64,000 bases of DNA from Lysobacterales bacterium (GTDB lineage Bacteria; Pseudomonadota; Gammaproteobacteria; Xanthomonadales; SZUA-36). Below are positions 1 to 64,000 of the stretch, in pieces (the stretch's first letter is position 1; each line of letters begins with the position of its first letter). The notes beneath the pieces were generated by a model, which ran no database searches, was not told the origin of the DNA, and saw only the letters and a program-made list of their open reading frames with translations. A program made the position numbers and the translations under genes. The stretch is taken from contig JAKITK010000001.1 in the NCBI GenBank assembly GCA_021648125.1, positions 1 to 64,000 on the forward strand, written 5' to 3'.

Positions 1-996
1 ACTAATCTGAAAGACCACAATAGTTTTTCAGTAGCAGCACACTGCCAACGCCTGTTTGTGTTGGAGCATTTGCAAGACCTCACCCAACTGACCCAAATAC
101 CTTTGCATAAACCGTTGATGTTGGGTGCCGGCACAAATATATTATTTGCCACTGATCATCCCGGCGACATTATTTTGAATCGTTTAGAAGGCCGGCAAAT
201 CATAGATGCTACCGATAAACATGCTTATGTCCGCATCCAGGCTGGAAGCAACTGGCATGAAACCGTTATATGGAGCTTAGATCAGGGGCTGTCGGGAATC
301 GAAAATCTAGCCTTGATTCCCGGCACGACAGGTGCCGCACCCATTCAAAATATTGGCGCTTACGGTGTAGAACTCAGTGATACTCTGGATTTGGTAGAAG
401 TCTGGGACAGAAAAAACCAGTGCGCTGTTATGCTCAAAGCGAATGATTGCCAGCTGAGCTATCGTGACAGTATTTTTCGGCAACAGATAGATCGTTTCTG
501 GATTCTCAACATTACTCTAAAATTATCCCGGAAACCTCGGCTCCACCTTGCCTATAGTGGGCTTAAACTAAAACTTGATGAAATGGGAATTACAAAGCCC
601 TGCCCCAGCGATGTTGCCGCCGCGGTTTGCGCCTTGCGCCAAGAAAAACTGCCGGATCCTGCGCTACTGGCAAACGCCGGCTCGTTTTTCAAGAACCCGA
701 TAATCGATGATACCGACTTACAGCGACTGCTTCAGGACTTCCCGGAACTGCCTAATTGGCCTCATGGGGATAAAAGCAGTAAAATCTCAGCGGCCTGGCT
801 GATCGAAAAATGCGGGTATAAGGGTTACCGCAAAGACGCTGCAGGCATCTCAGATAAACACGCCTTGATCCTAGTCAATTACGGTCAGGCATCAGGAGTA
901 GAGCTTTGGCAGCTCGCTAAAAAGATACAAAACGCCGTGCAGTATAAATTTAAGCTAACCCTACAAGCAGAACCGCGTATTATTAACACCAGCTAA
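1..996 (+). CDS. murB: UDP-N-acetylenolpyruvoylglucosamine reductase (5' end outside window)
   Basis: Cytoplasmic FAD enzyme that reduces UDP-GlcNAc-enolpyruvate to UDP-MurNAc with NADPH in peptidoglycan precursor synthesis. The reading frame is open from base 1: it reads TNLKDHNSFSV, which matches the usual MurB N-terminal region (LKPWNTF in E. coli), so the true start lies just left of the window and the GTG at 58 is internal. Family motifs are visible: GAGTNILF (FAD pyrophosphate region), GIENLALIPGTTGAAPIQNIGAYG, the YRDSIF segment, and NAGSFFKNP carrying the catalytic serine, followed by an AAWLIEKCG-type C-terminal domain. It is type I MurB by length and by these motifs. The next gene starts 42 bp downstream on the same strand. 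The call is very secure; only the first few residues are missing. Confidence 0.96.
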   Translation, partial: TNLKDHNSFSVAAHCQRLFVLEHLQDLTQLTQIPLHKPLMLGAGTNILFATDHPGDIILNRLEGRQIIDATDKHAYVRIQAGSNWHETVIWSLDQGLSGIENLALIPGTTGAAPIQNIGAYGVELSDTLDLVEVWDRKNQCAVMLKANDCQLSYRDSIFRQQIDRFWILNITLKLSRKPRLHLAYSGLKLKLDEMGITKPCPSDVAAAVCALRQEKLPDPALLANAGSFFKNPIIDDTDLQRLLQDFPELPNWPHGDKSSKISAAWLIEKCGYKGYRKDAAGISDKHALILVNYGQASGVELWQLAKKIQNAVQYKFKLTLQAEPRIINTS

Positions 997-1037
997 CAAA
1001 TCAACACTACACTTACAGCATGCAAACAGGAGATTCC

Positions 1038-2762
1038 ATGACTACTCTTTCACCTAAATTCAAGCTAATCGCTTTGCTCAGTATCAGCGCGTTCTGGCTC
1101 AGTGCCTGCAAGACCACGCCCGAATACTCCAACCCAAGTGAAGCTCAGGCCGCGCAAGCTAGCGAAATCGCACAACAACTTGCAGAGAAATATATAACTC
1201 CTGAGCACTTGCTGACAGATATTAAAATCCTGTCTTCTGACCGTTTCGGTGGCCGCGCACCTTTTTCTGCAGGTGAAAAACTGACCGTCGATTACATTGA
1301 GCAAAAGTTTATTGCCAATGGGCTGCAACCCATGTTCGGTGATAGCTACCGGCAAGCGGTTCCGCTAGTATCCATTACTCTGGATCCTACCACAGTTAAA
1401 ACCACGATTACCCAAGACAACCAGCGGCGGGACTTAAAATACGGGTCTGAGATCATGCTCGGCACCAGTCGTGTGGTGGAAAGCATTGATGTTGCAGAAA
1501 GCCAGGTGGTATTTGTAGGCTACGGCATTGTTGCCCCTGAGTATGAATGGGATGATTATAAAAATCTGGATGTAAAAGGCAAAATCGTACTGATCTTGGT
1601 TAATGATCCCGGTTTTGTAGAACAGGATCCTGAGTTTTTCAAAGGCAAAGCGATGACATATTACGGTCGTTGGACTTATAAATATGAAGAAGCTGCCCGT
1701 CAAGGTGCCAGCGGTGCGGTAATTATCCACGAAACCGCTCCCGCATCATACCCATGGAAAGTCGTCTCCTCTTCCTGGTCTGGCCCACAATTTGTTCTGG
1801 ATAGCGCCAACGGCAATATGCACAGACTGCCATTTGAAGCATGGGTGCCTTATGCAATTGCTGACCAATGGGTAACCGCATCCGGGATGAACCTGGAAAA
1901 CCTCAAGAAGGAAGCCCTATCTTCGAATTTTGAATCAATTCCTTTGGACATCCACCTTTCGGTTCATCTGGATAACACGCTGGAAAAGGCTAAATCCTAT
2001 AATGTCGGCGCCGTTTTACCCGGCAGTGAAAACCCTGATGAGCTGTTCTTTTATATGGGCCATTGGGACCACCTAGGAATAGATGAAAGTAGTGAGCACG
2101 GTGCTGATAATATCTTTAATGGCGCGGTTGATAATGCAAGTGGTATTGCTGGTGTATTAGCGCTTGCCAATACATTTTCACGGCTACCGCAGACACCGGC
2201 CAGAAGCATTGGTTTTCTTGCAGTAGCAGCTGAGGAATCCGGTTTATTGGGCTCTGCCTACTACACCGCCAACCCGCCATTCCCGATGAATAAAACCATT
2301 GGTGGCATCAATATGGATGCGATGAATGTTTATGGTTCGACCGAAGATATTATCGTCGTTGGTTATGGCAGTTCCAGTCTAGAGGACACACTCAAAGGCA
2401 ATGCCACACTCCAAAAGCGTACAGTAGAAGCAGAACCCTTTCCTGAAAAAGGCTATTTTTATCGCTCTGATCACTTTAACTTTGCCAAGCGTGGAGTACC
2501 CGTTTTATATGCCAAAGGCGGGGTAAAACACCGCGCTGAAGGCGAACAGTATATGCGCGATTTATATGCTGACTACACCAGCAACCGCTATCATGCACCG
2601 GCTGATGAGATTACTGAAAGCTGGGATTTAAATGGTCTCGCGGATGATCTCAAACTGTTTTTCAATATCGGCTTGCAATTGGGTAACAGCAACAGCTGGC
2701 CACATTGGTATGCAGGCAACGAATTTAAAGCCATTCGTGAAGCCAGCATGAGCAACAAATAA
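1038..2762 (+). CDS. Peptidase M28 family lipoprotein (zinc aminopeptidase)
   Basis: Predicted envelope zinc exopeptidase. I place the start at the ATG at 1038 because AGGAG lies 6 bp upstream (1028-1032); the in-frame ATG at 1020 has no such site. From this start a short hydrophobic signal ends in the lipobox LSAC with Cys24, so the protein should be lipidated. Residues about 155-290 look like a protease-associated insert (VGYGIVAPEYEWDDY, GKIVLILVNDPG). The M28 catalytic core follows, with candidate metal ligands and base in order: HWDH near 342, VDNAS near 364, EES near 399, NMDAMN near 426 and RSDHFNF further on. Several related M28 lipoproteins are dipeptidases or aminopeptidases on short peptides; the exact substrate cannot be read here. 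The stop codon overlaps the next start (TAATG), suggesting translational coupling with the Nudix gene. Confidence 0.9.
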   Translation: MTTLSPKFKLIALLSISAFWLSACKTTPEYSNPSEAQAAQASEIAQQLAEKYITPEHLLTDIKILSSDRFGGRAPFSAGEKLTVDYIEQKFIANGLQPMFGDSYRQAVPLVSITLDPTTVKTTITQDNQRRDLKYGSEIMLGTSRVVESIDVAESQVVFVGYGIVAPEYEWDDYKNLDVKGKIVLILVNDPGFVEQDPEFFKGKAMTYYGRWTYKYEEAARQGASGAVIIHETAPASYPWKVVSSSWSGPQFVLDSANGNMHRLPFEAWVPYAIADQWVTASGMNLENLKKEALSSNFESIPLDIHLSVHLDNTLEKAKSYNVGAVLPGSENPDELFFYMGHWDHLGIDESSEHGADNIFNGAVDNASGIAGVLALANTFSRLPQTPARSIGFLAVAAEESGLLGSAYYTANPPFPMNKTIGGINMDAMNVYGSTEDIIVVGYGSSSLEDTLKGNATLQKRTVEAEPFPEKGYFYRSDHFNFAKRGVPVLYAKGGVKHRAEGEQYMRDLYADYTSNRYHAPADEITESWDLNGLADDLKLFFNIGLQLGNSNSWPHWYAGNEFKAIREASMSNK

Positions 2763-3325
2763 TGCTGGATCGGGCAAGCTCCCGGTCTTTATTGCAAGCT
2801 GTTAAAACCGCGGACTCACTTGAGTCCGTGGATATCAAAAAGGCAATATGTTTACTGGATGAACAAGCCGACTTCTGGCAAGCTAATAATGGCCGTAGCC
2901 ACCTGACGGCATCTTGTTGGGTTTTGAGTCCCTCACTGGATGCGATTTTATTACTGCACCACCGCAAGCTCGACCGCTGGTTACAACCGGGTGGTCATAT
3001 TGAAACAGATGACAACAGCTGGTTAGAGGCTGCCCTGCGTGAAGCCCGTGAAGAAACTGGGATTGATGATTTTCAGCAGTTAGTCCCCGGCATCTTTGAC
3101 TTTGATATCCATACCATTCCAGCCCGTGGGAAGATTTCGCAACATCAACACTACGATGCGCGTTTCCTGTTGCAGGCAGAGCAATCGGAGATACGCTTTT
3201 CTGATGAGTCAAACGACCTGCAATGGTTCAGCCCGGATAAGGCAGCTAGTCTTATTGGCGGCGATCCGGTAATGGATCGGATGCTGGCAAAGACCCGTCG
3301 GTTTATGCAATCTAGAAAGCGCTAA
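2762..3325 (+). CDS. Nudix family hydrolase
   Basis: 187-residue protein with a Nudix box around residues 78-102: GGHIE followed by EAALREAREETGI, the metal-binding and catalytic helix that hydrolyses nucleoside diphosphates linked to another group. The first half of the motif is slightly spaced compared with the consensus, as in the GGHIE-type subgroup of Nudix enzymes. The N-terminal 45 residues are outside the box and may shape substrate choice. The ATG shares one base with the stop of the M28 peptidase, so the two are probably cotranscribed. At its 3' end it overlaps the convergent glutaryl-CoA dehydrogenase gene by 14 bp. Substrate is unknown. Confidence 0.88.
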   Translation: MLDRASSRSLLQAVKTADSLESVDIKKAICLLDEQADFWQANNGRSHLTASCWVLSPSLDAILLLHHRKLDRWLQPGGHIETDDNSWLEAALREAREETGIDDFQQLVPGIFDFDIHTIPARGKISQHQHYDARFLLQAEQSEIRFSDESNDLQWFSPDKAASLIGGDPVMDRMLAKTRRFMQSRKR

Positions 3326-4475
3326 TACCGGTTAATTCACGACCTACTGCCAGTTGATGAATGGTTTCTGTGCCTTCGTAAGTAATCACACTCTCAAGAT
3401 TAAGCATATGCCTGATGGGGCTGTATTCAGTAGTAATACCAAAACCCCCAAGTATATCGCGAGCATCGCGGGCAATATCGAGCGCCATTCTGACATTATT
3501 CCATTTCGCCAAATTGACTTGCGTGTGCTCCATTTTACCTGCATCTTTAAGCCTGCCTAATTGCAATGCTAATAATTGGGCATTAGTAATTCGCCGTGCC
3601 ATATCCGCCAGTCGCAACTGAATGGCCTGATTAGCCGCCAACGGCCGACCAAATAATTTACGCTCTTCGGTATATTTAATAACCGTACTGAGACAGTCCT
3701 GAGCACAGCCTATAGGCCCCCATGAAATACCAAAACGGGCCTGAGTTAAACACGATAGCGGGCCTTTTAAACCTTTCACACCCGCTAACCGGCTGGAATC
3801 GGATAAACGGACATTATCGAAATATAATTCAGAAGTGGTTGATGCTCGTAATGACATTTTGCCATGAATATCCTGAGTGACGAAACCCGGCATGTCCTTT
3901 TCTACCAAAAACCCCTGAATACCGTCTGCTGTTTTAGCCCAGACAATCGCAATATCGGCAACAGAGCCATTGGTTATCCACATTTTGGCACCGTTTAACA
4001 ACCAGTCGTCACCATCTTTTTTGGCATGGGTGTTCATATTGGCAGGGTCTGACCCGCCTTGTGGCTCGGTTAAACCAAAACAACCGATTACCCGTCCTGC
4101 GGCCATATCAGGCAACCAGCGCTGCTTCTGTTCTTGCGTACCAAAACTGTAAATTGGGTACATACATAAACTGCTTTGCACCGAAACAAAACTACGCAAG
4201 CCAGAATCACAGCGTTCTAATTCTTGACAAATAAGACCATAGGAAACCGCGTTCAAGCCAGCACAACCATAGCCTTCAAGGCTAGAACCAAGCAAACCCA
4301 AATCAGCAATCTCAGTGATCAGTTCAGTAGGAAAACGAGACTCATTAAAACACTCAGCTATCAGCGGCATCGCCCGTTCATCAACCCAGTGTGCGACACT
4401 GTCTTGAACCATCTGTTCTTCTTCGCTCAGCAGCGAGCGGACATCAAAAAGGTCGAGTGGATTCAACTTTGCCAT
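3312..4475 (-). CDS. gcdH: Glutaryl-CoA dehydrogenase
   Basis: Flavoprotein of the acyl-CoA dehydrogenase family that oxidises and decarboxylates glutaryl-CoA to crotonyl-CoA in lysine and tryptophan breakdown. 387 residues, the normal length. Markers: FGLTEPQGGSDPANM and KMWITNGSVAD (FAD and substrate region), SGLRSFVSVQSSL, which matches the glutaryl-CoA-specific arginine segment of this subfamily, KLFGRPLAANQAIQ, and a C-terminal YEGTETIHQL that supplies the catalytic glutamate, followed by the typical ELTGISAF ending. The LNLESVITYEGT context is that of GcdH rather than of other acyl-CoA dehydrogenases. Upstream is a 537-bp intergenic gap, so it probably has its own promoter. Its 3' end overlaps the convergent Nudix gene. 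A tryptophanase lies elsewhere in the window, in line with amino-acid catabolism. Confidence 0.93.
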   Translation of the reverse strand: MAKLNPLDLFDVRSLLSEEEQMVQDSVAHWVDERAMPLIAECFNESRFPTELITEIADLGLLGSSLEGYGCAGLNAVSYGLICQELERCDSGLRSFVSVQSSLCMYPIYSFGTQEQKQRWLPDMAAGRVIGCFGLTEPQGGSDPANMNTHAKKDGDDWLLNGAKMWITNGSVADIAIVWAKTADGIQGFLVEKDMPGFVTQDIHGKMSLRASTTSELYFDNVRLSDSSRLAGVKGLKGPLSCLTQARFGISWGPIGCAQDCLSTVIKYTEERKLFGRPLAANQAIQLRLADMARRITNAQLLALQLGRLKDAGKMEHTQVNLAKWNNVRMALDIARDARDILGGFGITTEYSPIRHMLNLESVITYEGTETIHQLAVGRELTGISAF

Positions 4476-5012
4476 AATAAATTTTCCGAGAATAAATTAA
4501 TGAGAAGATATTAATCCAGTATTTTATCATCAGCGACTGGATAATAGTCAGGATTGAGCCCTTTCTTTTCTTCCAATCAACGGGCCACATGCAATCCTTG
4601 GAAATGCCCAAGACAACCTATCTGCCTTCTTTTAGCCTTGATGAGTAAAACTTTATCGGTTGAGTTGCGTTTTATTATTTGTGCTTATTATCTGGATTTC
4701 CTCAAATCACAAGCACTCCGGAGGCTGGTTTTGCGGCATACTTTAAATACCTTTGGACTAACAACCCTACGAATTTAACGACCACCCTATCCTTCTAGCC
4801 CAATCCCCAGATAGAAACACAGAAAGCCTTGAAAGGGGGATTCAGCGGCCCTTGGAGCGTTGATGAAATCCTATTTGGGGATTTGGGGACAAAACTTGCA
4901 TTCGCATTTTTTGTAAGTATAATTACAAATATGAAAAATACTGCGTCGCCCTCGAACCAGGCTAGCAACCGATAGCTTGGTACCAAGTACATCTTTTTTA
5001 GGATAAATAACC
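4476..5012. other. Intergenic region between divergent genes
   Basis: 537 bp between gcdH (leftward) and the metalloprotease gene (rightward). I see no convincing gene: the small open frames here have no ribosome binding site, no recognisable product and no coding-like codon use. It must hold both promoters. An inverted repeat at 4910-4929 is the only distinct structure and is listed separately. Confidence 0.6.
4910..4929. promoter_or_regulatory. Inverted repeat, possible operator for the metalloprotease gene
   Basis: TTTGTAA and TTACAAA are separated by 6 bp, a perfect 7-bp dyad about 85 bp before the metalloprotease start. Its spacing and position would suit a repressor or activator site. 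No regulator can be named. Confidence 0.3.
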
Positions 5013-8000
5013 ATGAAGTATTATTGTATCTTGTTATTTCTAGTGTTCAGTTCAGTAACATTCGCTGCGAATAAACCGCTTACTGATTATGAAGGAACGC
5101 TGATCGTCCAGTGGGGTGATACTTTTAACCGTGGAAAGGCTGGTTCGGTGGTGAATTATTATTTGCACACCGGCGACCAAAAAATAAAATTACGCATCAG
5201 TGATGAGATGAAGGCAGCCCCTCATGTTCGGCACTGGTTAGGTAAACAGGTGAAAGTTAGATCAACCACCACAGGCTCAAAGCCAGCTGAGATTCGGGCT
5301 AATTCTATTGAGCTATTAAGCAGCGAAAATTCGAGTCACGAACTTACTGGATCACAACCCTGGGTCAGCCTGTTATGCAAGTTTAGCGATATCACCGATG
5401 AACCAGAAGACCTGAATTACTTTCAAGAAATGTATGCCAACCAGCCTGGCGGCCTTGATCATTATTGGCGCGAAGTTTCTTATAATAATATCAATGTAGC
5501 CGGATCTATCGCCGTCGACTGGGTTACATTGCCTTCCACCCATGAGACCTATATAAAAACACCAGGTGAAGATGGTGCTGTTCCTGCTGATACTGACCTG
5601 GACCTTTTATTCAATGACTGTGTAGCAGCAGCTGACCCCTTCGTGGACTTCTCAAACGCTGACGGTAACGGCAATAGTTTTGTCGGCATTAATTTGATGT
5701 TTAATGAATTAATAGGTTGCTGTGCTTGGGGTGGTGGTATAACAGCTGATTTGGATGGAGAGTCCAAGCACTGGCGAACGACCTGGAATCCACCATGGGC
5801 ATTTCGTAATGTGAGCGTTATTGTGCATGAAATGGGGCACGGTTTTGGCCTTCCTCATACTAATAATTCAGATATGGATTTTAACCCTTACGACAACCCC
5901 TGGGATGTGATGAGTATGCTCCGGCCCTATGTTGTCGAAGATCCTGTTTATGGTGGTCGAGGGAAGCATATTAATGCTTATCACAAACTGCAATTAGGCT
6001 GGATTGAGCCAACCGAAATTTTTAATGTAAGTGGCGATACCAACGCTACAATTATTATTGACGAGACCTCCTTAGCAAGCACCAGCAACTACCGAATGGC
6101 ACAAATCAACCTAGAAAACCAGAGCTATTATACGATTGAGGCGAGGAAAAAAGCCGGCGAGTATGAGGCTGGATTGCCGGGTAGCGCAATCATTATCCAC
6201 CATATAACTAATGAAAAGCGTGAGCCTTCCTGGGTTGTTGATGCAGATAACCCCGCCGCAGAGCGCGCCGATACGGAAGGAGTAATGTGGAAAGTTGGGG
6301 AAACTTTTGTCGATATGGATAACGGCTTTAAACTCGAAGTGCTGGCTGAAACTACGAATGGGTTTGAAGTCAATATAGTGCTTACCGATAAGCTTGAAAA
6401 GGTGGACATCAATACACCATTCTCATCCGGTTCTCAATTACACCCAATAAAAGGCCTGGTCGCCATGCCTGATGCTGAATTTCAGGCTGTGGGCCTAGTC
6501 AAGCCAACGATCCGAACCGAAGTCGTAGTAAGTGACGGCACTCCATTTGAACCATTTAATGGCGATGGCGGGAATATAGTCGAACTATTTGATGTTCCTG
6601 CAGATGCTTTACTGCTAAGGGCCACGATTGGAAATACTCAGGCCTTTGATATGGATCTGTATATAGGCTTAGATAGCAATGGCAATGGCAGCCCGGACGA
6701 GGATGAGCTTGTTTGTTTTGGTCAATTATGGGGTGTTTCTGATGAGCTTTGCGAAATAGTATCACCGGCTCCTGGTCAATGGTGGGTTATGATGCAGGCA
6801 TTCTTGAACCCTGTAGAAGTAGAGGCCACTTTGTCAGCAGCAGTGGTGGTTGGCACAAACGCTGAAGCGGTTTTAACAGCGACAGGCCCAGCTATTCTGG
6901 CTGAAAACTCAGAGGGTCAGTTGCGAGTCAGTTGGCGGGATGTTCAAGTAGCTCAAGATGAGCAATTATGGGGTGCAATTGCCGTGGGAACAACACCTTC
7001 TAGCCCACAAGACCTAGTTGTAGTTCCAGTCACCTATACCCGTACCGGTGAAGAGGATATACAAAAATCCATTATTCTTGGCAACGATAGCCCAGCATCA
7101 TTTGCTCTGCCAGCCGGTGCCACCCACAAGCGTTTGGTGTTTGATGTGCCTCCAGGCGGGGGCGTAGTGGACTTTTCATTAACTGCGGATAATCGTGCAG
7201 ACAATCGCGACATTAAGTTTAGAGTGCATCGTATGGCATTCAGAAATGCCTTTAATGATGCGCCTTTTGTTACTGAAATGCCTGCCAACTTACAGGGCAA
7301 GGGCCGAGATAGAGGTGGCCCTCAAGCAGCAAGAGTTAGTGTAAGCGATGCGGCTTTAACCCCCGGTCGTTATTATATTGCGGTTGAAAACATTGGTGAT
7401 GAGACTATCGGGGTGACAGCCAGAGCTGTTTATCAAGGGGGGAGTGAACGCATAAAACCGCGCACTGGCGTTTGGGGCGATGGATCCTACGGTGCAGGTG
7501 GTGCCCAGGGTTTTGAGTATGGCGAGGTTAATGGTGTTTGGTTTGGTATTTGGTATACCTATAATGAAGACGGCACACCCACATGGTACTCAATGGATGT
7601 AGGCGTATTAGACCCGATGAACAATAGTCACACGGTGGATATATTAGAGTTCACCAACAACCCGAAGGTAAACCCGCCAACTCAGAAATTCACCGTTGTT
7701 GGAAAAGCAACATTTACTGCCATTTCTGAAACAGATATGAAAATCAGCTATACCCTAAACGGTGAATATGGTGGTAGTAGCGCGGCCCCTCTTTCAACTA
7801 ACACCTGTATATTACAAGGTGGCAACCCTGCACCCATAACTGGAACCTGGGCACCGGATATCAACATAGCTGGCGGTATCGGGGGCTCGTCCGTTGAATA
7901 TGGCGTAACGGAAGCATTAATCCATTATATATATGATGACACTGGCGAACCTGTTTGGGTAATCAGTGGTAATCAACTTGCGGTCCCGGCGTATGAGGCA

Positions 8001-8198
8001 TGGGAGTTTAGAGGCTTTTGTCCAACTTGTACCTTTGTACCACCAACTTACTCGGTAATAGGCACAGTCTCTCAGACTTATACCTCAGATACTCAAGGTT
8101 CACACACACTGGATTTCACCTTGTTGCCCCCTAATAATTCGGTATTTGATCGGAGGATGGATGTGTTTCGTCTGGGCGGGGCAATTAATTGTCAATAG
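5013..8198 (+). CDS. Secreted zinc metalloprotease with prepeptidase-type C-terminal domains
   Basis: 1061 residues. Residues 1-19 form a Sec signal peptide ending SVTFAA, so it is exported. The catalytic centre is HEMGHGFGLPH at residues 272-282, the HExxHxxGxxH zinc motif of metzincin-like and M6-like peptidases, with His272, His276 and His282 as ligands and Glu273 as base; DVMSM at 298-302 is a plausible Met-turn. After the protease core, residues about 470-800 form beta-rich regions resembling bacterial prepeptidase C-terminal domains (RATIGNTQAFDMDLYIG, then RLVFDVPPGGGVVDFSLT). The last about 250 residues hold a repeated GxWGDGSYGAG and WYTYNEDGTPTWYS type domain seen at the end of many secreted proteins. 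The start at 5013 has AGGA 10 bp upstream. It likely digests external protein; its specificity is unknown. Confidence 0.85.
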   Translation: MKYYCILLFLVFSSVTFAANKPLTDYEGTLIVQWGDTFNRGKAGSVVNYYLHTGDQKIKLRISDEMKAAPHVRHWLGKQVKVRSTTTGSKPAEIRANSIELLSSENSSHELTGSQPWVSLLCKFSDITDEPEDLNYFQEMYANQPGGLDHYWREVSYNNINVAGSIAVDWVTLPSTHETYIKTPGEDGAVPADTDLDLLFNDCVAAADPFVDFSNADGNGNSFVGINLMFNELIGCCAWGGGITADLDGESKHWRTTWNPPWAFRNVSVIVHEMGHGFGLPHTNNSDMDFNPYDNPWDVMSMLRPYVVEDPVYGGRGKHINAYHKLQLGWIEPTEIFNVSGDTNATIIIDETSLASTSNYRMAQINLENQSYYTIEARKKAGEYEAGLPGSAIIIHHITNEKREPSWVVDADNPAAERADTEGVMWKVGETFVDMDNGFKLEVLAETTNGFEVNIVLTDKLEKVDINTPFSSGSQLHPIKGLVAMPDAEFQAVGLVKPTIRTEVVVSDGTPFEPFNGDGGNIVELFDVPADALLLRATIGNTQAFDMDLYIGLDSNGNGSPDEDELVCFGQLWGVSDELCEIVSPAPGQWWVMMQAFLNPVEVEATLSAAVVVGTNAEAVLTATGPAILAENSEGQLRVSWRDVQVAQDEQLWGAIAVGTTPSSPQDLVVVPVTYTRTGEEDIQKSIILGNDSPASFALPAGATHKRLVFDVPPGGGVVDFSLTADNRADNRDIKFRVHRMAFRNAFNDAPFVTEMPANLQGKGRDRGGPQAARVSVSDAALTPGRYYIAVENIGDETIGVTARAVYQGGSERIKPRTGVWGDGSYGAGGAQGFEYGEVNGVWFGIWYTYNEDGTPTWYSMDVGVLDPMNNSHTVDILEFTNNPKVNPPTQKFTVVGKATFTAISETDMKISYTLNGEYGGSSAAPLSTNTCILQGGNPAPITGTWAPDINIAGGIGGSSVEYGVTEALIHYIYDDTGEPVWVISGNQLAVPAYEAWEFRGFCPTCTFVPPTYSVIGTVSQTYTSDTQGSHTLDFTLLPPNNSVFDRRMDVFRLGGAINCQ

Positions 8199-8376
8199 GC
8201 TTTGGTGAATGCCCCACTTGTTTGATTACCGTTGAGATGCCTGTGCACTCGATGATATGATGATATTAGGGGGATGACCAGCAGTGCGAGATATTAGCCT
8301 CTGAACCGACCAACCGTCCGCGTCATCGGCTTCAAACTACCCAAACTTGCAAAGCCTAAAGAGAACTTTGAAGCTA

Positions 8377-8443
8377 CCCCCTATTCTTTAAAAGTGCCGG
8401 CTGAACTGGGGGGGGGGTTCAAACCACCCCCCCCTATTCTTCC
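8377..8443. repeat. Dispersed repeat, copy 1, with G10/C8 hairpin
   Basis: CCCCTATTCTT occurs at both edges (from 8377 and from 8431). Between them is AAAAGTGCCGGCTGAACT, then ten G (8408-8417), TTCAAACCA and eight C (8427-8434). The G and C runs can pair through GGTT/AACC into a strong hairpin. A second, divergent copy is at 22274-22453, where TTAAAAGTG, TGAACTGGGGG and ATATTCTT recur in the same order. It lies between the convergent metalloprotease and exonuclease genes, so it could also act as a terminator. Confidence 0.55.
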
Positions 8444-8480
8444 ACTCTGACTCCGACTGTGTTTGCTGTAAAGCGCCGGG

Positions 8481-11400
8481 CTAGAAATTCACTCCCAACC
8501 TGCGGCGTAGGCCCAGCATGCCAATACCAGCCATCAGTAACAACAATACCAATAACGCCCATTGATCTAGGGTTGGGATTGGTATAGCACAGCCATTGTT
8601 TGGGTTAGTCAAGTTTGGATTGGAACTACAGCCATCCACATCATCCGCGAGACCATCGCCGTCGAAGTCGGTCATCAGGAACAACACAAAACCATCGTGA
8701 TCAGCGGCGCGTAAGGGCGTGCTTGGATCCTCAATCAGATCCTCAGCTGCATCGACATTGCCGCGACCAAACTCAAAACCACGAATCCAGGGGTCGGTAG
8801 CGGCAGATGTAAGCGCATGGTCAAGGGTTTGCACATGACCGCGGAAATTAAAGGAGTAACGCTCAGCGGCTGGCAATAACTCTACCTGGTTGACCAGATT
8901 CGGGTTGACCAGATCAGCGCCAGATTGCAGGCTTTCTGCTGGATCAAAATCACCTTTAATGTGCCCCATAACATCAACATAACCATCTGTAAATTCAAAG
9001 GCATTAAAATCACCAAGAACAATCAGCGGTATAGACGAGTTTGCAGTTTGATAATTTTGCACCATGGTGGCTACAGATTCCGCCTGTGCCAGGCGTTTTA
9101 ACTGAACCCTTAAAGTATCGATGCCATTTAATGAGCGGTTGTGTACTACCATTACCGCCAGCGGGAAATCTTGACCATTGCCGGTATAGCGCCCTTCCAA
9201 CAATAACGGTGGGCGATCATGCAATATAGAGTTATCGAAGCTGAATATTTCCGCTGCGCCCAACTGAGTTATGGCATCTACGGCAATGTCTGCACGCAAC
9301 AAGAAGCCAACATCAATGCCACCAAAATCGTTACCTTCGACCAAGTGGGCTGTGTAATTAACACTGTTATCATCTTGGGAAATTTCAGTTGCCAAGTCCT
9401 GTAATGCGGTTATATCAGCGGCTTCCTGAACACCCAGAATATCGGGTGAGTTCAACACTTCCCTGATATGCAAGGATAGTTTGGCCAGCCTAGTCGCATA
9501 ATCACCGTCTGTGGCAAAGCGCAGCAAGTTCAGTGATCCCACTGTGGTTTCTCCAGCAAGTCTTCCTCTGACTGGAGCCGGGATTACAGCCTCAGTTACT
9601 GTCAGCGAAGTAGGCCAGAGTTCGTAGCCACCAAAATCGAAGCCAATTACACCAACTGCATCAAAGCTGGAACCACCAGGAATAATAATATTCGGCAGGC
9701 CCATGCGATCAGGGTCTAATTCAAATACCTCAGGATTACCGTCCCAGACTGGAATAGAACCACCTAAGTCAAGTGGATATTCTGTACCCGGTTCGCGGAA
9801 ACTACGCGTGGCTGCTGCGCGGATATTAACTTCCGCTATCGGGTCAGAACCAAAGGACTGATTAGCGTTAGTGACACTACCACCGGTAATTTGCACCAGC
9901 ATGGATTCGTAGCACTCATACTCAATCGCACAACTCGGTGTCGCCGGGTTGGGGCTTGGCACAGTAGCATCGAAAATCACAACTGCAGGCAGTGCATTGC
10001 CTGAACTATTGATAGTAACTGTGGCCGAATTATCGAATTCTGTGAAGTCGAAAAACTCAACTACTTGACCCGTTACATCAACGCTATCGCCAACTGCCAC
10101 TGTTGGTGCCGCTCCGGTAAATACATAAATACCATTAGAGGTATCAATGCTGGCATCTGCTCTAGCGTCGGGGGTTTGCATGGTGAAACCTTCGGGTCCA
10201 ACCGCAGTCACAATATTATCAAGCGTGCTAACAGTGGTATTTGCGAACATACTGAGCACGCCCGCACCCTGAATATCCCAAATTTCAAGCGGTGGGCACT
10301 CGTTGATAGCACCCGGTGTTGGTGCAGCTTGAATATAAGTATCCGTATTTCTTTCGCCGCCAGAACCATTGGTACAGCGCTGGTTTGAATCAACATCGGC
10401 ATCGGTGCCACCGTCTTCATTGACCTGTGGCTGGCCTGCATTCAGTAAGGATAACAGGCCTGCATCATCGCCATCATTGGTACCATAAACAATAGCATCC
10501 ACCAAGTTGTTAGTGGTCGCCGGTGTATCGTTAGGGAAATTACTAGCATCGCCAACATACAAGGCCACTGCATCAGCACCATTTTGGATCAAGTTGGTGT
10601 TGGGTGTCACATCCAAATCACAGTTGGCAGTATTAGCTGCATCCCCGCAGAGTACAAAATAACCGTTAGCATTGGTGCTCAGACCATCCAGATCAAAAGC
10701 AAGATAAGAGGCATCATCCGAACCATTAAAGAGCACTAACACAAAACCATCAAGCGCTAAATTACCAACACCGCCATCAAATAACTCAATGAATTCAGCC
10801 GCATCAGTACCAGCTTGGTCGGCATCCACCTCATTGATAATGGGTGATGGACAATCATTTAAAGCACCAGGAGTCGGTAGTGCCTGAATATAGGTATCTG
10901 TATTTCTGGCACCACCCGCACCACTTGGACATCTTTGGCTAGAATGCGCACCACCATCACCGCCGTCGCGTTCATTAACTTGCGGTTGCCCGCCATTAAG
11001 AAGGGTTAAAAGAGCTGCATCGTCACTGTCATCGGTATCGTAAACAATCGCATCGATAAGGGCGTTGGTAGTTACCGCTGTGCCACCGGGAAAATCTGTG
11101 GCGTCAGCCAGATACAAAGCCACCGCATCGGCGCCATTTTGAATCAGGTTAGTGTTGGGACTCACATCCAAGTCGCAGTTGGCAGTATTAGCCGCATCCC
11201 CACAAAGCACAAAATAACCGCTAGCATTGGTACTCTGGCCATCTAGGTCAAAGGCCTGATATGAAGTATCACCCGAACCATTAAAGAGCACTATCACCAG
11301 GCCATCAAGTGCTGTATTACCAGCGCCGCCATCGAATAACTCAACAAACTCAGCAGCATCAGAACCTGCCTGATCGGCATCCATCTCGTTGATTAGCACT

Positions 11401-12428
11401 GGGGAAGTCACGGGCGGTGTAGCCGTGGTAAAGATAAACTGGAAGTCCGAAGCCATATTATCCGGGGGATCATCTGCATCCGAATCAGTTACTTGTGCTG
11501 CGAAAACATCAACTGTGCAGGTCTCGCTCATCACAAAATCTGCAGCCGGATCTAGCATGTAAGACTGCGGGCCGCCAGTGACGGTGGCACTGTGTGCGCC
11601 ACTAGTAGTGCAATTTATCTCAAACCAGGTGCCGGCGACTACGACATCTTCACTAAAGTTAATGCTGATATTTGCATCAAGTGCAATACCACTACCACCG
11701 TTAGGTGGCATGGTGCTGCTAACGCTGGGGGCAACATCACCCGCCGCACAAAGATTGGCAGCGCCTGGTGTTGGTATAGCCTGGATATAAGTGTCCGTAT
11801 TTCTTGCGCCGCCAGAACCATTTGCACAGCGCTGGTTTGATTCAGTAGTGGAATCAACACCACCATCTTCATTGATCTGAGGCTGACCTGCATTCAATAG
11901 TGGTAGCAAACCTGCGTCATCACCATCATTGGTGTCATAAACAATGGCATCAATTAGATTGGTTGTGGTCACCGGGGTATCGTTTGGGAAATCTGCAGCA
12001 TCAGCGGAAAATAAAGCCACCGCGTCCGCACCGTTTTGAATCAGGTTGGTATTGGGACTCACATCTAGGTCGCAGTTGGCCGTATTAGTCGCATCGCCAC
12101 AGAGCACAAAATAACCATTAGCATTGGTGCTCAGGCCATCCAGATCAAAGGCAAGGTAGGAGGCATCATCCGAGCCGTTAAATAACACTATTACATGGCC
12201 ATCTAGTGCCGTGTTACCCGCACCACCATCAAATAATTCAACAAATTCAGCCGCATCAGTGCCCGTCTGATCGGCATCAACCTCGTTGATTACTAATTGT
12301 GCATTCGCTGGGGCTGCAAACAACATAAATACTAATGCCGTGATCAGCATAAATACCTTATTTAGCTTTCGGAATATATCGTAATTGTGCGGCTTCTCGG
12401 TATTCAGGCTGTTTGGATGGCGTAGCAT
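8481..12428 (-). CDS. Secreted exonuclease/endonuclease/phosphatase with three lamin-tail repeats and IPTL-CTERM tail
   Basis: 1315 residues. A signal peptide ends APANA near residue 43. Three nearly identical 184-residue lamin-tail-type (LTD) domains follow at 44-227, 343-526 and 528-711, each starting INEVDADQ or INEMDADQ and ending PTPGA; an SbsA-like Ig domain sits between the first two at about 232-340. Residues 713-950 look like an OB-fold region (DSVDVTGQVVEF). The catalytic EEP-type domain spans about 960-1250: GVQEA at 999-1003, VVHNRS near 1094, GDFNAF at 1139-1144, TLDHAL at 1201-1206 and AADHDGF at 1241-1247. A calcium-type repeat (DFDGDGLADDVDGC) precedes the C-terminal IPTLDQW, hydrophobic helix and LRRR, the IPTL-CTERM sorting signal known to pair with exosortase H. 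It is probably a surface-anchored or released nuclease; a phosphatase role is also possible. Confidence 0.88.
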   Translation of the reverse strand: MLRHPNSLNTEKPHNYDIFRKLNKVFMLITALVFMLFAAPANAQLVINEVDADQTGTDAAEFVELFDGGAGNTALDGHVIVLFNGSDDASYLAFDLDGLSTNANGYFVLCGDATNTANCDLDVSPNTNLIQNGADAVALFSADAADFPNDTPVTTTNLIDAIVYDTNDGDDAGLLPLLNAGQPQINEDGGVDSTTESNQRCANGSGGARNTDTYIQAIPTPGAANLCAAGDVAPSVSSTMPPNGGSGIALDANISINFSEDVVVAGTWFEINCTTSGAHSATVTGGPQSYMLDPAADFVMSETCTVDVFAAQVTDSDADDPPDNMASDFQFIFTTATPPVTSPVLINEMDADQAGSDAAEFVELFDGGAGNTALDGLVIVLFNGSGDTSYQAFDLDGQSTNASGYFVLCGDAANTANCDLDVSPNTNLIQNGADAVALYLADATDFPGGTAVTTNALIDAIVYDTDDSDDAALLTLLNGGQPQVNERDGGDGGAHSSQRCPSGAGGARNTDTYIQALPTPGALNDCPSPIINEVDADQAGTDAAEFIELFDGGVGNLALDGFVLVLFNGSDDASYLAFDLDGLSTNANGYFVLCGDAANTANCDLDVTPNTNLIQNGADAVALYVGDASNFPNDTPATTNNLVDAIVYGTNDGDDAGLLSLLNAGQPQVNEDGGTDADVDSNQRCTNGSGGERNTDTYIQAAPTPGAINECPPLEIWDIQGAGVLSMFANTTVSTLDNIVTAVGPEGFTMQTPDARADASIDTSNGIYVFTGAAPTVAVGDSVDVTGQVVEFFDFTEFDNSATVTINSSGNALPAVVIFDATVPSPNPATPSCAIEYECYESMLVQITGGSVTNANQSFGSDPIAEVNIRAAATRSFREPGTEYPLDLGGSIPVWDGNPEVFELDPDRMGLPNIIIPGGSSFDAVGVIGFDFGGYELWPTSLTVTEAVIPAPVRGRLAGETTVGSLNLLRFATDGDYATRLAKLSLHIREVLNSPDILGVQEAADITALQDLATEISQDDNSVNYTAHLVEGNDFGGIDVGFLLRADIAVDAITQLGAAEIFSFDNSILHDRPPLLLEGRYTGNGQDFPLAVMVVHNRSLNGIDTLRVQLKRLAQAESVATMVQNYQTANSSIPLIVLGDFNAFEFTDGYVDVMGHIKGDFDPAESLQSGADLVNPNLVNQVELLPAAERYSFNFRGHVQTLDHALTSAATDPWIRGFEFGRGNVDAAEDLIEDPSTPLRAADHDGFVLFLMTDFDGDGLADDVDGCSSNPNLTNPNNGCAIPIPTLDQWALLVLLLLMAGIGMLGLRRRLGVNF
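10296..10847 (-). repeat. LTD-domain coding repeat, third copy
   Basis: 552-bp unit coding residues 528-711 of the secreted exonuclease. It directly abuts the second copy (4-bp gap including one codon), and shares long blocks of protein identity with the other two, for example GYFVLCGDA and NTNLIQNGADAVAL. Confidence 0.85.
10851..11402 (-). repeat. LTD-domain coding repeat, second copy
   Basis: 552-bp unit coding residues 343-526 of the exonuclease. It is the most diverged of the three: QAFDLDGQSTNASG replaces LAFDLDGLSTNANG and its linker has NERDGGDGG. The units are the same length, so no indel has accumulated between copies. Confidence 0.85.
11748..12299 (-). repeat. LTD-domain coding repeat, first copy
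   Basis: 552-bp unit coding residues 44-227 of the exonuclease, right after the signal peptide. It is separated from the second copy by the SbsA-like Ig domain, so the domain order is LTD, Ig, LTD, LTD. Confidence 0.85.
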
Positions 12429-12800
12429 ATATTATCCCTCGATTCTCTAGTTGTAATAACCGACGCTTAAGTAGCCAAAGCAGTAAAAGCTCCGAAATTT
12501 ACCTTTTAGGGTAGTTTAAGAGTGTTTTAGTAAGAGTCGGCATTTAATATTGCCTAAGCTAAGAGTTTATCCTAAAACCACCTCAATTCCACGATTAATT
12601 AATATCTAATCCAATAACCGCACCTCCTCAGTGAAAAATTTGCGCAAACTTAACATTTATGACTAATGAAAATGTCCCGCTAGATTAGCAGTCCAGCATA
12701 ATAGCGGGGACATTGTGAAGACACCTCAATCCATTTACTTTCTTAACTGCTCGCCCCGCTTTTCTCATATTTTGAGAATCCCTTTTGTTATAGTGGTCAT
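12429..12800. other. Intergenic region between divergent genes
   Basis: 372 bp between the exonuclease gene (leftward) and the 5'-nucleotidase gene (rightward). No coding frame is convincing. About 30 bp before the nucleotidase start is TTCTCA-TATTT-TGAGAA (near 12764-12780), a 6-bp dyad, followed by TATAGT as a possible -10 box. The rest is AT-rich with no repeat that I can identify. Confidence 0.5.
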
Positions 12801-13730
12801 ATGCCTAATAGACCATCCCTTATAAAAAAAGCTGATTCAGTGGAAGCCAAGCCTCTAGTCGTCGCGATAGCCTCACGGGCGTTGTTCGATTTAGATGAGG
12901 CGCATAAAGTATTCGAGCAACAAGGCCTTGAGGCTTATGCAAACTACCAGCGCGAGCATGAAGATGAGCTACTAGGTGAAGGTGTGGCTTTTCCACTGGT
13001 TAAAAAATTACTCATGCTTAACCAAGGCCGTGAAGACAATCCGCTGGTTGAAGTCATTTTGTTATCGCGTAATAGCGCCGATAGCGGGCTGCGAATATTC
13101 AACACTATCGAAGCCTTTGGTCTGGATATTATTCGTGCGGCGTTTACTAATGGGGAGCCCCCACAACAATATATGCGGGCTTTTGGTGCGCAGTTATTCC
13201 TTTCTGCCAACGGTGAAGATGTCCGTAATACGCTTGAGTCGGGCTTTGCGGCGGCAACGATTTTGCCTTCAAGCAACCATTTTCGACACCCTGAACAATT
13301 GCGTATTGCTTTCGATGGTGATGCGGTTATTTTTTCCGACGAAGCCGAAAAAATCGCCAAAGCATCTGGACTGGCCGCATTTTCCGCTTCCGAAAAAGCC
13401 GCAGCACATCAACCGCTACAGGATGGGCCGTTCCGTCAGGTACTACAAGCATTGCACCGGATTCAATCTGCCTGGCCGATGGAGAACAACCCGATCAGAA
13501 CGGCATTGGTTACAGCGCGTTCAGCACCGGCGCATAAACGGGTTATCCTAACACTGCGGGACTGGGGCATACGCATTGATGAAGCCTTGTTTTTAGGGGG
13601 TAAGGAAAAAGGCGCTTTTTTGAGTGCCTTTGGTGCCGATATCTTTTTTGATGATCAAACCCTGAATTGTGAATCAGCCCAGGAACATGTACCTACAGGG
13701 CATGTACCCCACGGGGTCGCTAATCAATAA
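12801..13730 (+). CDS. Cytosolic 5'-nucleotidase family protein
   Basis: 309 residues of the cytosolic 5'-nucleotidase family (the NT5C1-like family PF06189). Characteristic segments in order: VAIASRALFDLDEAHKVFE, YQREHEDELLGEGVAFPLVKKLL, VEVILLSRNSADSGLRIFNTIE, AFTNGEPPQQYMRAFGAQLFLSANGEDV, RIAFDGDAVIFSDE and a C-terminal FLGGKEKGAFLSAFGADIFFDDQ. The FDGDAV and FFDD motifs are HAD-like metal sites. It should dephosphorylate nucleoside monophosphates in the cytoplasm, giving nucleosides. It is a lone plus-strand gene, with a probable promoter and dyad just upstream, and it converges on nadK 31 bp further on. Confidence 0.9.
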   Translation: MPNRPSLIKKADSVEAKPLVVAIASRALFDLDEAHKVFEQQGLEAYANYQREHEDELLGEGVAFPLVKKLLMLNQGREDNPLVEVILLSRNSADSGLRIFNTIEAFGLDIIRAAFTNGEPPQQYMRAFGAQLFLSANGEDVRNTLESGFAAATILPSSNHFRHPEQLRIAFDGDAVIFSDEAEKIAKASGLAAFSASEKAAAHQPLQDGPFRQVLQALHRIQSAWPMENNPIRTALVTARSAPAHKRVILTLRDWGIRIDEALFLGGKEKGAFLSAFGADIFFDDQTLNCESAQEHVPTGHVPHGVANQ

Positions 13731-13761
13731 TGTCACGACACACAGCAAAAAAACCCGTGTT

Positions 13762-14526
13762 CTAACGGAATTGCTCATTGAGGATACGCTCTTCCAGAGA
13801 GTGATCCTGATCGAACATCAGGGTTAAAACCGTTGCCGCATCCTCAACCACTTTCACCCCGATAACATCGCGGAACTCAATATAATCAGCCGTAGCGCTA
13901 ACCGGTCGCCGCTTGGCTTGCAGTATCTCAATTTCGACACTGGCCTCTGATGGTAATACTGCGCCATGCCAACGCCGTGGTCTGAACGGGGAAATGGGAG
14001 TAACCGCCAATGCATCGGTACCCAGTGGCAGAATAGGCCCTCTGGCGGAAAAATTATAAGCGGTACTCCCCGCCGCCGTCGATACCAAAATACCATCAGC
14101 AACCAACTCATCAATTTTAATTGAGGCATTAATGGAAAGGCGTAAATGTGCGGCCTGATTACTCTGTCTGAGCAATGAAACCTCATTAATGGCCAGTGCC
14201 TCTTGTACACTGCCATCCGCGCAAACAGCCGTCATGCGTAATGGATTCAACCTGACACTGGTTGCCTGTTCCAGTCTCTCAAGCAATTTATTATCCTGAA
14301 AACCATTCATCAGAAAGCCTATTCTACCCATACGCATGCCGTAAACCGGCAAACCAGAATCAACCATTTGATGCAAAACCCTGAGCATAAAACCATCGCC
14401 ACCCAGCGCTACAATTATATCTGCAGCATCCAGTTCGGCATGACCATACATTGATTTAAGTTTTTTTATCGCTGCGGGCGTTTCCGCATGGTCACTGCCG
14501 AGAAAGTGTATTTTGCTTGTGCTCAT
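13762..14526 (-). CDS. nadK: NAD kinase
   Basis: 254 residues. Phosphorylates NAD to NADP. Key motifs are GGDGFMLRVLH near residue 42 (the catalytic aspartate and diacylglycerol-kinase-like loop), INEVSLLRQ, DGILVSTAAGSTAYNFSARGPILP and the TPISPF segment. It is shorter than the E. coli enzyme (about 292 residues) and looks like the compact NAD kinase seen in many Proteobacteria. Its ATG overlaps the stop codon of the upstream glutamate dehydrogenase gene by 4 bp (ATGA type), so the two are translationally coupled. That links NADP supply with an NAD-dependent glutamate dehydrogenase in one operon. Confidence 0.93.
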   Translation of the reverse strand: MSTSKIHFLGSDHAETPAAIKKLKSMYGHAELDAADIIVALGGDGFMLRVLHQMVDSGLPVYGMRMGRIGFLMNGFQDNKLLERLEQATSVRLNPLRMTAVCADGSVQEALAINEVSLLRQSNQAAHLRLSINASIKIDELVADGILVSTAAGSTAYNFSARGPILPLGTDALAVTPISPFRPRRWHGAVLPSEASVEIEILQAKRRPVSATADYIEFRDVIGVKVVEDAATVLTLMFDQDHSLEERILNEQFR

Positions 14527-17500
14527 AAGCTACTGTCAGTTAATAATGCCCGCAGAGCCTGTACGGCAACCGAAATAGTTGCGAAATCAATTTCTGACAA
14601 AGTACGCATATCCGCCAGCATTTCAATCACCCGATCGAGCTCTTGTTGATTAGTCTGCAACCAGTGCTCAACCGGGTTTTCACCTTTACTCCCATAAGCG
14701 GCTAGGACCTGCCCTGCTAATGCTCGGTGGTATCGATACAATTCTTCGCGTAAATTGCTGCGGGCAGATGCATGCCAATAACCATCGACTGCCAAACCTT
14801 CGATCTGTTGCATCAACCATTTCAGATTCATGGTCTGACCTAGCTGGTAATAAACAGAGGCAACTTTTTCAACCGGCAATTCCCTACGACCGGCTTCATC
14901 CACAATATCCAGCGCCGAAGGTAGCCGATCAAACAATGCCAACTGCTCGGCGAGATCCGCCGGAAAGCCTGATTCGGTATAGCGTTTGACCTTGCTTTTG
15001 AGCAGCCTTTGTTCATCCGCATTAATTAAAGTTGGTAGGCTATCGCGCAACTGTTGAATACCGGGTTTCAGTCGATCTGACTGAATTTGGATATCCAGCT
15101 GTTTTCCGGGTTGAACCAATAACCAACGGGTGGCGTGTCGGGTCAGTGTCCAGATCACCACAAGCGCATCGGTCTGTGCGCTCGCAGAAACTTTATTGTC
15201 CAATGCCTCAACGGCTAACCATAAAGGATTCAAGTTAAAAGTATCTCTGACGATGGTATAAGCTTTTGCAACCTCACTCGGACTGCTGCCGGTCGCCTGC
15301 TGCATCATTAAGCCAAATGAAGCACCCATTCGATTGACCATGGAATTGGTGACCATGGTTGCTATGATTTCGCGTTTTAACCGATGTTGCTGCATTTCCT
15401 CCGGGAAACGCTGCTGGATGGCCTGCGGGAAATATCGGTGCAGTTCGCTACCAAGATAGTCATCTTCAGGTACATCAGAATCCAGTAATTGCTGGTAGAG
15501 TACGATTTTTGCATAAGAAAGCAATACCGCTAACTCGGGTCTACTCAAACCCTTGCGGCTTAACCTGCGCTCTTCAAGCAAGTCATCCGCGGGTAAAAAC
15601 TCAATTTCGCGATCCAGCAAACCATCCTGTTCAAGCGCACGGATAAAGTGCGCCTGAGCACCTAATCTGGTACCGGTCAAATGGACCATCATTGAAATAG
15701 TCTGAGATTGCAGATAATTAGAACGCAATACCAATTGGTCAACATCCGCTGTCATTTCCACTAGCAGCGCATTCCTCTGCAACATATCAAGCTTACCCTG
15801 ATGCATGACTTGGTTGAGCAATATCTTAATATTGACCTCATGATCCGAGCAATCAACTCCCGCTGAATTATCAATGAAATCTGAATTAATACGGCCGCCG
15901 GATAACGCATATTCGATTCGTCCAAGCTGGGTAAAACCCAGATTGCCACCCTCTCCTACTACTTTAGCATTTAGCTCTTTGCCATTGATTCTTAGAATAT
16001 TGTTCGCTGTATCTCCTACATCAGCATCAGTTTCCTCTGCAGATTTAACATAGGTTCCAATGCCGCCGTTCCAGAGTAAGTCAACCTGCGCTGTAAGCAA
16101 AGACTTAATCAAGACAGTTGGTGCCATTTGTTGATCTTTGACTCCCAACCATTCGCGCATTTCATCACTGAGTTCGATTGTTTTTGCCTGCCGGGAGAAT
16201 ATCCCGCCACCTTTTGATATCAGCTTCTGATTGTAATCTTCCCAACTGGAACCCGGCAAATTAAACAGCCGCTGACGCTCTACAAAGCTAATTTTCGCAT
16301 CCGGGTCAGGGTCAAGGAAAATATGCATATGGTTAAATGCAGCTTTCAGGCAAATATGTTCCGACAATAACATGCCATTGCCGAAAACATCACCCGCCAT
16401 GTCACCAATGCCTACAACCGTAAAATCTGTGGTTTGAATATCAACATTGATCTCTCGAAAATGTCGCCTGACTGATTCCCATGCGCCCTTGGCGGTAATA
16501 CCCATGGCTTTGTGGTCATAACCAACTGAACCACCGGAAGCAAAGGCATCACTCAGCCAGAAGTTATAATCTGTTGAAATCCCATTGGCAATATCTGAGA
16601 AAGCTGCGGTGCCTTTATCGGCAGCCACTACCAGATACGGGTCATCATCATCCCGCCTGACGACCCCTGGCGGGGGTAGAGTTTTATCTTCATCGAGGTT
16701 GTCTGTAACATCCAGCAAGCCACGAATAAAGTTCTTGTAGCAATAAATACCTTCTGCCAACACCGCTTCCCGACTACCACCAGGGCTTTGTTTAACAAAA
16801 AACCCACCCTTGGCACCCACAGGGACAATCATTGTATTTTTCACATTCTGGGCTTTCATCAGGCCCAGTACCTCAGTACGAAAATCCTCTCGTCTGTCCG
16901 ACCAACGCAAACCACCCCTGGCGACTTTCCCCATGCGCAAATGTATGCCCTCCACCCGTGGTGAGTACACCCAAATCTCTCTATATGGGCAGGGTTTAGG
17001 TAAGTCAGGAACTCGCGCTGAGTCCAATTTGAAAGACATAAATTCACGCGCTGTACCGTTATCATCCTGGCAGAAGTAATTGGTTCTCAAGGTGGCGCCA
17101 ATGGTTTCACTAAAGGCCCGCATAATCCGATCCTGATCCAAACTTCCAACCAGCTCCAGGGCGTTGACTACTGCCGTCAGAATCGCCTCGAGGTGGGCTT
17201 TTCTATCTCTTTCAATGCGTGAGCGGACTACCCACCCCAATGCATCTGCGAGTGCCGGGGACTCATATTTATCCAGCACCCTGAATATTTTTTTCAAGCG
17301 GTTTGCATGCCGGAGGGCACGCGCTTCACTTTCATCAATTCGAGCCGGGTCGAATTGCTCTTTAAACTGTTCTACCAGTAAACGCGCAATTAATGGGTAG
17401 GACTCCAGAGTTTCTGCCATATAGGTGTGCGAAAACGGCATCCCAGTTTGTAGCAGGTACTTACTGTAAGCGCGTAAAATAGCCACCTGCCGACAGGGCA

Positions 17501-19484
17501 GTCGCGAAGCCAACACCAAGCGGTTAAAGCTGTCACTTTCAACACCGCCCCGCCAGGTTTCTTCAAATGCCTGTTGAAATATATTCCGAACTGCTTCGAT
17601 ATCGAGATCGCCGCCATTGGCCAGCACCATATCAAAATCCTGTACCCAAACGGTCTTTTCCGGCCCCAACACAAACTCATAGGGCCGCTCACTGACAATT
17701 TTCAGGCCTAGGTTTTCTAACATCGGCAAGACATCACTGAGGGGAATCGGCCGGCTGTGTTTAAATATTTTAAAGCGCAACACACCCATGCGTTTCTTGC
17801 GCGGCCGATACAAACTCATGCGCAAGTCGTCTTCACCGGCTAAGGCCGCAATATTCTGCAGGTCATAACTGGCAACCCAGGGCGAGACATCCTCAGCATA
17901 AGATGCCGATACCGTCTGTGCATATTTGTCATAAAGTGCCAGTCCTTCCGCTTCACCCAGTTTCTGAATTAAAATTTCACGCAGTTCATCAGCCCATGAA
18001 CGCACGGCTTTAATGATTCTTTGCTCAAGTTCATCGATATTAATTTTCGGTCTTTTGCCAGCGCGCGGACGCACCAAAATATGTAGTCGCGCCAATGTGG
18101 ATTCAGAAACTTTAACCTGATAATCGAGGGTTTCAGCTTTCAGTGCACGCTTCAAAATTGACTGGATTGCTATTCGGTTTTCAGTATTAAAACGATCCCT
18201 GGGCAAGTACAACATGCACGAATAAAACCGTCCAAAGCGTTCACGGCGAATAAATAAACGAATTCTCTGGCGTTCCTGTAGCTTAAGCACCCCCAGTGCT
18301 AATGCCGAAAGTTCAGCAACAGTGGACTGGAACAGCTCATCCCTGGGTAAAGTTTCGAGAATATGCACCAGTGCTTTCCAGGCATGCGAGCCGGGTCGCA
18401 GTGTTGACTGCTGCATAACCGCTTCAACTCGGTGCCGCAGCAAAGGTGTTGACCAGGCACTGCGGGTATAAGTATTGGATGTAAACAAGCCGATAAAACG
18501 GTGCTCACCGATGGCTAAACCATCGTCGGCATAGATTTTTACGCCGATGTAATCCATGTATCCACTGCGGTGAATAATTGAACGGGAGTTGGTTTTGGTA
18601 ATAATCAGCGGTTCAGGATGTGCCTCTCGCGCAAGCGCGTGTTTATCCGGCAAATCCGACATTGGTCGACTGGTCACCGGGGCGTGTTTTTCTGCGAGCA
18701 TTCCTAGGCCAGTTTCCGCTTTGGCCTGCAGCACCGCTTTCTTAGCGGATCCTGTTACAGCATACTCACGATAACCTAGGAAAATAAAATGATCATCCGC
18801 AAGCCAGTTAATGAAATCGGCAGCTTCTGCTGCAGTAGATTTGTCCACGGCCGAGCTGTGTGTAGATAACAAGCCCGCTGCTACTCTGGCCTGGTCTTGC
18901 ATTTTCGACCAATCTTTAACCGCATACTGCACAACATTCAGAGTTTCGAGCGCTTTCTTTTTCAATCGCTGAATTCGGTCCTTGCTCAGATGGGCTATAT
19001 CCAGCTGAATTAGTGATTCGGTAAAGCAATCTGCATTGTCCGTATTGGCACCTACTTCAAGGAGTTGTTGCAGATTACCTTGTTGATCGCGTTGTACTGT
19101 AATTACCGGATGAAACAAGTGCCGAATTGCAATCCCGTTTTCCGCCAGCAACAGGCTGATAGAGTCGACTAGAAAGGGACCGTCAATGTTCAATAACTGA
19201 ATGACCGTGGAAGGTGATTCCCAACCATCTTCATCCAGTTTTGGATTGAATATCCGCAGTTTTGGCTGACGGGTATCGCGTTGCTGGATAAATTTATAGA
19301 GGTGCTTAATCCGGGTCAATAAATGCGCCGCTGTTTGCCCAGAAAGCTCATCACTGGTTGCGCGCTGAAATAAGGTAGCAGCCAGCTGTCGCAGGCCTTT
19401 CTTTTCCCGCGCTGAATATTCCGAGTCTGGTTGCCCATCTAACAGCGCTGTTACTGCTGTATATATCTCTTTTATTTCATTCAT
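14523..19484 (-). CDS. gdhB: NAD-specific glutamate dehydrogenase, large type
   Basis: Very large enzyme (about 1650 residues) of the GDH-180 class, converting glutamate to 2-oxoglutarate, ammonia and NADH. I start at the ATG at 19484 ([11 protein letters not shown]); the longer frame to 19592 would overlap the end of the acyl-CoA dehydrogenase gene. The N-terminal region has ACT-like sequence ([24 protein letters not shown]). The catalytic GDH core includes [53 protein letters not shown] and [22 protein letters not shown]. A long helical C-terminal region completes it. It sits between an acyl-CoA dehydrogenase (46 bp upstream) and nadK (overlapping), in one minus-strand transcription unit. 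The product feeds the 2-oxoglutarate dehydrogenase encoded at 45.6-51.1 kb. Confidence 0.95.
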   Translation of the reverse strand: [1653 protein letters not shown]

Positions 19485-19530
19485 TGTTACTGTTTCCACA
19501 GTTATATTAGCATTTCTCGGCCCGGCAAAA

Positions 19531-20697
19531 TTACCTGATCCCTGTAACACTGCGGGATATGACCATGCGCTGAATTTCACTGGTCCCCTCATAAATCTCG
19601 GTTATTTTAGCATCTCGAAAATAACGCTCAATCGGCATTTCCCTGCTATAGCCCATGCCACCGTGTATCTGTACCGCCTGATGGGTAACAAACATAGCCG
19701 TTTCAGAAGCAAATAGCTTGGCCATTGCGGCTTCAGTGGTAAATCGTCCGCCGTTACCCTCTGCCTGTGATTGCTTGGCAATGGCAGCCTGATAAATCAA
19801 CAGACGACTGGCTTCTATTCGGGTTTTCATATCCGCAATTTTAGTCTGGGTCATTTGAAAAGCACCGATGGGCTGACCAAAGGCTTTGCGTTCTTTTACA
19901 TACTCAATAGAAGCTTCATAGGCAGCAAGAGCGATGCCTAATGCCTGAGAAGCAATGCCGATTCGTCCAGCATCCAGCACACTCATTGCACTGATAAACC
20001 CCATACCCGGCTCGCCCAGCATATTTTCTGCTGGACAATGGTAATTATCAAACTCAATTTCACAAGTGGCGGATGCACGGATGCCCAGTTTAGGTTCTTT
20101 TTTTCCACGAATATAACCGGGCCGGTCCGCCTCAACAATAAACGCGCTGATCCCGCGCGCGCCTTTATCCGGGTCGGTAACCGCAAACAACACTCCGTAC
20201 TCGGCTACTGGGCCGGAAGTGATCCAGGATTTTTTACCATTAATGACAAAGTGGCTGCCATCTTTGCTCAGTTTAGCCTGAGTGTTCATTGCTGCTGCAT
20301 CTGAGCCAGATTGCGGTTCGGTTAACAAATAAGCGCCAATTTTTTTACCACTGGCAATATCGCGAACATACTTCTGCTTTTGCGTCTCGGTACCATTCTT
20401 GAGAATACCGTAACAAAACAATGAATTATTGACTGACATTATTACTGCATGGGCCGCATCTGCTTTGGCTATTTCTATCATCGCCAGCACATAAGCAATG
20501 CCATCCATACCGGCACCACCATACGCTTGCGGAACTTCTACCCCCATCAAACCAAGCTCCCCCATCTGACGGATATTGTCTAATGGGAATTCACCACTTT
20601 CATCAAAAGCTGCGGCTACTGGAACAATCTGAGACTGGGCAAAATCCCGTGCCGCATCCTGAATCATTTCCTGTTCTTCGCTTAGCCTAAAATCCAT
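19531..20697 (-). CDS. Acyl-CoA dehydrogenase, short-chain or branched-chain type
   Basis: 388-residue FAD enzyme of fatty-acid or branched-chain amino-acid degradation, forming the alpha-beta double bond of an acyl-CoA. Motifs: AYLLTEPQSGSDAAAMNTQA and KKSWITSGPVAEYGVLFAVT (FAD site), ERKAFGQPIGAFQM, QIHGGMGYSREMPIERYFRDAKI, and EIYEGTSEIQR carrying the C-terminal catalytic glutamate used by short-chain enzymes. The sequence resembles butyryl-, isobutyryl- or 2-methylbutyryl-CoA dehydrogenases; I cannot decide between them. It is first in a probable operon with gdhB and nadK. The IcmF-type mutase at the right end of the window would fit isobutyryl-CoA metabolism. Confidence 0.92.
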   Translation of the reverse strand: MDFRLSEEQEMIQDAARDFAQSQIVPVAAAFDESGEFPLDNIRQMGELGLMGVEVPQAYGGAGMDGIAYVLAMIEIAKADAAHAVIMSVNNSLFCYGILKNGTETQKQKYVRDIASGKKIGAYLLTEPQSGSDAAAMNTQAKLSKDGSHFVINGKKSWITSGPVAEYGVLFAVTDPDKGARGISAFIVEADRPGYIRGKKEPKLGIRASATCEIEFDNYHCPAENMLGEPGMGFISAMSVLDAGRIGIASQALGIALAAYEASIEYVKERKAFGQPIGAFQMTQTKIADMKTRIEASRLLIYQAAIAKQSQAEGNGGRFTTEAAMAKLFASETAMFVTHQAVQIHGGMGYSREMPIERYFRDAKITEIYEGTSEIQRMVISRSVTGIR

Positions 20698-20899
20698 GCC
20701 TAAAACCCATGTCGAAATCCCGTTTCTCTAAAGCTTGAATTATAAACCCTTGTAGCGGATACCGCACACACTTGAGCAGGCTTTCCCGTGGATATCTGCC
20801 ATTAAAGTGCTTCAACAACGAAATAAATAGGCATTGTGGTGCTCTCCCGATTGAGTTTCTGCACCAGCTGTTGCATTATTGGCGCGAAGATTAAAACTG

Positions 20900-21853
20900 G
20901 TGAGAATTCCAATCGACCTGCAAACTGCATCGCAACACATCCGCCTGCTCTCTGATACTACCCGTGCCCGGCTGTTATTCCTGCTAGAACAGGAAGAACT
21001 CAGTGTGGCAGAACTGGCTGCAATTACTCGGCTGGCACAACCCAGGGTGTCAACACATCTTGCCAAGCTACGGGAAGCAGGTTTAGTCAATGGCCGCCGC
21101 GATGGTGCTTCGGTCTATTATCGGCTGAGCTCGCGACAAGATAACCCTCAACTAACCGCACTATGGGAAACCTTTTGCGAAAGTGTTCGCGATCCTTTGG
21201 TTGAACAGGACCGTAACCGTATTTCAGATATTCTGGCGCAGCGTACCGCCGGACGCAACTGGGCAGATTCTGTAGCTGGCGATATGGACCGGCATTATTC
21301 CCCCGGCCGTACCTGGGAAGCAACCGCACGCGCCCTTGTGCACTTACTCAAGCTTGGGGATGTAGTCGATATCGCTTCTGGTGATGGAGTGATGGCCGAA
21401 TTACTTAGCGAGCACGCCCGCAGCATTACTTGTTTTGACATCAGCGACCACATTCTAAAAGCCGCTAGAAACCGCCTACAGGGCAAAGCAAATGTCAGCT
21501 TCCAGAAAGGCGATATGCATAATCTACAGCTAGCAAACAACAGCATGGATACAGTATTGCTGATGCATGCCCTGACCTACACCACCGACCCGCAAACGGT
21601 TTTTAATGAAGCCGCAAGAGTATTACGACCCGGTGGCCAGTTACTGGCGGCAACCTTGTTAGAGCATAAACATGAACGAGCGGTTTCAAGCTTTGATCAT
21701 CTGAACCAGGGTTTCAGTCAGGCGGATTTGCAGGCATTTTGTGATGCAGCCGGGCTCCGGGTTGACTACTGCACAACCTCATCCATAGAAAAACGCCCGC
21801 CCCACTTTGCGGTGTTGACATTGCTTGCTAGTTTGCCATTGGAGACCGACTAG
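20900..21853 (+). CDS. ArsR-family regulator fused to SAM-dependent methyltransferase
   Basis: About 317 residues. Residues 1-90 form a winged-helix ArsR domain (HIRLLSDTTRARLLFLLEQEELSVAELAAI, then QPRVSTHLAKLREAGLV). Residues about 140-310 form a class I methyltransferase: VVDIASGDGVMAELLSE is the SAM glycine loop, followed by FDISDHILKAAR, GDMHNLQ and LRPGGQLL. No metal cysteine pair typical of ArsR/SmtB sensors is present, so it probably senses a metabolite. Fusions of this kind occur beside methionine-cycle genes in other bacteria, but none is next to it here. The start is uncertain: I prefer GTG at 20900 because the family usually begins just before this point; TTG at 20879 is in frame too. 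Neither has a strong ribosome binding site. Confidence 0.85.
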   Translation: MRIPIDLQTASQHIRLLSDTTRARLLFLLEQEELSVAELAAITRLAQPRVSTHLAKLREAGLVNGRRDGASVYYRLSSRQDNPQLTALWETFCESVRDPLVEQDRNRISDILAQRTAGRNWADSVAGDMDRHYSPGRTWEATARALVHLLKLGDVVDIASGDGVMAELLSEHARSITCFDISDHILKAARNRLQGKANVSFQKGDMHNLQLANNSMDTVLLMHALTYTTDPQTVFNEAARVLRPGGQLLAATLLEHKHERAVSSFDHLNQGFSQADLQAFCDAAGLRVDYCTTSSIEKRPPHFAVLTLLASLPLETD

Positions 21854-21935
21854 CTCAGAGATAACTTCCAGTCAAAGAATAGAGAATAAACTCAACCTGC
21901 CCCTATTTCAAGCATGAGAGAAAACCGCCATTATA

Positions 21936-22220
21936 ATGAGGGTTATCTGGTTTAAAAGAGCTATTTGGGATTTGAAGTCGACAAAAGATTACATTGCTCA
22001 AGACAAGCCCCAGGCTGCTCAACAAATAGTTCAGAGAATTAAAAACAAAGTTTCATTGTTAAGCGAACAACCTAGTATTGGTAGACCAGGGAGAGTACCA
22101 AACACAAAGGAGTTTGTAGTAGATCGAACCCCGTTTATTTTGCCGTATCGGGTTCGGGATAACAGAATTGAAATCCTGCGCGTATTACATTCCTCAAGGC
22201 GCTGGCCAAAAAATATTTAG
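21936..22220 (+). CDS. ParE/RelE-family toxin-like protein without an antitoxin
   Basis: 94 residues with the ParE/RelE fold signature: VIWFKRAIWDLKSTKDYIAQDKPQAAQQIVQRI at the N terminus, then LLSEQPSIGRPGR, VVDRTPFILPYRVRDNRIEILRVLHSSRRWP at the end. These proteins inhibit gyrase (ParE) or cleave translated mRNA (RelE) and normally follow an antitoxin gene of 60-90 codons. Here only 82 bp separate it from the preceding methyltransferase gene, too little for an antitoxin, and none follows. Fragments of a dispersed repeat occur on both sides (AAAGAATAG and CCCCTATTT near 21875-21906, and the copy from 22274). It may be a solitary or inactive toxin; the reading frame itself is complete. Confidence 0.8.
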   Translation: MRVIWFKRAIWDLKSTKDYIAQDKPQAAQQIVQRIKNKVSLLSEQPSIGRPGRVPNTKEFVVDRTPFILPYRVRDNRIEILRVLHSSRRWPKNI

Positions 22221-22273
22221 TAAAGCGGCCGCGTGGGTATTGGACCTCACCTTTGAACGAGTTTTGTCGCTGA

Positions 22274-22453
22274 TTAAAAGTGTCCGTTGAACTGGGGGAG
22301 GGTTAGTCTGTCCCGAATGGCACTAAGTTAAGCCATTCTTGCATTGAATCAACACCTTCTAATTTGGCTTTAAATAAGGGTTAAGTCATTGATAGGTCAG
22401 ATGATAAAACCCCTTAACTTAGTGCCATTCGGGTCTGCCCCATATTCTTTCAA
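22274..22453. repeat. Dispersed repeat, copy 2, interrupted by a MITE
   Basis: TTAAAAGTGTCCGTTGAACT plus GGGGGAGGGTTAGTCTG (22274-22310) and, after the inserted element, TCTGCCCCATATTCTTTCA (22434-22452) together match the order of copy 1 at 8377-8443. Removing the element at 22312-22433 restores one continuous copy. Confidence 0.5.
22312..22433. mobile_element. MITE-like element with 21-bp perfect terminal inverted repeats
   Basis: 122 bp bounded by perfect 21-bp inverted repeats at 22312-22332 (starting CCCGAATGGCAC) and 22413-22433 (ending GTGCCATTCGGG). TCTGT just outside the left end and TCTGC just outside the right end look like a 5-bp target duplication with one change. The interior of about 80 bp is too short to encode a transposase. 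It is therefore probably mobilised by a transposase encoded elsewhere; I cannot assign the family. Confidence 0.75.
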
Positions 22454-22652
22454 TGATGGAAGCGAATTATTAAGCAATCACACTGTTTTTCAGGCACAAT
22501 TAGATGAAAAATAATCGTATGAGTAACCAATATACAAATAAAGCGGTTAGCTAATAACGCTGCTTCATTTAATAACATGAGATATTTTCAATACCAATTA
22601 AGAGCATGGAAAATTTGCTAGTTAAGGGTTATAAACAAAGAGAAGAAAGCCA

Positions 22653-23432
22653 ATGAGTGAAAAACCAGCCGACTACTTCAAGCGATACCGGCAAGCTATT
22701 GGCTTCACCAGCCAAATGACTGCAAAACAATTTCTTTCCGGAAAAGATGTTTCTCCAGAAATTGATTTTGCTTACATTGATAAGCTCAATCATAGACTTT
22801 GTGACATCATAAACGCAATCAATGACATTTCTGATGCAAGCTATAAACTCACTGACATAGCTGAATTTACCCAAAACAATATTTATTCACCCTATAAGAC
22901 TATCAAAGATGCCGGCCTCATTCCGCGCCTTAACAATCAAGGCCGACGGCCCGAATCTGTTCTATTTTCATGGCTTCGTGGTTACATGATTGTTCAATTT
23001 TTCACACCTCTTTTCTCGAATTTATTTTCAGCCAACATGGTTACCATTGGTGATGATGACTTATGTAATATTGAAACCTTTAGACGGAGCCCCAAAGCCG
23101 ACTTGGAATTTACACATGACAATCAATGCGTTAGGATCGAGGTGCAGTCTGGATTTCAGGGCATAAATGATATAAAAGAACATAAGGTTAGAGAGGCACA
23201 CCGAATTTTCAAAACTCCGGATAACCCTATAAAAACCATTTGCATTCATTTAGATATTTTTAATGGGCAAGTCGCCTTCGTTCAGCTGGATAAAATTCAA
23301 ACAAACGATGCTAATTTTGTAACCAGACAACAGATGGAAGGACAAAGCGTTCTGGCAATTGACCAGAACTATTTTAAATGGAGATTGCTGGATAGCCTGC
23401 CTGAAATCGATGATCTGGAATTATCCTTATGA
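22653..23432 (+). CDS. Probable type II restriction endonuclease
   Basis: 259 residues, AT-rich, placed directly before and overlapping a DNA cytosine methyltransferase gene by 4 bp (ATGA), the usual arrangement of a type II restriction-modification pair. A PD-(D/E)xK-type nuclease core is visible: Asp150 in PKADLEF, then RIEVQSG with Glu163 and Gln165. Glutamine in place of the usual lysine is known from BglII, so an ExQ variant is plausible. The N-terminal 140 residues are mostly helical and match nothing I recognise. AGAGAAGAAAG lies just before the ATG. Recognition sequence cannot be read from the protein. Endonuclease identity is an inference from context plus the motif. Confidence 0.7.
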   Translation: MSEKPADYFKRYRQAIGFTSQMTAKQFLSGKDVSPEIDFAYIDKLNHRLCDIINAINDISDASYKLTDIAEFTQNNIYSPYKTIKDAGLIPRLNNQGRRPESVLFSWLRGYMIVQFFTPLFSNLFSANMVTIGDDDLCNIETFRRSPKADLEFTHDNQCVRIEVQSGFQGINDIKEHKVREAHRIFKTPDNPIKTICIHLDIFNGQVAFVQLDKIQTNDANFVTRQQMEGQSVLAIDQNYFKWRLLDSLPEIDDLELSL

Positions 23433-24616
23433 GACTAGCGAAAAAGCCCATTGCGATAGAGCTTTTTTCAGGCGCCGGAGGGCTCAGTATTGGACTAGAA
23501 AGAGCGGGGTTTAATATCGTTCTTGCCAATGAAATAGAAAATGACTTTTCAGAATCATTTAGACTCAATCATGGGCATACAAAAATGATTTGTGATGACA
23601 TCCATAACATTTCATTCGCTAAAGAACTAGGCAACTTAGGAGTGAGCAAAGTCGATTTGGTATCGGGTGGTCCCCCATGCCAAGGTTTTAGTACCGTTGG
23701 CTCAAAAAATATTAAGGACTCTCGCAATAGCCTATTTTATGAATATTTAAGGGCTGTAGCTGAGGTAGACCCGAGTTATATAATTTTTGAAAATGTTGCT
23801 GGTTTTAAGACCATGTACAACGGATCCGCTTTCAGGACTTTAGAAAAAGAGCTTGATTTATTAGGTTATGCTACAGCCTCATCAATCTTAGAAGCATCTG
23901 ACTATGGCCTTCCACAAGTTCGTAAAAGAACTATCGTCGTCGGCTGGAAAAAAAACTTACCCAGCGTTCAACTGCCTGCTGCAACACACTTCGATGGCAA
24001 GAACATTTTCAATTTTCCGGATAAACTCACCATAATGGATGCTATATCTGACCTACCAACACTTCTTGCCAACCAATCGAAGTATAAATACAAGTGTAAA
24101 GCTAAAAACGAATATCAACGCTCCATCAGAGGAGCCAGCAAAGATTTGACAGAGCACAACAGTTCAAATTACGGTGCAAAAATGTTAGAAATTTTATCAC
24201 TAATACCCGCCGGCGGGGCTATTAAGGATTTACCACAACGGTTGCGGCCAAAAAGTTATTTTGCAAATACCTATGCCAGACTTTTACCTGACAGCCCATC
24301 TCCAACGATAACAAGAAATTTTGGCACCCCTTCATCCTCACGATGCGTACACCCCTTTCAAAATAGAGCATTGAGCACAAGAGAAGGCGCAAGGCTGCAG
24401 GGCTTCCCTGACAGCTATGAGTTTTCTGGTAGCAAGACCTCCAAAAACCTGCAAATTGGCAATGCTGTGCCACCAATTTTCGGAGAGGTCATAGCTAAGG
24501 AAATCATCAAGTCAATGCAGGCAAACCCTGAAAAAAATAACTTCCAAGCTTACAGTGCGCACAACAGCCCATTTTCGGACTCTCATAAAAAGGAAGCAAC
24601 CCTGCTACCAAACTAA
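23429..24616 (+). CDS. DNA (cytosine-5-)-methyltransferase, type II modification
   Basis: 395 residues with the conserved C5-methyltransferase motifs in the normal order: I (ELFSGAGGLSIGLERAG, SAM site, residues 11-27), IV (GGPPCQGFS with catalytic Cys84), VI (ENVAGF at 121), VIII (YGLPQVRKRTIVVGW), a target recognition region about 230-310, IX (RLLPDSPSPTITRNFGTP, REGARLQGFP) and X (QIGNAVPPIFGEVIA). It methylates C5 of cytosine in the recognition site of its partner and so protects the host. It overlaps the endonuclease gene by 4 bp and converges on the DUF2058 gene, overlapping by 12 bp. Base composition is lower in G+C than the flanking core genes, consistent with acquisition. Confidence 0.94.
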   Translation: MRLAKKPIAIELFSGAGGLSIGLERAGFNIVLANEIENDFSESFRLNHGHTKMICDDIHNISFAKELGNLGVSKVDLVSGGPPCQGFSTVGSKNIKDSRNSLFYEYLRAVAEVDPSYIIFENVAGFKTMYNGSAFRTLEKELDLLGYATASSILEASDYGLPQVRKRTIVVGWKKNLPSVQLPAATHFDGKNIFNFPDKLTIMDAISDLPTLLANQSKYKYKCKAKNEYQRSIRGASKDLTEHNSSNYGAKMLEILSLIPAGGAIKDLPQRLRPKSYFANTYARLLPDSPSPTITRNFGTPSSSRCVHPFQNRALSTREGARLQGFPDSYEFSGSKTSKNLQIGNAVPPIFGEVIAKEIIKSMQANPEKNNFQAYSAHNSPFSDSHKKEATLLPN

Positions 24617-25144
24617 ATCATCCGGAACCGGGTGCTCGGATTCTTCCGGGTTATCTACCCCCTGTAAATCTGGCACATGCTCCGGAGATAGTTTTTTAGC
24701 TTCAACAGCAATCGCTGCATCTACTAGATAGTAACGACCCCGCAAGTAAACCACCCCTAAACTTCCGGAATTAAGTTGCTCTAGTTGTTGTTTATCAAGC
24801 ATGATTTTGCGGATCTTTCCAAAGTGGGAAAAGTTTCTACAGATCTCAGCTGAATCTTTGTTTTGCTTGTTTGAATCAAGCAAGTCTACCAGTTTATTAT
24901 TGATTTCACGCCGACGCTTTTGCTCTGCTTGTTTTAAAGCAATGCGTTTTTTCGCGCTATCTTTTTCATATTTCGCCCGAGCCCGCCAAGCACTAGCAAG
25001 ATCTGATGAGCCCCCTGATTTTGTATGTACGGGTTTTGTACGCGTGGATTTTTTGTGCTGTCGCAACGGCTTTTTGTTCGCAACTTTAGTTTTTGCCAGC
25101 CCTGCCTTCAGCAATTGATCCCGTAATGACTCAGACATTCCCAT
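24605..25144 (-). CDS. DUF2058 family protein (YaiL-like)
   Basis: 179 residues. The N-terminal [20 protein letters not shown], a long lysine/arginine-rich charged middle and the C-terminal [40 protein letters not shown] match the DUF2058/YaiL family, described as nucleoprotein or polynucleotide-associated with no established reaction. Two ATGs compete, at 25144 and 25138; both lie inside the end of the upstream UDP-glucuronate decarboxylase gene, so the two genes overlap and are probably cotranscribed. Confidence 0.85.
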
Positions 25145-26078
25145 CTAACCGCTTTTGAAAATAGGCAATTGTTTTCAACAAACCATCGTGTAATTCAGTT
25201 TCTGCTTTCCAACCAAGCCCGTCAACCGCCCGCTGGATGTCAGGTTGTCTTTGCGTTGGGTCATCATCAGGCAACGCATGGTGTTCAATGGTTGATCTGG
25301 AGCCAGTCAATTTAATCACCTGCTCTGCCAGTTCATTCATGCTAAAGGGATTCGGGTTACCCAAATTAATTGGCCCAGTGAGGTTTGAATCCATTAGTCG
25401 CACCAGTCCAACGATTAAATCATCCCGATAACAGAAAGACCGGGTTTGTGAGCCATCTCCATAGATAGTGAGGGGCTGATTTTTTAATGCCTGGACAATA
25501 AAATTGGAGATCACCCTGCCGTCATTGACTTGCATACCCGGGCCATAAGTATTAAAAATCCGGGCCACACAGATATCTAGATCATATTCACGGTAATAAT
25601 CGAAAAATAGGGTTTCTGCACAGCGCTTACCCTCATCGTAACAGGCACGGATTCCGATAGGATTAACATTTCCCCAATATTCTTCAGGCTGGGGATGTAC
25701 TGCAGGGTCACCGTAGACTTCAGAAGTTGAAGCTTGCAGGATTCGTGCGCCGGTTTGATGTGCTAGATCCAGCATGTTGATAGCGCCGAGTACCGATGTA
25801 CGGGTGGTTTTCACCGGATCATGTTGATAGTGAACTGGAGATGCGGGACAGGCAAGGTTATATATCTGATCAATTTCTAGCGACAGCGGCAGCGTAACAT
25901 CGTGGCAGATCACTTCAAAACTCGGCTGATCCAGCAGATGTTCGATGTTTTGCTTGCAACCGGTAAAGTAGTTATCCAAGCAGGTCACACTATGCCCTTG
26001 CGAAACCAAGTGCTCACATAGATGAGAACCAAGGAACCCGGCACCACCGGTAACCAGAATGCGTTGCGGATTAGTCAC
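25131..26078 (-). CDS. UDP-glucuronic acid decarboxylase (UDP-xylose synthase)
   Basis: 315-residue short-chain dehydrogenase/reductase of the extended type. It converts UDP-glucuronate to UDP-xylose via a 4-keto intermediate with bound NAD. Seen: [16 protein letters not shown] (NAD glycine loop), [28 protein letters not shown], the active-site YDEGK (Tyr-x3-Lys), [12 protein letters not shown] and [13 protein letters not shown]. The [10 protein letters not shown] and RACYDEGKR segments are typical of UXS proteins. UDP-xylose would go to surface polysaccharide. It lies upstream of and overlaps the DUF2058 gene. Confidence 0.93.
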
Positions 26079-26115
26079 CTGAAACGCCTGTTATCAAAGG
26101 TAAATATTTAGGATA

Positions 26116-26148
26116 GAAAACCCCGGGCAGTAGAATCAACACCCGGGG
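26116..26148 (-). terminator. Rho-independent terminator of the FKBP gene
   Basis: CCCCGGG (26121-26127) and CCCGGGG (26142-26148) pair around a 14-base loop; on the minus strand the stem is followed by TTTT (26117-26120). It lies 15 bp after the FKBP stop codon. Confidence 0.85.
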
Positions 26149-26162
26149 TATACAGTGTAATG

Positions 26163-26873
26163 TTACTCCGCATCACCAATTGAAATCAGTTCAACTTCAA
26201 ATATCAGTGTTGAGTTAGGCATAATTGATGGCGGGCTGCCCTGCTCACCATAGGCCATGGCGGAAGGAATGAAGAATTTATACTTGCTGCCGATAGGCAT
26301 CAGCTGCACGCCTTCTGTCCAACCTGGGATAACCCGGTTAAGCGGAAACGATGCTGGCGCATTACGCTTATAAGAACTATCAAACTCCTGCCCATTCAAG
26401 GTAGTCCCGCGATAGTGCACAGTAACCGTATCCTCGGCTTTAGGTTTAGCACCTTTACCGGCTTCAAGTATCTGGTATTGCAAACCGGATGCAGTAGTAA
26501 CTACACCATCTTTCTTGCCATTTTCAGCTAGGAACGCAACGCCTTCAGCAGCATTTGAGGAAGCAATTTCTGCTACTTTGGCATTCTGTTCTTCCGTTTT
26601 ACGGGCGATAAAAGCCTGCCGGGCCGTATTGATTTCTTCTTCAGTCATCAGTGTTTCACCACCTTCAAAACCCGTCTGAATAGCAGCTGATAAGGTTTTA
26701 AAATCCACATCCATACCCTGGGTCTTTAAGGTACGACCAATATCCAAGCCAAAAATATAGCTTAGCTGCTGTGCTTCAGTTTTCAATTCTGAGGCAGTTG
26801 CAGTTACTGTTACGCTAAGCGCGCTACCTAAAACCAGGGTGATCAAACCCTTAGAAATCATTGTTTTGTTCAT
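26163..26873 (-). CDS. FKBP-type peptidyl-prolyl cis-trans isomerase, exported
   Basis: 236 residues from the ATG at 26873, chosen because GGAG lies about 9 bp upstream and the product then begins with a signal peptide (MNKTMISKG ... SVTVTATA). An N-terminal dimerisation domain (LSYIFGLDIGRTLKTQGMDVD, TEEEINTARQAF) is followed by a FKBP domain from about 125: TASGLQYQILEAGKG, VTVHYRGTTLNGQEFDSSY, VIPGWTEGVQLMPIGSKYKFFIPSAMAYGEQG and NSTLIFEVELI. This is the FkpA/Mip architecture: a periplasmic folding helper for prolyl peptide bonds. A terminator follows directly, so it is probably monocistronic. Confidence 0.93.
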   Translation of the reverse strand: MNKTMISKGLITLVLGSALSVTVTATASELKTEAQQLSYIFGLDIGRTLKTQGMDVDFKTLSAAIQTGFEGGETLMTEEEINTARQAFIARKTEEQNAKVAEIASSNAAEGVAFLAENGKKDGVVTTASGLQYQILEAGKGAKPKAEDTVTVHYRGTTLNGQEFDSSYKRNAPASFPLNRVIPGWTEGVQLMPIGSKYKFFIPSAMAYGEQGSPPSIMPNSTLIFEVELISIGDAE

Positions 26874-27068
26874 TTGTTGAAACTCCGTTAATGTCAGCTC
26901 GTTATTGTCACCTCTAAACCCGCAGATGGCAACAATAGTTGATAAATATATTTGACCTGCCATTATTCTAACAAGCCTGCACAGGGAATATGAACACAGG
27001 GAATGGAATCAGTTCCCTTGGGGGGTAAATAATGATTGCCGGCACCATCAACGGCGCATAGAAAGGTA

Positions 27069-27095
27069 TTGAATTTATTCAATTTAGGGTATAAT
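27069..27095 (+). promoter_or_regulatory. Possible promoter of the sulfate-activation gene
   Basis: TTGAAT at 27069 and TATAAT at 27090-27095 with a 15-bp spacer, about 80 bp before the gene. The -35 half also forms a dyad, ATTGAA-TTTA-TTCAAT. The perfect palindrome GTACCTAGGTAC at 27116-27127, followed by a second AGGTAC, is in the presumed leader. Confidence 0.45.
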
Positions 27096-27175
27096 TAGCG
27101 GCTAAATTTTAATCTGTACCTAGGTACAAAAATAGGTACAATTTCACTACTGGAGCGCCTACGGGCGACAATAAA

Positions 27176-28897
27176 ATGAGCTCAAATTTCACCGCCCACG
27201 GCGGCCCATTAAAAAACCTATTCATTCCAGATGCCGAGCTTGAGGCCGCTAAAGCCCACGCCGGCACCCTGCCCGATTGGGATCTCAGCGGCCGCCAAAT
27301 TTGCGATCTGGAATTAATCATGAACGGCGGATTCTCGCCACTTGAAGGTTTCCTTACAGAAGCGGATTATCAGTCCGTGTTATCTGACATGCGCCTTGCG
27401 GATGGTAGCCTATGGCCCATACCGGTAACCCTGGATGTGAGTGAGGCCTTTGCTACAAAACTTAAAACCGGAGATGAGTTTGTACTCCGTGACCTTGAAG
27501 GCGTGGCTATCGCTACCATGACTGCAGATTCCATCTGGACTCCAGACATGGATGCTGAAGCACAGGCTGTGTATGGCACAACTGATAGCAAACACCCAGC
27601 AGTAGCCTACCTTAAGCAACACAGCCAGCCGGTCTATATTGGTGGTCAGGTCAAAGGCCTGCAGGCACCGGTACATTATGACTGCAAACATTTACGGCAT
27701 TCACCGGCTGAACTACGCGAACTATTTGAGAAACTGGGCTGGCAGCGCGTAGTTGCCTTTCAAACCCGTAACCCGATGCACCGTGCGCATCAGGAATTAA
27801 CCTTTAGAGCGGCCCGCGAAACCCAGGCCAATTTGTTGATCCATCCCGTGGTAGGTATGACCAAACCGGGCGATATCGACCACCTTACCCGGGTTCGTTG
27901 TTACGAAGCCTTATTGCCGAGCTATCCTGAACAAACGACCCAGTTGAGCCTGCTACCACTGGCCATGCGCATGGGTGGACCACGCGAAGCACTATGGCAT
28001 GCCATTATTCGTAAAAACTTCGGCTGTACTCACCTGATTGTCGGTCGAGACCACGCTGGCCCCGGTAACGATAGTAATGACCAGCCGTTTTATGGACCAT
28101 TTGATGCACAGGAACTGCTTTCCAAGCACGAAGATGAGCTGGGCATCAAAATGGTTCCGTTCAAAATGATGGTATATGTAGAAGAACGCGCCCAATATGC
28201 GCCGGTTGATGAAATTAAAGCGGGCGAAAGCGTACTCAATATCAGTGGTACCGAATTACGCCGTCGCCTTTATGAAGGCCTGGATATTCCAGAGTGGTTT
28301 ACCTTTCCAAAGGTAGTTGCTGCCTTGCGTTTACGCTACCCACCTCGCCACAAACAAGGCTTTACTGTGTTTTTCACCGGGCTTTCAGGTTCCGGGAAGT
28401 CTACTATTGCCAATGTTTTAATGATTAAACTGCTGGAAATGGGTGGCCGTCCTGTTACCCTTTTGGATGGTGATGTAGTTCGCAAGAACCTGTCTTCAGA
28501 ATTAGGCTTCTCCCGCGAGCATCGTAATTTAAATGTTCTTCGAATTGGTTATGTTGCCAGTGAAATAACCAAAAACAGCGGTGTTGCCATCTGTGCACCT
28601 ATTGCCCCGTATGCCGATATACGCGACCAGATAAGAGATGAAATCGAACCCCTGGGTGGTTTCCTTGAAGTACATATATCAACCCCGATTGAAGTCTGTG
28701 AGAAACGCGACCGCAAAGGCTTGTATGCCAAAGCCCGTCGTGGTGAAATTAAACAGTTCACCGGCATTGATGACCCTTATGAAGCACCACTACATGCCGA
28801 AGTGGTACTAGACACTCTTGATATGAGCCCAGAGCAGGCAGCCCAGGAGATTATTCTCAAACTTGAAGCCATGGGATTAATTTCCGGGATGGCTTAA
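27176..28897 (+). CDS. Bifunctional sulfate adenylyltransferase / adenylylsulfate kinase
   Basis: 573 residues, two enzymes fused. Residues 1 to about 390 are ATP sulfurylase: FQTRNPMHRAHQEL with the nucleotide-binding QxRN and HxxH motifs, then VGRDHAGPGND. Residues about 395-573 are APS kinase: FFTGLSGSGKSTIANVL (P-loop), LLDGDVVRKNLSSELGFSREHR and IAPYADIRDQIRDEIEP. Together they turn sulfate and ATP into PAPS in the cytoplasm, for assimilation or sulfation. The heterodimeric CysDN system of enteric bacteria is replaced here by this single chain. It stands alone, with a clear terminator 26 bp after its stop. No reductase or sulfotransferase gene is adjacent. Confidence 0.95.
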   Translation: MSSNFTAHGGPLKNLFIPDAELEAAKAHAGTLPDWDLSGRQICDLELIMNGGFSPLEGFLTEADYQSVLSDMRLADGSLWPIPVTLDVSEAFATKLKTGDEFVLRDLEGVAIATMTADSIWTPDMDAEAQAVYGTTDSKHPAVAYLKQHSQPVYIGGQVKGLQAPVHYDCKHLRHSPAELRELFEKLGWQRVVAFQTRNPMHRAHQELTFRAARETQANLLIHPVVGMTKPGDIDHLTRVRCYEALLPSYPEQTTQLSLLPLAMRMGGPREALWHAIIRKNFGCTHLIVGRDHAGPGNDSNDQPFYGPFDAQELLSKHEDELGIKMVPFKMMVYVEERAQYAPVDEIKAGESVLNISGTELRRRLYEGLDIPEWFTFPKVVAALRLRYPPRHKQGFTVFFTGLSGSGKSTIANVLMIKLLEMGGRPVTLLDGDVVRKNLSSELGFSREHRNLNVLRIGYVASEITKNSGVAICAPIAPYADIRDQIRDEIEPLGGFLEVHISTPIEVCEKRDRKGLYAKARRGEIKQFTGIDDPYEAPLHAEVVLDTLDMSPEQAAQEIILKLEAMGLISGMA

Positions 28898-28923
28898 CCC
28901 TTCCCTAACCAGTCCAGTATCGC

Positions 28924-28951
28924 AACCCGGGTTATTCACCCGGGTTTTTTT
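28924..28951 (+). terminator. Rho-independent terminator
   Basis: AACCCGGG (28924-28931) and CCCGGGTT (28939-28946) form an 8-bp stem with a 7-base loop followed by a run of T to 28951, just after the sulfate-activation gene. Confidence 0.92.
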
Positions 28952-28972
28952 GGCCTATTTCAACAAATTTAT

Positions 28973-29001
28973 TTGCATAATTCATTCTATGGTGTTATAG
29001 T
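28973..29001 (+). promoter_or_regulatory. Sigma-70 type promoter of the GntR-ABC operon
   Basis: TTGCAT (28973-28978), a 17-bp spacer and TATAGT (28996-29001). The expected start of transcription is near 29008, about 45 bp before the first start codon. Confidence 0.65.
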
Positions 29002-29021
29002 TCACTACATCACTACAACTA
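28998..29021 (+). promoter_or_regulatory. Candidate GntR operator over the -10 region
   Basis: TAGTT and AACTA flank two direct CACTAC repeats (29003-29008 and 29011-29016). The dyad covers the end of the -10 box and the likely start of transcription, where a YtrA-type GntR repressor would block its own operon. Confidence 0.45.
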
Positions 29022-29054
29022 AATGACACAGCAACAGAGAAGAGGACATTGATT

Positions 29055-29309
29055 ATGCTAAGAATGGCCACAAAAAAATTAAACATGATCCCACATTCAA
29101 TGGCGATCCTTAGTGCAGCGTTGCTTATTTGGAGTACCCAGGCAAGTGATACAAGTCTCGATGCTCTCAATAAGCCCGTTGACCAACAAGTTGTGCACTT
29201 ACAGCCTTGTAATGAAGGTCAGCGGACTAGTGCGATTAAGTCGACAACCACAGTGACTATCGAAAAACCTGTGCCCACCAATCCCTGGGCCGTTTTACGT
29301 TTGTTCTGA
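29055..29309 (+). CDS. Small exported protein of unknown function
   Basis: 84 residues from the ATG at 29055, which has GAGG about 10 bp upstream; a TTG six bases earlier is less likely. The N terminus (KKLNMIPHSMAILSAALLIWSTQAS) is a signal peptide, leaving a mature part of about 55 residues with a single cysteine (QPCNEGQ) and a threonine-rich stretch. I do not recognise the family. It is the first gene behind the operon promoter and ends 11 bp before the GntR gene, so it is part of the regulator-ABC transporter operon and could be a ligand, a sensor of envelope stress or merely a passenger. Confidence 0.6.
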   Translation: MLRMATKKLNMIPHSMAILSAALLIWSTQASDTSLDALNKPVDQQVVHLQPCNEGQRTSAIKSTTTVTIEKPVPTNPWAVLRLF

Positions 29310-29320
29310 GGCTGAAATCA

Positions 29321-29689
29321 ATGACCCATAACTGGAATGAAAACCAGCCAATTTACTGGCAGCTCTGCGAACGCACCATCGAACGGATACTCGAAGGCTC
29401 ACTGAATGAAGCAGATCCCCTGCCCTCGGTTAGGCAAGTAGCTGCCGAGCTACAAATCAACCCGATTACGGTCTCTAAAGCCTATCAACTATTGGTTGAT
29501 GAAGGCATTGTGGAAAAGCGCCGCGGGCTTGGAATGTTCGTTAAAATCGGGGCTCGAAAGCAATTATTATTGTCTGAAAGAGAAAAATTTCGCAGTCAAA
29601 TCTGGCCAGATATCCTAGCGCGCATGCGACGACTAGATATTGACCCTGCCAGTTTGCTCGAACCCCTTAAAAAGAATACACACCAATAA
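29321..29689 (+). CDS. GntR-family transcriptional regulator, YtrA type
   Basis: 122 residues: an N-terminal GntR winged helix (PIYWQLCERTIERILEGSLNEADPLPSVRQVAAELQINPITVSKAYQLLVDEGIVEKRRGLGMFV) and only a short C-terminal tail of about 45 residues. That small tail defines the YtrA subfamily, which usually represses an adjoining ABC transporter operon. It is followed by the ATPase and permease genes and preceded by a candidate dyad operator at 28998-29021, fitting autoregulation. Confidence 0.92.
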   Translation: MTHNWNENQPIYWQLCERTIERILEGSLNEADPLPSVRQVAAELQINPITVSKAYQLLVDEGIVEKRRGLGMFVKIGARKQLLLSEREKFRSQIWPDILARMRRLDIDPASLLEPLKKNTHQ

Positions 29690-29705
29690 ACAGGCCAGTA
29701 AACCC

Positions 29706-30560
29706 ATGAACACAGTGATTAGCACACAAGATCTATGTAAAAAATATGGCAATCAATATGCCGTTGACCATGTGAACCTGGAGATCGGTAACGGCCGTAT
29801 AATTGGCCTGATAGGTCCTAATGGCGCAGGTAAAACCACTCTTTTAAAAGCCATCCTTGGGCTCACTACTTTTGCCGGTGAGTTAAAGGTTCTCGGGCTT
29901 GACCCGCGCAAAGATCGGGATGAATTAATGGAACAGGTGTCATTTATCGCCGATGTCGCTGTTCTGCCCCGCTGGATAAAAGTAAGTGAGGCCATTGATC
30001 TGGTGGAAGGTCTGCATACCCGCTTTTCAAGGGGGAAATGCATGCAGTTGCTGAGCAAAACCAAAATCAGGATGGATAGCAAAGTTAAACAGCTATCCAA
30101 AGGCATGGTGGCACAATTGCACCTGGCCCTAGTGATGTCAATTGACGCCAAATTACTGGTGCTGGATGAACCCACCCTAGGCCTTGATATTATTTATCGA
30201 AAAACTTTTTACACGAATTTACTCAATGATTATTTTGATGAAGAGCGCACCATTATTATAACCACCCACCAAGTCGAAGAAATTGAGCATATCCTCAGTG
30301 ATCTTATATTTATTCGCGACGGAAAAATCGTCCTCAACAGTACCATGGAAGAAGTGCAGCAAAGCTATTTCGAACTAATGGCTCCGCCGGAGTCCGTTGA
30401 TGCAGCTAGGCAACTAAAACCTTTGAATGAGCGCTCTCTCTTCGGCAAACATATTTTTCTCTTCCAAGGTGTCGACTCAGCATTGCTCGAACCACTGGGT
30501 GAGGTTCGCACACCTAATGTTGCTGATCTGTTTGTTGCTGTAATGGGAGAAGATCAATGA
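29706..30560 (+). CDS. ABC transporter ATP-binding protein
   Basis: 284 residues from the ATG at 29706; the frame stays open upstream into the GntR gene but the normal N terminus of the family begins here. Walker A GPNGAGKTTLLKA near residue 38, signature LSKGMVAQLHLAL, Walker B LLVLDEPTLGLD and switch TTHQ are all intact. The Q-loop region has ISFIADV-type sequence. The C-terminal about 70 residues are a variable extension. It powers the ABC-2 type permease encoded next, whose start overlaps its stop by 4 bp (ATGA). Similar GntR-ABC units respond to cell-wall antibiotics in other bacteria; substrate is unknown. Confidence 0.93.
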   Translation: MNTVISTQDLCKKYGNQYAVDHVNLEIGNGRIIGLIGPNGAGKTTLLKAILGLTTFAGELKVLGLDPRKDRDELMEQVSFIADVAVLPRWIKVSEAIDLVEGLHTRFSRGKCMQLLSKTKIRMDSKVKQLSKGMVAQLHLALVMSIDAKLLVLDEPTLGLDIIYRKTFYTNLLNDYFDEERTIIITTHQVEEIEHILSDLIFIRDGKIVLNSTMEEVQQSYFELMAPPESVDAARQLKPLNERSLFGKHIFLFQGVDSALLEPLGEVRTPNVADLFVAVMGEDQ

Positions 30561-31537
30561 ACACCAGCTGGTCAATTACTAAATTAAAAGTTCTGATGCG
30601 CCGGGAATATTGGGAAAATCGCGGGGCCTTTCGCAATACTCCCGCAATACTTGGTGCAATCACTGTGGCCTTTATGTTGATGGGCTTGGTGATCAAAGTT
30701 CGTTTCGACAACGAGGGCTATACTTTCCGTGAAGCCATGCGTTTGTTTGCATTGCAATCGGAAGCCGTACGCGGTTACCAAGTCACCCAAAGCATGATGG
30801 CAATGTCTGGGTTTTTTCTGATGGTTATGTCGGTTGTGATTTTTTTCTACTTGTTGGGTTCTCTATACGATGACCGCAAAGATAAATCCATCCTGTTCTG
30901 GAAGTCATTGCCGGCATCCGATGGACTCACCATCACCTCAAAACTTTTTTCTGCAATGTTTGTAATTCCGCTTATTTTTTGGGGGTTCCTGGTAGCAACA
31001 GAAATCATTATGATGGTAATTGGCGGCTTAATGGTCTGGACGGCAGACCAAAACCCCTGGACACTTGTGTTCGGACCGGCGCAACCACTGAAAGCCTGGG
31101 GCTTGGTACTCACCGGCTGGATAGCCAACTCATTCTGGATGCTACCAATTTATGCATGGTTACTGCTGGTTTCCTCTAAAGCGCCACGCGTACCGATGCT
31201 TTTCGCTATCCTACCACCCATAATTCTGGCAGTATTACAGGCATGGATCGGGTTTTTAAAGACCTTCCAACTACAAGACAATGTACTGGGCATTACCAGC
31301 AAATGGATAGCCAATAGTCCGGCCATACTGGCGGGTCAAATCACCGGCGGTAGTGACTCAGAACATACTGTGTCGGTGAGTCTCGGTATGCCGGTTACTT
31401 CCACCTTTGACCATGCGCCAACAATCACTAATATGCTCGATCGTTTGTTTTCCATGCAAATGTTGATGGGTTTAGTGGTAACCGCGGTGTTCCTGTTTAT
31501 CGCTCTCTGGTTCCGTCGTCGTGCTAGTGATGGGTAG
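30557..31537 (+). CDS. ABC-2 type transporter permease
   Basis: 326 residues with about six hydrophobic segments (near 28-48, 78-103, 130-160, 190-213, 216-237 and 292-312), the last followed by a short basic tail RRRASDG. A loop of about 50 residues (GQITGGSDSEHTVSVSLG) lies between segments five and six. It should form the membrane channel for the preceding ATPase. The stop TAG at 31535-31537 is the first part of the TAGTTA sequence duplicated around a palindromic element, so the element inserted exactly at the end of this gene without changing the protein. Confidence 0.88.
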   Translation: MNTSWSITKLKVLMRREYWENRGAFRNTPAILGAITVAFMLMGLVIKVRFDNEGYTFREAMRLFALQSEAVRGYQVTQSMMAMSGFFLMVMSVVIFFYLLGSLYDDRKDKSILFWKSLPASDGLTITSKLFSAMFVIPLIFWGFLVATEIIMMVIGGLMVWTADQNPWTLVFGPAQPLKAWGLVLTGWIANSFWMLPIYAWLLLVSSKAPRVPMLFAILPPIILAVLQAWIGFLKTFQLQDNVLGITSKWIANSPAILAGQITGGSDSEHTVSVSLGMPVTSTFDHAPTITNMLDRLFSMQMLMGLVVTAVFLFIALWFRRRASDG

Positions 31538-31883
31538 TTAGTGCCTGACCGAGAAAGAAGTAATCTACTGCGGAAAAGCTGGATTTGACCAAAATTTTCC
31601 ATTATTCTCGTCAAATAGCCAGCTATTCTCCTCAAATAATGAAATATTTTGCTTCAAACCAGTCTTTCCCTCGCTACGATTCCTTTCTCGGTCAGGCACT
31701 AGTTAGGTATATTTGTTCGGTAATCCAATACAGAACTGGAAAGTTGCGATGAATAGATTTATGATTGAATTTGAAGATCACCTACGGGACTATATGTAGC
31801 CAATTGATTTGCTTACATAGTTTAAATCCCACACTTTCTCAAATCACTTATAACCTGTTCTGCTGACTTAGGGGTTAGTCATA
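31538..31883. other. Intergenic region with a palindromic element
   Basis: 346 bp after the ABC permease. The first half is the MITE-like element; the second half is AT-rich and holds only a 16-codon open frame (31749-31799) that I do not regard as a gene. Confidence 0.5.
31541..31699. mobile_element. Palindromic MITE-like element with 6-bp target duplication
   Basis: 159 bp with perfect 17-bp terminal inverted repeats (GTGCCTGACCGAGAAAG at 31541-31557, its complement at 31683-31699). TAGTTA is present directly outside both ends (31535-31540 and 31700-31705). The arms go on pairing imperfectly inward: CTGGATTTGAC with GTTTGAA-type sequence, CATTATT with AATAATG, and AATAGC with GCTATT at the centre. 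So nearly the whole element folds into one long hairpin. It encodes nothing. Confidence 0.75.
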
Positions 31884-32450
31884 ATGTGGGAAACACCCAA
31901 TAAAGCGTTGATATCAACACTGCCTAGTAGTATAAAAGTACATTTTTTATGCCCTCATACTGATAAGCGCGGAGTATTGACAGAAATTCACCGCAACTCT
32001 TGGCAACAGTGCAGCAAATTAATCCAGTACAACCATGTGGTTTCTAAAGCCAATGCCTTGCGTGGTGTTCATGCACACCCTACTCACACAGATTATCTTT
32101 ATGTAAGCTCAGGCTGTATGCAACTTGGTCTGGTGGATATTCGTAAGAATTCTTCCAGCTATATGCGCTCCTGGTCACTCCGCATCCATGCCACCGACCA
32201 CATCGCTATAACCATCGCACCGGGAATAGCACATGGTTTTTACTTCGCTGATGCGGGCAGTTACATCTATGGTGTGGACGCTTACTGGGAGAAATCCCAC
32301 CACTACTTTTTGCCACCGGCGATTACACAGGCTCAAACCTGGATGGTGTTCTGGCAATATTTGGTAGTTCTCCAACTGCGATTATCGAAACCTCCTCACG
32401 CCAACTGCATACGAGTCGCCAAGTCACCCTATCTTGCGAAAATGGAGTAG
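31884..32450 (+). pseudogene. Truncated dTDP-4-dehydrorhamnose 3,5-epimerase family gene
   Basis: 188 codons. The first about 135 residues match the RmlC cupin family: DKRGVLTEIHR, ALRGVHAHPTHTDYLYVSSGCMQLGLVDIR and IAPGIAHGFYFADAGSYIYGVDAYW. A working RmlC-like protein would go on with an acidic ExxxxW/DP segment; here the frame changes near 32290-32315 into unrelated low-quality sequence (LPPAITQAQTWMVFWQY) that is really the oxidoreductase of the next entry read out of frame. So the gene seems to have lost its 3' end through a deletion joining it to another sugar gene. The retained cupin core could still fold, but I consider it decayed. Confidence 0.65.
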
Positions 32451-32689
32451 CCGCAATGGAGTCACCGCTGGCTGAACATATAAATATTGTAAGATTCAAC
32501 AACTCTACAGAAATAAGTCAAGCACGCTCAGAACGGCGCAGTATCCCAGCAACTATGCCATTATTTATGGAGCTAAAACATTTTTGTGACTATATCAAAG
32601 GCGGATCCGCACCGCTGGTAAATGCAGTGAAAGGTGCAGAAATGGCCCGTAGGATTACTGAGTTACGACAATTTATTAGTCAATCTTAA
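32315..32689 (+). pseudogene. C-terminal fragment of a Gfo/Idh/MocA oxidoreductase
   Basis: In the frame of the ATG at 32456 the sequence is open well upstream and reads like the end of a Gfo/Idh/MocA sugar oxidoreductase: LDGVLAIFGSSPTAIIETSS, RQLHTSRQVTLSCENGVAAM, then PLFMELKHFCDYIKGGSAPLVNAVKGAEMARRI. The NAD-binding N-terminal two thirds are missing. The fragment is joined out of frame to the 3' part of the epimerase gene, so one deletion probably removed the end of the epimerase and the front of this gene. Such enzymes typically modify nucleotide sugars for surface polysaccharide. Confidence 0.7.
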
Positions 32690-32692
32690 GCA

Positions 32693-34048
32693 ATGTTAAA
32701 AATTGTCATAATTTGTCCAACTTATGATCACCAAGACTCTCTGTACGCTAGCCTGAAAAGTGTACAACAGCAAAGCTTGCAAGATTTTGAAGTGCATGTT
32801 ATTGGCGATGGTTCACCTCCTCGAACCAGCGAAATAATGGCTGAAATTTGTGCAACAGACTCACGCTTCCATTTTCAGGCATTTCCTAAAGATGTACGTC
32901 ATGCTGAGGCTCGCCGCGATGAATTAATTCGCAAACTGGAGCATATAGAATATTTTGCTTATATCGCCGATGATGACCTGTGGCTACCGTGGCATCTGGA
33001 GTTACTTATAAAAGGGTTACAACAATCAGGTTTCGCACATAGTATAAATCATCAATTACAGCGCAATGGGCATATCCAGGTGCTGATGTTTCACAACCGC
33101 TCTAGTAGTCAGAGCCGTGCTCTCCAATCAAGAAAACTACCTTGTTTTGGGCTCTCACATGCAGCCCATACTAGAGCTGCATATTTTCAGCTCAAAGAGG
33201 GCTGGGTTACCACCCCACGCGAAGTGATGACCGATTTGCATATGTGGGCTAAGTTTGCAGAAAACCCGCAGATTAGCCAGGCCGAATATTTATTTCCAAC
33301 GGTACTGCATTTACCTGCAAACCAACGCCATGACCTGAGCCCAGCTGAGCGCAATAGTGAGGCTCAAGAGCTATTGAAAGAGTGGGACAACAAAGCACCG
33401 TTATCAGGCATTATCCAACGCTCTTCATTCATACACAGCTTCGATTTTATGCTGCTGCCACATACCCCACAACACTTAAATTGCATAGAAGATGTGCTCG
33501 CCTACCATGAATACTCAGTAGAGTTAATTTCTCGCAATAACCCCATACCAGACCCTTTACAAATCAAAACGAACACACTCTACTTATACCCATTTCAGCT
33601 TGAATGCCTAAGCTTATTACTAAAGCAAAAGCGTATGGGTATTAGCCGGGAAATATGTGACCAATGGGACCAGTTTTATAAGGACAACCCCGTTGACAAT
33701 GACATTCTCTATAGAATCGCAGAAGCTGAATTAGCACTCGGTAATCCTCAAGCAACGATTAATAAGATAAGCGAAAACATTAACTTCGATAATTGCCAAT
33801 CAAACTTTCTAATTCTAATGGCGCATGCCTTTGTGCAATGCAATCAAATAGATAATGCGCAAAAAATCTTGGAAAATGGGATCAACAGATTTCCTGGTGA
33901 CTATTGGGTAAGTTTGCGTTTACTAGAACTGTATTTACACTGCGGATTAACTCAACAGGCTCGAGAGCTCGGCCTGGAGTCTTTAAAATATCATCCGAAT
34001 GATGAACAACTGAACCGAATGTGTTCTGCAATAGGATTGAGTCATTAG
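32693..34048 (+). CDS. Family 2 glycosyltransferase with C-terminal TPR-like repeats
   Basis: 451 residues. Residues 1 to about 220 form a GT-A glycosyltransferase domain: IVIICPTYDHQDSLYASLKSV, QDFEVHVIGDGSPPRT, and IADDDLWLPWHLELL with the metal-binding DDD near residue 94. The C-terminal third (ILYRIAEAELALGNPQATINKI, LMAHAFVQCNQIDNAQKILENG, VSLRLLELYLHCGLTQQARELG) is built of TPR-like helix pairs. It begins 3 bp after the oxidoreductase remnant and is probably the survivor of a surface-polysaccharide cluster. Donor and acceptor sugars are unknown. Base composition is lower in G+C than core genes nearby. Confidence 0.82.
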   Translation: MLKIVIICPTYDHQDSLYASLKSVQQQSLQDFEVHVIGDGSPPRTSEIMAEICATDSRFHFQAFPKDVRHAEARRDELIRKLEHIEYFAYIADDDLWLPWHLELLIKGLQQSGFAHSINHQLQRNGHIQVLMFHNRSSSQSRALQSRKLPCFGLSHAAHTRAAYFQLKEGWVTTPREVMTDLHMWAKFAENPQISQAEYLFPTVLHLPANQRHDLSPAERNSEAQELLKEWDNKAPLSGIIQRSSFIHSFDFMLLPHTPQHLNCIEDVLAYHEYSVELISRNNPIPDPLQIKTNTLYLYPFQLECLSLLLKQKRMGISREICDQWDQFYKDNPVDNDILYRIAEAELALGNPQATINKISENINFDNCQSNFLILMAHAFVQCNQIDNAQKILENGINRFPGDYWVSLRLLELYLHCGLTQQARELGLESLKYHPNDEQLNRMCSAIGLSH

Positions 34049-34135
34049 ATTAAGTCGCAAAAAACGGGCAGAGCTGCACCCAAAATTTAGGATGTTGAGC
34101 CTCCCCCCTAGTTTGCTAATTAAGAGGAAGTAGTG

Positions 34136-35842
34136 ATGAAGAACTTTTACATTGTAACGACATTGATAGCCGTATTATTTGGTTGTACAAATTCCACAAT
34201 CAATAGTGATTCCACCGAAGCTGTAGCAACTATTTATTTTGGCGGCGATATTATTACCATGGAAGGTGATAAACCAGAGTATGTAGAGGCAGTAGTTCAG
34301 GTAAACGGGAAAATTGTATTTGTAGGAACCAAAACACAAGCAGATAAAAACTATAACAATGCGGAGCAACAAGACCTAAAAGGTAAAACAATGTTGCCAG
34401 GATTTATTGATGCCCATTCACATTTTGCGAATTTTGGTATACAGGCAATTGGGGCGCAAATTTTGCCACCACCCGATGCGACCGCTAACAATATACCTGC
34501 CTTGATTAAGATTTTAAAAGTGTGGGCAACGCCAGAAAATATTGCCCTCACAGGCTGGATTTTTGGTATGGGCTTTGATGATTCTGTTATAGAAGAAAAC
34601 AGATTTCCTACTAAAGATGATTTAGATAAAGTCTCCACTGAACATCCTGTTTTTTTAATTCATATTTCCGGCCATTTTGCAGCAGTGAACTCTAAAGGAT
34701 TAGAGCTGCTTAATATTACTTCTGCTAGCGAAGATCCTGAAGGTGGAAAAATTAGACGCATGCCTGGTACCAACGAACCTAACGGCGTTTTAGAAGAGTT
34801 AGCCGCAATTCCACACATGCTAAAAGTGCTGCAACCTAAAAGTAATGAAATCGCTGATGGGTTTTTAAAAGCAGGGCAAGACATGGCATTATCATATGGT
34901 TACACCACAGCTCAAGAGGGCAGAGCTATGGAAAATCAAGGAATGCTGATAACAGCGGCGGAAAATAATCAATTAAAGATTGATGTGAATAGCTATATTG
35001 ATTACACCTTTGCGGACAAATACATGGGCTCTAAGTGGGATAGTAAGAGTTATGTGAACCACTACAGGATTGCGGGTGTTAAACTAACCTTAGATGGCTC
35101 TCCTCAGGGAAGAACGGCTTGGAGAACAACGCCTTACCTGCTTCCTCCTGATGGGTCTGATAAGGATTATTTAGGTTATCCTGCTATCCCAAAAGATGAA
35201 GATGTAGAGGCTATTTATGCAAAATCTTTTAAAAATAATTGGCAAATATTAACCCATGCCAATGGCGATGCTGCCATAGATCAAATGATCAGAGCCATGA
35301 AAGTTGTCGCAGAAGAACACGGCAATGCCAATAGAAGAAGTGTGCTTATTCATGGTCAATATGTAAGAGAAGATCAGTTGGATTCACTAAAAGCACTAAA
35401 TGTAATCGTATCACTGTTTCCATTGCACACTTTTTACTGGGGTGACTGGCATAAACAAATTATTGGCGGCAAATTAGGTAATAAAATAAGCCCAACCAGA
35501 ACTGCTTTAGATAAAGGGCTCAGGCTAACAATACATACAGATGCTCCAGTTGCACTACCCAATATTATGCGCATGGTTGGGATAGCAGTTACCAGGACTT
35601 CGCGCTCTGGATTAGTGATAGGAGAGAAAGAAAAGCTCACCGCTTATGAAGCCCTAAAAGGTGTTACCGACTGGAGTGCTTACCAACATTTTGAAGAAGA
35701 TAAAAAAGGCACTATTACTGTAGGGAAATTATCCGATTTGGTTGTCCTGTCTAATAATCCCTTGAAAGTACCTGTTGATGAAATTAAAGACATTGTTGTG
35801 CTCAAAACCATCAAAGAGGGAGAGTTTGTTTATATTAGGTGA
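34136..35842 (+). CDS. Amidohydrolase family lipoprotein, YtcJ-like
   Basis: 568 residues from the ATG at 34136, with GAGGA about 8 bp upstream. A signal sequence ends in the lipobox VLFGC, so it is a predicted lipoprotein. The amidohydrolase_3 metal site is intact: DAHSHF near 95, LIHISGHFAAV, ILTHANGDAAIDQ, VLIHGQYV and HTDAPVALPN. A beta-sandwich flank (YFGGDIITMEGDKPEYVEAVVQVNGKIVFVG and ISDLVVLSNNPL-like ending) surrounds the barrel. YtcJ-like proteins hydrolyse exocyclic amide or formamide bonds; substrate is unknown. The gene is distinctly AT-rich with A/T-ending codons, and its lipoprotein leader resembles those of Bacteroidota, suggesting transfer. Confidence 0.88.
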   Translation: MKNFYIVTTLIAVLFGCTNSTINSDSTEAVATIYFGGDIITMEGDKPEYVEAVVQVNGKIVFVGTKTQADKNYNNAEQQDLKGKTMLPGFIDAHSHFANFGIQAIGAQILPPPDATANNIPALIKILKVWATPENIALTGWIFGMGFDDSVIEENRFPTKDDLDKVSTEHPVFLIHISGHFAAVNSKGLELLNITSASEDPEGGKIRRMPGTNEPNGVLEELAAIPHMLKVLQPKSNEIADGFLKAGQDMALSYGYTTAQEGRAMENQGMLITAAENNQLKIDVNSYIDYTFADKYMGSKWDSKSYVNHYRIAGVKLTLDGSPQGRTAWRTTPYLLPPDGSDKDYLGYPAIPKDEDVEAIYAKSFKNNWQILTHANGDAAIDQMIRAMKVVAEEHGNANRRSVLIHGQYVREDQLDSLKALNVIVSLFPLHTFYWGDWHKQIIGGKLGNKISPTRTALDKGLRLTIHTDAPVALPNIMRMVGIAVTRTSRSGLVIGEKEKLTAYEALKGVTDWSAYQHFEEDKKGTITVGKLSDLVVLSNNPLKVPVDEIKDIVVLKTIKEGEFVYIR

Positions 35843-36334
35843 TTTATTGTTAAGTCTTGCTCGTTTTAAAGGTCTACCTAGCTTACGAAATACTCCTCCC
35901 CAGTAATGAGCGCTTGAACAAGACTCCATGGCGGTTGAGGTGGTCTTGGCTATTGTTTCGTGTAGTTGTGCTCGCCGCACTTTGCGGTTAAAAAACAACT
36001 TCCTAACCGCTCGCGGTAAACCCGCACGCTACGGCCATGCTTTGCTTCCATTGAGAGCATATTTTTACCCATTAAACGGTAGAAACCTATCGACCAAATA
36101 CTGAAGTTCGTGTAAATGGTTCTGGGAATGTGCATGTCCAGTCTGGATGTCACTAGTTAGGTGGCCAAAATAACTATGCCACTACCCTTTCGATTAGGGA
36201 AAGAACCACAATAAGAAGCTAATTAAGTCTGAAGAGAAGGCTACAAAAATTATGCTTTTGTGATTATTTCGTGATTAATTCCTAGCTTGATAGTGTTAAA
36301 GTGCATAGCTACCTTAAACTTAGAGATCATCATC
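35843..36334. other. Long intergenic region, no gene recognised
   Basis: 492 bp. The only clear structure is GCGGTTA and TAACCGC around a 13-base loop near 35985-36011, followed by CGCGGTAAACCCGC. Small open frames on either strand lack ribosome binding sites and recognisable products. The region may be the remnant of something that came with the amidohydrolase gene. Confidence 0.5.
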
Positions 36335-37057
36335 GTGAAATTTACCTTGAATACCTTGAAATTCATCTTGAAATCAACCTTGCTGTCCCTAGTGTTGCCA
36401 CTTGCATTTATAGTGCCGGCCCAAGCTGGGGAGTACTCAGCTCAATACAGGGTTACTTTTGTTGGTACATGGACTCCCGACTCTCACCCTACCGATTTCC
36501 CTGGAGGGGCTCATTTTTCTCCTCTAATTGGTAATACCCACAACGAAGAGGGCTTTATCTGGCAGGCTAATGAAATAGCGACAAATGCTATACGACAAAT
36601 GGCAGAAACCGGTGGCACTTCTCTTTTAACTAACGAAATTAACAATATGATTATGAATACCGCTAGTGCGGAAAGCCTTATACGCGGCTCTGGTAATATA
36701 GGTGCTGTGGGTATGGATGCAATCGAATTTGATGTCTCCGAATCTCACCCGTTATTTAGCATAGTGACCATGATTGCTCCCAGTCCAGACTGGTTTGTTG
36801 GCGCGCACGGTATAGATTTACTTAATAATAATGGTGTATGGATTAGTGAATTAACGGTAGATTTATTACCATATGATGCTGGAACCGATAGCGGTAGCAC
36901 ATTCACTTCTGCTAATAGTGCCACTTCACCCAGAGTACCCATTCAACAAATCAACCAATCGCCTTTACCGGGTAATGTACCTTTAGGCTCTCTTATATTT
37001 GAGCTAATAAGCACTGAAGGTTCACCAGGTTTTATATTTATCAATGGCTTTGAATAA
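36335..37057 (+). CDS. Secreted spondin_N-domain protein
   Basis: 240 residues from the GTG at 36335; the longer frame begins with a TTG at 36287 that has no ribosome site and would spoil the signal peptide. From 36335 the N terminus is basic and hydrophobic and ends VPAQAG, a good signal peptidase site. The mature protein matches the spondin N-terminal domain: YRVTFVGTWTPDSHPTDFPGGAHFSPLIGNTH, FIWQANEIATNAIRQMAETGG, and DWFVGAHGIDLL. In animals this fold is found in extracellular matrix proteins; bacterial versions are secreted and of unknown function. It is flanked by long non-coding stretches and appears monocistronic. Confidence 0.82.
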   Translation: MKFTLNTLKFILKSTLLSLVLPLAFIVPAQAGEYSAQYRVTFVGTWTPDSHPTDFPGGAHFSPLIGNTHNEEGFIWQANEIATNAIRQMAETGGTSLLTNEINNMIMNTASAESLIRGSGNIGAVGMDAIEFDVSESHPLFSIVTMIAPSPDWFVGAHGIDLLNNNGVWISELTVDLLPYDAGTDSGSTFTSANSATSPRVPIQQINQSPLPGNVPLGSLIFELISTEGSPGFIFINGFE

Positions 37058-37321
37058 AACAGTTAGATAACCACCGATGCTCCATAAGGAAACTCTGATT
37101 TATTCTAAGTGAAGTAGATTACTCTCCAAGGAGCACATAATTGTAGGGTTGGCACTTATACCCACGCGTCAAAACTAACAAGAGCAACCACCCGTCGCAA
37201 GTAGTATCTATTTGATAAGCGTGGGCATAAATGTCCACGCTACTCGACTTGGCCCGAGTTCTTAGAAGCTGGTTTGTTATGAATCAATTGTGCTCTAACC
37301 CCAAATACTTTCATTTCTTTC
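37058..37321. other. Intergenic region with palindromic repeats
   Basis: Space between the spondin-domain gene and the metal operon. It holds the palindromic repeat pair at 37156-37240 and otherwise nothing I can identify. Confidence 0.5.
37156..37240. repeat. Pair of REP-like palindromes
   Basis: TTATACCCACGC (37156-37167) is the near-perfect complement of GCGTGGGCATAA (37219-37230), and the latter also pairs with TGTCCACGC just after it (to 37240), so two alternative hairpins are possible. GTAGGG-TTGGCA precedes the first unit. GTGGGCA/TGCCCAC palindromes of this sort are commonly dispersed between genes. Confidence 0.5.
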
Positions 37322-37353
37322 TTGACCATGAAGTATGCTTCATGGTTTATCAT
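37322..37353 (+). promoter_or_regulatory. MerR-type promoter with 20-bp spacer and operator dyad
   Basis: TTGACC (37322-37327) and TATCAT (37348-37353) are separated by 20 bp, longer than the normal 17. Inside lies a perfect dyad, ACCATGAAG-TATG-CTTCATGGT (37325-37346). Over-long spacers filled by a dyad are the hallmark of promoters that MerR-family activators twist into shape; the ACC...GGT ends resemble CueR-type sites. The predicted start of transcription, near 37360, leaves GGAG (37362-37365) just before the MerR start. Confidence 0.88.
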
Positions 37354-37374
37354 GGCAGCCTGGAGAATATGATA

Positions 37375-37791
37375 ATGAGCCTAATCAGCATCGGGAAAGT
37401 TGCTAAAGAAACCATGGTAACGGTAGAAACAATACGCTTCTACGAAAAACAAGGCCTACTTGTGACTCCACAGCGCAATGCGTCCGGCTATCGTCAGTAT
37501 CCGCAAGATGCGATAAAAAGAGTATTCTTTATCCAGCGGGCTAAAGAAGTTGGATTCACCTTAAAAGAAATTAAAGAGTTACTCTGTTTGAGAAAGAAGC
37601 CTGGCACTTCCTGCACAGAAATAAAATTGCGCTCATTAGAAAAAATCGAAGAAGTAGAGAAGAAAATACAGGACCTTGGGAAAATCAAACAAGCCCTTTC
37701 GTTGATGGTAATGCGCTGTTCTGGATCAGGCGATTTATCAGACTGTCCCATATTAGAAACCCTGGATTTTGGGGAAACCCGAAGTGACTAA
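37375..37791 (+). CDS. MerR-family metal-responsive regulator
   Basis: 138 residues from the ATG at 37375, chosen by GGAG 9 bp upstream and by the promoter at 37322-37353, which lies inside the longer open frame. The helix-turn-helix reads SIGKVAKETMVTVETIRFYEKQGLLVTPQRNASGYRQY. A long dimerisation helix follows, with cysteines where mercury-type MerR proteins bind metal: LRKKPGTSC at about residue 80, then VMRCSGSGDLSDCPILETL near 113-122 (MerR uses Cys82, Cys117 and Cys126). So a thiophilic metal such as mercury, cadmium, lead or zinc is likely. It is first in an operon with an outer-membrane-type protein and MerP- and MerT-like proteins; the next gene overlaps its stop by 8 bp. Confidence 0.92.
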   Translation: MSLISIGKVAKETMVTVETIRFYEKQGLLVTPQRNASGYRQYPQDAIKRVFFIQRAKEVGFTLKEIKELLCLRKKPGTSCTEIKLRSLEKIEEVEKKIQDLGKIKQALSLMVMRCSGSGDLSDCPILETLDFGETRSD

Positions 37792-38596
37792 AACTTTAAT
37801 TTTAGCCATACTACTTATCCTTGCCAGCAATCTGGTCTGGGCGCATGATCCAATATTTGGTATGGGTCCGCATGTATTGTTTAAACAAGGCATTGAGGCA
37901 TCTATAGAGATAGATAGCAATAAATCTGCCGAAAAACAAGAGTTTATCCACGCTCTTCAATTAACCTACGGTATTACTGGGAACTGGTCGGCAGGCATAG
38001 AGATACCTTATGCGTTCAAACAAAGGTACGGGGCTAATAGTCAGGGGTTCGCCAATCTTAATATATTTACAAAATACAGATTTTGGCGTAAAGACAGTCT
38101 GGGCTTACAAGAAAGTGCTGCCGTAATTCTGCAGGTCAAAACCGATAGTGGAAGTATTACCGACACCCCGGCCTTGGGAACCGACACAACTGATGGTATT
38201 GTTGGCCTTGCCTATGGCTATGAAGGCCGCACCTGGTACCGCTGGGCCAGTTTGCGTTATCGGTATAATGGAACCACTAATGCTGGGCTGCAACGCGGCA
38301 ATAAGGTTCTATTGGACTTAGTTGCCGGTGTGCGCACCAACTTGACCAGCTACACTGAAGCCGACACTGTTTGGTTACTGGAATTAAATGGCGAGTTTTC
38401 TGACACAACAAACTTAAATGGCTTTGATATTGCAAATACAGGCGGTAGGCAATGGTTTTTATCCCCAGGCATTTTTTGGACCAAAAGAAATTTTGCAATT
38501 AAAGCAGGCCTGCAAATTCCCATTACTGCCAGCTTGAATGGCAATCAAAATCAGGATGACTATCGAGCCAAATTGGTTTTTGAATGGCATCCATAA
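37784..38596 (+). CDS. Outer-membrane-type beta-barrel protein of the metal operon
   Basis: About 270 residues from the GTG at 37784, which overlaps the MerR stop; an in-frame TTG at 37769 is less likely. A signal peptide (TLILAILLILASNLVWA) ends at AHDPIFGMGPHVLF, which keeps two histidines at the mature N terminus that could bind metal. The rest alternates short amphipathic strands, often with aromatic ends (LTYGITGNWSAGIEIPYAF, FTKYRFWRK, YRWASLRYRYNG, LLDLVAGVRTNL, LLELNGEFSD, FAIKAGLQIPI, YRAKLVFEWHP) and a terminal aromatic residue region, as in outer-membrane barrels. I do not recognise a named family, but similar proteins occur beside metal transport genes. Role: possibly metal passage or sensing at the outer membrane. 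Confidence 0.72.
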   Translation: MTKTLILAILLILASNLVWAHDPIFGMGPHVLFKQGIEASIEIDSNKSAEKQEFIHALQLTYGITGNWSAGIEIPYAFKQRYGANSQGFANLNIFTKYRFWRKDSLGLQESAAVILQVKTDSGSITDTPALGTDTTDGIVGLAYGYEGRTWYRWASLRYRYNGTTNAGLQRGNKVLLDLVAGVRTNLTSYTEADTVWLLELNGEFSDTTNLNGFDIANTGGRQWFLSPGIFWTKRNFAIKAGLQIPITASLNGNQNQDDYRAKLVFEWHP

Positions 38597-38608
38597 GGAG
38601 ACTACGAT

Positions 38609-38908
38609 ATGAAACGCATTTTATTCGCAATATTAATGGCCTGGAGCGTGACGGCTTTGGCAGAAAATGTACAGTACACGATGCGCGTAGATGGTATGGC
38701 CTGCCCGTATTGTGCCTATGGGATTGAAAAGAAACTCAAAGCAATTGAGGGCATACAGAGTATTGATATTGATTTGGATAAAGGCCTGGTTATCGTCATT
38801 AGCGATCAGAGCGTAGACCTGAGCGATAAGAAAATGACCAGCTTATTCCAAGATGCGGGTTTTACCTTTCGGAGCATGAAAAAGGCTGCGGTGGTGGATG
38901 AAGACTAA
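38609..38908 (+). CDS. Periplasmic heavy-metal-associated protein, MerP-like
   Basis: 99 residues. A signal peptide (KRILFAILMAWSVTALA) precedes a single heavy-metal-associated ferredoxin-like domain: VQYTMRVDGMACPYCAYGIEKKLKAIEGIQSIDIDLDKG. The metal-binding motif is CPYC instead of the more common GMTCxxC, but GMxCxxC is kept. MerP-like proteins pick up Hg(II) or other soft metals in the periplasm and hand them to the membrane transporter. AAGGAG lies 8 bp before the ATG. The last 11 bp overlap the membrane protein gene that follows, implying coupled translation. Confidence 0.88.
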   Translation: MKRILFAILMAWSVTALAENVQYTMRVDGMACPYCAYGIEKKLKAIEGIQSIDIDLDKGLVIVISDQSVDLSDKKMTSLFQDAGFTFRSMKKAAVVDED

Positions 38909-39287
38909 ACCACCTGCTAACACGCTCAGTTGGTTAAGCTTATTCAGTAGCACCGGTACTTTAATCTGCTGTGCATTACCAATTGTTTTGGTGACACTAG
39001 GGCTTGGAGCCAGTGTTGCGGCTTTAACCAATGCCTTTCCTTTCCTGATTTTCCTGAGTATTCATAAAGCCTGGGTTTTCTTTATTTCGGGATTGCTACT
39101 GACATTCACCGCTTGGTTAATTTACCGGCCGGCAAGAACCTGCCCCAGCGACTCACAGACGGGTGATTTATGTACGCGCGCACACATCTGGAATCTGCGT
39201 ATTTTTTGCTTATCCACACTCATTTGGGTGACTGGCTTTATTGCAGCATTTCTTGCCTTACCCCTGCGTATTTTCTTTGAGAGTTGA
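38898..39287 (+). CDS. MerT-like inner-membrane metal transporter
   Basis: 129 residues, three membrane segments (about 12-38, 44-66 and 90-118). The first carries a vicinal cysteine pair in STGTLICCALPIVLVTLGLGAS, and the loop between the second and third carries TCPSDSQTGDLC. That arrangement, a Cys-Cys pair in the first helix and a second cysteine pair in the loop, is the one used by MerT to receive Hg(II) from MerP and pass it inward. Sequence similarity to classical MerT is otherwise modest. No merA (mercuric reductase) follows; the next features are pseudogenes on the other strand, whose end overlaps this gene slightly. Confidence 0.75.
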   Translation: MKTKPPANTLSWLSLFSSTGTLICCALPIVLVTLGLGASVAALTNAFPFLIFLSIHKAWVFFISGLLLTFTAWLIYRPARTCPSDSQTGDLCTRAHIWNLRIFCLSTLIWVTGFIAAFLALPLRIFFES

Positions 39288-39303
39288 AATTGTGCTTGCA
39301 AGC

Positions 39304-39403
39304 GGCAAAACGAGCACTGTCGATAATCAAGGGTTTATTGAACCTATCGCATAGCTCTTTTACCGCACGAATATTTGCTATCGAAACCGGCTGCCCAGCA
39401 CCG
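39304..39403 (-). repeat. Duplicated internal fragment of tnaA
   Basis: These 100 bp match 40570-40669 inside tnaA without gaps and with about nine mismatches (about 91 percent). In the minus-strand frame they read GQPVSIANIRAVKELCDRFNKPLIIDSARFA, versus GQPVSMENIRAVKELC... in tnaA. The copy is fused in frame to the broken S41 peptidase. Confidence 0.85.
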
Positions 39404-39843
39404 ATATCAAACCCATGAACACCTTCACCTAGCAACGGCCCTACGGCAGCGATCATTGGCCACATATTGCCTCCAGTATTCTGGCGCAAGTCTAGCACCC
39501 ACCCACAGACACCAGCCGACTCAAGAGACTGTATTATTTCGTGTCCCGTTTTAGCATACTTCTTGGCTTCCAGGTCATTACTTTCGCCACTAAAACTTTC
39601 GAGTGCAATATAAGCTATATTTGGCTCTAGTTTGTGCCCATGAATAGCGCCTCCCTCACTACGGTTTGGCACTTCTTTCGAGTTAACCATTAAACGACTA
39701 TGACCATCATTAAGCTTCTGGATAGCCACTCTAGCAGCAGCGTATGCCTGATCAATGGTTTGCATACCCGCTGCGGCGGTATTACCAGCGTTTCGCACTT
39801 CAGCCCAATCAATATTCTTGCGGTTAACATGGCGTGCCTCTAA
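39404..39843 (-). pseudogene. Broken S41 family peptidase
   Basis: Beginning directly after the tnaA stop codon and in the same frame, the sequence reads EARHVNRKNIDWAEVRN, AIQKLNDGHSRLM, HKLEPNIAYIALESFSG and GWVLDLRQNTGGNMWPMIAAVGPLLGEG, which are the S41 (C-terminal processing or tricorn-like) peptidase segments up to the lysine/serine region. The start of the protein and the end after GEG are missing; the latter is replaced by the tnaA fragment and then a few dozen unrelated codons to 39238. The catalytic SxxG... segment is not complete. I regard it as a pseudogene created by recombination with tnaA. Confidence 0.78.
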
Positions 39844-41232
39844 TCACTTAAAACCAGAACCCAACGGTTTTAGTTTTGCCGTGAAGTGGCGTAAGGACTG
39901 CGGCTCATAAGTGACTTCCATACCGGGAATTTCGCTGGTGCTTCCAACCAATTCCTCAAACACTTCGATCATGTAATCTGCCTGCGCTTGTGTGTATACT
40001 CGCCGTGGCATTGCCATTCTTACTAACTCCATAGCTGCAGGTTTTTCACTGCCATCGGCTTGCCTGCCAAACATTAGCGAGCCAATTTCAACCGTGCGAA
40101 TACCCCCCTGAATATACAGGGCAATGGCTAATGCTTGCGCAGGATATTGCAAAGCTGGGATATGCGGTAGCATTTTACTGGCATCAATAAATATGGCATG
40201 CCCGCCAGCAGGCTTCATCACCGGCACGCCAAGTTCATCTAGACCTTCGTTAATATATTGGATAGAGCGTATTCGGTACTGCAGGTAGTCTTCATTAACA
40301 ATTTCGCCAAGCCCTATGGCAAGGCACTCCATATCCCGACCGGATAAACCGCCGTAGGTAGGAAAGCCTTCAGTCATTATCAACCGGGTGCGGGCGCGTT
40401 CGGCCCATTCGTCATCATTCAGTGCTAACCAGCCGCCCATATTGGAGAAGGCATCCTTTTTCGCACTCATGGTCATGCCATCGGCGTAAGAGAAGATTTC
40501 TCGCACAATTTCCTTTACCGATTTATCCTGATAACCCTCTTCCCGCAGCTTAATAAAATACGCGTTTTCGGCAAAACGAGCACTGTCGATAATCAAAGGC
40601 TTATTAAATCTATCGCATAGTTCTTTTACCGCACGAATATTTTCCATCGAAACCGGCTGACCACCACCGGCATTGTTAGTGATGGTAATTTCCACCATCG
40701 GTATATTATCGCTCTCTGCAGTTAATAATGCTTCAAGTTTTTGTAAATTCATATTGCCTTTAAAGGGGTGAATTAAGGCGGTATTCATAGCCTCGTCAAT
40801 CACCAAATCGCGGGCATCAATACCGGCATCTTCAAAGTTGGCGCGGGTGGTATCAAAATGGGTATTATTCGGCACTATCATGCCTTTGCCTCGCCCTTGG
40901 GTGATAATTGAGGTGAGGATATGTTCCGCCGCCCTGCCCTGATGGGTAGGGATAATATGTTTGAACGGCATTAGTTCTCTAACGGCGGCTTCAAATCGAT
41001 AAAAAGAAGGCGAGCCGGCATAAGATTCATCACCTTTCATCAGCGCTGCCCACTGGTCGGTGCTCATAGCTGATGTTCCTGAGTCTGTTAGCAAGTCAAT
41101 CAGGACATCATCAGATTTTATAGAAAAAAGATTGTAGTCTGCCTCAGCAATAAGCTGCCGGCGTTCTTCAATTGTGGTCATTCGAATCGGTTCTACGGTT
41201 TTAATCCGGAACGGCTCAATAATTGTCCTCAT
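39844..41232 (-). CDS. tnaA: Tryptophanase
   Basis: 462 residues. PLP enzyme that splits L-tryptophan into indole, pyruvate and ammonia. IDLLTDSGTSAMS, PTHQGRAAEHIL, GGQPVSMENIRA, DSARFAENAYFIK and MTMSAKKDAFSNMGG (with the PLP lysine) are all present. Tyrosine phenol-lyase is very similar; RTVEIGSLMFGR agrees with tryptophanase (VEIG) and lacks the arginine (SMERG) that tyrosine phenol-lyase uses for the phenol ring, and DSARF also fits tryptophanase. The N-terminal region looks rather like tyrosine phenol-lyase, so some caution remains. I start at the ATG at 41232 rather than at 41298. An internal 100-bp piece is duplicated at 39304-39403. Fumarase lies upstream on the same strand. Confidence 0.88.
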   Translation of the reverse strand: MRTIIEPFRIKTVEPIRMTTIEERRQLIAEADYNLFSIKSDDVLIDLLTDSGTSAMSTDQWAALMKGDESYAGSPSFYRFEAAVRELMPFKHIIPTHQGRAAEHILTSIITQGRGKGMIVPNNTHFDTTRANFEDAGIDARDLVIDEAMNTALIHPFKGNMNLQKLEALLTAESDNIPMVEITITNNAGGGQPVSMENIRAVKELCDRFNKPLIIDSARFAENAYFIKLREEGYQDKSVKEIVREIFSYADGMTMSAKKDAFSNMGGWLALNDDEWAERARTRLIMTEGFPTYGGLSGRDMECLAIGLGEIVNEDYLQYRIRSIQYINEGLDELGVPVMKPAGGHAIFIDASKMLPHIPALQYPAQALAIALYIQGGIRTVEIGSLMFGRQADGSEKPAAMELVRMAMPRRVYTQAQADYMIEVFEELVGSTSEIPGMEVTYEPQSLRHFTAKLKPLGSGFK

Positions 41233-41323
41233 TATAGTCTTTACCCTTACTAAATTTCTAAAATAAATGAACAGATGGTTCCGGTATATCCGAAACACCT
41301 GTGACTGCCTGATCGAATTTAAC

Positions 41324-45486
<4,163 letters not shown>

Positions 45487-45545
45487 GCGGTAAAAACTTG
45501 GCTTGATCAAATCTTGGTAATTACCCTACTATGCTAGGACTGGGG

Positions 45546-45551
45546 TATAAT
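45546..45551 (+). promoter_or_regulatory. sucA: Possible -10 box of the suc operon
   Basis: TATAAT, about 72 bp before the sucA start in a 136-bp intergenic gap. No good -35 sequence is found at the right distance, which would fit an activator-dependent promoter. The leader has CTGATCAG near 45591. Confidence 0.35.
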
Positions 45552-45622
45552 TAACAGTTGGTCTACGCTAGTTTCCGGGTGTCGCAGCCTGATCAGCGAT
45601 TATTTAATAAAAAGGATGAAAT

Positions 45623-48466
45623 GTGAACTCTCAGCTGGAAAAATTACGCGCCAGTTCTTCCCTGTTTGGCAGTAATGCTCCGTTCGTTGAATCCTTGTAT
45701 GAAGACTGGCTCGCCGACAACAACTCGGTAGCAGCGCAATGGCAGCAGTTTTTTTCTTCGCTGCAAACTGCAGGCGAAAATAGTGTCGATAGAAATCATT
45801 CTGAGGTTATCGAGCACTTCCGCTCGATGGCACAGTTGCCAGCTGCAGCTGCCGACAGCTCCATATTAGATCACAAACAGGCGGGGGTACTCAAACTCAT
45901 CAACGCCTACCGTGTTCGCGGGCACCAAAAAGCCAATTTGGATCCCCTGGGTCTTAGCCACCGTCCAGATTTTACTGACTTGGACCTGAGCACCCACGAC
46001 CTGAATAATGAAGACCTTGAAAGCGAGTTCGATACCGGTTCGCTGGCTGCCGAAACCCGTCTGAAGCTGGGTGAAATTATCGCTATCTGTGAGCGCAGTT
46101 ATTGTGGCCACCTCGGTACCGAGTATATGCATATCACCTCCACCAAGCAGCGACGCTGGTTACAGCAACGCCTTGAGGGTAGTTCCAGCCACTCACCATC
46201 TGTTGAGATTAAAAAACGCATACTGCAAAAACTCACCGGTGCTGAAGGCCTTGAAAAATACCTGCACACCCGCTTCACCGGTCAAAAGCGTTTTTCACTT
46301 GAGGGCTCCGACACCCTGATTTCATTTTTGAATGAAACAATCTTTCATAATGCCGAACTCGGCGTCCGAGAGTTAGTTTTGGGAATGGCTCACCGGGGTC
46401 GGCTTAATGTATTGGTTAACATCATGGGCAAACCCTCTGCCGACTTATTTGCAGAGTTTGCTGGGGAACTACCCGACCATGCCGAGCTTACCGCCGGCGA
46501 TGTTAAGTATCACCTGGGTTATTCCTCCGATATTGATGTAAACGGTAAAAAAGTCCACCTAGCTTTGGCGTTTAACCCCTCGCACCTAGAAATCGTAAAC
46601 CCGGTGGTTGCAGGCTCGACTCGCGCCCGTCAAACCCGCCGTAATGATGACAATCGCGAACAGGTTTTGCCGATAATAATCCATGGCGATGCCGCTTTTG
46701 CTGGCCAAGGTGTCGTTATGGAATTGTTTAATATGTCCCAGGCACGGGGATTTGCGGTCGGTGGTAGCCTGCATATTATCGTCAACAACCAGATTGGTTT
46801 CACCACATCAAATCCACTAGATACCCGTTCAACCCTGTATTGCACCGAAGTTGCCAAGCTGGTACAGGCACCCATTTTTCATGTGAATGCTGACGATCCT
46901 GAGGCGGTTCATTTCGCCATGCAGGCAGCCTCGGACTTCCGCCTTCAGTTTAAAAAAGATGTAGTGGTTGACCTGGTGAGTTATCGTCGCCACGGTCACA
47001 ACGAAGCTGATGAACCCTCGGCAACCCAGCCGATGATGTATAAAGTCATTAAAAAAATGAAGACCGTACGGCATAAATATGCCGAGCAACTGGCTAACGA
47101 GGGTGTAGTTACCCGTGAGCAATCGCAGCAATCAGTTCGTGACTTCCGCGATGCACTTGACCGGGGTGACCCGGTGGCCCGTCCACGACATCACCAGGGC
47201 AACCCTGAATTCATTGTCGACTGGCAACCCCACCTTAATCGTGATTGGGATGAAACCGTAGACACTTCTCTACCGGTCGCTGAAATACAGCGGCTGTCTA
47301 ACAAGCTGACCACATTGCCCAAAAAATTCAAATTGCATGCGCGTGTACAGAAAATCATGGATGACCGGGTGCGTATGGCCAATGAAGAAATCATGCTTGA
47401 CTGGGGTTTTGCCGAAACACTCGCCTATGCCCGACTGGTTGAGAACGACTTTAGTTTACGCCTAGTCGGCCAGGATTCCGGGCGTGGAACCTTCTTTCAC
47501 CGACATGCAGTTTTACATAACCAGTTACAGGTAGAAAGCTACACCCCGCTGGCTAACTTATCCTCGCGAAGCGCGGAAAAAAATCGGGTTACTATTATTG
47601 ACTCGCTACTTTCCGAGGAGGCAGTGATGGGCTTTGAATATGGTTATGCCACTTCTGACCCCGACACTTTAGTCATTTGGGAAGGACAGTTTGGTGATTT
47701 TGCTAACGGTGCGCAGGTCGTAATCGATCAGTTTATAACTTCCGGCGAAGCCAAATGGGGTCGCCTGTGTGGACTGGTATTATTCCTGCCGCACGGCTAT
47801 GAAGGCCAAGGCCCGGAACACTCATCTGCCCGGCTTGAGCGATTTATGCAGATGTGCTCGCATAATAATATTCAGGTTTGTATACCCTCCACCCCGGCAC
47901 AAATGTTTCACCTGATCAGCCGTCAGATGATGCGTCCCTATCGCAAGCCATTGATCGTAATGACACCAAAAAGCATGCTCAGGAACAAAGCCTCCAGCTC
48001 ACCCATGTGGGCGCTCAGCGAAGGCGGCTTTCAATTAGTAATTGATGATCGTGACTTTACCGATAAAGAAAGTAGCAAACCTAAATTCAAACAGGGCGTA
48101 AAACGCGTTGTACTTTGTTCCGGAAAAGTCTATTACGACCTGCACGAAAAACGGGAAAATGCTGACATTGAAGATATTGCCTTGGTGCGTATCGAACAGC
48201 TCTACCCCTTCCCACAGGCTAAAGTTGTCGAAATACTATCTCGCTACCCTAAGGCAAAAGAAATCATATGGTGCCAGGAAGAACCCGAAAACCAGGGTGC
48301 TTGGTATCAAATCAGACATCACCTTGAGGCCTGTATATCGACACAACACAGATTGTCTTATATCGGTCGCCAGTCATCACCTTCACCGGCTGTCGGGTAT
48401 TTTTCCGTGCATCTGCAAGAACAGCAACTGTTAGTTAACCAGGCACTCGATATCGAGTCATCTTAA
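45623..48466 (+). CDS. sucA: 2-oxoglutarate dehydrogenase E1 component
   Basis: 947 residues. Thiamine-diphosphate enzyme that decarboxylates 2-oxoglutarate and succinylates the lipoyl group of SucB. The start is GTG at 45623 with AAAGGA before it; an ATG two bases earlier runs straight into a stop. Motifs: the N-terminal SLYEDWLADNNSVAAQWQQFF, VLGMAHRGRLNVLVNIMGKP, GDAAFAGQGVVMELFNMSQ to NNQIGFTTSNP (ThDP site), RRHGHNEADEP, and LLSEEAVMGFEYGYA. First gene of sucA-sucB-lpd. Confidence 0.97.
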   Translation: MNSQLEKLRASSSLFGSNAPFVESLYEDWLADNNSVAAQWQQFFSSLQTAGENSVDRNHSEVIEHFRSMAQLPAAAADSSILDHKQAGVLKLINAYRVRGHQKANLDPLGLSHRPDFTDLDLSTHDLNNEDLESEFDTGSLAAETRLKLGEIIAICERSYCGHLGTEYMHITSTKQRRWLQQRLEGSSSHSPSVEIKKRILQKLTGAEGLEKYLHTRFTGQKRFSLEGSDTLISFLNETIFHNAELGVRELVLGMAHRGRLNVLVNIMGKPSADLFAEFAGELPDHAELTAGDVKYHLGYSSDIDVNGKKVHLALAFNPSHLEIVNPVVAGSTRARQTRRNDDNREQVLPIIIHGDAAFAGQGVVMELFNMSQARGFAVGGSLHIIVNNQIGFTTSNPLDTRSTLYCTEVAKLVQAPIFHVNADDPEAVHFAMQAASDFRLQFKKDVVVDLVSYRRHGHNEADEPSATQPMMYKVIKKMKTVRHKYAEQLANEGVVTREQSQQSVRDFRDALDRGDPVARPRHHQGNPEFIVDWQPHLNRDWDETVDTSLPVAEIQRLSNKLTTLPKKFKLHARVQKIMDDRVRMANEEIMLDWGFAETLAYARLVENDFSLRLVGQDSGRGTFFHRHAVLHNQLQVESYTPLANLSSRSAEKNRVTIIDSLLSEEAVMGFEYGYATSDPDTLVIWEGQFGDFANGAQVVIDQFITSGEAKWGRLCGLVLFLPHGYEGQGPEHSSARLERFMQMCSHNNIQVCIPSTPAQMFHLISRQMMRPYRKPLIVMTPKSMLRNKASSSPMWALSEGGFQLVIDDRDFTDKESSKPKFKQGVKRVVLCSGKVYYDLHEKRENADIEDIALVRIEQLYPFPQAKVVEILSRYPKAKEIIWCQEEPENQGAWYQIRHHLEACISTQHRLSYIGRQSSPSPAVGYFSVHLQEQQLLVNQALDIESS

Positions 48467-48493
48467 CCTTATTGAATATCAGGTAATTCAGGC

Positions 48494-49660
48494 ATGAGTA
48501 TAGAAATCAAAGTTCCCGTCCTCCCAGAATCTGTGGCAGATGCCACTATCGCCAGCTGGCACCGGCAACCGGGTGAAAGCATTTTCAGAGATGAAAATAT
48601 TGTTGACCTTGAAACCGATAAAGTCGTACTTGAGGTACCCTCCCCGGTGGATGGCACCATTATTGAAATACGCGAAGTCGAAGGTGAAACAGTGGTTTCC
48701 GGCCAAGTGATTGCTATCATCGAAGAAGGCGAAGTCGAAGCTGCCCCAGTCGATTCTGGTGTTGGTGCTGATACTGAAACTGCTACTGATTCCACAGCAC
48801 CGCCTGAAGCAGGAAAACCTGCTGATACAGAAAAGCTGGCACCTTCGGTGCGACGCATGGTCAGCGAAGAAAACCTGGATGCTAAAGACATCAAAGGCAG
48901 CGGTCGTGGACAGCGGATTACTAAAAAAGATGTGCTTGAATTCATCAGTGGTGGCGGCTCCAGACATCAGGAGCGGGTAAAAATGACCCGTTTGCGCAGT
49001 CGCATTGCCGAGCGCATGAAAGAGGCACAAAACACCGCCGCAATTCTGACTTCATTCAATGAAGTCGACCTCAAAGCGGTGATGGATTTGCGTAAAAAGT
49101 ATAAAGAACAGTTCATCGAAACCCATGGGGTCAAACTGGGACTGATGTCATTTTTTGTAAAAGCCAGCTGCGAAGCTCTTAAAAAGCATCCCATCGTTAA
49201 CGCATCCTTGGATGGCAATGAAATTGTCTATCACAACTATATGGATATCGGTATTGCGGTTTCAACCGATCGCGGGCTGATGGTACCCGTGCTGCGCAAT
49301 GCCGAAAACATGAGCCTTGCGCAAATCGAGTTAAATATTGCCGAATATGCCCGTCGGGCGCGCGATGGCAGCATCAGTCTGGAAGACATTCAGGGTGGAA
49401 CTTTTAGCATTACCAATGGTGGTGTGTTTGGATCCTTGGTATCAACACCGCTGCTCAACCCGCCGCAGAGCGCGATTCTGGGAATGCACACGATTAAAGA
49501 GCGGCCGGTAGTGGTTAATGGTGATATTGTCGCCCGGCCGATGATGTTTACCGCCCTCAGTTACGACCACCGTATTATCGATGGCAAAGAAGCCGTGCAG
49601 TATCTGGTTGCAATTAAGAATGCACTTGAAGACCCCGCACGCCTGCTTTTAGGCCTTTAA
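48494..49660 (+). CDS. sucB: Dihydrolipoyllysine-residue succinyltransferase, E2 component
   Basis: 388 residues in three parts. Residues 1-77 are a lipoyl domain with the modified lysine in [15 protein letters not shown]. After an alanine/threonine/proline-rich linker comes the peripheral-subunit-binding domain ([35 protein letters not shown]). Residues about 155-388 are the catalytic domain, with [39 protein letters not shown] and [11 protein letters not shown] holding the catalytic histidine. It forms the core of the 2-oxoglutarate dehydrogenase complex. 27 bp after sucA, 18 bp before lpd. Confidence 0.97.
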
Positions 49661-49678
49661 GAAATAAGTGAGAAACTC

Positions 49679-51103
49679 ATGACAGAACAATTTGACCTAA
49701 TCGTCATCGGCGCCGGTCCCGCGGGTTATGTCGCGGCAATTCACGCAGCGCAACTCGGGCTGAAAACCGCCTGCATTGATAAAACTATTGGTAAAGACGG
49801 ACAAGCTGCCCCCGGTGGCACCTGCCTGAATGTCGGCTGCATTCCATCCAAAGCCCTACTCGATTCAAGTAAACACTACGACCATCTACAACACACTTAT
49901 GCTGAACATGGCATTAGTGCAGATAATGTGAGCATGGATGTAGGCACCATGATTGGCCGTAAAGACAAAATTGTTAAACAGTTAACCGGCGGTATATCAC
50001 AATTATTCAAAGCCAATAAAGTCACTTTTTTCCATGGCACAGCAAGCCTGGAGAAAGACCATCGGGTCACGGTCAACCAAGTGTCCGGCGATGCTGTTGA
50101 GCTACAGGGAAAAAACATTCTTCTGGCCAGCGGTTCGGTATCCATCGAAATTCCGGGGGTTGCATTTGATGGCGAATATATTATTGATAATACCGCTGCC
50201 CTCGATATTAACACTGTGCCAAAACGCCTCGGAGTTATAGGTGCAGGCGTGATTGGTCTGGAGTTAGGTTCAGTCTGGTCCAGACTGGGTAGTGAAGTCA
50301 CCATTTTCGAAGCATTGCCGGAATTCCTCGGCGTTGCCGATAAAGATATCGCCAAACTGGCTGCGCGCGAATTCCGCAAACAAAAGCTCGATATCAAGCT
50401 CAATACGATGGTGAAAAGTGCCAGTGTAAAAGGCCAACAAGTGGAAGTTACCATCGACACTAAAGACGGTGAACAGCAGCTCAGCTTCGACCGTCTCTTA
50501 GTTGCCGTCGGCAGAAAAGCTTTTACTGAGGGTCTATTAGCTGAAGGTTGCGGCGTAAAACTGAGCGAGCGCGGACAAATTGAAGTCGATGATAACTGCC
50601 TGACAAGTAGCGCTGGTGTCTACGCCATTGGGGATGCAGTGCGTGGCCCAATGCTGGCACACAAAGCATCCGAAGAAGGCGTGGCAGTGGTTAATCGAAT
50701 TGCCGGTAAACACGGTCATCTTGATTTCAACACCATACCCTGGGTTATTTATACCGAACCGGAAATTGCCTGGGTTGGCAAAACCGAGCAGCAATTAAAA
50801 GCCGATGGAATCGAATACAAGAGTGGCAGCTTTCCCTTTGCAGCCAATGGCCGAGCTTTAGCCGGTGGTGCACCTGCTGGAATGGTAAAGTTGCTGGCTG
50901 ATGCAACTACTGACGAATTGCTTGGCGCGCATATCATCGGTGCCAATGCATCCGAGTTGATTGCAGAGTGTGTGGTTACAATGGAGTTCCACGGTAGCTC
51001 AGAAGACTTAGCCCTGATTGTGCATGCGCACCCAACACTGTCGGAAGCTGTGCATGAGGCCGCCCTGAATATACACAAACACGCGATTCATCGGGTCAAC
51101 TAA
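49679..51103 (+). CDS. lpd: Dihydrolipoyl dehydrogenase, E3 component
   Basis: 474 residues. FAD enzyme that reoxidises dihydrolipoamide with NAD for the 2-oxoglutarate complex, and perhaps for other lipoyl complexes too. FAD loop DLIVIGAGPAGYVAAIHAAQLG, redox disulfide GGTCLNVGCIPSKALL, NAD loop LGVIGAGVIGLELGSVWSRLG, GVYAIGDAVRGPMLAHKASEEG and the C-terminal HAHPTLSEAVHEAAL with the active-site His-Glu pair are all intact. Its stop is followed after 1 bp by the next start. Confidence 0.97.
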   Translation: MTEQFDLIVIGAGPAGYVAAIHAAQLGLKTACIDKTIGKDGQAAPGGTCLNVGCIPSKALLDSSKHYDHLQHTYAEHGISADNVSMDVGTMIGRKDKIVKQLTGGISQLFKANKVTFFHGTASLEKDHRVTVNQVSGDAVELQGKNILLASGSVSIEIPGVAFDGEYIIDNTAALDINTVPKRLGVIGAGVIGLELGSVWSRLGSEVTIFEALPEFLGVADKDIAKLAAREFRKQKLDIKLNTMVKSASVKGQQVEVTIDTKDGEQQLSFDRLLVAVGRKAFTEGLLAEGCGVKLSERGQIEVDDNCLTSSAGVYAIGDAVRGPMLAHKASEEGVAVVNRIAGKHGHLDFNTIPWVIYTEPEIAWVGKTEQQLKADGIEYKSGSFPFAANGRALAGGAPAGMVKLLADATTDELLGAHIIGANASELIAECVVTMEFHGSSEDLALIVHAHPTLSEAVHEAALNIHKHAIHRVN

Positions 51104-51104
51104 T

Positions 51105-52106
51105 ATGCCGCTTCCCGATACAGGTTTTGCTTATAGAATTCAACTCGACCGCAAAGGTTATCGAGCCGGTTTACAGCAGATGCCACTGTCTGAACTCTCA
51201 GCCGGTGATGTCACTATTAAGGTTCAGTGGTCATCGGTAAATTACAAAGACGCATTAGCAGGCACAGGTAAAGGCAAAATTCTCAGGAGCTTTCCGTTGA
51301 ACGGCGGAATCGATGTTGCTGGGGTAATCGTTAGTTCATCAGTAGACAACTTTAAAATAGGCGATGAAGTTCTAGTGACCGGCTGCGGATTAAGCGAAAC
51401 CAGAGACGGTGGATATAGCGAATATTTTAATGCCGACAGCCAGTGGTTAATCCCCTGCCCCGAGGGTCTCGATTTACGTGAAGCTATGATATTGGGTACG
51501 GCGGGTTTTACTGCCGCATTGTGTCTATGGCGGATGGAACAAAATGGACAGACACCAGAGCAGGGCCCAATTGTTGTAACTGGTGCTAGCGGTGGTGTCG
51601 GCAGCCTAGCTATCAGCCTGTTAAATAAAGCCGGCTACGAAGTCCACGCCATCAGTAGCAAGACCGACCAATTTGATTATTTGCAATCACTCGGAGCAAC
51701 TCAGTGCATCTCCTCACGGGATCTACATTGGGGTGAAAACCCGCTGGAAAAAGCCCGCTGGGCAGGCGCTATCGATAATCTTGGCGCGGATATGCTCAAC
51801 GGGCTAACCCGGGTAATCAAACCCTGGGGGAATATTACCAGTTGCGGAATGGCCGCAGGTTTCGGGCTTCAGAGCACAGTGATGCCTTTTATTATTCGCG
51901 GCATCAGCCTATTAGGCATCAATTCATCGCAATGCCCGCTTGATATTCGCCTGAAACTTTGGGAAAATCTCGGTAGTTGCTGGAAACCACCCGCACTCAA
52001 TCAAATTGTCAGTCAGGAAATCAGCCTGGAAGAGCTAGACTCTACCTTTGCTACTATGCTGTCTGGTAAAAGTTTGGGTCGCACACTGGTTAACATTGAC
52101 AGTTAA
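51105..52106 (+). CDS. Zinc-free medium-chain quinone/acryloyl-CoA reductase, YhdH/AcuI type
   Basis: 333 residues of the medium-chain dehydrogenase/reductase family, YhdH subgroup, which reduces acryloyl-CoA to propionyl-CoA with NADPH. Seen: DVTIKVQWSSVNYKDALAGTGKGKI, FPLNGGIDVAGVIVSS, EVLVTGCGLSETRDGGYSEY, IVVTGASGGVGSLAISLLNKAGY (NADPH loop) and AGAIDNLGADMLNGL. Zinc-binding cysteines of alcohol dehydrogenases are absent, as expected. In marine bacteria AcuI removes toxic acryloyl-CoA, for example from DMSP. It is translationally adjacent to lpd (TAATATG), an unusual partner for the suc genes. Confidence 0.9.
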   Translation: MPLPDTGFAYRIQLDRKGYRAGLQQMPLSELSAGDVTIKVQWSSVNYKDALAGTGKGKILRSFPLNGGIDVAGVIVSSSVDNFKIGDEVLVTGCGLSETRDGGYSEYFNADSQWLIPCPEGLDLREAMILGTAGFTAALCLWRMEQNGQTPEQGPIVVTGASGGVGSLAISLLNKAGYEVHAISSKTDQFDYLQSLGATQCISSRDLHWGENPLEKARWAGAIDNLGADMLNGLTRVIKPWGNITSCGMAAGFGLQSTVMPFIIRGISLLGINSSQCPLDIRLKLWENLGSCWKPPALNQIVSQEISLEELDSTFATMLSGKSLGRTLVNIDS

Positions 52107-52192
52107 TCCTGCATTTCAGCGGAATTGTCTGGTACTTTTTTCATCGGTTGGGTATGCTAATAGAGAAGCCACCCTTTTTTCAGGAAATAAAA

Positions 52193-52558
52193 ATGGCAAG
52201 AATACTAATTGTTGACGACTCTCCCGCACAAATGTATGCAATTAAGCAAATCATTGAACCCGAAGGTCATGAGGTAATCACTGCCGAAAACGGCAAGTCA
52301 GGCTTAGAAGCGGCAAAAACTACCCGACCTGATGTGATTTTAATGGATATTGTGATGCCGGACATGAACGGCTATACCGTTACCCGTAAATTACGCCGGG
52401 ACAGCTCAACCAAGGCTATCCCAGTAATTTTCGTATCGACCAAAAGCAATGAGTTTGATCGAGCTTGGGGGATGCGCCAGGGCGCCGTCGCTTATATTAC
52501 CAAACCGGTTAACTCCAAAGACCTACTTCAGGCTGTACAAACTGCCCTTTCGAGTTAA
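52193..52558 (+). CDS. Single-domain response regulator, PilH-like
   Basis: 121 residues from the ATG at 52193, with CAGGAAA in front. A lone receiver domain: RILIVDDSPAQMYAIKQIIEPEGHEVITAENG, the phosphorylated aspartate in DVILMDIVMPDMNGYTVTRKLR, and YITKPVNSKDLL with the conserved lysine. The overall sequence is close to PilH, which with PilG controls twitching motility downstream of the Chp chemosensory kinase. No other pil or chp gene is nearby, so the assignment to twitching is only by similarity. The peroxiredoxin gene starts 15 bp later. Confidence 0.88.
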   Translation: MARILIVDDSPAQMYAIKQIIEPEGHEVITAENGKSGLEAAKTTRPDVILMDIVMPDMNGYTVTRKLRRDSSTKAIPVIFVSTKSNEFDRAWGMRQGAVAYITKPVNSKDLLQAVQTALSS

Positions 52559-52573
52559 GGGTTTTTTATTTTG

Positions 52574-53068
52574 GTGAGAATAAAAATCGGTGATAAGTTA
52601 CCGTCCGGACATTTTTTACAAATGTCTAATTCAGGACCGAGCGTGGTAGAAATAGACGCTTATTTTGCTAAACGCAGGGTTTTAATATTTTCTGTCCCAG
52701 GGGCATTTACACCTACATGCTCAAATAGTCACCTCCCCGGCTTTATTAGTAAGTTCGACCAGTTTAAGCGCTTAAAAATTGATGCGATTGCCTGTACTGC
52801 CGTCAATGATAGTTTTGTTATGCACGCCTGGGGGAAATCCGCTGGTGCTGATAATATCGATATGCTGGCAGACGGAAATGGAGATTTTGTACGCTCTATC
52901 GGCCTGGAAATCGATGCTAGTGCATTTGAAATGGGTCAACGCGGCAGACGCTTTGCATTTATCGCAGATAACGGTGTTCTCAGCCACCTATTTGTTGAGC
53001 CACCCGGTGAGTTTCAAGTCTCATCAGCCGAGCATATTCTTACAGTCCTACATCAATCACCCTGCTAG
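52574..53068 (+). CDS. Peroxiredoxin, Prx5/redoxin type
   Basis: 164 residues; GTG at 52574 (or TTG at 52571) starts it. The active site is PGAFTPTCSNSHLPGF, the PxxxT/SxxC motif of the Prx5 group, which reduces hydrogen peroxide and organic hydroperoxides using a thiol donor. DAIACTAVNDSFVMHAWGK and the MGQRGRRFAFIADNGVLSHLFVEPPG segment are also typical of the family. It may share a transcript with the pilH-like gene, ended by the hairpin at 53101-53125. Confidence 0.92.
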   Translation: MRIKIGDKLPSGHFLQMSNSGPSVVEIDAYFAKRRVLIFSVPGAFTPTCSNSHLPGFISKFDQFKRLKIDAIACTAVNDSFVMHAWGKSAGADNIDMLADGNGDFVRSIGLEIDASAFEMGQRGRRFAFIADNGVLSHLFVEPPGEFQVSSAEHILTVLHQSPC

Positions 53069-53100
53069 AGTCCGAGCAGAGCATGTAATTGCAGAATTAA

Positions 53101-53125
53101 AAAAGCCCGGCAAGCCGGGCTTTTT
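53101..53125. terminator. Bidirectional terminator
   Basis: AAAAGCCCGGC and GCCGGGCTTTT form an 11-bp stem around AA with A and T runs on the two sides. It sits between the convergent peroxiredoxin and gyrA genes and can end both transcripts. Confidence 0.93.
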
Positions 53126-53143
53126 CGTTTACAGAACAAACAT

Positions 53144-55768
53144 TTATTCTGCTTCTGAGTCTTCTTGAGTATCAGTTGCTTGAGGCTGAACTTCAGCATC
53201 TGAATTTGAAACACCCGAATCTGATAGTTCATCATCTTCCGTCGGCATCGATTCAATTCTCGCCAAACCGACAAGTTTTTCCGACTCTCCAACTTTAATT
53301 AAGGTAACACCCTGGGTATTTCTACCAAGCGTTGAAATCCCCTCAACACCGGTTCTTACCAGCGTGCCATTGTCAGATATCAGCATGATATCGTCTTCAT
53401 CCAATACCAGCTGCGCACCAACCAAACAGCCATTACGCGCCGATGTCTTGATTCCAATAACACCCATACCGCCACGACCCTGAACGGAGAATTCTTGCAA
53501 TCTAGTGCGCTTGCCAAAGCCGCGTTCGGTTGCAGTAAGCACATCACCTTCGGTAGCCACCAACATGGAGACAACTTTTTCACCGGACTTCAGCTTGATA
53601 CCACGAACACCGCGGGTTTGGCGACCCATGGGGCGGGCATCGGTTTCATTAAATCGAATACACTTACCGGAGCTAGAAAAGAGCATAATATCTTGATTGC
53701 CATCGGTTAAGGCAACCCCGATTAATGTATCGTCATCCGGGAGTTCAATCGCCCAAATACCGTTGGCCCGGGGACGGGAGTACGCGGGCAAGATGGTTTT
53801 CTTGACACTACCATTGGCGGTAGCAAAAAAGACAAATAAATCTTCAGAGAATTCACGCACGGGCAAAATAGCATTAACCCGCTCGCCTTTTTCTAATGGC
53901 AGTAAATTCACTATCGGCTTGCCTCGACTGACATGGCTAGCTTGAGGAATTTGGTAGACCTTCATCCAATGCACCTTACCTCGCGAAGTAAAGCAGAGCA
54001 TGGTGTCGTGGGTATTTGCTACCCACAGTTGTTCGATAAAGTCTTGTTCTTTCATCTTAGTGGCAGACTTACCTTTACCACCACGGCGCTGGGACTGATA
54101 ACGATCCAGAGTTTGTGATTTCACATAGCCTGCATGTGACAATGTCACAACCACATCCTCTTCGACGATTAGATCTTCAAGGCTTAAATTTAGCCGTGTT
54201 TGTAGGATCTCTGAACGGCGTTGATCGCCGTAGAGCTCACGAATCGCTTCAAGCTCTTCGCGAATCACTTCCATTAAGCGCTCTGGTTCTTGCAGGATAT
54301 TAAGAAGTTCACGCACTGTTTGCAGAATTTGCTCGTATTCTTCAGTGAGCTTATCCTGCTCCAGCCCAGTTAAGCGGTGCAAGCGCAGATCGAGAATGGC
54401 CTGAGCCTGCTCTGCAGTTAACAGATAGCCGGCTTTATGCAAACCATATTGCGCTTCCAGATCCTCAGGGCGGGAAAGATCCGCACCTGCCTGGCCAAGC
54501 AAAGCTTTAACCAAGCCGGCTTCCCAATGTTTGGCCTGCAGACGCTGTTTCGCTTCTGCGGGATTAGCTGAAGTTTTAACCAATTCGATAACTTCATCAA
54601 GGTTCGCCAAAGCAATCGTCAAGCCCTCAAGGGTATGAGCACGGTTGCGGGCTTTGCGCAGTTCAAATAATGTGCGCCGGGTAACAACCTCGCGCCGATG
54701 GCGAATAAATGCACTCAGAATTTGTTTTAGATTGAGAAGTTTTGGCTGACCATTGATTAATGCAACCATATTAATGCCGAAGACATTTTGCATGGCTGTG
54801 TGCTGGTAAAGATTGTTGAGTATGACCTCGGCAACTTCACCGCGTTTAAGACCAATCACCATCCGCATACCGTCTTTATCGGACTCATCGCGCAAGACAT
54901 TAATGCCTTCCAGGCGTTTTTCTTTAACCAAATCGGCAATTTTTTCTAGCAGTCGAGCTTTGTTCACCTGATACGGCAATTCAGTGACGATAATATACTG
55001 CTTGCCGGAAGATTCATCGGTTTCGATATGCGAACGGGCCCGTAGATAAATACGGCCTTTACCAGTCTTATAAGCCTCGAGAATCCCGGCGGCACCATTG
55101 ATAAATCCAGCAGTTGGAAAATCCGGCCCCGGCAAGGTGTGCATTAGTTCTTCAATACTTAATTCTGGATTATGCATAAGGGCGATGGTGGTATCGATAA
55201 CTTCGGTAATATTGTGTGGCGGTATATTGGTTGCCATACCCACAGCAATACCGGAAGAGCCATTGACCAGTAAAGTTGGAACCCGGGTAGGAAGAACCGA
55301 TGGTTCATATTCTGACTCATCATAATTGGGGATGAAATCGACGGTTTCTTTATCTAGATCAGCCAGTAATTCATGTGCGAGCCGGGTCATACGAACTTCG
55401 GTATAACGCATAGCCGCTGCTGAATCGCCATCAACCGAGCCAAAGTTACCCTGACCATCTACCAGCATATAACGCATCGCAAAAGGCTGCGCCATGCGTA
55501 CAATGGTGTCATAAACCGCTGTATCGCCGTGCGGATGGTATTTACCGATGACATCACCGACCACTCGGGCGGATTTTTTATACGACTTATTCCAGTCATT
55601 TCCGAGCACACGCATGGCAAAAAGCACTCGCCTGTGAACCGGTTTCAGACCATCGCGAACATCAGGTAAAGCACGCCCCACAATCACGCTCATGGCGTAA
55701 TCGAGGTAGGATTGTTTCATCTCGTCTTCGAGACTAACCTGCAGGATTTCTTTGGCCATTTCTGCCAT
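53144..55768 (-). CDS. gyrA: DNA gyrase subunit A
   Basis: 874 residues. Breakage-reunion subunit of gyrase, which introduces negative supercoils with GyrB. The catalytic tyrosine is Tyr122 in AAAMRYTE, exactly at the E. coli position. The quinolone-binding region reads [13 protein letters not shown] with Thr83 and Asp87; Thr83 is the normal residue in pseudomonads, so it is not a resistance change. The GyrA-box QRRGGKGK wraps DNA in the C-terminal beta-pinwheel, and the protein ends in an acidic tail ([10 protein letters not shown]). An mtnA remnant lies about 200 bp upstream on the same strand; the terminator at 53101-53125 follows. Confidence 0.98.
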
Positions 55769-56204
55769 AGTGATAAAATCTCTCTAAGTGCGCTCTATCT
55801 TATTGTTATTTATTGTTTTTTTAACATATAAAACGAGCGTTACGCAGGCTTATTTCAGACCCGCAAGGAAGTCACTAATTATACCAGAAAACAGCTGATT
55901 TTACTGTATTAAATAGCTGTAACCGACCCTAGTTTCAGCTACTCAATTAGACTCTCAAACAACACTCAAGTGGCGCGAAATAATTCGCTGATAGAAGTTT
56001 TCCCCGGTTGCGGAAAAAGCCGCTGATCCAGCAGCAGCAATTCATTTCCCTGCCACTTTATCGGACGAATCGTGTCATTGCTGCGCATTGGTTACTCCTG
56101 CGAATTACTCCAGTTCCCAGTATATCTAAAAGTTAAGAAATTCCTTGCTGAATTCGGTATCATTACTTTTTGAACTTACCACTACTTTTAAAGGATCTAT
56201 CGTT
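55769..56204. other. Upstream region of gyrA and ppiA
   Basis: 436 bp between the divergent gyrA and cyclophilin genes. It includes the mtnA remnant (55966-56088). The AT-rich part at 55795-55835 probably holds the gyrA promoter. Nothing else is visible. Confidence 0.5.
55966..56088 (-). pseudogene. mtnA: Remnant of mtnA (methylthioribose-1-phosphate isomerase), N-terminal 40 codons
   Basis: A minus-strand frame begins with a perfect AGGAG, 6 bp before ATG at 56088, and reads DTIRPIKWQGNELLLLDQRL at residues 5-24. This is the conserved N-terminal beginning of MtnA (IRPIRWDG...LLDQR). After about 30 residues the sequence stops matching and TGA follows at 55966, so about 300 residues are missing. 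In Pseudomonas an mtnA gene lies directly upstream of gyrA on the same strand; the remnant stands at this position. I read it as the result of a deletion. MtnA works in methionine salvage. Confidence 0.75.
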
Positions 56205-56765
56205 ATGAGAGCCGGTTTAATTGCCCTGTTATTTCTTCTACTCCTGAGCACTGCTGTTTATTCATCTACACAACCTACTGTGCTGCTGCATACCAGCAAA
56301 GGTGACATCACCATTGAGCTGAATGCAGAAAAAGCCCCTATTTCCACACAAAATTTTATTGATTATGTCAATTCCGGTTTCTACACTGATACCATTTTCC
56401 ACCGGGTAATTTCACACTTTATGGTTCAGGGTGGCGGGTTTAACGCCGACATGTCGAAAAAAGAAACCAACCCTCCAATCAAAAATGAAGCTTCGAATGG
56501 ACTAAAAAACATGCGTGGCAGTATTGCCATGGCGCGTACTAATGTCTCTGACTCGGCAACCGCACAATTTTTCATCAATGTTCAGGATAATCGCTCACTT
56601 GACTACGGCCCTATAAATGACGGCTACGCCGTATTTGGCAAAGTGATTGAAGGCATGGATGTTGTCGATGATATCCGCTTTGTAGAAACCAGTGTTGCGA
56701 AGGGCATGGCTGATGTACCGACTGAGGCGGTGATCATAATTTCCGCCAAAATGTTGCCGGAATAA
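56205..56765 (+). CDS. ppiA: Peptidyl-prolyl cis-trans isomerase, cyclophilin type, exported
   Basis: 186 residues from the ATG at 56205, with AAAGGA about 9 bp upstream. The first about 20 residues (RAGLIALLFLLLLSTAVYSS) form a signal peptide, placing it in the periplasm like PpiA. The cyclophilin domain shows VLLHTSKGDITIELNAEKAPISTQNFIDYV, GFYTDTIFHRVISHFMVQGGGF with the catalytic arginine, GSIAMARTNVSDSATAQFFINV and GYAVFGKVIEGMDVVDDI. It speeds prolyl isomerisation during protein folding. lpxH starts 18 bp downstream, the common neighbour order ppi-lpxH. Confidence 0.93.
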   Translation: MRAGLIALLFLLLLSTAVYSSTQPTVLLHTSKGDITIELNAEKAPISTQNFIDYVNSGFYTDTIFHRVISHFMVQGGGFNADMSKKETNPPIKNEASNGLKNMRGSIAMARTNVSDSATAQFFINVQDNRSLDYGPINDGYAVFGKVIEGMDVVDDIRFVETSVAKGMADVPTEAVIIISAKMLPE

Positions 56766-56783
56766 ACACGGGAATCCTGCTTG

Positions 56784-57515
56784 ATGCTACACAACGGCAA
56801 AACATATTTTATCTCTGACACCCACCTGGATGATAAACGCCCGGAAACCACCAGCCTATTTTTGCAAACACTGGAAACCCGGGTTCAAGGTGCCGATGCC
56901 CTTTACCTGCTCGGCGATGTTTTTGAGTACTGGATTGGTGATGATGCGATTGGTGAAACCGCCAGCGAAGTTGCTCGTATTTGCACTCGCTTATCAGATC
57001 AGGGCATGCGTATATATTTCCAACATGGTAATCGGGATTTCCTTTTGGGTGAAACCTATGCCAGGCACGCAAACTGGGAGTTGATTTCCGACCCGCTTGA
57101 AATTGATCTCTATGGACGACAAGTTTTACTGATGCACGGTGATAGCCTGTGTACCGATGATATCGCCTACCAAACTTTTCGTAACCAGGTACGCAAGCCG
57201 GTATGGCAGAAGACCTTCCTTACACATACTATCGCCGAACGCATTAACATGGCGCAGCAGGCTCGTAGCGAAAGTATGCAGCACACGGCCGATGCCGATA
57301 ACAGCATTATGGATGTCAACAATAATGCTGTAATTAATGCCTTGCGCGAACACCAGTCAAAAATCCTGATACATGGTCACACCCATCGCCCTGCCATACA
57401 TGACCTGGCTATTGAAGGCAAACCCTATAAACGGATGGTGCTTGGCGATTGGCATCAAAACGGGTGGTTAATTGAAGCTGACAAAAATAGCATTGAGCTA
57501 ATTAAAATCTCTTAA
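56784..57515 (+). CDS. lpxH: UDP-2,3-diacylglucosamine diphosphatase
   Basis: 243 residues from the ATG at 56784. Mn-dependent calcineurin-like phosphoesterase that cleaves UDP-diacylglucosamine to lipid X in lipid A synthesis, on the inner face of the membrane. All metallophosphatase motifs are there: YFISDTHLDD (DxH), GDVFEYWIGDD, HGNRDFLLG (GNHD-like), LLMHGDSLCTDD, and ILIHGHTHRPAIH (GHTHxP). Length is normal. It proves an outer membrane with lipid A. Confidence 0.96.
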   Translation: MLHNGKTYFISDTHLDDKRPETTSLFLQTLETRVQGADALYLLGDVFEYWIGDDAIGETASEVARICTRLSDQGMRIYFQHGNRDFLLGETYARHANWELISDPLEIDLYGRQVLLMHGDSLCTDDIAYQTFRNQVRKPVWQKTFLTHTIAERINMAQQARSESMQHTADADNSIMDVNNNAVINALREHQSKILIHGHTHRPAIHDLAIEGKPYKRMVLGDWHQNGWLIEADKNSIELIKIS

Positions 57516-57554
57516 TCTAGGCATTTCGAGTTTTTTTAGTAGGATGGAGGGGGG

Positions 57555-58358
57555 CTAGTTCGCTTCCGCTTGGCGAAAGAGATATTCCAACTCTGCAACT
57601 GAAAAGCCTGCCTCTAGCCTCGCTGATTGGTTGAAAGGGCCTTTTAAGATGCCATAATATTCTGCCAAGAGCTGCCTAAACACTTGCTCATAATCAAGTC
57701 CACGCTGTTGACAACACCAGCGAAACCAATCTGAACCAATGGCTACATGACGGACTTCCTCCGCCAATATGACCTGTAATATTTCGACCGTTTGTGAATC
57801 ACCAACGGCTTCCAGTCTAGCAATCATGGCGGGCGTTACATCGAGGCCACGCGCCTCCAGCACTCTGGGCACAAGCGCCATGCGAATCATCGGGTCAGCT
57901 GCAGTTTTAACAGCCATCTCCCAAAGACCATTATGCGCGGGAAAGTCGCCGTATTGATGACCCATTGCTTCGAGGCGTTGTTGTAACATTCTAAAATGAC
58001 GAACCTCATCCCAGGCCACCGAAAGCCAGTCAGTATAATACTGGGTAGGAAAATCGCGAAACCGATAGGCCGCATCAAGTGCCAGATTAATTGCATTAAA
58101 TTCGATATGCGCAATAGCATGCACAAGACTGGCGCGCCCTAGCTCGCTACCCAGTCCTCGTCGCGGGACTTTTGCTGGGTGAACCAGTAACGGCAACACC
58201 GGCCGCCCTGCTTCAGTTATTGCCTGTACAGGATCGCCGCTCAGTTCAATTTGTTGCGCTGAAACCTCAGCCCAAAGGCTTGCAACCATACTGCATTTGT
58301 CTTCCACTTGCGCAACTGCAATACAGTCGCGCAAGCGGTCATAAAAAGCCGCTAGCAT
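57555..58358 (-). CDS. DUF455 ferritin-like protein
   Basis: 267 residues of the DUF455 ferritin-like family. Metal ligand patterns of a four-helix di-iron centre appear in AIAHIEFNAINLALD, AWDEVRHFRMLQQRLE and AEEVRHVAIGSDWF, with a further glutamate in VLEARGLDV. The GDFPAHNGLWEMA segment is also typical. The reaction is not established for this family; related ferritin-like enzymes hydroxylate or oxidise organic substrates. It stands alone on the minus strand and converges on lpxH. Confidence 0.88.
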   Translation of the reverse strand: MLAAFYDRLRDCIAVAQVEDKCSMVASLWAEVSAQQIELSGDPVQAITEAGRPVLPLLVHPAKVPRRGLGSELGRASLVHAIAHIEFNAINLALDAAYRFRDFPTQYYTDWLSVAWDEVRHFRMLQQRLEAMGHQYGDFPAHNGLWEMAVKTAADPMIRMALVPRVLEARGLDVTPAMIARLEAVGDSQTVEILQVILAEEVRHVAIGSDWFRWCCQQRGLDYEQVFRQLLAEYYGILKGPFNQSARLEAGFSVAELEYLFRQAEAN

Positions 58359-58556
58359 ATTTGCATGCTGCTGACATTTATATTTTTATAAGCCATGCTA
58401 TTCCTAGTGTCAGACTGAAAGAAGTACTGGGTATTTCCCATGCTCAAATTTAAGCGCATGGCCTCGCTAATAAGTTTATCTGATTTATATAAATTAATAT
58501 CGATTTAACCTGACATTTGCGATAATCCCCGCAGATGCGAATAATGATTAAACCCA

Positions 58557-59249
58557 ATGCTGCAAACCAATAAACTCAGACATAGGAAACTAGCAAAAAT
58601 ATATAAATTTCCGCTGCTATTTGCGCTGCTAATCCATCTTGTTTTTATTGTTATGTTGGCTAGGCTCACACCGAGTATGCAAAACACAGCTGTAGAAAAG
58701 CCAGCTCTAACTTCATTGTCTGTCAGCCTGCAACCGGCCCCGCTTGAAACAATCAAACCCGAAGAGCCTAAGCCCGAAGCTAAGCCCGAGCCTATAGTTG
58801 TTGTTGAAGCCCTCGAAGAACCGCCACCACCAAAGGAACGCGAGATAGTTCAGGCAGAAACACCAACTACTGTGAAAGAGGAAAAAAACCCCATAGCACA
58901 GGATCAACAAAACGCTAGCTTGGCAGTATCCTCCGATTATCTGCACAGCCAGTTAATTCAACAATTGCAAGAAAATAGAATGCTTACTAAGTCCGCAAGG
59001 CTGGGAAAATTTAACAGTCGAAAATTACCGGAAAACTGGACCCGCAAAGCTGTTAGCTATACCCCAGGTATGTTTAGATCAGCCCAGTTGCCGCTCAAGG
59101 CTGAGATTCTGGATCAGTGGAATAGCCCGGATGGCGGCATGCAGAATAGAGTCAAACTTCCAAATGGTGATGTTGTCTGTGGAAATCTGGCAGCGCATAA
59201 CCCCCTGGATATATATTCTATGTCAATCTGGATGTATCGCTCGTGTTAG
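58557..59249 (+). CDS. TonB-like membrane-anchored proline-rich protein
   Basis: 230 residues. One N-terminal transmembrane segment (FPLLFALLIHLVFIVMLARL at about 17-36) with a short basic cytoplasmic end, then a periplasmic proline/glutamate-rich rod (KPEEPKPEAKPEPIVVVEALEEPPPPKE), which is the architecture of TonB and related energy transducers. The C-terminal about 100 residues (SDYLHSQLIQQLQ... GGMQNRVKLPNGDVVCGNLAAHNPLDIYSMSIWMYRSC) do not contain the TonB domain I would expect; instead they have two or three cysteines and look like a separate globular domain. The MscS-type channel gene follows after 9 bp. Function unknown. Confidence 0.6.
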   Translation: MLQTNKLRHRKLAKIYKFPLLFALLIHLVFIVMLARLTPSMQNTAVEKPALTSLSVSLQPAPLETIKPEEPKPEAKPEPIVVVEALEEPPPPKEREIVQAETPTTVKEEKNPIAQDQQNASLAVSSDYLHSQLIQQLQENRMLTKSARLGKFNSRKLPENWTRKAVSYTPGMFRSAQLPLKAEILDQWNSPDGGMQNRVKLPNGDVVCGNLAAHNPLDIYSMSIWMYRSC

Positions 59250-59258
59250 CATAATCGC

Positions 59259-60392
59259 ATGCTTGAACATATTTTTAATCTACTCGGCAGTTTTAACCTG
59301 CTGGATGTCTTTGTTATTGCCCTCAATATAGCGCTGTTTCTATTCTCAGGTATTTTATTAAATCGCATTCAAGGTGCGGCTGGCAGCACTAAGCGACCGC
59401 GTATGCTGACCATGCGCAGCCTGTCATTCATGCTACTGATTATGTACCTTATTGCTTTTATTCCCGGGGTTACATTCGGGCTGAAAGACTGTCAGGCCGA
59501 TAATTGTAATCCGCATATCATCAAGCAATTGAGCGAAACCGGTGCAACCCTGGTCGTCAGCTATATTTTGATGCTGCTGACCCACCTACTAGTTATCAAA
59601 CGATTTGGGCGGGAGCGCGAAGTTCAGGGGGAGTTAATTCATTATGAAACCTATCAAAGCCGCCTGGTATCTATTGTTGTACTCGTCACTGTAATCACAT
59701 TTTTACTGCTCACTACCCTCACCATCTGGGGTCTGGAGGGATGGTTGCGACAGACCAGTGTGCTGGGTGGCCTGGCAGTGCTGATCTTCTTTACCAAAGA
59801 CCTGTGGCTACCGGACAACATCAACGGTTTAATTTTGCTTTATAAAACCGATGTGGTACCCGGTAGCGTAGTCCGGGTAAGAAAACTCGACCTGTTGGCA
59901 ATCACCCTCAGAACATCATTAATCGAAACTGCTTTTCGCGACTTGGTGCATGGCCAACGCATTATCATTCCCAATTCAATGTTCCGAAATCAGGTCATCG
60001 AGGTCATCAATCATGACGACACGATCAAAGATTTTGTTGAATTTAATATTGGCTATGCTGCTGAAATGGAAAACATCAAAGCCTTTCTTGCACAAGCACA
60101 CAAGGATGCCTGTGAAATTGAGTCCGGTATTGATCCGCAATCAGAAGCCAGAATTAATGTAGTAACGACTGGCGATCATGCGGTAACCTGGCGACTCACC
60201 TATTCCCTCAACAATCCCTACCGTTTACGCAAAGCCCAGATGGCTATTTCTGAAGCGGCTCTAGCTTGCTCTGCAGGTTTTGGCATTGGGCTGAACACCC
60301 CGGTAACTCATCGCATCCTCGATGCCAACCTACACCCGCCTGAGGTGGTCAAAACTAGCCTCTCCAGCGGCGAACAAAATACGGATAAATGA
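59259..60392 (+). CDS. MscS-family mechanosensitive channel-like protein
   Basis: 377 residues. Four or more membrane helices at about 10-35, 50-72, 95-115 and 130-150, then a pore-like helix region (LGGLAVLIFFTKDLW) and a MscS beta-domain: DVVPGSVVRVRKLDLLAITLRTSLIE, DLVHGQRIIIPNSMFRNQVIEVINHD, and a C-terminal ferredoxin-like domain. The IPNSMF motif corresponds to the IPNS/N of MscS proteins. It probably protects the cell from osmotic shock or acts in a related signalling role. 9 bp after the TonB-like gene. Confidence 0.82.
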   Translation: MLEHIFNLLGSFNLLDVFVIALNIALFLFSGILLNRIQGAAGSTKRPRMLTMRSLSFMLLIMYLIAFIPGVTFGLKDCQADNCNPHIIKQLSETGATLVVSYILMLLTHLLVIKRFGREREVQGELIHYETYQSRLVSIVVLVTVITFLLLTTLTIWGLEGWLRQTSVLGGLAVLIFFTKDLWLPDNINGLILLYKTDVVPGSVVRVRKLDLLAITLRTSLIETAFRDLVHGQRIIIPNSMFRNQVIEVINHDDTIKDFVEFNIGYAAEMENIKAFLAQAHKDACEIESGIDPQSEARINVVTTGDHAVTWRLTYSLNNPYRLRKAQMAISEAALACSAGFGIGLNTPVTHRILDANLHPPEVVKTSLSSGEQNTDK

Positions 60393-60506
60393 CGACTTTC
60401 TGGTCAGGTTAACCACCTAATTAATCACCTGTCCCGTAAACACTTGCCCAAAGCCCGTTATTATTCGATATCTGCTGAGGTTTTTATGGCACGATATTCG
60501 CATATA

Positions 60507-60535
60507 GATACTTATAAACTTCATTAATAAGTATC
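60507..60535 (+). promoter_or_regulatory. 9-bp inverted repeat directly before a ribosome binding site
   Basis: GATACTTAT (60507-60515) and ATAAGTATC (60527-60535) are perfect complements around 11 bp. The second arm touches the AGGAG (60536-60540) of the following small membrane-protein gene. As DNA it could be an operator, as RNA a hairpin next to the ribosome site. Confidence 0.55.
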
Positions 60536-60546
60536 AGGAGAACTAT

Positions 60547-60777
60547 ATGAACGGACAAGGATCTGCTGGAAATGTCATCGCTGCACTGGCTAGCTTTTTT
60601 ATCCCGGGTCTTGGGCAATTAATTCAAGGCAGTTGGTTCAAAGCCATTGTGTTTTTTCTATTGACTGCATTGTTCTGGATCATACTGATGGGTTGGGTGT
60701 TCCATCTGTGGGCAATCATTGATGCCGCGCTTTATAGTGCTCCAGAGAACCGAAGATCGCGAAATTACAGCTACTAA
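60547..60777 (+). CDS. Small membrane protein, TM2-like
   Basis: 76 residues with AGGAG 6 bp before the ATG. Two hydrophobic segments, VIAALASFFIPGLGQLIQG and FKAIVFFLLTALFWIILMGWVFHLWAIIDAAL. The GLGQLIQG turn and the second helix ending in IIDAALY are the pattern of small TM2-domain-like proteins. Function unknown. An inverted repeat touches its ribosome binding site. Confidence 0.75.
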   Translation: MNGQGSAGNVIAALASFFIPGLGQLIQGSWFKAIVFFLLTALFWIILMGWVFHLWAIIDAALYSAPENRRSRNYSY

Positions 60778-60877
60778 CTGACAGTTGCTGATTGATTCTG
60801 GTAGGATACGCTTCGATTAACTCTAATAAACTTAATAAACCCTTAAAAAACCTTAAAATAAAAATTTAGGACTCACT

Positions 60878-61303
60878 ATGTACTATGAACCGCTTCTTAT
60901 CCCCCTCCTGCTACAGGCCGGTTTAATTCTGCTGGTCTGGCTGGCCATGTATGCAACCCGCCTAACTGAAATGAAGCGTAAGGGTATAGACCCACAAGAC
61001 TTGGTCAACACTGAAACTAAGAATGAGCTACTAAAAAATGTTGCTGCGGCATCCGATAATTTTAAAAATCAGTTTGAACTACCTACGCTGTTTTTTATTG
61101 CAATACTAACCGCACTAATACTCGTGATTCACAGCCCGTTATTAAATTCACTGGCAATGGCATTCGTGCTTCTGCGGATGGTGCATAGTTTTGTACATAT
61201 CACTTATAACAAGATAATGCATCGTTTCGCAGCCTATGCACTCAGTTCGTTCGCACTGATCGGTATGTGGGTGGTGATTGCAGCCAATGTAATTACACGA
61301 TAG
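60878..61303 (+). CDS. MAPEG family membrane protein
   Basis: 141 residues, four membrane helices. The NFKNQFELPTLFF segment between helices one and two and RMVHSFVHITYNKIMHRFAAYALS mark the MAPEG family (glutathione-dependent enzymes in eukaryotes, mostly uncharacterised in bacteria). The ATG at 60878 is preceded by TTTAGGACTCACT, a fair ribosome site. Reaction unknown. Confidence 0.85.
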   Translation: MYYEPLLIPLLLQAGLILLVWLAMYATRLTEMKRKGIDPQDLVNTETKNELLKNVAAASDNFKNQFELPTLFFIAILTALILVIHSPLLNSLAMAFVLLRMVHSFVHITYNKIMHRFAAYALSSFALIGMWVVIAANVITR

Positions 61304-61316
61304 CACCCGTACAAAC

Positions 61317-62006
61317 CTACATTGGCAGTTGCCAATCTATAGGCTCGCGATTTTTAGAGGTCAAATAAGCATTGGCACGGGAAAAATGCTGGCAGCCAAG
61401 AAACCCACGGTGGGCAGACAGAGGTGAAGGATGCGGCGCCTTGAGAACGCAGTGTTTGGCGCTATCCAGAAACTGACCTTTGCGTTGAGCATAGGCGCCC
61501 CATAACATAAACACCAAGTTCTCAGTTTCAACATTCAAGACTTCTATTACCCGGTCGGTAAAGCTTTCCCAACCCTTACCCTGATGAGCACCCGCGCTTC
61601 TGTGTTCAACCGTGAGCACAGCGTTTAATAACAATACTCCACTCTCAGCCCAAGGCTTTAAGTAACCATGACCGGGCACCTCAAAACCAATATCGGACTG
61701 TAACTCTTTATAAATATTTCTCAATGAAGGCGGTATAGCAGCGCCGGGCGGTACGGAAAAGGACAAGCCGTGTGCCTGCCCTGGGCCGTGATAAGGATCC
61801 TGGCCGATAATAACGACTTTCACATCCTCGAAAGCGGTAGTATTCAGGGCGTTGAAGATTTTCGCCCCGGGTGGAAAAACTTGGGCACCTGATTGCTTAC
61901 GCAGGAGCAAAAACTTGCGCAAGTCCTGCATGTATTTTTGCTCGAACTCTGGTCCGATGTGGCATTTCCAGCTCTGTGATAATCCAATCTCAGTCATAGC
62001 GTACAT
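61317..62006 (-). CDS. ung: Uracil-DNA glycosylase
   Basis: 229 residues from the ATG at 62006; an ATG three codons later (61997) is equally possible, since AGGA is 4 bp before the first. Removes uracil from DNA in base excision repair. VVIIGQDPYHGPGQAHGLSF holds the catalytic aspartate, and APHPSPLSAHRGFLGCQHF holds the leucine loop with the catalytic histidine. GVLLLNAVLTVE, in between, is also conserved. Family 1 UDG, full length. It diverges from the ferredoxin-NADP reductase gene. Confidence 0.96.
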   Translation of the reverse strand: MYAMTEIGLSQSWKCHIGPEFEQKYMQDLRKFLLLRKQSGAQVFPPGAKIFNALNTTAFEDVKVVIIGQDPYHGPGQAHGLSFSVPPGAAIPPSLRNIYKELQSDIGFEVPGHGYLKPWAESGVLLLNAVLTVEHRSAGAHQGKGWESFTDRVIEVLNVETENLVFMLWGAYAQRKGQFLDSAKHCVLKAPHPSPLSAHRGFLGCQHFSRANAYLTSKNREPIDWQLPM

Positions 62007-62072
62007 TTTATCCTGCAGACCATATGGTTTTAGCATATCCTAGCCTTCAATCTTAAATGGATAAGCACTCAG

Positions 62073-63104
62073 ATGAAACCAATTAAAACTGATGTCCTAA
62101 TTATCGGTGCCGGCCCGGTTGGCCTCTTCCAGGTTTTCGAACTCGGCTTGCTCGATATTAAAGCCCATGTCATTGATGCCCTGCCACAGGTTGGCGGGCA
62201 ATGTGCTGAACTTTACCCGGAAAAACCAATTTATGATATTCCGGCTTACCCGCAAATTGGGGCGCAGGAACTGATAGAAAAATTACTCTTGCAGATTGCC
62301 CCGTTCAAGCCTGAATTCCACCTACAACAAATGGTCAACGCCGTTGAAAGACAAGAGGATCAACGCTTTTTGGTTACCACTAGCACCGGCACACAATTTA
62401 ATTGTGCTGCAATCATTATTGCTGCCGGACTCGGGCCCTTCCAGCCACGGCGCTTACGTATTGTGCAAGCTGACCAGTTTGAGGGCTCACAAATCAACTA
62501 TAAAGTCGGTGACAAATCCGCCTTTGCTGGTAAAAAATTAGCAATTCTCGGTGGTGGTGACTCAGCCCTGGATTGGGTTTTGGAGCTCGCAACAGAAACC
62601 GAGCATATATCTCTCATCCACAGGCGTGCAGAATACCGGGCTCAGCCTACCTCAGTGAATAAAATGCGTTCTTTGGTTAGCGAAGGCAAGGTCAATGAAT
62701 ACTGCGCCCATGTATCGGGGCTTGAAACTACCGATCAACGCCTCAGCAAGCTGAATTTACAATTCATGGATGGCGAAAAACAAACGCTGAATATCGACTC
62801 GGTATTGGTGTTCTGGGGGCTTTCACCAAATCTTGGCCCGATTGCAAATTGGGGGCTGGAGTTAGAAAAGCGGCAACTACCCGTTGACACCGAAAAATTT
62901 CAAACCAGCGAGGCCGGTATTTATGCCGTCGGTGATATCAACACTTATCCCGGAAAGAAAAAACTGATCCTCAGTGGTTTCCACGAAACCGCCTTGGCTG
63001 CCTTTGCGATCAAGTCCTACCTAGAGCCTGGCAAGAGAGTTAATCTGCAATACACCACCACAAGTGCGCTTATGCAGCAACGATTAGGGGTAAACAAGAC
63101 CTAA
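62073..63104 (+). CDS. Ferredoxin-NADP reductase, thioredoxin-reductase-like type
   Basis: 343 residues. Flavoprotein resembling thioredoxin reductase but without a CxxC redox pair, the mark of the type 2 ferredoxin--NADP reductases. FAD loop DVLIIGAGPVGLFQVFELG, VIDALPQVGGQCAELYPEKPIYDIPAYP, NADP loop LAILGGGDSALDWVLELA, RRAEYRAQ, and YAVGDINTYPGKKKLILSGFHETALAA. It passes electrons between NADPH and ferredoxin or flavodoxin. It is followed after 60 bp by the candidate small RNA and terminator. Confidence 0.92.
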   Translation: MKPIKTDVLIIGAGPVGLFQVFELGLLDIKAHVIDALPQVGGQCAELYPEKPIYDIPAYPQIGAQELIEKLLLQIAPFKPEFHLQQMVNAVERQEDQRFLVTTSTGTQFNCAAIIIAAGLGPFQPRRLRIVQADQFEGSQINYKVGDKSAFAGKKLAILGGGDSALDWVLELATETEHISLIHRRAEYRAQPTSVNKMRSLVSEGKVNEYCAHVSGLETTDQRLSKLNLQFMDGEKQTLNIDSVLVFWGLSPNLGPIANWGLELEKRQLPVDTEKFQTSEAGIYAVGDINTYPGKKKLILSGFHETALAAFAIKSYLEPGKRVNLQYTTTSALMQQRLGVNKT

Positions 63105-63130
63105 CAAGAACTAGTTTATTGAGAAACAAC

Positions 63131-63158
63131 TTGAAATTTTTTCAAAACCTACTATTAT
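63131..63158 (+). promoter_or_regulatory. Promoter of the candidate small RNA
   Basis: TTGAAA (63131-63136), a 16-bp spacer and TATTAT (63153-63158). The expected start of transcription is near 63165, where the first stem of the RNA begins. Confidence 0.6.
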
Positions 63159-63164
63159 TAATGG

Positions 63165-63237
63165 TATGCGGTTCATCGCACAGGTTCCCCCCCTTTTCTG
63201 TGTAATGATCTCATCATGCAGATGAACCGCATTTTTT
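63165..63237 (+). ncRNA. Candidate small RNA with three-way junction and C-rich loop
   Basis: About 73 nt. ATGCGGTTCATC (63166-63177) pairs perfectly with GATGAACCGCAT (63221-63232), followed by TTTTTT. Inside it are two further hairpins: CACAG (63179-63183) with CTGTG (63198-63202), enclosing the C/U-rich loop GTTCCCCCCCTTTT, and ATGAT (63205-63209) with ATCAT (63213-63217). The outer stem with T run is a terminator on the plus strand only. A promoter is placed just upstream. It could also simply be an unusually elaborate terminator for the preceding reductase gene. Confidence 0.55.
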
Positions 63238-63292
63238 AAATTATTTACAGCCTAGGTAATTTACTCTTATCACCCTAGAGTCATAAAATTAA

Positions 63293-64000
63293 TCACATAT
63301 TTCGCCGGTACTCACCACCAACAGAGTACAGTGTGTTCGACATTTGCCCTAACGAACAAGATCTGGCAACTTCCATCAGCATAGCAAAAGTATTTTCTCG
63401 CTGGCGTGCGGTTTGCGCCAAAGCATCCAACAACGCCTCACTGTCAGCCTGATTCACTGCCCTGAACGCTTCAACCGCAGAAACTTGCGCATTCTTTTCA
63501 GCAGTTGTAGACCGGGCCAACTCTACAGGTTCAGCCGCTGGCTTGTCAGCGTTCGCATCTAGAAATGTATTTACGCCGACAATCGGCAAGCTACCGTCAT
63601 GTTTTTTGTGTTCATACAGCATCGACTCTTCTTGAATCTTGCCGCGTTGATACATGGTATCCATAGCGCCCAAAACACCACCCCGATCGGAGATTCGCTC
63701 AAACTCAGCATATACCGCTTCTTCTACCAGCTCGGTTAGCTCTTCAATAATAAAGCTACCCTGAAGTGAGTTTTCACAAACATTCAAACCCAGCTCACGG
63801 TTAATAATTAATTGAATGGCGACCGCCCGACGCACAGACTCTTCAGTTGGCGTGGTAATGGCTTCATCATAGGCATTGGTGTGCAGGCTATTGCAGTTAT
63901 CATAAAGTGCATAGAGTGCCTGTAAGGTTGTGCGGATGTCATTAAACTGAATTTCTTGGGCATGCAGGGAACGACCTGAGGTTTGAATATGGTATTTGAG
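63293..64000 (-). CDS. icmF: Isobutyryl-CoA mutase-type fused acyl-CoA mutase (C-terminal part, cut by window)
   Basis: The frame is open to the right edge and continues outside the window; the GTG at 63835 is internal. It reads [71 protein letters not shown] and [41 protein letters not shown], which are the C-terminal barrel segments of the methylmalonyl-CoA mutase superfamily. The spelling of these segments and the VGVNTFL ending match IcmF, the fusion of a cobalamin domain, a G-protein chaperone and the substrate barrel; only the barrel is seen, so a plain mutase cannot be excluded. It isomerises isobutyryl-CoA and butyryl-CoA and needs adenosylcobalamin. Confidence 0.85.

Follow-up and report, generated by a model that had tools for sequence, protein, structure and literature searches.

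In Gram-negative bacteria, Hg(II) is generally taken to diffuse across the outer membrane through general pores. Inside the cell, MerR-type activator promoters normally respond to an excess of metal, and metal-bound MerR activates such a promoter by correcting its long spacer. This spacer is given as 20 bp in Gram-positive and 19 bp in Gram-negative mer promoters (PMC5027573; statements on this and the other cited papers refer to excerpts of them). The excerpt of PMC3466566 tabulates the mer components as merR, D, A, B, P, T, C, E, F, G and H, arsR and TRASH, and that of PMC8261052 lists MerP, MerT, MerC, MerE, MerF and MerG. No outer-membrane mer component appears in these two excerpts or in the open-licence literature listings; diffusion is drawn as broken arrows and only periplasmic and inner-membrane carriers are named (PMC8261052, PMC3466566). 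In one study, E. coli took up Hg equally fast with and without the Mer transporters (PMC4570782).

The window analyzed here, a 64,000-nt stretch of a Lysobacterales genome, contains a cassette of about two kilobases whose four genes we infer to encode a sensor, an outer-membrane channel, a periplasmic metal carrier and an inner-membrane transporter. With the mer operon it has in common a MerR-type promoter, a three-Cys regulator, a CxxC periplasmic carrier and a MerT-related transporter with two Cys pairs. It differs in its order, merR-barrel-merP-merT on a single strand, in having a dedicated outer-membrane channel, and in lacking MerA both in the operon and in the assembly; in addition, its MerR-, MerT- and MerP-like proteins all fall below the curated cut-offs. 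Compared with the cassette in G002, a genome of the same genus (92% complete), the DNA is homologous from the promoter to the stop codon and unrelated on either side, so that the promoter and the four genes make up one unit. None of the four frames is interrupted, and each overlaps or adjoins the next in operon fashion; the encoded proteins are 78-97% identical to the same-genus copy. Every element that the preliminary description had placed at 37322-39287 (MerR-type promoter, merR, barrel, CPYC MerP-like protein and MerT-like protein with two Cys pairs) was found.

Table 1. Features of the cassette, in window coordinates.
Feature	Position	Strand	Basis
Whole unit (promoter and four genes)	37321..39288	+	DNA homology, 81.8%, with same-genus cassette
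MerR-type promoter/operator	37322..37353	+	-35 TTGACC (37322-37327), 20-bp spacer, -10 TATCAT (37348-37353); sequence
merR-like metalloregulator, 138 aa	37375..37791	+	PF13411, 68.6 bits; three Cys in Hg(II)-MerR positions
Outer-membrane channel, COG4313 fold	37784..38596	+	GTG start; predicted structure
MerP-like periplasmic metal carrier, CPYC	38609..38908	+	HMA PF00403, 41.7 bits (cut-off 24.8); signal peptide by eye
MerT-like inner-membrane transporter	38898..39287	+	Pfam MerT, 20.3 bits; Cys24-Cys25 in helix 1, Cys82 and Cys92 in loop

The promoter lies upstream of merR itself, which makes merR the first gene of the transcript, and its spacer is of the Gram-positive length (PMC5027573). 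The operator dyad, ACCATGAAG-TATG-CTTCATGGT at 37325-37346, is perfect in both 9-bp arms, so that the promoter and dyad first described from the letters are as stated. The dyad is not remarkable by itself, since perfect 9-bp dyads are about as frequent in Markov sequence: the 64 kb yield six rows (three of them registers of one palindrome), and five Markov sequences yield 0, 5, 1, 4 and 3. The complete 32-bp pattern of -35, dyad and -10, which was derived from the site itself, occurs once in the window with up to three mismatches allowed and in 0 of 100 shuffles. In the same-genus genome both operator arms are kept around a 4-bp centre that reads CATA instead of TATG, and the flanks are different.

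The ATG at 37375 is also used as the start of merR in the same-genus copy, with the ATG at 37369 as a possible alternative. The best NCBIfam match of the regulator is TIGR02051, at 132.9 bits against a cut-off of 150.85; its closest known counterparts are Bacillus MerR (PDB 4ua1; PMC5027573) and Tn501 MerR (5crl). The nearest solved structure is 4ua1, to which it aligns without gaps and with all three Cys in register, and the family alignment likewise suggests that these Cys occupy the Hg(II) positions. A MerR tree, made by a quick method on few columns, groups the window protein firmly only with the same-genus copy. CueR and CadR form long branches in this tree and were left out of the classification.

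The second protein had been described as an outer-membrane-type protein starting HDPIFGMGPH. The type stands but the start moves: translation would begin at the GTG, and HDPIFGMGPH, coded from 37844 behind a signal peptide ending VWA, is likely the N-terminus of the mature protein. The AlphaFold2 model (pLDDT 95.5) has 13 strand segments, in keeping with a barrel of 12 strands, and matches the COG4313 channel 4rl8 with a VIA-align Z of 25.6 and an rmsd of 2.1 over 233 residues, so that on the model the protein would belong to the COG4313/PF13557 channel fold. The PF13557 profile itself is matched by 29 of 41 barrel family members at E up to 1, the window barrel being without a match. The predicted structure shares the 12-stranded fold and a short N-terminal segment ahead of strand 1 with FapF and with the COG4313 channels Pput2725, SphA and TcpY (PF13557); this segment has 16 residues in the model and about 14 in Pput2725 (PMC4493636). 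Whereas the COG4313 family has been linked to hydrophobic molecules (PMC4493636), the window barrel is encoded among genes for metal carriers, and its N-terminus follows a conserved pattern, HDP-x-F-x-x-GPH. The aligned N-termini (A3) were cut at the motif H-(D/E/N)-(P/A), so the invariance of residues 1-3 is partly chosen and that of residues 5, 8, 9 and 10 is not; L091 was omitted because the motif caught the wrong place. Three records of barrel relatives on Legionella plasmids, at 23-24% identity, were not used. The near neighbours at two such plasmid loci are not metal genes, and at one of them merA, merC and merR lie about 3.4-5.7 kb off.

The MerP-like protein scores 38 bits against TIGR02052 (cut-off 92.55). 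Of the 48 MerP-like proteins whose ends lie no more than 400 nt from a MerT-like frame, 44 have CPYC or CPFC. For the MerT-like protein the match to PF02411 is likewise under the cut-off, which is 32.9, but a profile comparison (hhalign) of 46 of its relatives with 10 true MerT proteins gives a probability of 92.6 and an E of 4.6e-7 over 91 columns. Two short conserved patterns, one of them including the CC, served to collect relatives, of which the best 80 of 187 were kept; CC is present in 80/80, a count that is not independent since the alignment rows and one search pattern were selected with it, and the loop Cys pair in 79/80. Judged by sequence, the protein is distantly homologous to MerT and has both Cys pairs. 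Its structure model reaches a pLDDT of only 74, and a fold search with this model returned no match. A MerT-like and an HMA part also occur together in metal islands as the MerT/CopZ fusion-like heavy metal transport selenoproteins (NF045683), with GDCCVxC neighbours in Vibrio plasmids. The cassette, however, scores only 15.9 and 27.6 bits against this family (cut-off 375), and has separate genes where the Vibrio plasmids have a fusion with the GDCCVxC (seleno)protein beside it.

The trio of channel, MerP and MerT recurs, mainly in Gammaproteobacteria, and in many loci merA is not in the same operon. Among the loci of the best 80 of 187 relatives, a barrel lies within 3 kb and on the same strand in 66 and a MerP-like gene is present in 74. 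The 499 kb of these contigs that lie over 4 kb away contain no barrel match. The cassette comes with a conserved operator of its own in 34/80 loci by a strict pattern built from sites in the same loci, with one simulated Markov copy per locus as control; the operator of the two-Cys cassette regulators reads TTGACCTGGAGT..ACTCCAG. Such regulators, with two Cys only and R, K or Q in place of the third Cys of Hg(II)-type MerR, neighbour 44/80 loci, and 42 of these 44 have C-x6-C spacing, the motif used for this comparison skipping 22 of 73 MerR-type ORFs. The window cassette differs in both regulator and operator from what is common in its relatives. Two-Cys regulators with a separate operator are not a classical pointer to Hg(II), and count against a mercury reading. 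Several carriers of the trio live as symbionts of tubeworms or, to judge from isolate names, probably inhabit vents. Viral spread of the cassette was set aside, since A1, A3 and the operator pattern brought up no relative in the viral contigs scanned.

The preliminary description had the uptake-type genes standing without MerA and with a barrel protein added, and both the gene content and a TIGR02053 profile search agree. In the cassette's own assembly (96% complete) the search gives 11 matches, none above the cut-off, so that no merA was found in the operon, in the same regulon or in the rest of the genome, including the 152-kb contig C53 that carries the cassette. The three best matches were rejected as a hidden MerA: by eye on sequence and neighbours, two are lipoamide dehydrogenases (E3) and one is a glutathione reductase (Gor), and the C-terminal Cys pair is absent from all three. 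There is also no MerA above the cut-off in G002 or in G139.

In relatives the picture is different. MerA is present in 21/26 genomes of the class with a close MerT-like protein compared with 51/342 others (Fisher p 3e-12, shared ancestry ignored), where the 165-bit boundary between close and weaker matches was set after the scores were seen and the count leaves out G000, whose A1-model scores are inflated because the window protein is included in the model. The association persists within genomes that have a CzcA/CusA-family pump (21/26 vs 40/186; p 5e-9, again ignoring shared ancestry), presence being defined as E up to 1e-200, which 213 genomes reach; 210 pass the curated cut-off. Only 1/19 of the weaker matches (<165 bits) is accompanied by MerA. 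Because the close relatives accompany MerA, mercury is the likeliest substrate. Among 50 locus genomes searched whole, 26 have MerA and 24 have none above the cut-off, three of the latter (G590, G602, G603) showing a partial match only; a MerA piece is cut by a contig end in at least three genomes (G054, G590, G603). Left out of the 50 were loci with MerA in the locus, L054 (split MerA), loci of genomes already included, and L106, L111, L119, L126, L128 and L129. Inside the locus, taken as at least 430 bits against one MerA sequence, MerA occurs in 17/80 loci; L057 and L072 are below 430 bits though their genomes have MerA above the cut-off. The suggestion that the system depends on a reductase elsewhere therefore fits these relatives, but not its own genome or G002.

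We give even chances to the reading that this is a self-contained MerR-regulated cassette by which a soft (thiol-loving) metal, Hg(II) being the likeliest, is brought in across both membranes. As the Cys geometry and promoter anatomy suggest, MerR on its own promoter would bind the metal by three Cys and, through correction of the long spacer, activate merR-barrel-merP-merT. The channel of predicted COG4313 fold may then pass a metal species across the outer membrane, and its first residues, carrying the conserved His1 and His10, may form a plug in the lumen like that of the solved relative. By homology, the CPYC protein would receive the metal in the periplasm and the MerT-like protein would relay it into the cytoplasm by way of its successive Cys pairs. 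Many related genomes encode a MerA, close by or at another site, which would then reduce Hg(II), whereas in the cassette's own genome the route may end at a MerA missing from the assembly, at a MerA since lost, or at another sink such as thiols or the CzcA-type and P-type exporters, which are present. It had also been proposed that the system imports or senses a metal rather than resists it. Since a MerR-type promoter normally answers to metal excess, detoxification would be favoured over nutrition. Against the inward mercury reading stand, besides the absence of MerA and the two-Cys regulators of the relatives, the CzcA/CusA pumps of the close genomes, the weaker MerT-like matches that lack MerA, the equal Hg uptake of E. 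coli with and without Mer transporters (PMC4570782) and the low confidence of the MerT-like model.

The absence of MerA could also reflect the assembly, MerA being encoded, for example, on an unbinned plasmid and the locus belonging to a conventional detoxification system supplemented by a channel. Given 111 contigs at 96% completeness, the frequency with which relatives encode MerA elsewhere in the genome, and the pieces cut by contig ends, this is possible, if doubtful, but the cassette of G002, amid unrelated neighbours, is also without MerA, as is contig C53. The same absence would suit a decayed remnant of a mer operon, which is nevertheless highly improbable with four open, operon-like frames close to the same-genus copy, conserved operator arms, and a trio found in so many loci without merA in the operon.

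Alternatively, the same hardware may serve a monovalent soft metal, Cu(I) or Ag(I), with the Hg(II)-like features incidental. The 'histidine brace' is a copper site with an N-terminal His, which the conserved N-terminal His of the barrel may resemble. CzcA/CusA-family pumps are present in 26/26 close genomes, CusA-like genes lie within 8 kb in 19/80 loci and CopA-like ATPases in 11/80, and a relative on a Vibrio alginolyticus plasmid adjoins copper-resistance genes. The two-Cys regulators of the relatives point the same way, as CueR, with two Cys, senses Cu(I), Ag(I) and Au(I) but does not respond to Hg(II) (PMC6899792). We nevertheless consider this reading rather unlikely for the window cassette: its regulator possesses the third Cys, Bacillus MerR is the best alignment of that regulator, and the association with MerA persists among CzcA/CusA-positive genomes. 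An outward chain, in which the MerT-like protein, the MerP-like protein and the barrel expel the metal and need no reductase, would fit the expectation that an importer induced by metal harms a cell lacking MerA; FapF, which has the same barrel fold, is a secretion channel. This is quite improbable, however: in the literature MerT and MerP bring Hg(II) into the cell (PMC8261052, PMC3466566, PMC4570782), the cassette has no visible energy source, and co-occurrence with MerA fits import.

Taking the inward reading further, we tentatively suggest a conduit from outer membrane to cytoplasm for mercury or another soft metal, in which the exposed N-terminal His of the plug may bind metal, the channel would hand it to a CP(Y/F)C carrier and a MerT-like transporter, the regulon stands apart from merA, and this genus would operate without MerA under a swapped mercury-type regulator. 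If true, Hg(II) would have a facilitated step in a conserved outer-membrane channel associated with MerP- and MerT-like proteins, with consequences for how mercury cycles in metal-rich marine settings and for the design of biosensors. With the transport genes kept, the swap of regulator and operator offers a natural experiment on the metal carried.

Both the promoter with its dyad and the four genes lie where the preliminary description had placed them. The promoter, TTGACC-N20-TATCAT, encloses a dyad of two perfect 9-bp arms, and its pattern occurs once in the window even when three mismatches are allowed and in 0 of 100 shuffles, although, as the pattern was derived from the site itself, this rarity shows the string to be an uncommon one and no more. 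Because the promoter stands ahead of merR, all four genes (merR, barrel, merP-like, merT-like) could be transcribed together; the merR/barrel and merP/merT pairs overlap by a few bases. The protein said to start with HDPIFGMGPH is, by its predicted fold, of outer-membrane type, but this peptide is not the gene start and is probably the mature N-terminus left after removal of a signal peptide.

Positions of features in and around the cassette, and in two related plasmid loci
Feature	Position	Remarks
Cassette	37322-39287	window
Promoter	from 37322	window
Possible barrel start codon	37784	GTG
DNA similarity to the G002 copy	37321-39288	1 base before the -35 box to 1 base past the stop codon
Direct 9-mer AATTGTGCT	37286-37294; 39288-39296	either side of the cassette
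Spondin_N domain protein	36287-37057	immediately before the cassette; PF06468, 169 bits
Segment of tryptophanase-like gene	40569-40669	101 bp
Duplicate of this segment	39303-39403	91% identical; just behind the MerT-like gene
ORF containing the duplicate	39238-39798	minus strand; also matches peptidase S41
Vibrio plasmid locus L134	6255-8125	locus positions; MerR-type regulator
Vibrio plasmid locus L133	6269-8404	locus positions

Another genome of this genus, G002, also has the four genes; its proteins are 78-97% identical, and its operator retains the arms and differs in its centre and flanks. Since the DNA similarity (81.8%) is confined to the cassette, and the 13.8 kb around the G002 copy contain no further ORF of at least 80 aa matching the window at E 1e-15, the unit was either placed independently or had its flanks replaced. 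The direct 9-mer on either side may be without significance: about 0.3 matches are expected by simple arithmetic in the compared stretches, more in AT-rich DNA. The tryptophanase-like repeat is a rearrangement scar adjoining the cassette.

The best-scoring family for the regulator is the Hg(II) MerR (132.9 bits, under the cut-off of 150.85), followed by CueR (127.4). Among solved structures 4ua1 (97.9 bits) scores above CueR (92.1) and 5crl (80.1), and the alignment with 4ua1 is gap-free with all three Cys in register. PMC5027573 identifies 4ua1 and 5crl as the Bacillus and Tn501 MerR, respectively, and gives mer promoter spacers of 20 bp in Gram-positive and 19 bp in Gram-negative bacteria; the spacer in the window has 20 bp. 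The MerT-like protein falls under the Pfam cut-off, but an alignment of its family to ten true MerT spans 91 columns (probability 92.6, E 4.6e-7). From the 187 relatives detected by a scan with this family, the best 80 loci were retained; these have the Cys-Cys in 80/80, a motif included in one of the search patterns used to find them, and the loop Cys pair in 79/80. The MerP-like protein of the window carries CPYC, and CPYC or CPFC is found in 44 of 48 MerP-like proteins encoded immediately ahead of a MerT-like frame.

The barrel has no match in Pfam or NCBIfam. A model built from an alignment of 41 relatives is confident (pLDDT 95.5), with the COG4313 channel 4rl8 as its nearest fold (Z 25.6; 233 residues aligned at rmsd 2.1), followed by FapF (Z 25.1); PF13557 matches 29 of the 41. 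Residues H1, D2, P3, F5, G8, P9 and H10 are invariant in 41/41, the invariance of the first three being partly selected by trimming of the rows at an H-(D/E/N)-(P/A) motif. A simple pattern placed HDP right after the apparent end of the signal peptide in 38 of the 42 barrel ORFs; position -1 is Ala in 37 of these and Ser in the other one. PMC4493636 describes a solved COG4313 channel whose lumen is entered by some 14 residues from the N-terminus; a metal role for the N-terminal His of the barrel is a guess.

Across the 80 best loci, 66 of them in Gammaproteobacteria and the remainder in Beta-, Alpha- and Epsilonproteobacteria, one planctomycete and unplaced, the cassette recurs as a set. The MerT-like gene has a barrel, of one of two types, on its own strand and no more than 3 kb away in 66/80, or 49 of the 57 loci that extend 2 kb or more each way, and none matched more than 4 kb away on the same contigs (499 kb); a MerP-like protein is present in 74/80. 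Tubeworm symbionts are named in 4 titles, and HyVt or Dive isolate names, which suggest a vent origin, appear in 12 more. Extra genes in longer cassettes encode another barrel, an NHL-repeat protein, a DsbD-like membrane protein and, at the end, a MerR-type regulator. Four loci (L054, L056, L093, L118) have a second COG4313-type barrel, starting ITFNTALP, an NHL-repeat protein or a long membrane protein, the last with a DsbD_TM match in L054 and no Pfam match in L093. In two Vibrio plasmid loci a GDCCVxC (seleno)protein and a helix-turn-helix regulator accompany a fused MerT-MerP protein, and one of these sets adjoins copper-resistance genes. Four tubeworm-endosymbiont loci (L055, L058, L071, L086) have MerT-like and MerP-like genes with a shorter barrel (264 aa) and without the HDP barrel, near ArsP-type permease and ArsR/phosphatase-type genes.

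The strict operator TTGA..T.GAGT..ACTC.A, a pattern built from sites in these same loci, has 41 occurrences in their 1.09 Mb and is absent from one Markov copy of each; 37 of the 41 (34 loci) lie on the strand of the MerT-like frame, either at its start or up to 2.5 kb ahead of it. In 44/80 loci the cassette is accompanied by a two-Cys regulator, spaced C-x6-C in 42 of the 44, whose third Cys position holds a basic residue or Gln. The window's genus has the same transport genes under a different regulator and operator, and yet another regulator, with more Cys, stands ahead of the cassette in L088, L092, L095 and L097.

Which metal is carried can be approached through MerA, which scores above cut-off in 72 of the 369 genomes of the class; of the same 369, 46, counting the window's own, have a MerT-like match. 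With close matches defined as at least 165 bits, a line set after the scores were seen, and with the window's genome left out, MerA is found in 21/26 close genomes vs 51/342 others (odds ratio 24, p 3e-12, shared ancestry ignored), and in 1/19 genomes with weaker matches. CzcA/CusA-family pumps (E up to 1e-200), the control for metal-rich genomes, occur in 26/26 close genomes vs 186/342 others; within the positive genomes the MerA link persists (21/26 vs 40/186, p 5e-9, shared ancestry again ignored). MerA of at least 430 bits lies inside 17/80 loci, in several beside a divergent HgMerR adjoining the barrel, and whole-genome searches found MerA above cut-off in 26 of 50 locus genomes. Eight other relatives include four with MerA (G008, G025, G044, G130); MerA above cut-off was not found in G002 or G139, G054 has a MerA piece truncated by the contig end, and neither cassette nor MerA was found in G001. 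A pure mercury reading is weakened by CusA-type pumps (19/80 loci) and CopA-type ATPases (11/80) within 8 kb of the cassette.

In the window's own genome no MerA above the TIGR02053 cut-off was found in the 3.2 Mb searched. A single further HMA protein was identified, judged by eye to be a CcoI-type ATPase encoded next to cbb3 oxidase genes. Three MerR-family genes match PF00376, and the two besides the window's have, by eye, no three-Cys arrangement; hence no metal system there other than the cassette seems to stand under a three-Cys MerR. Metal exporters identified are at least two CzcA/CusA-family pumps and one P-type ATPase with an SPC motif.

From the observed sequence, predicted fold, conservation and co-occurrence we infer the metal, the direction and the role of the channel; the likeliest reading is that the cassette imports Hg(II), though we judge it evenly balanced between right and wrong. 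The cassette would carry Hg(II) inward across the outer and then the inner membrane, and in many relatives MerA would reduce it. Against import stands the report in PMC4570782 that E. coli takes up Hg at an equal rate with and without Mer transporters. An outer-membrane channel as a mer component was not found in searches of open-licence literature or in passages of PMC3466566 and PMC8261052. The regulation and carriers are of the known mer type, and here an outer-membrane channel is joined to them.
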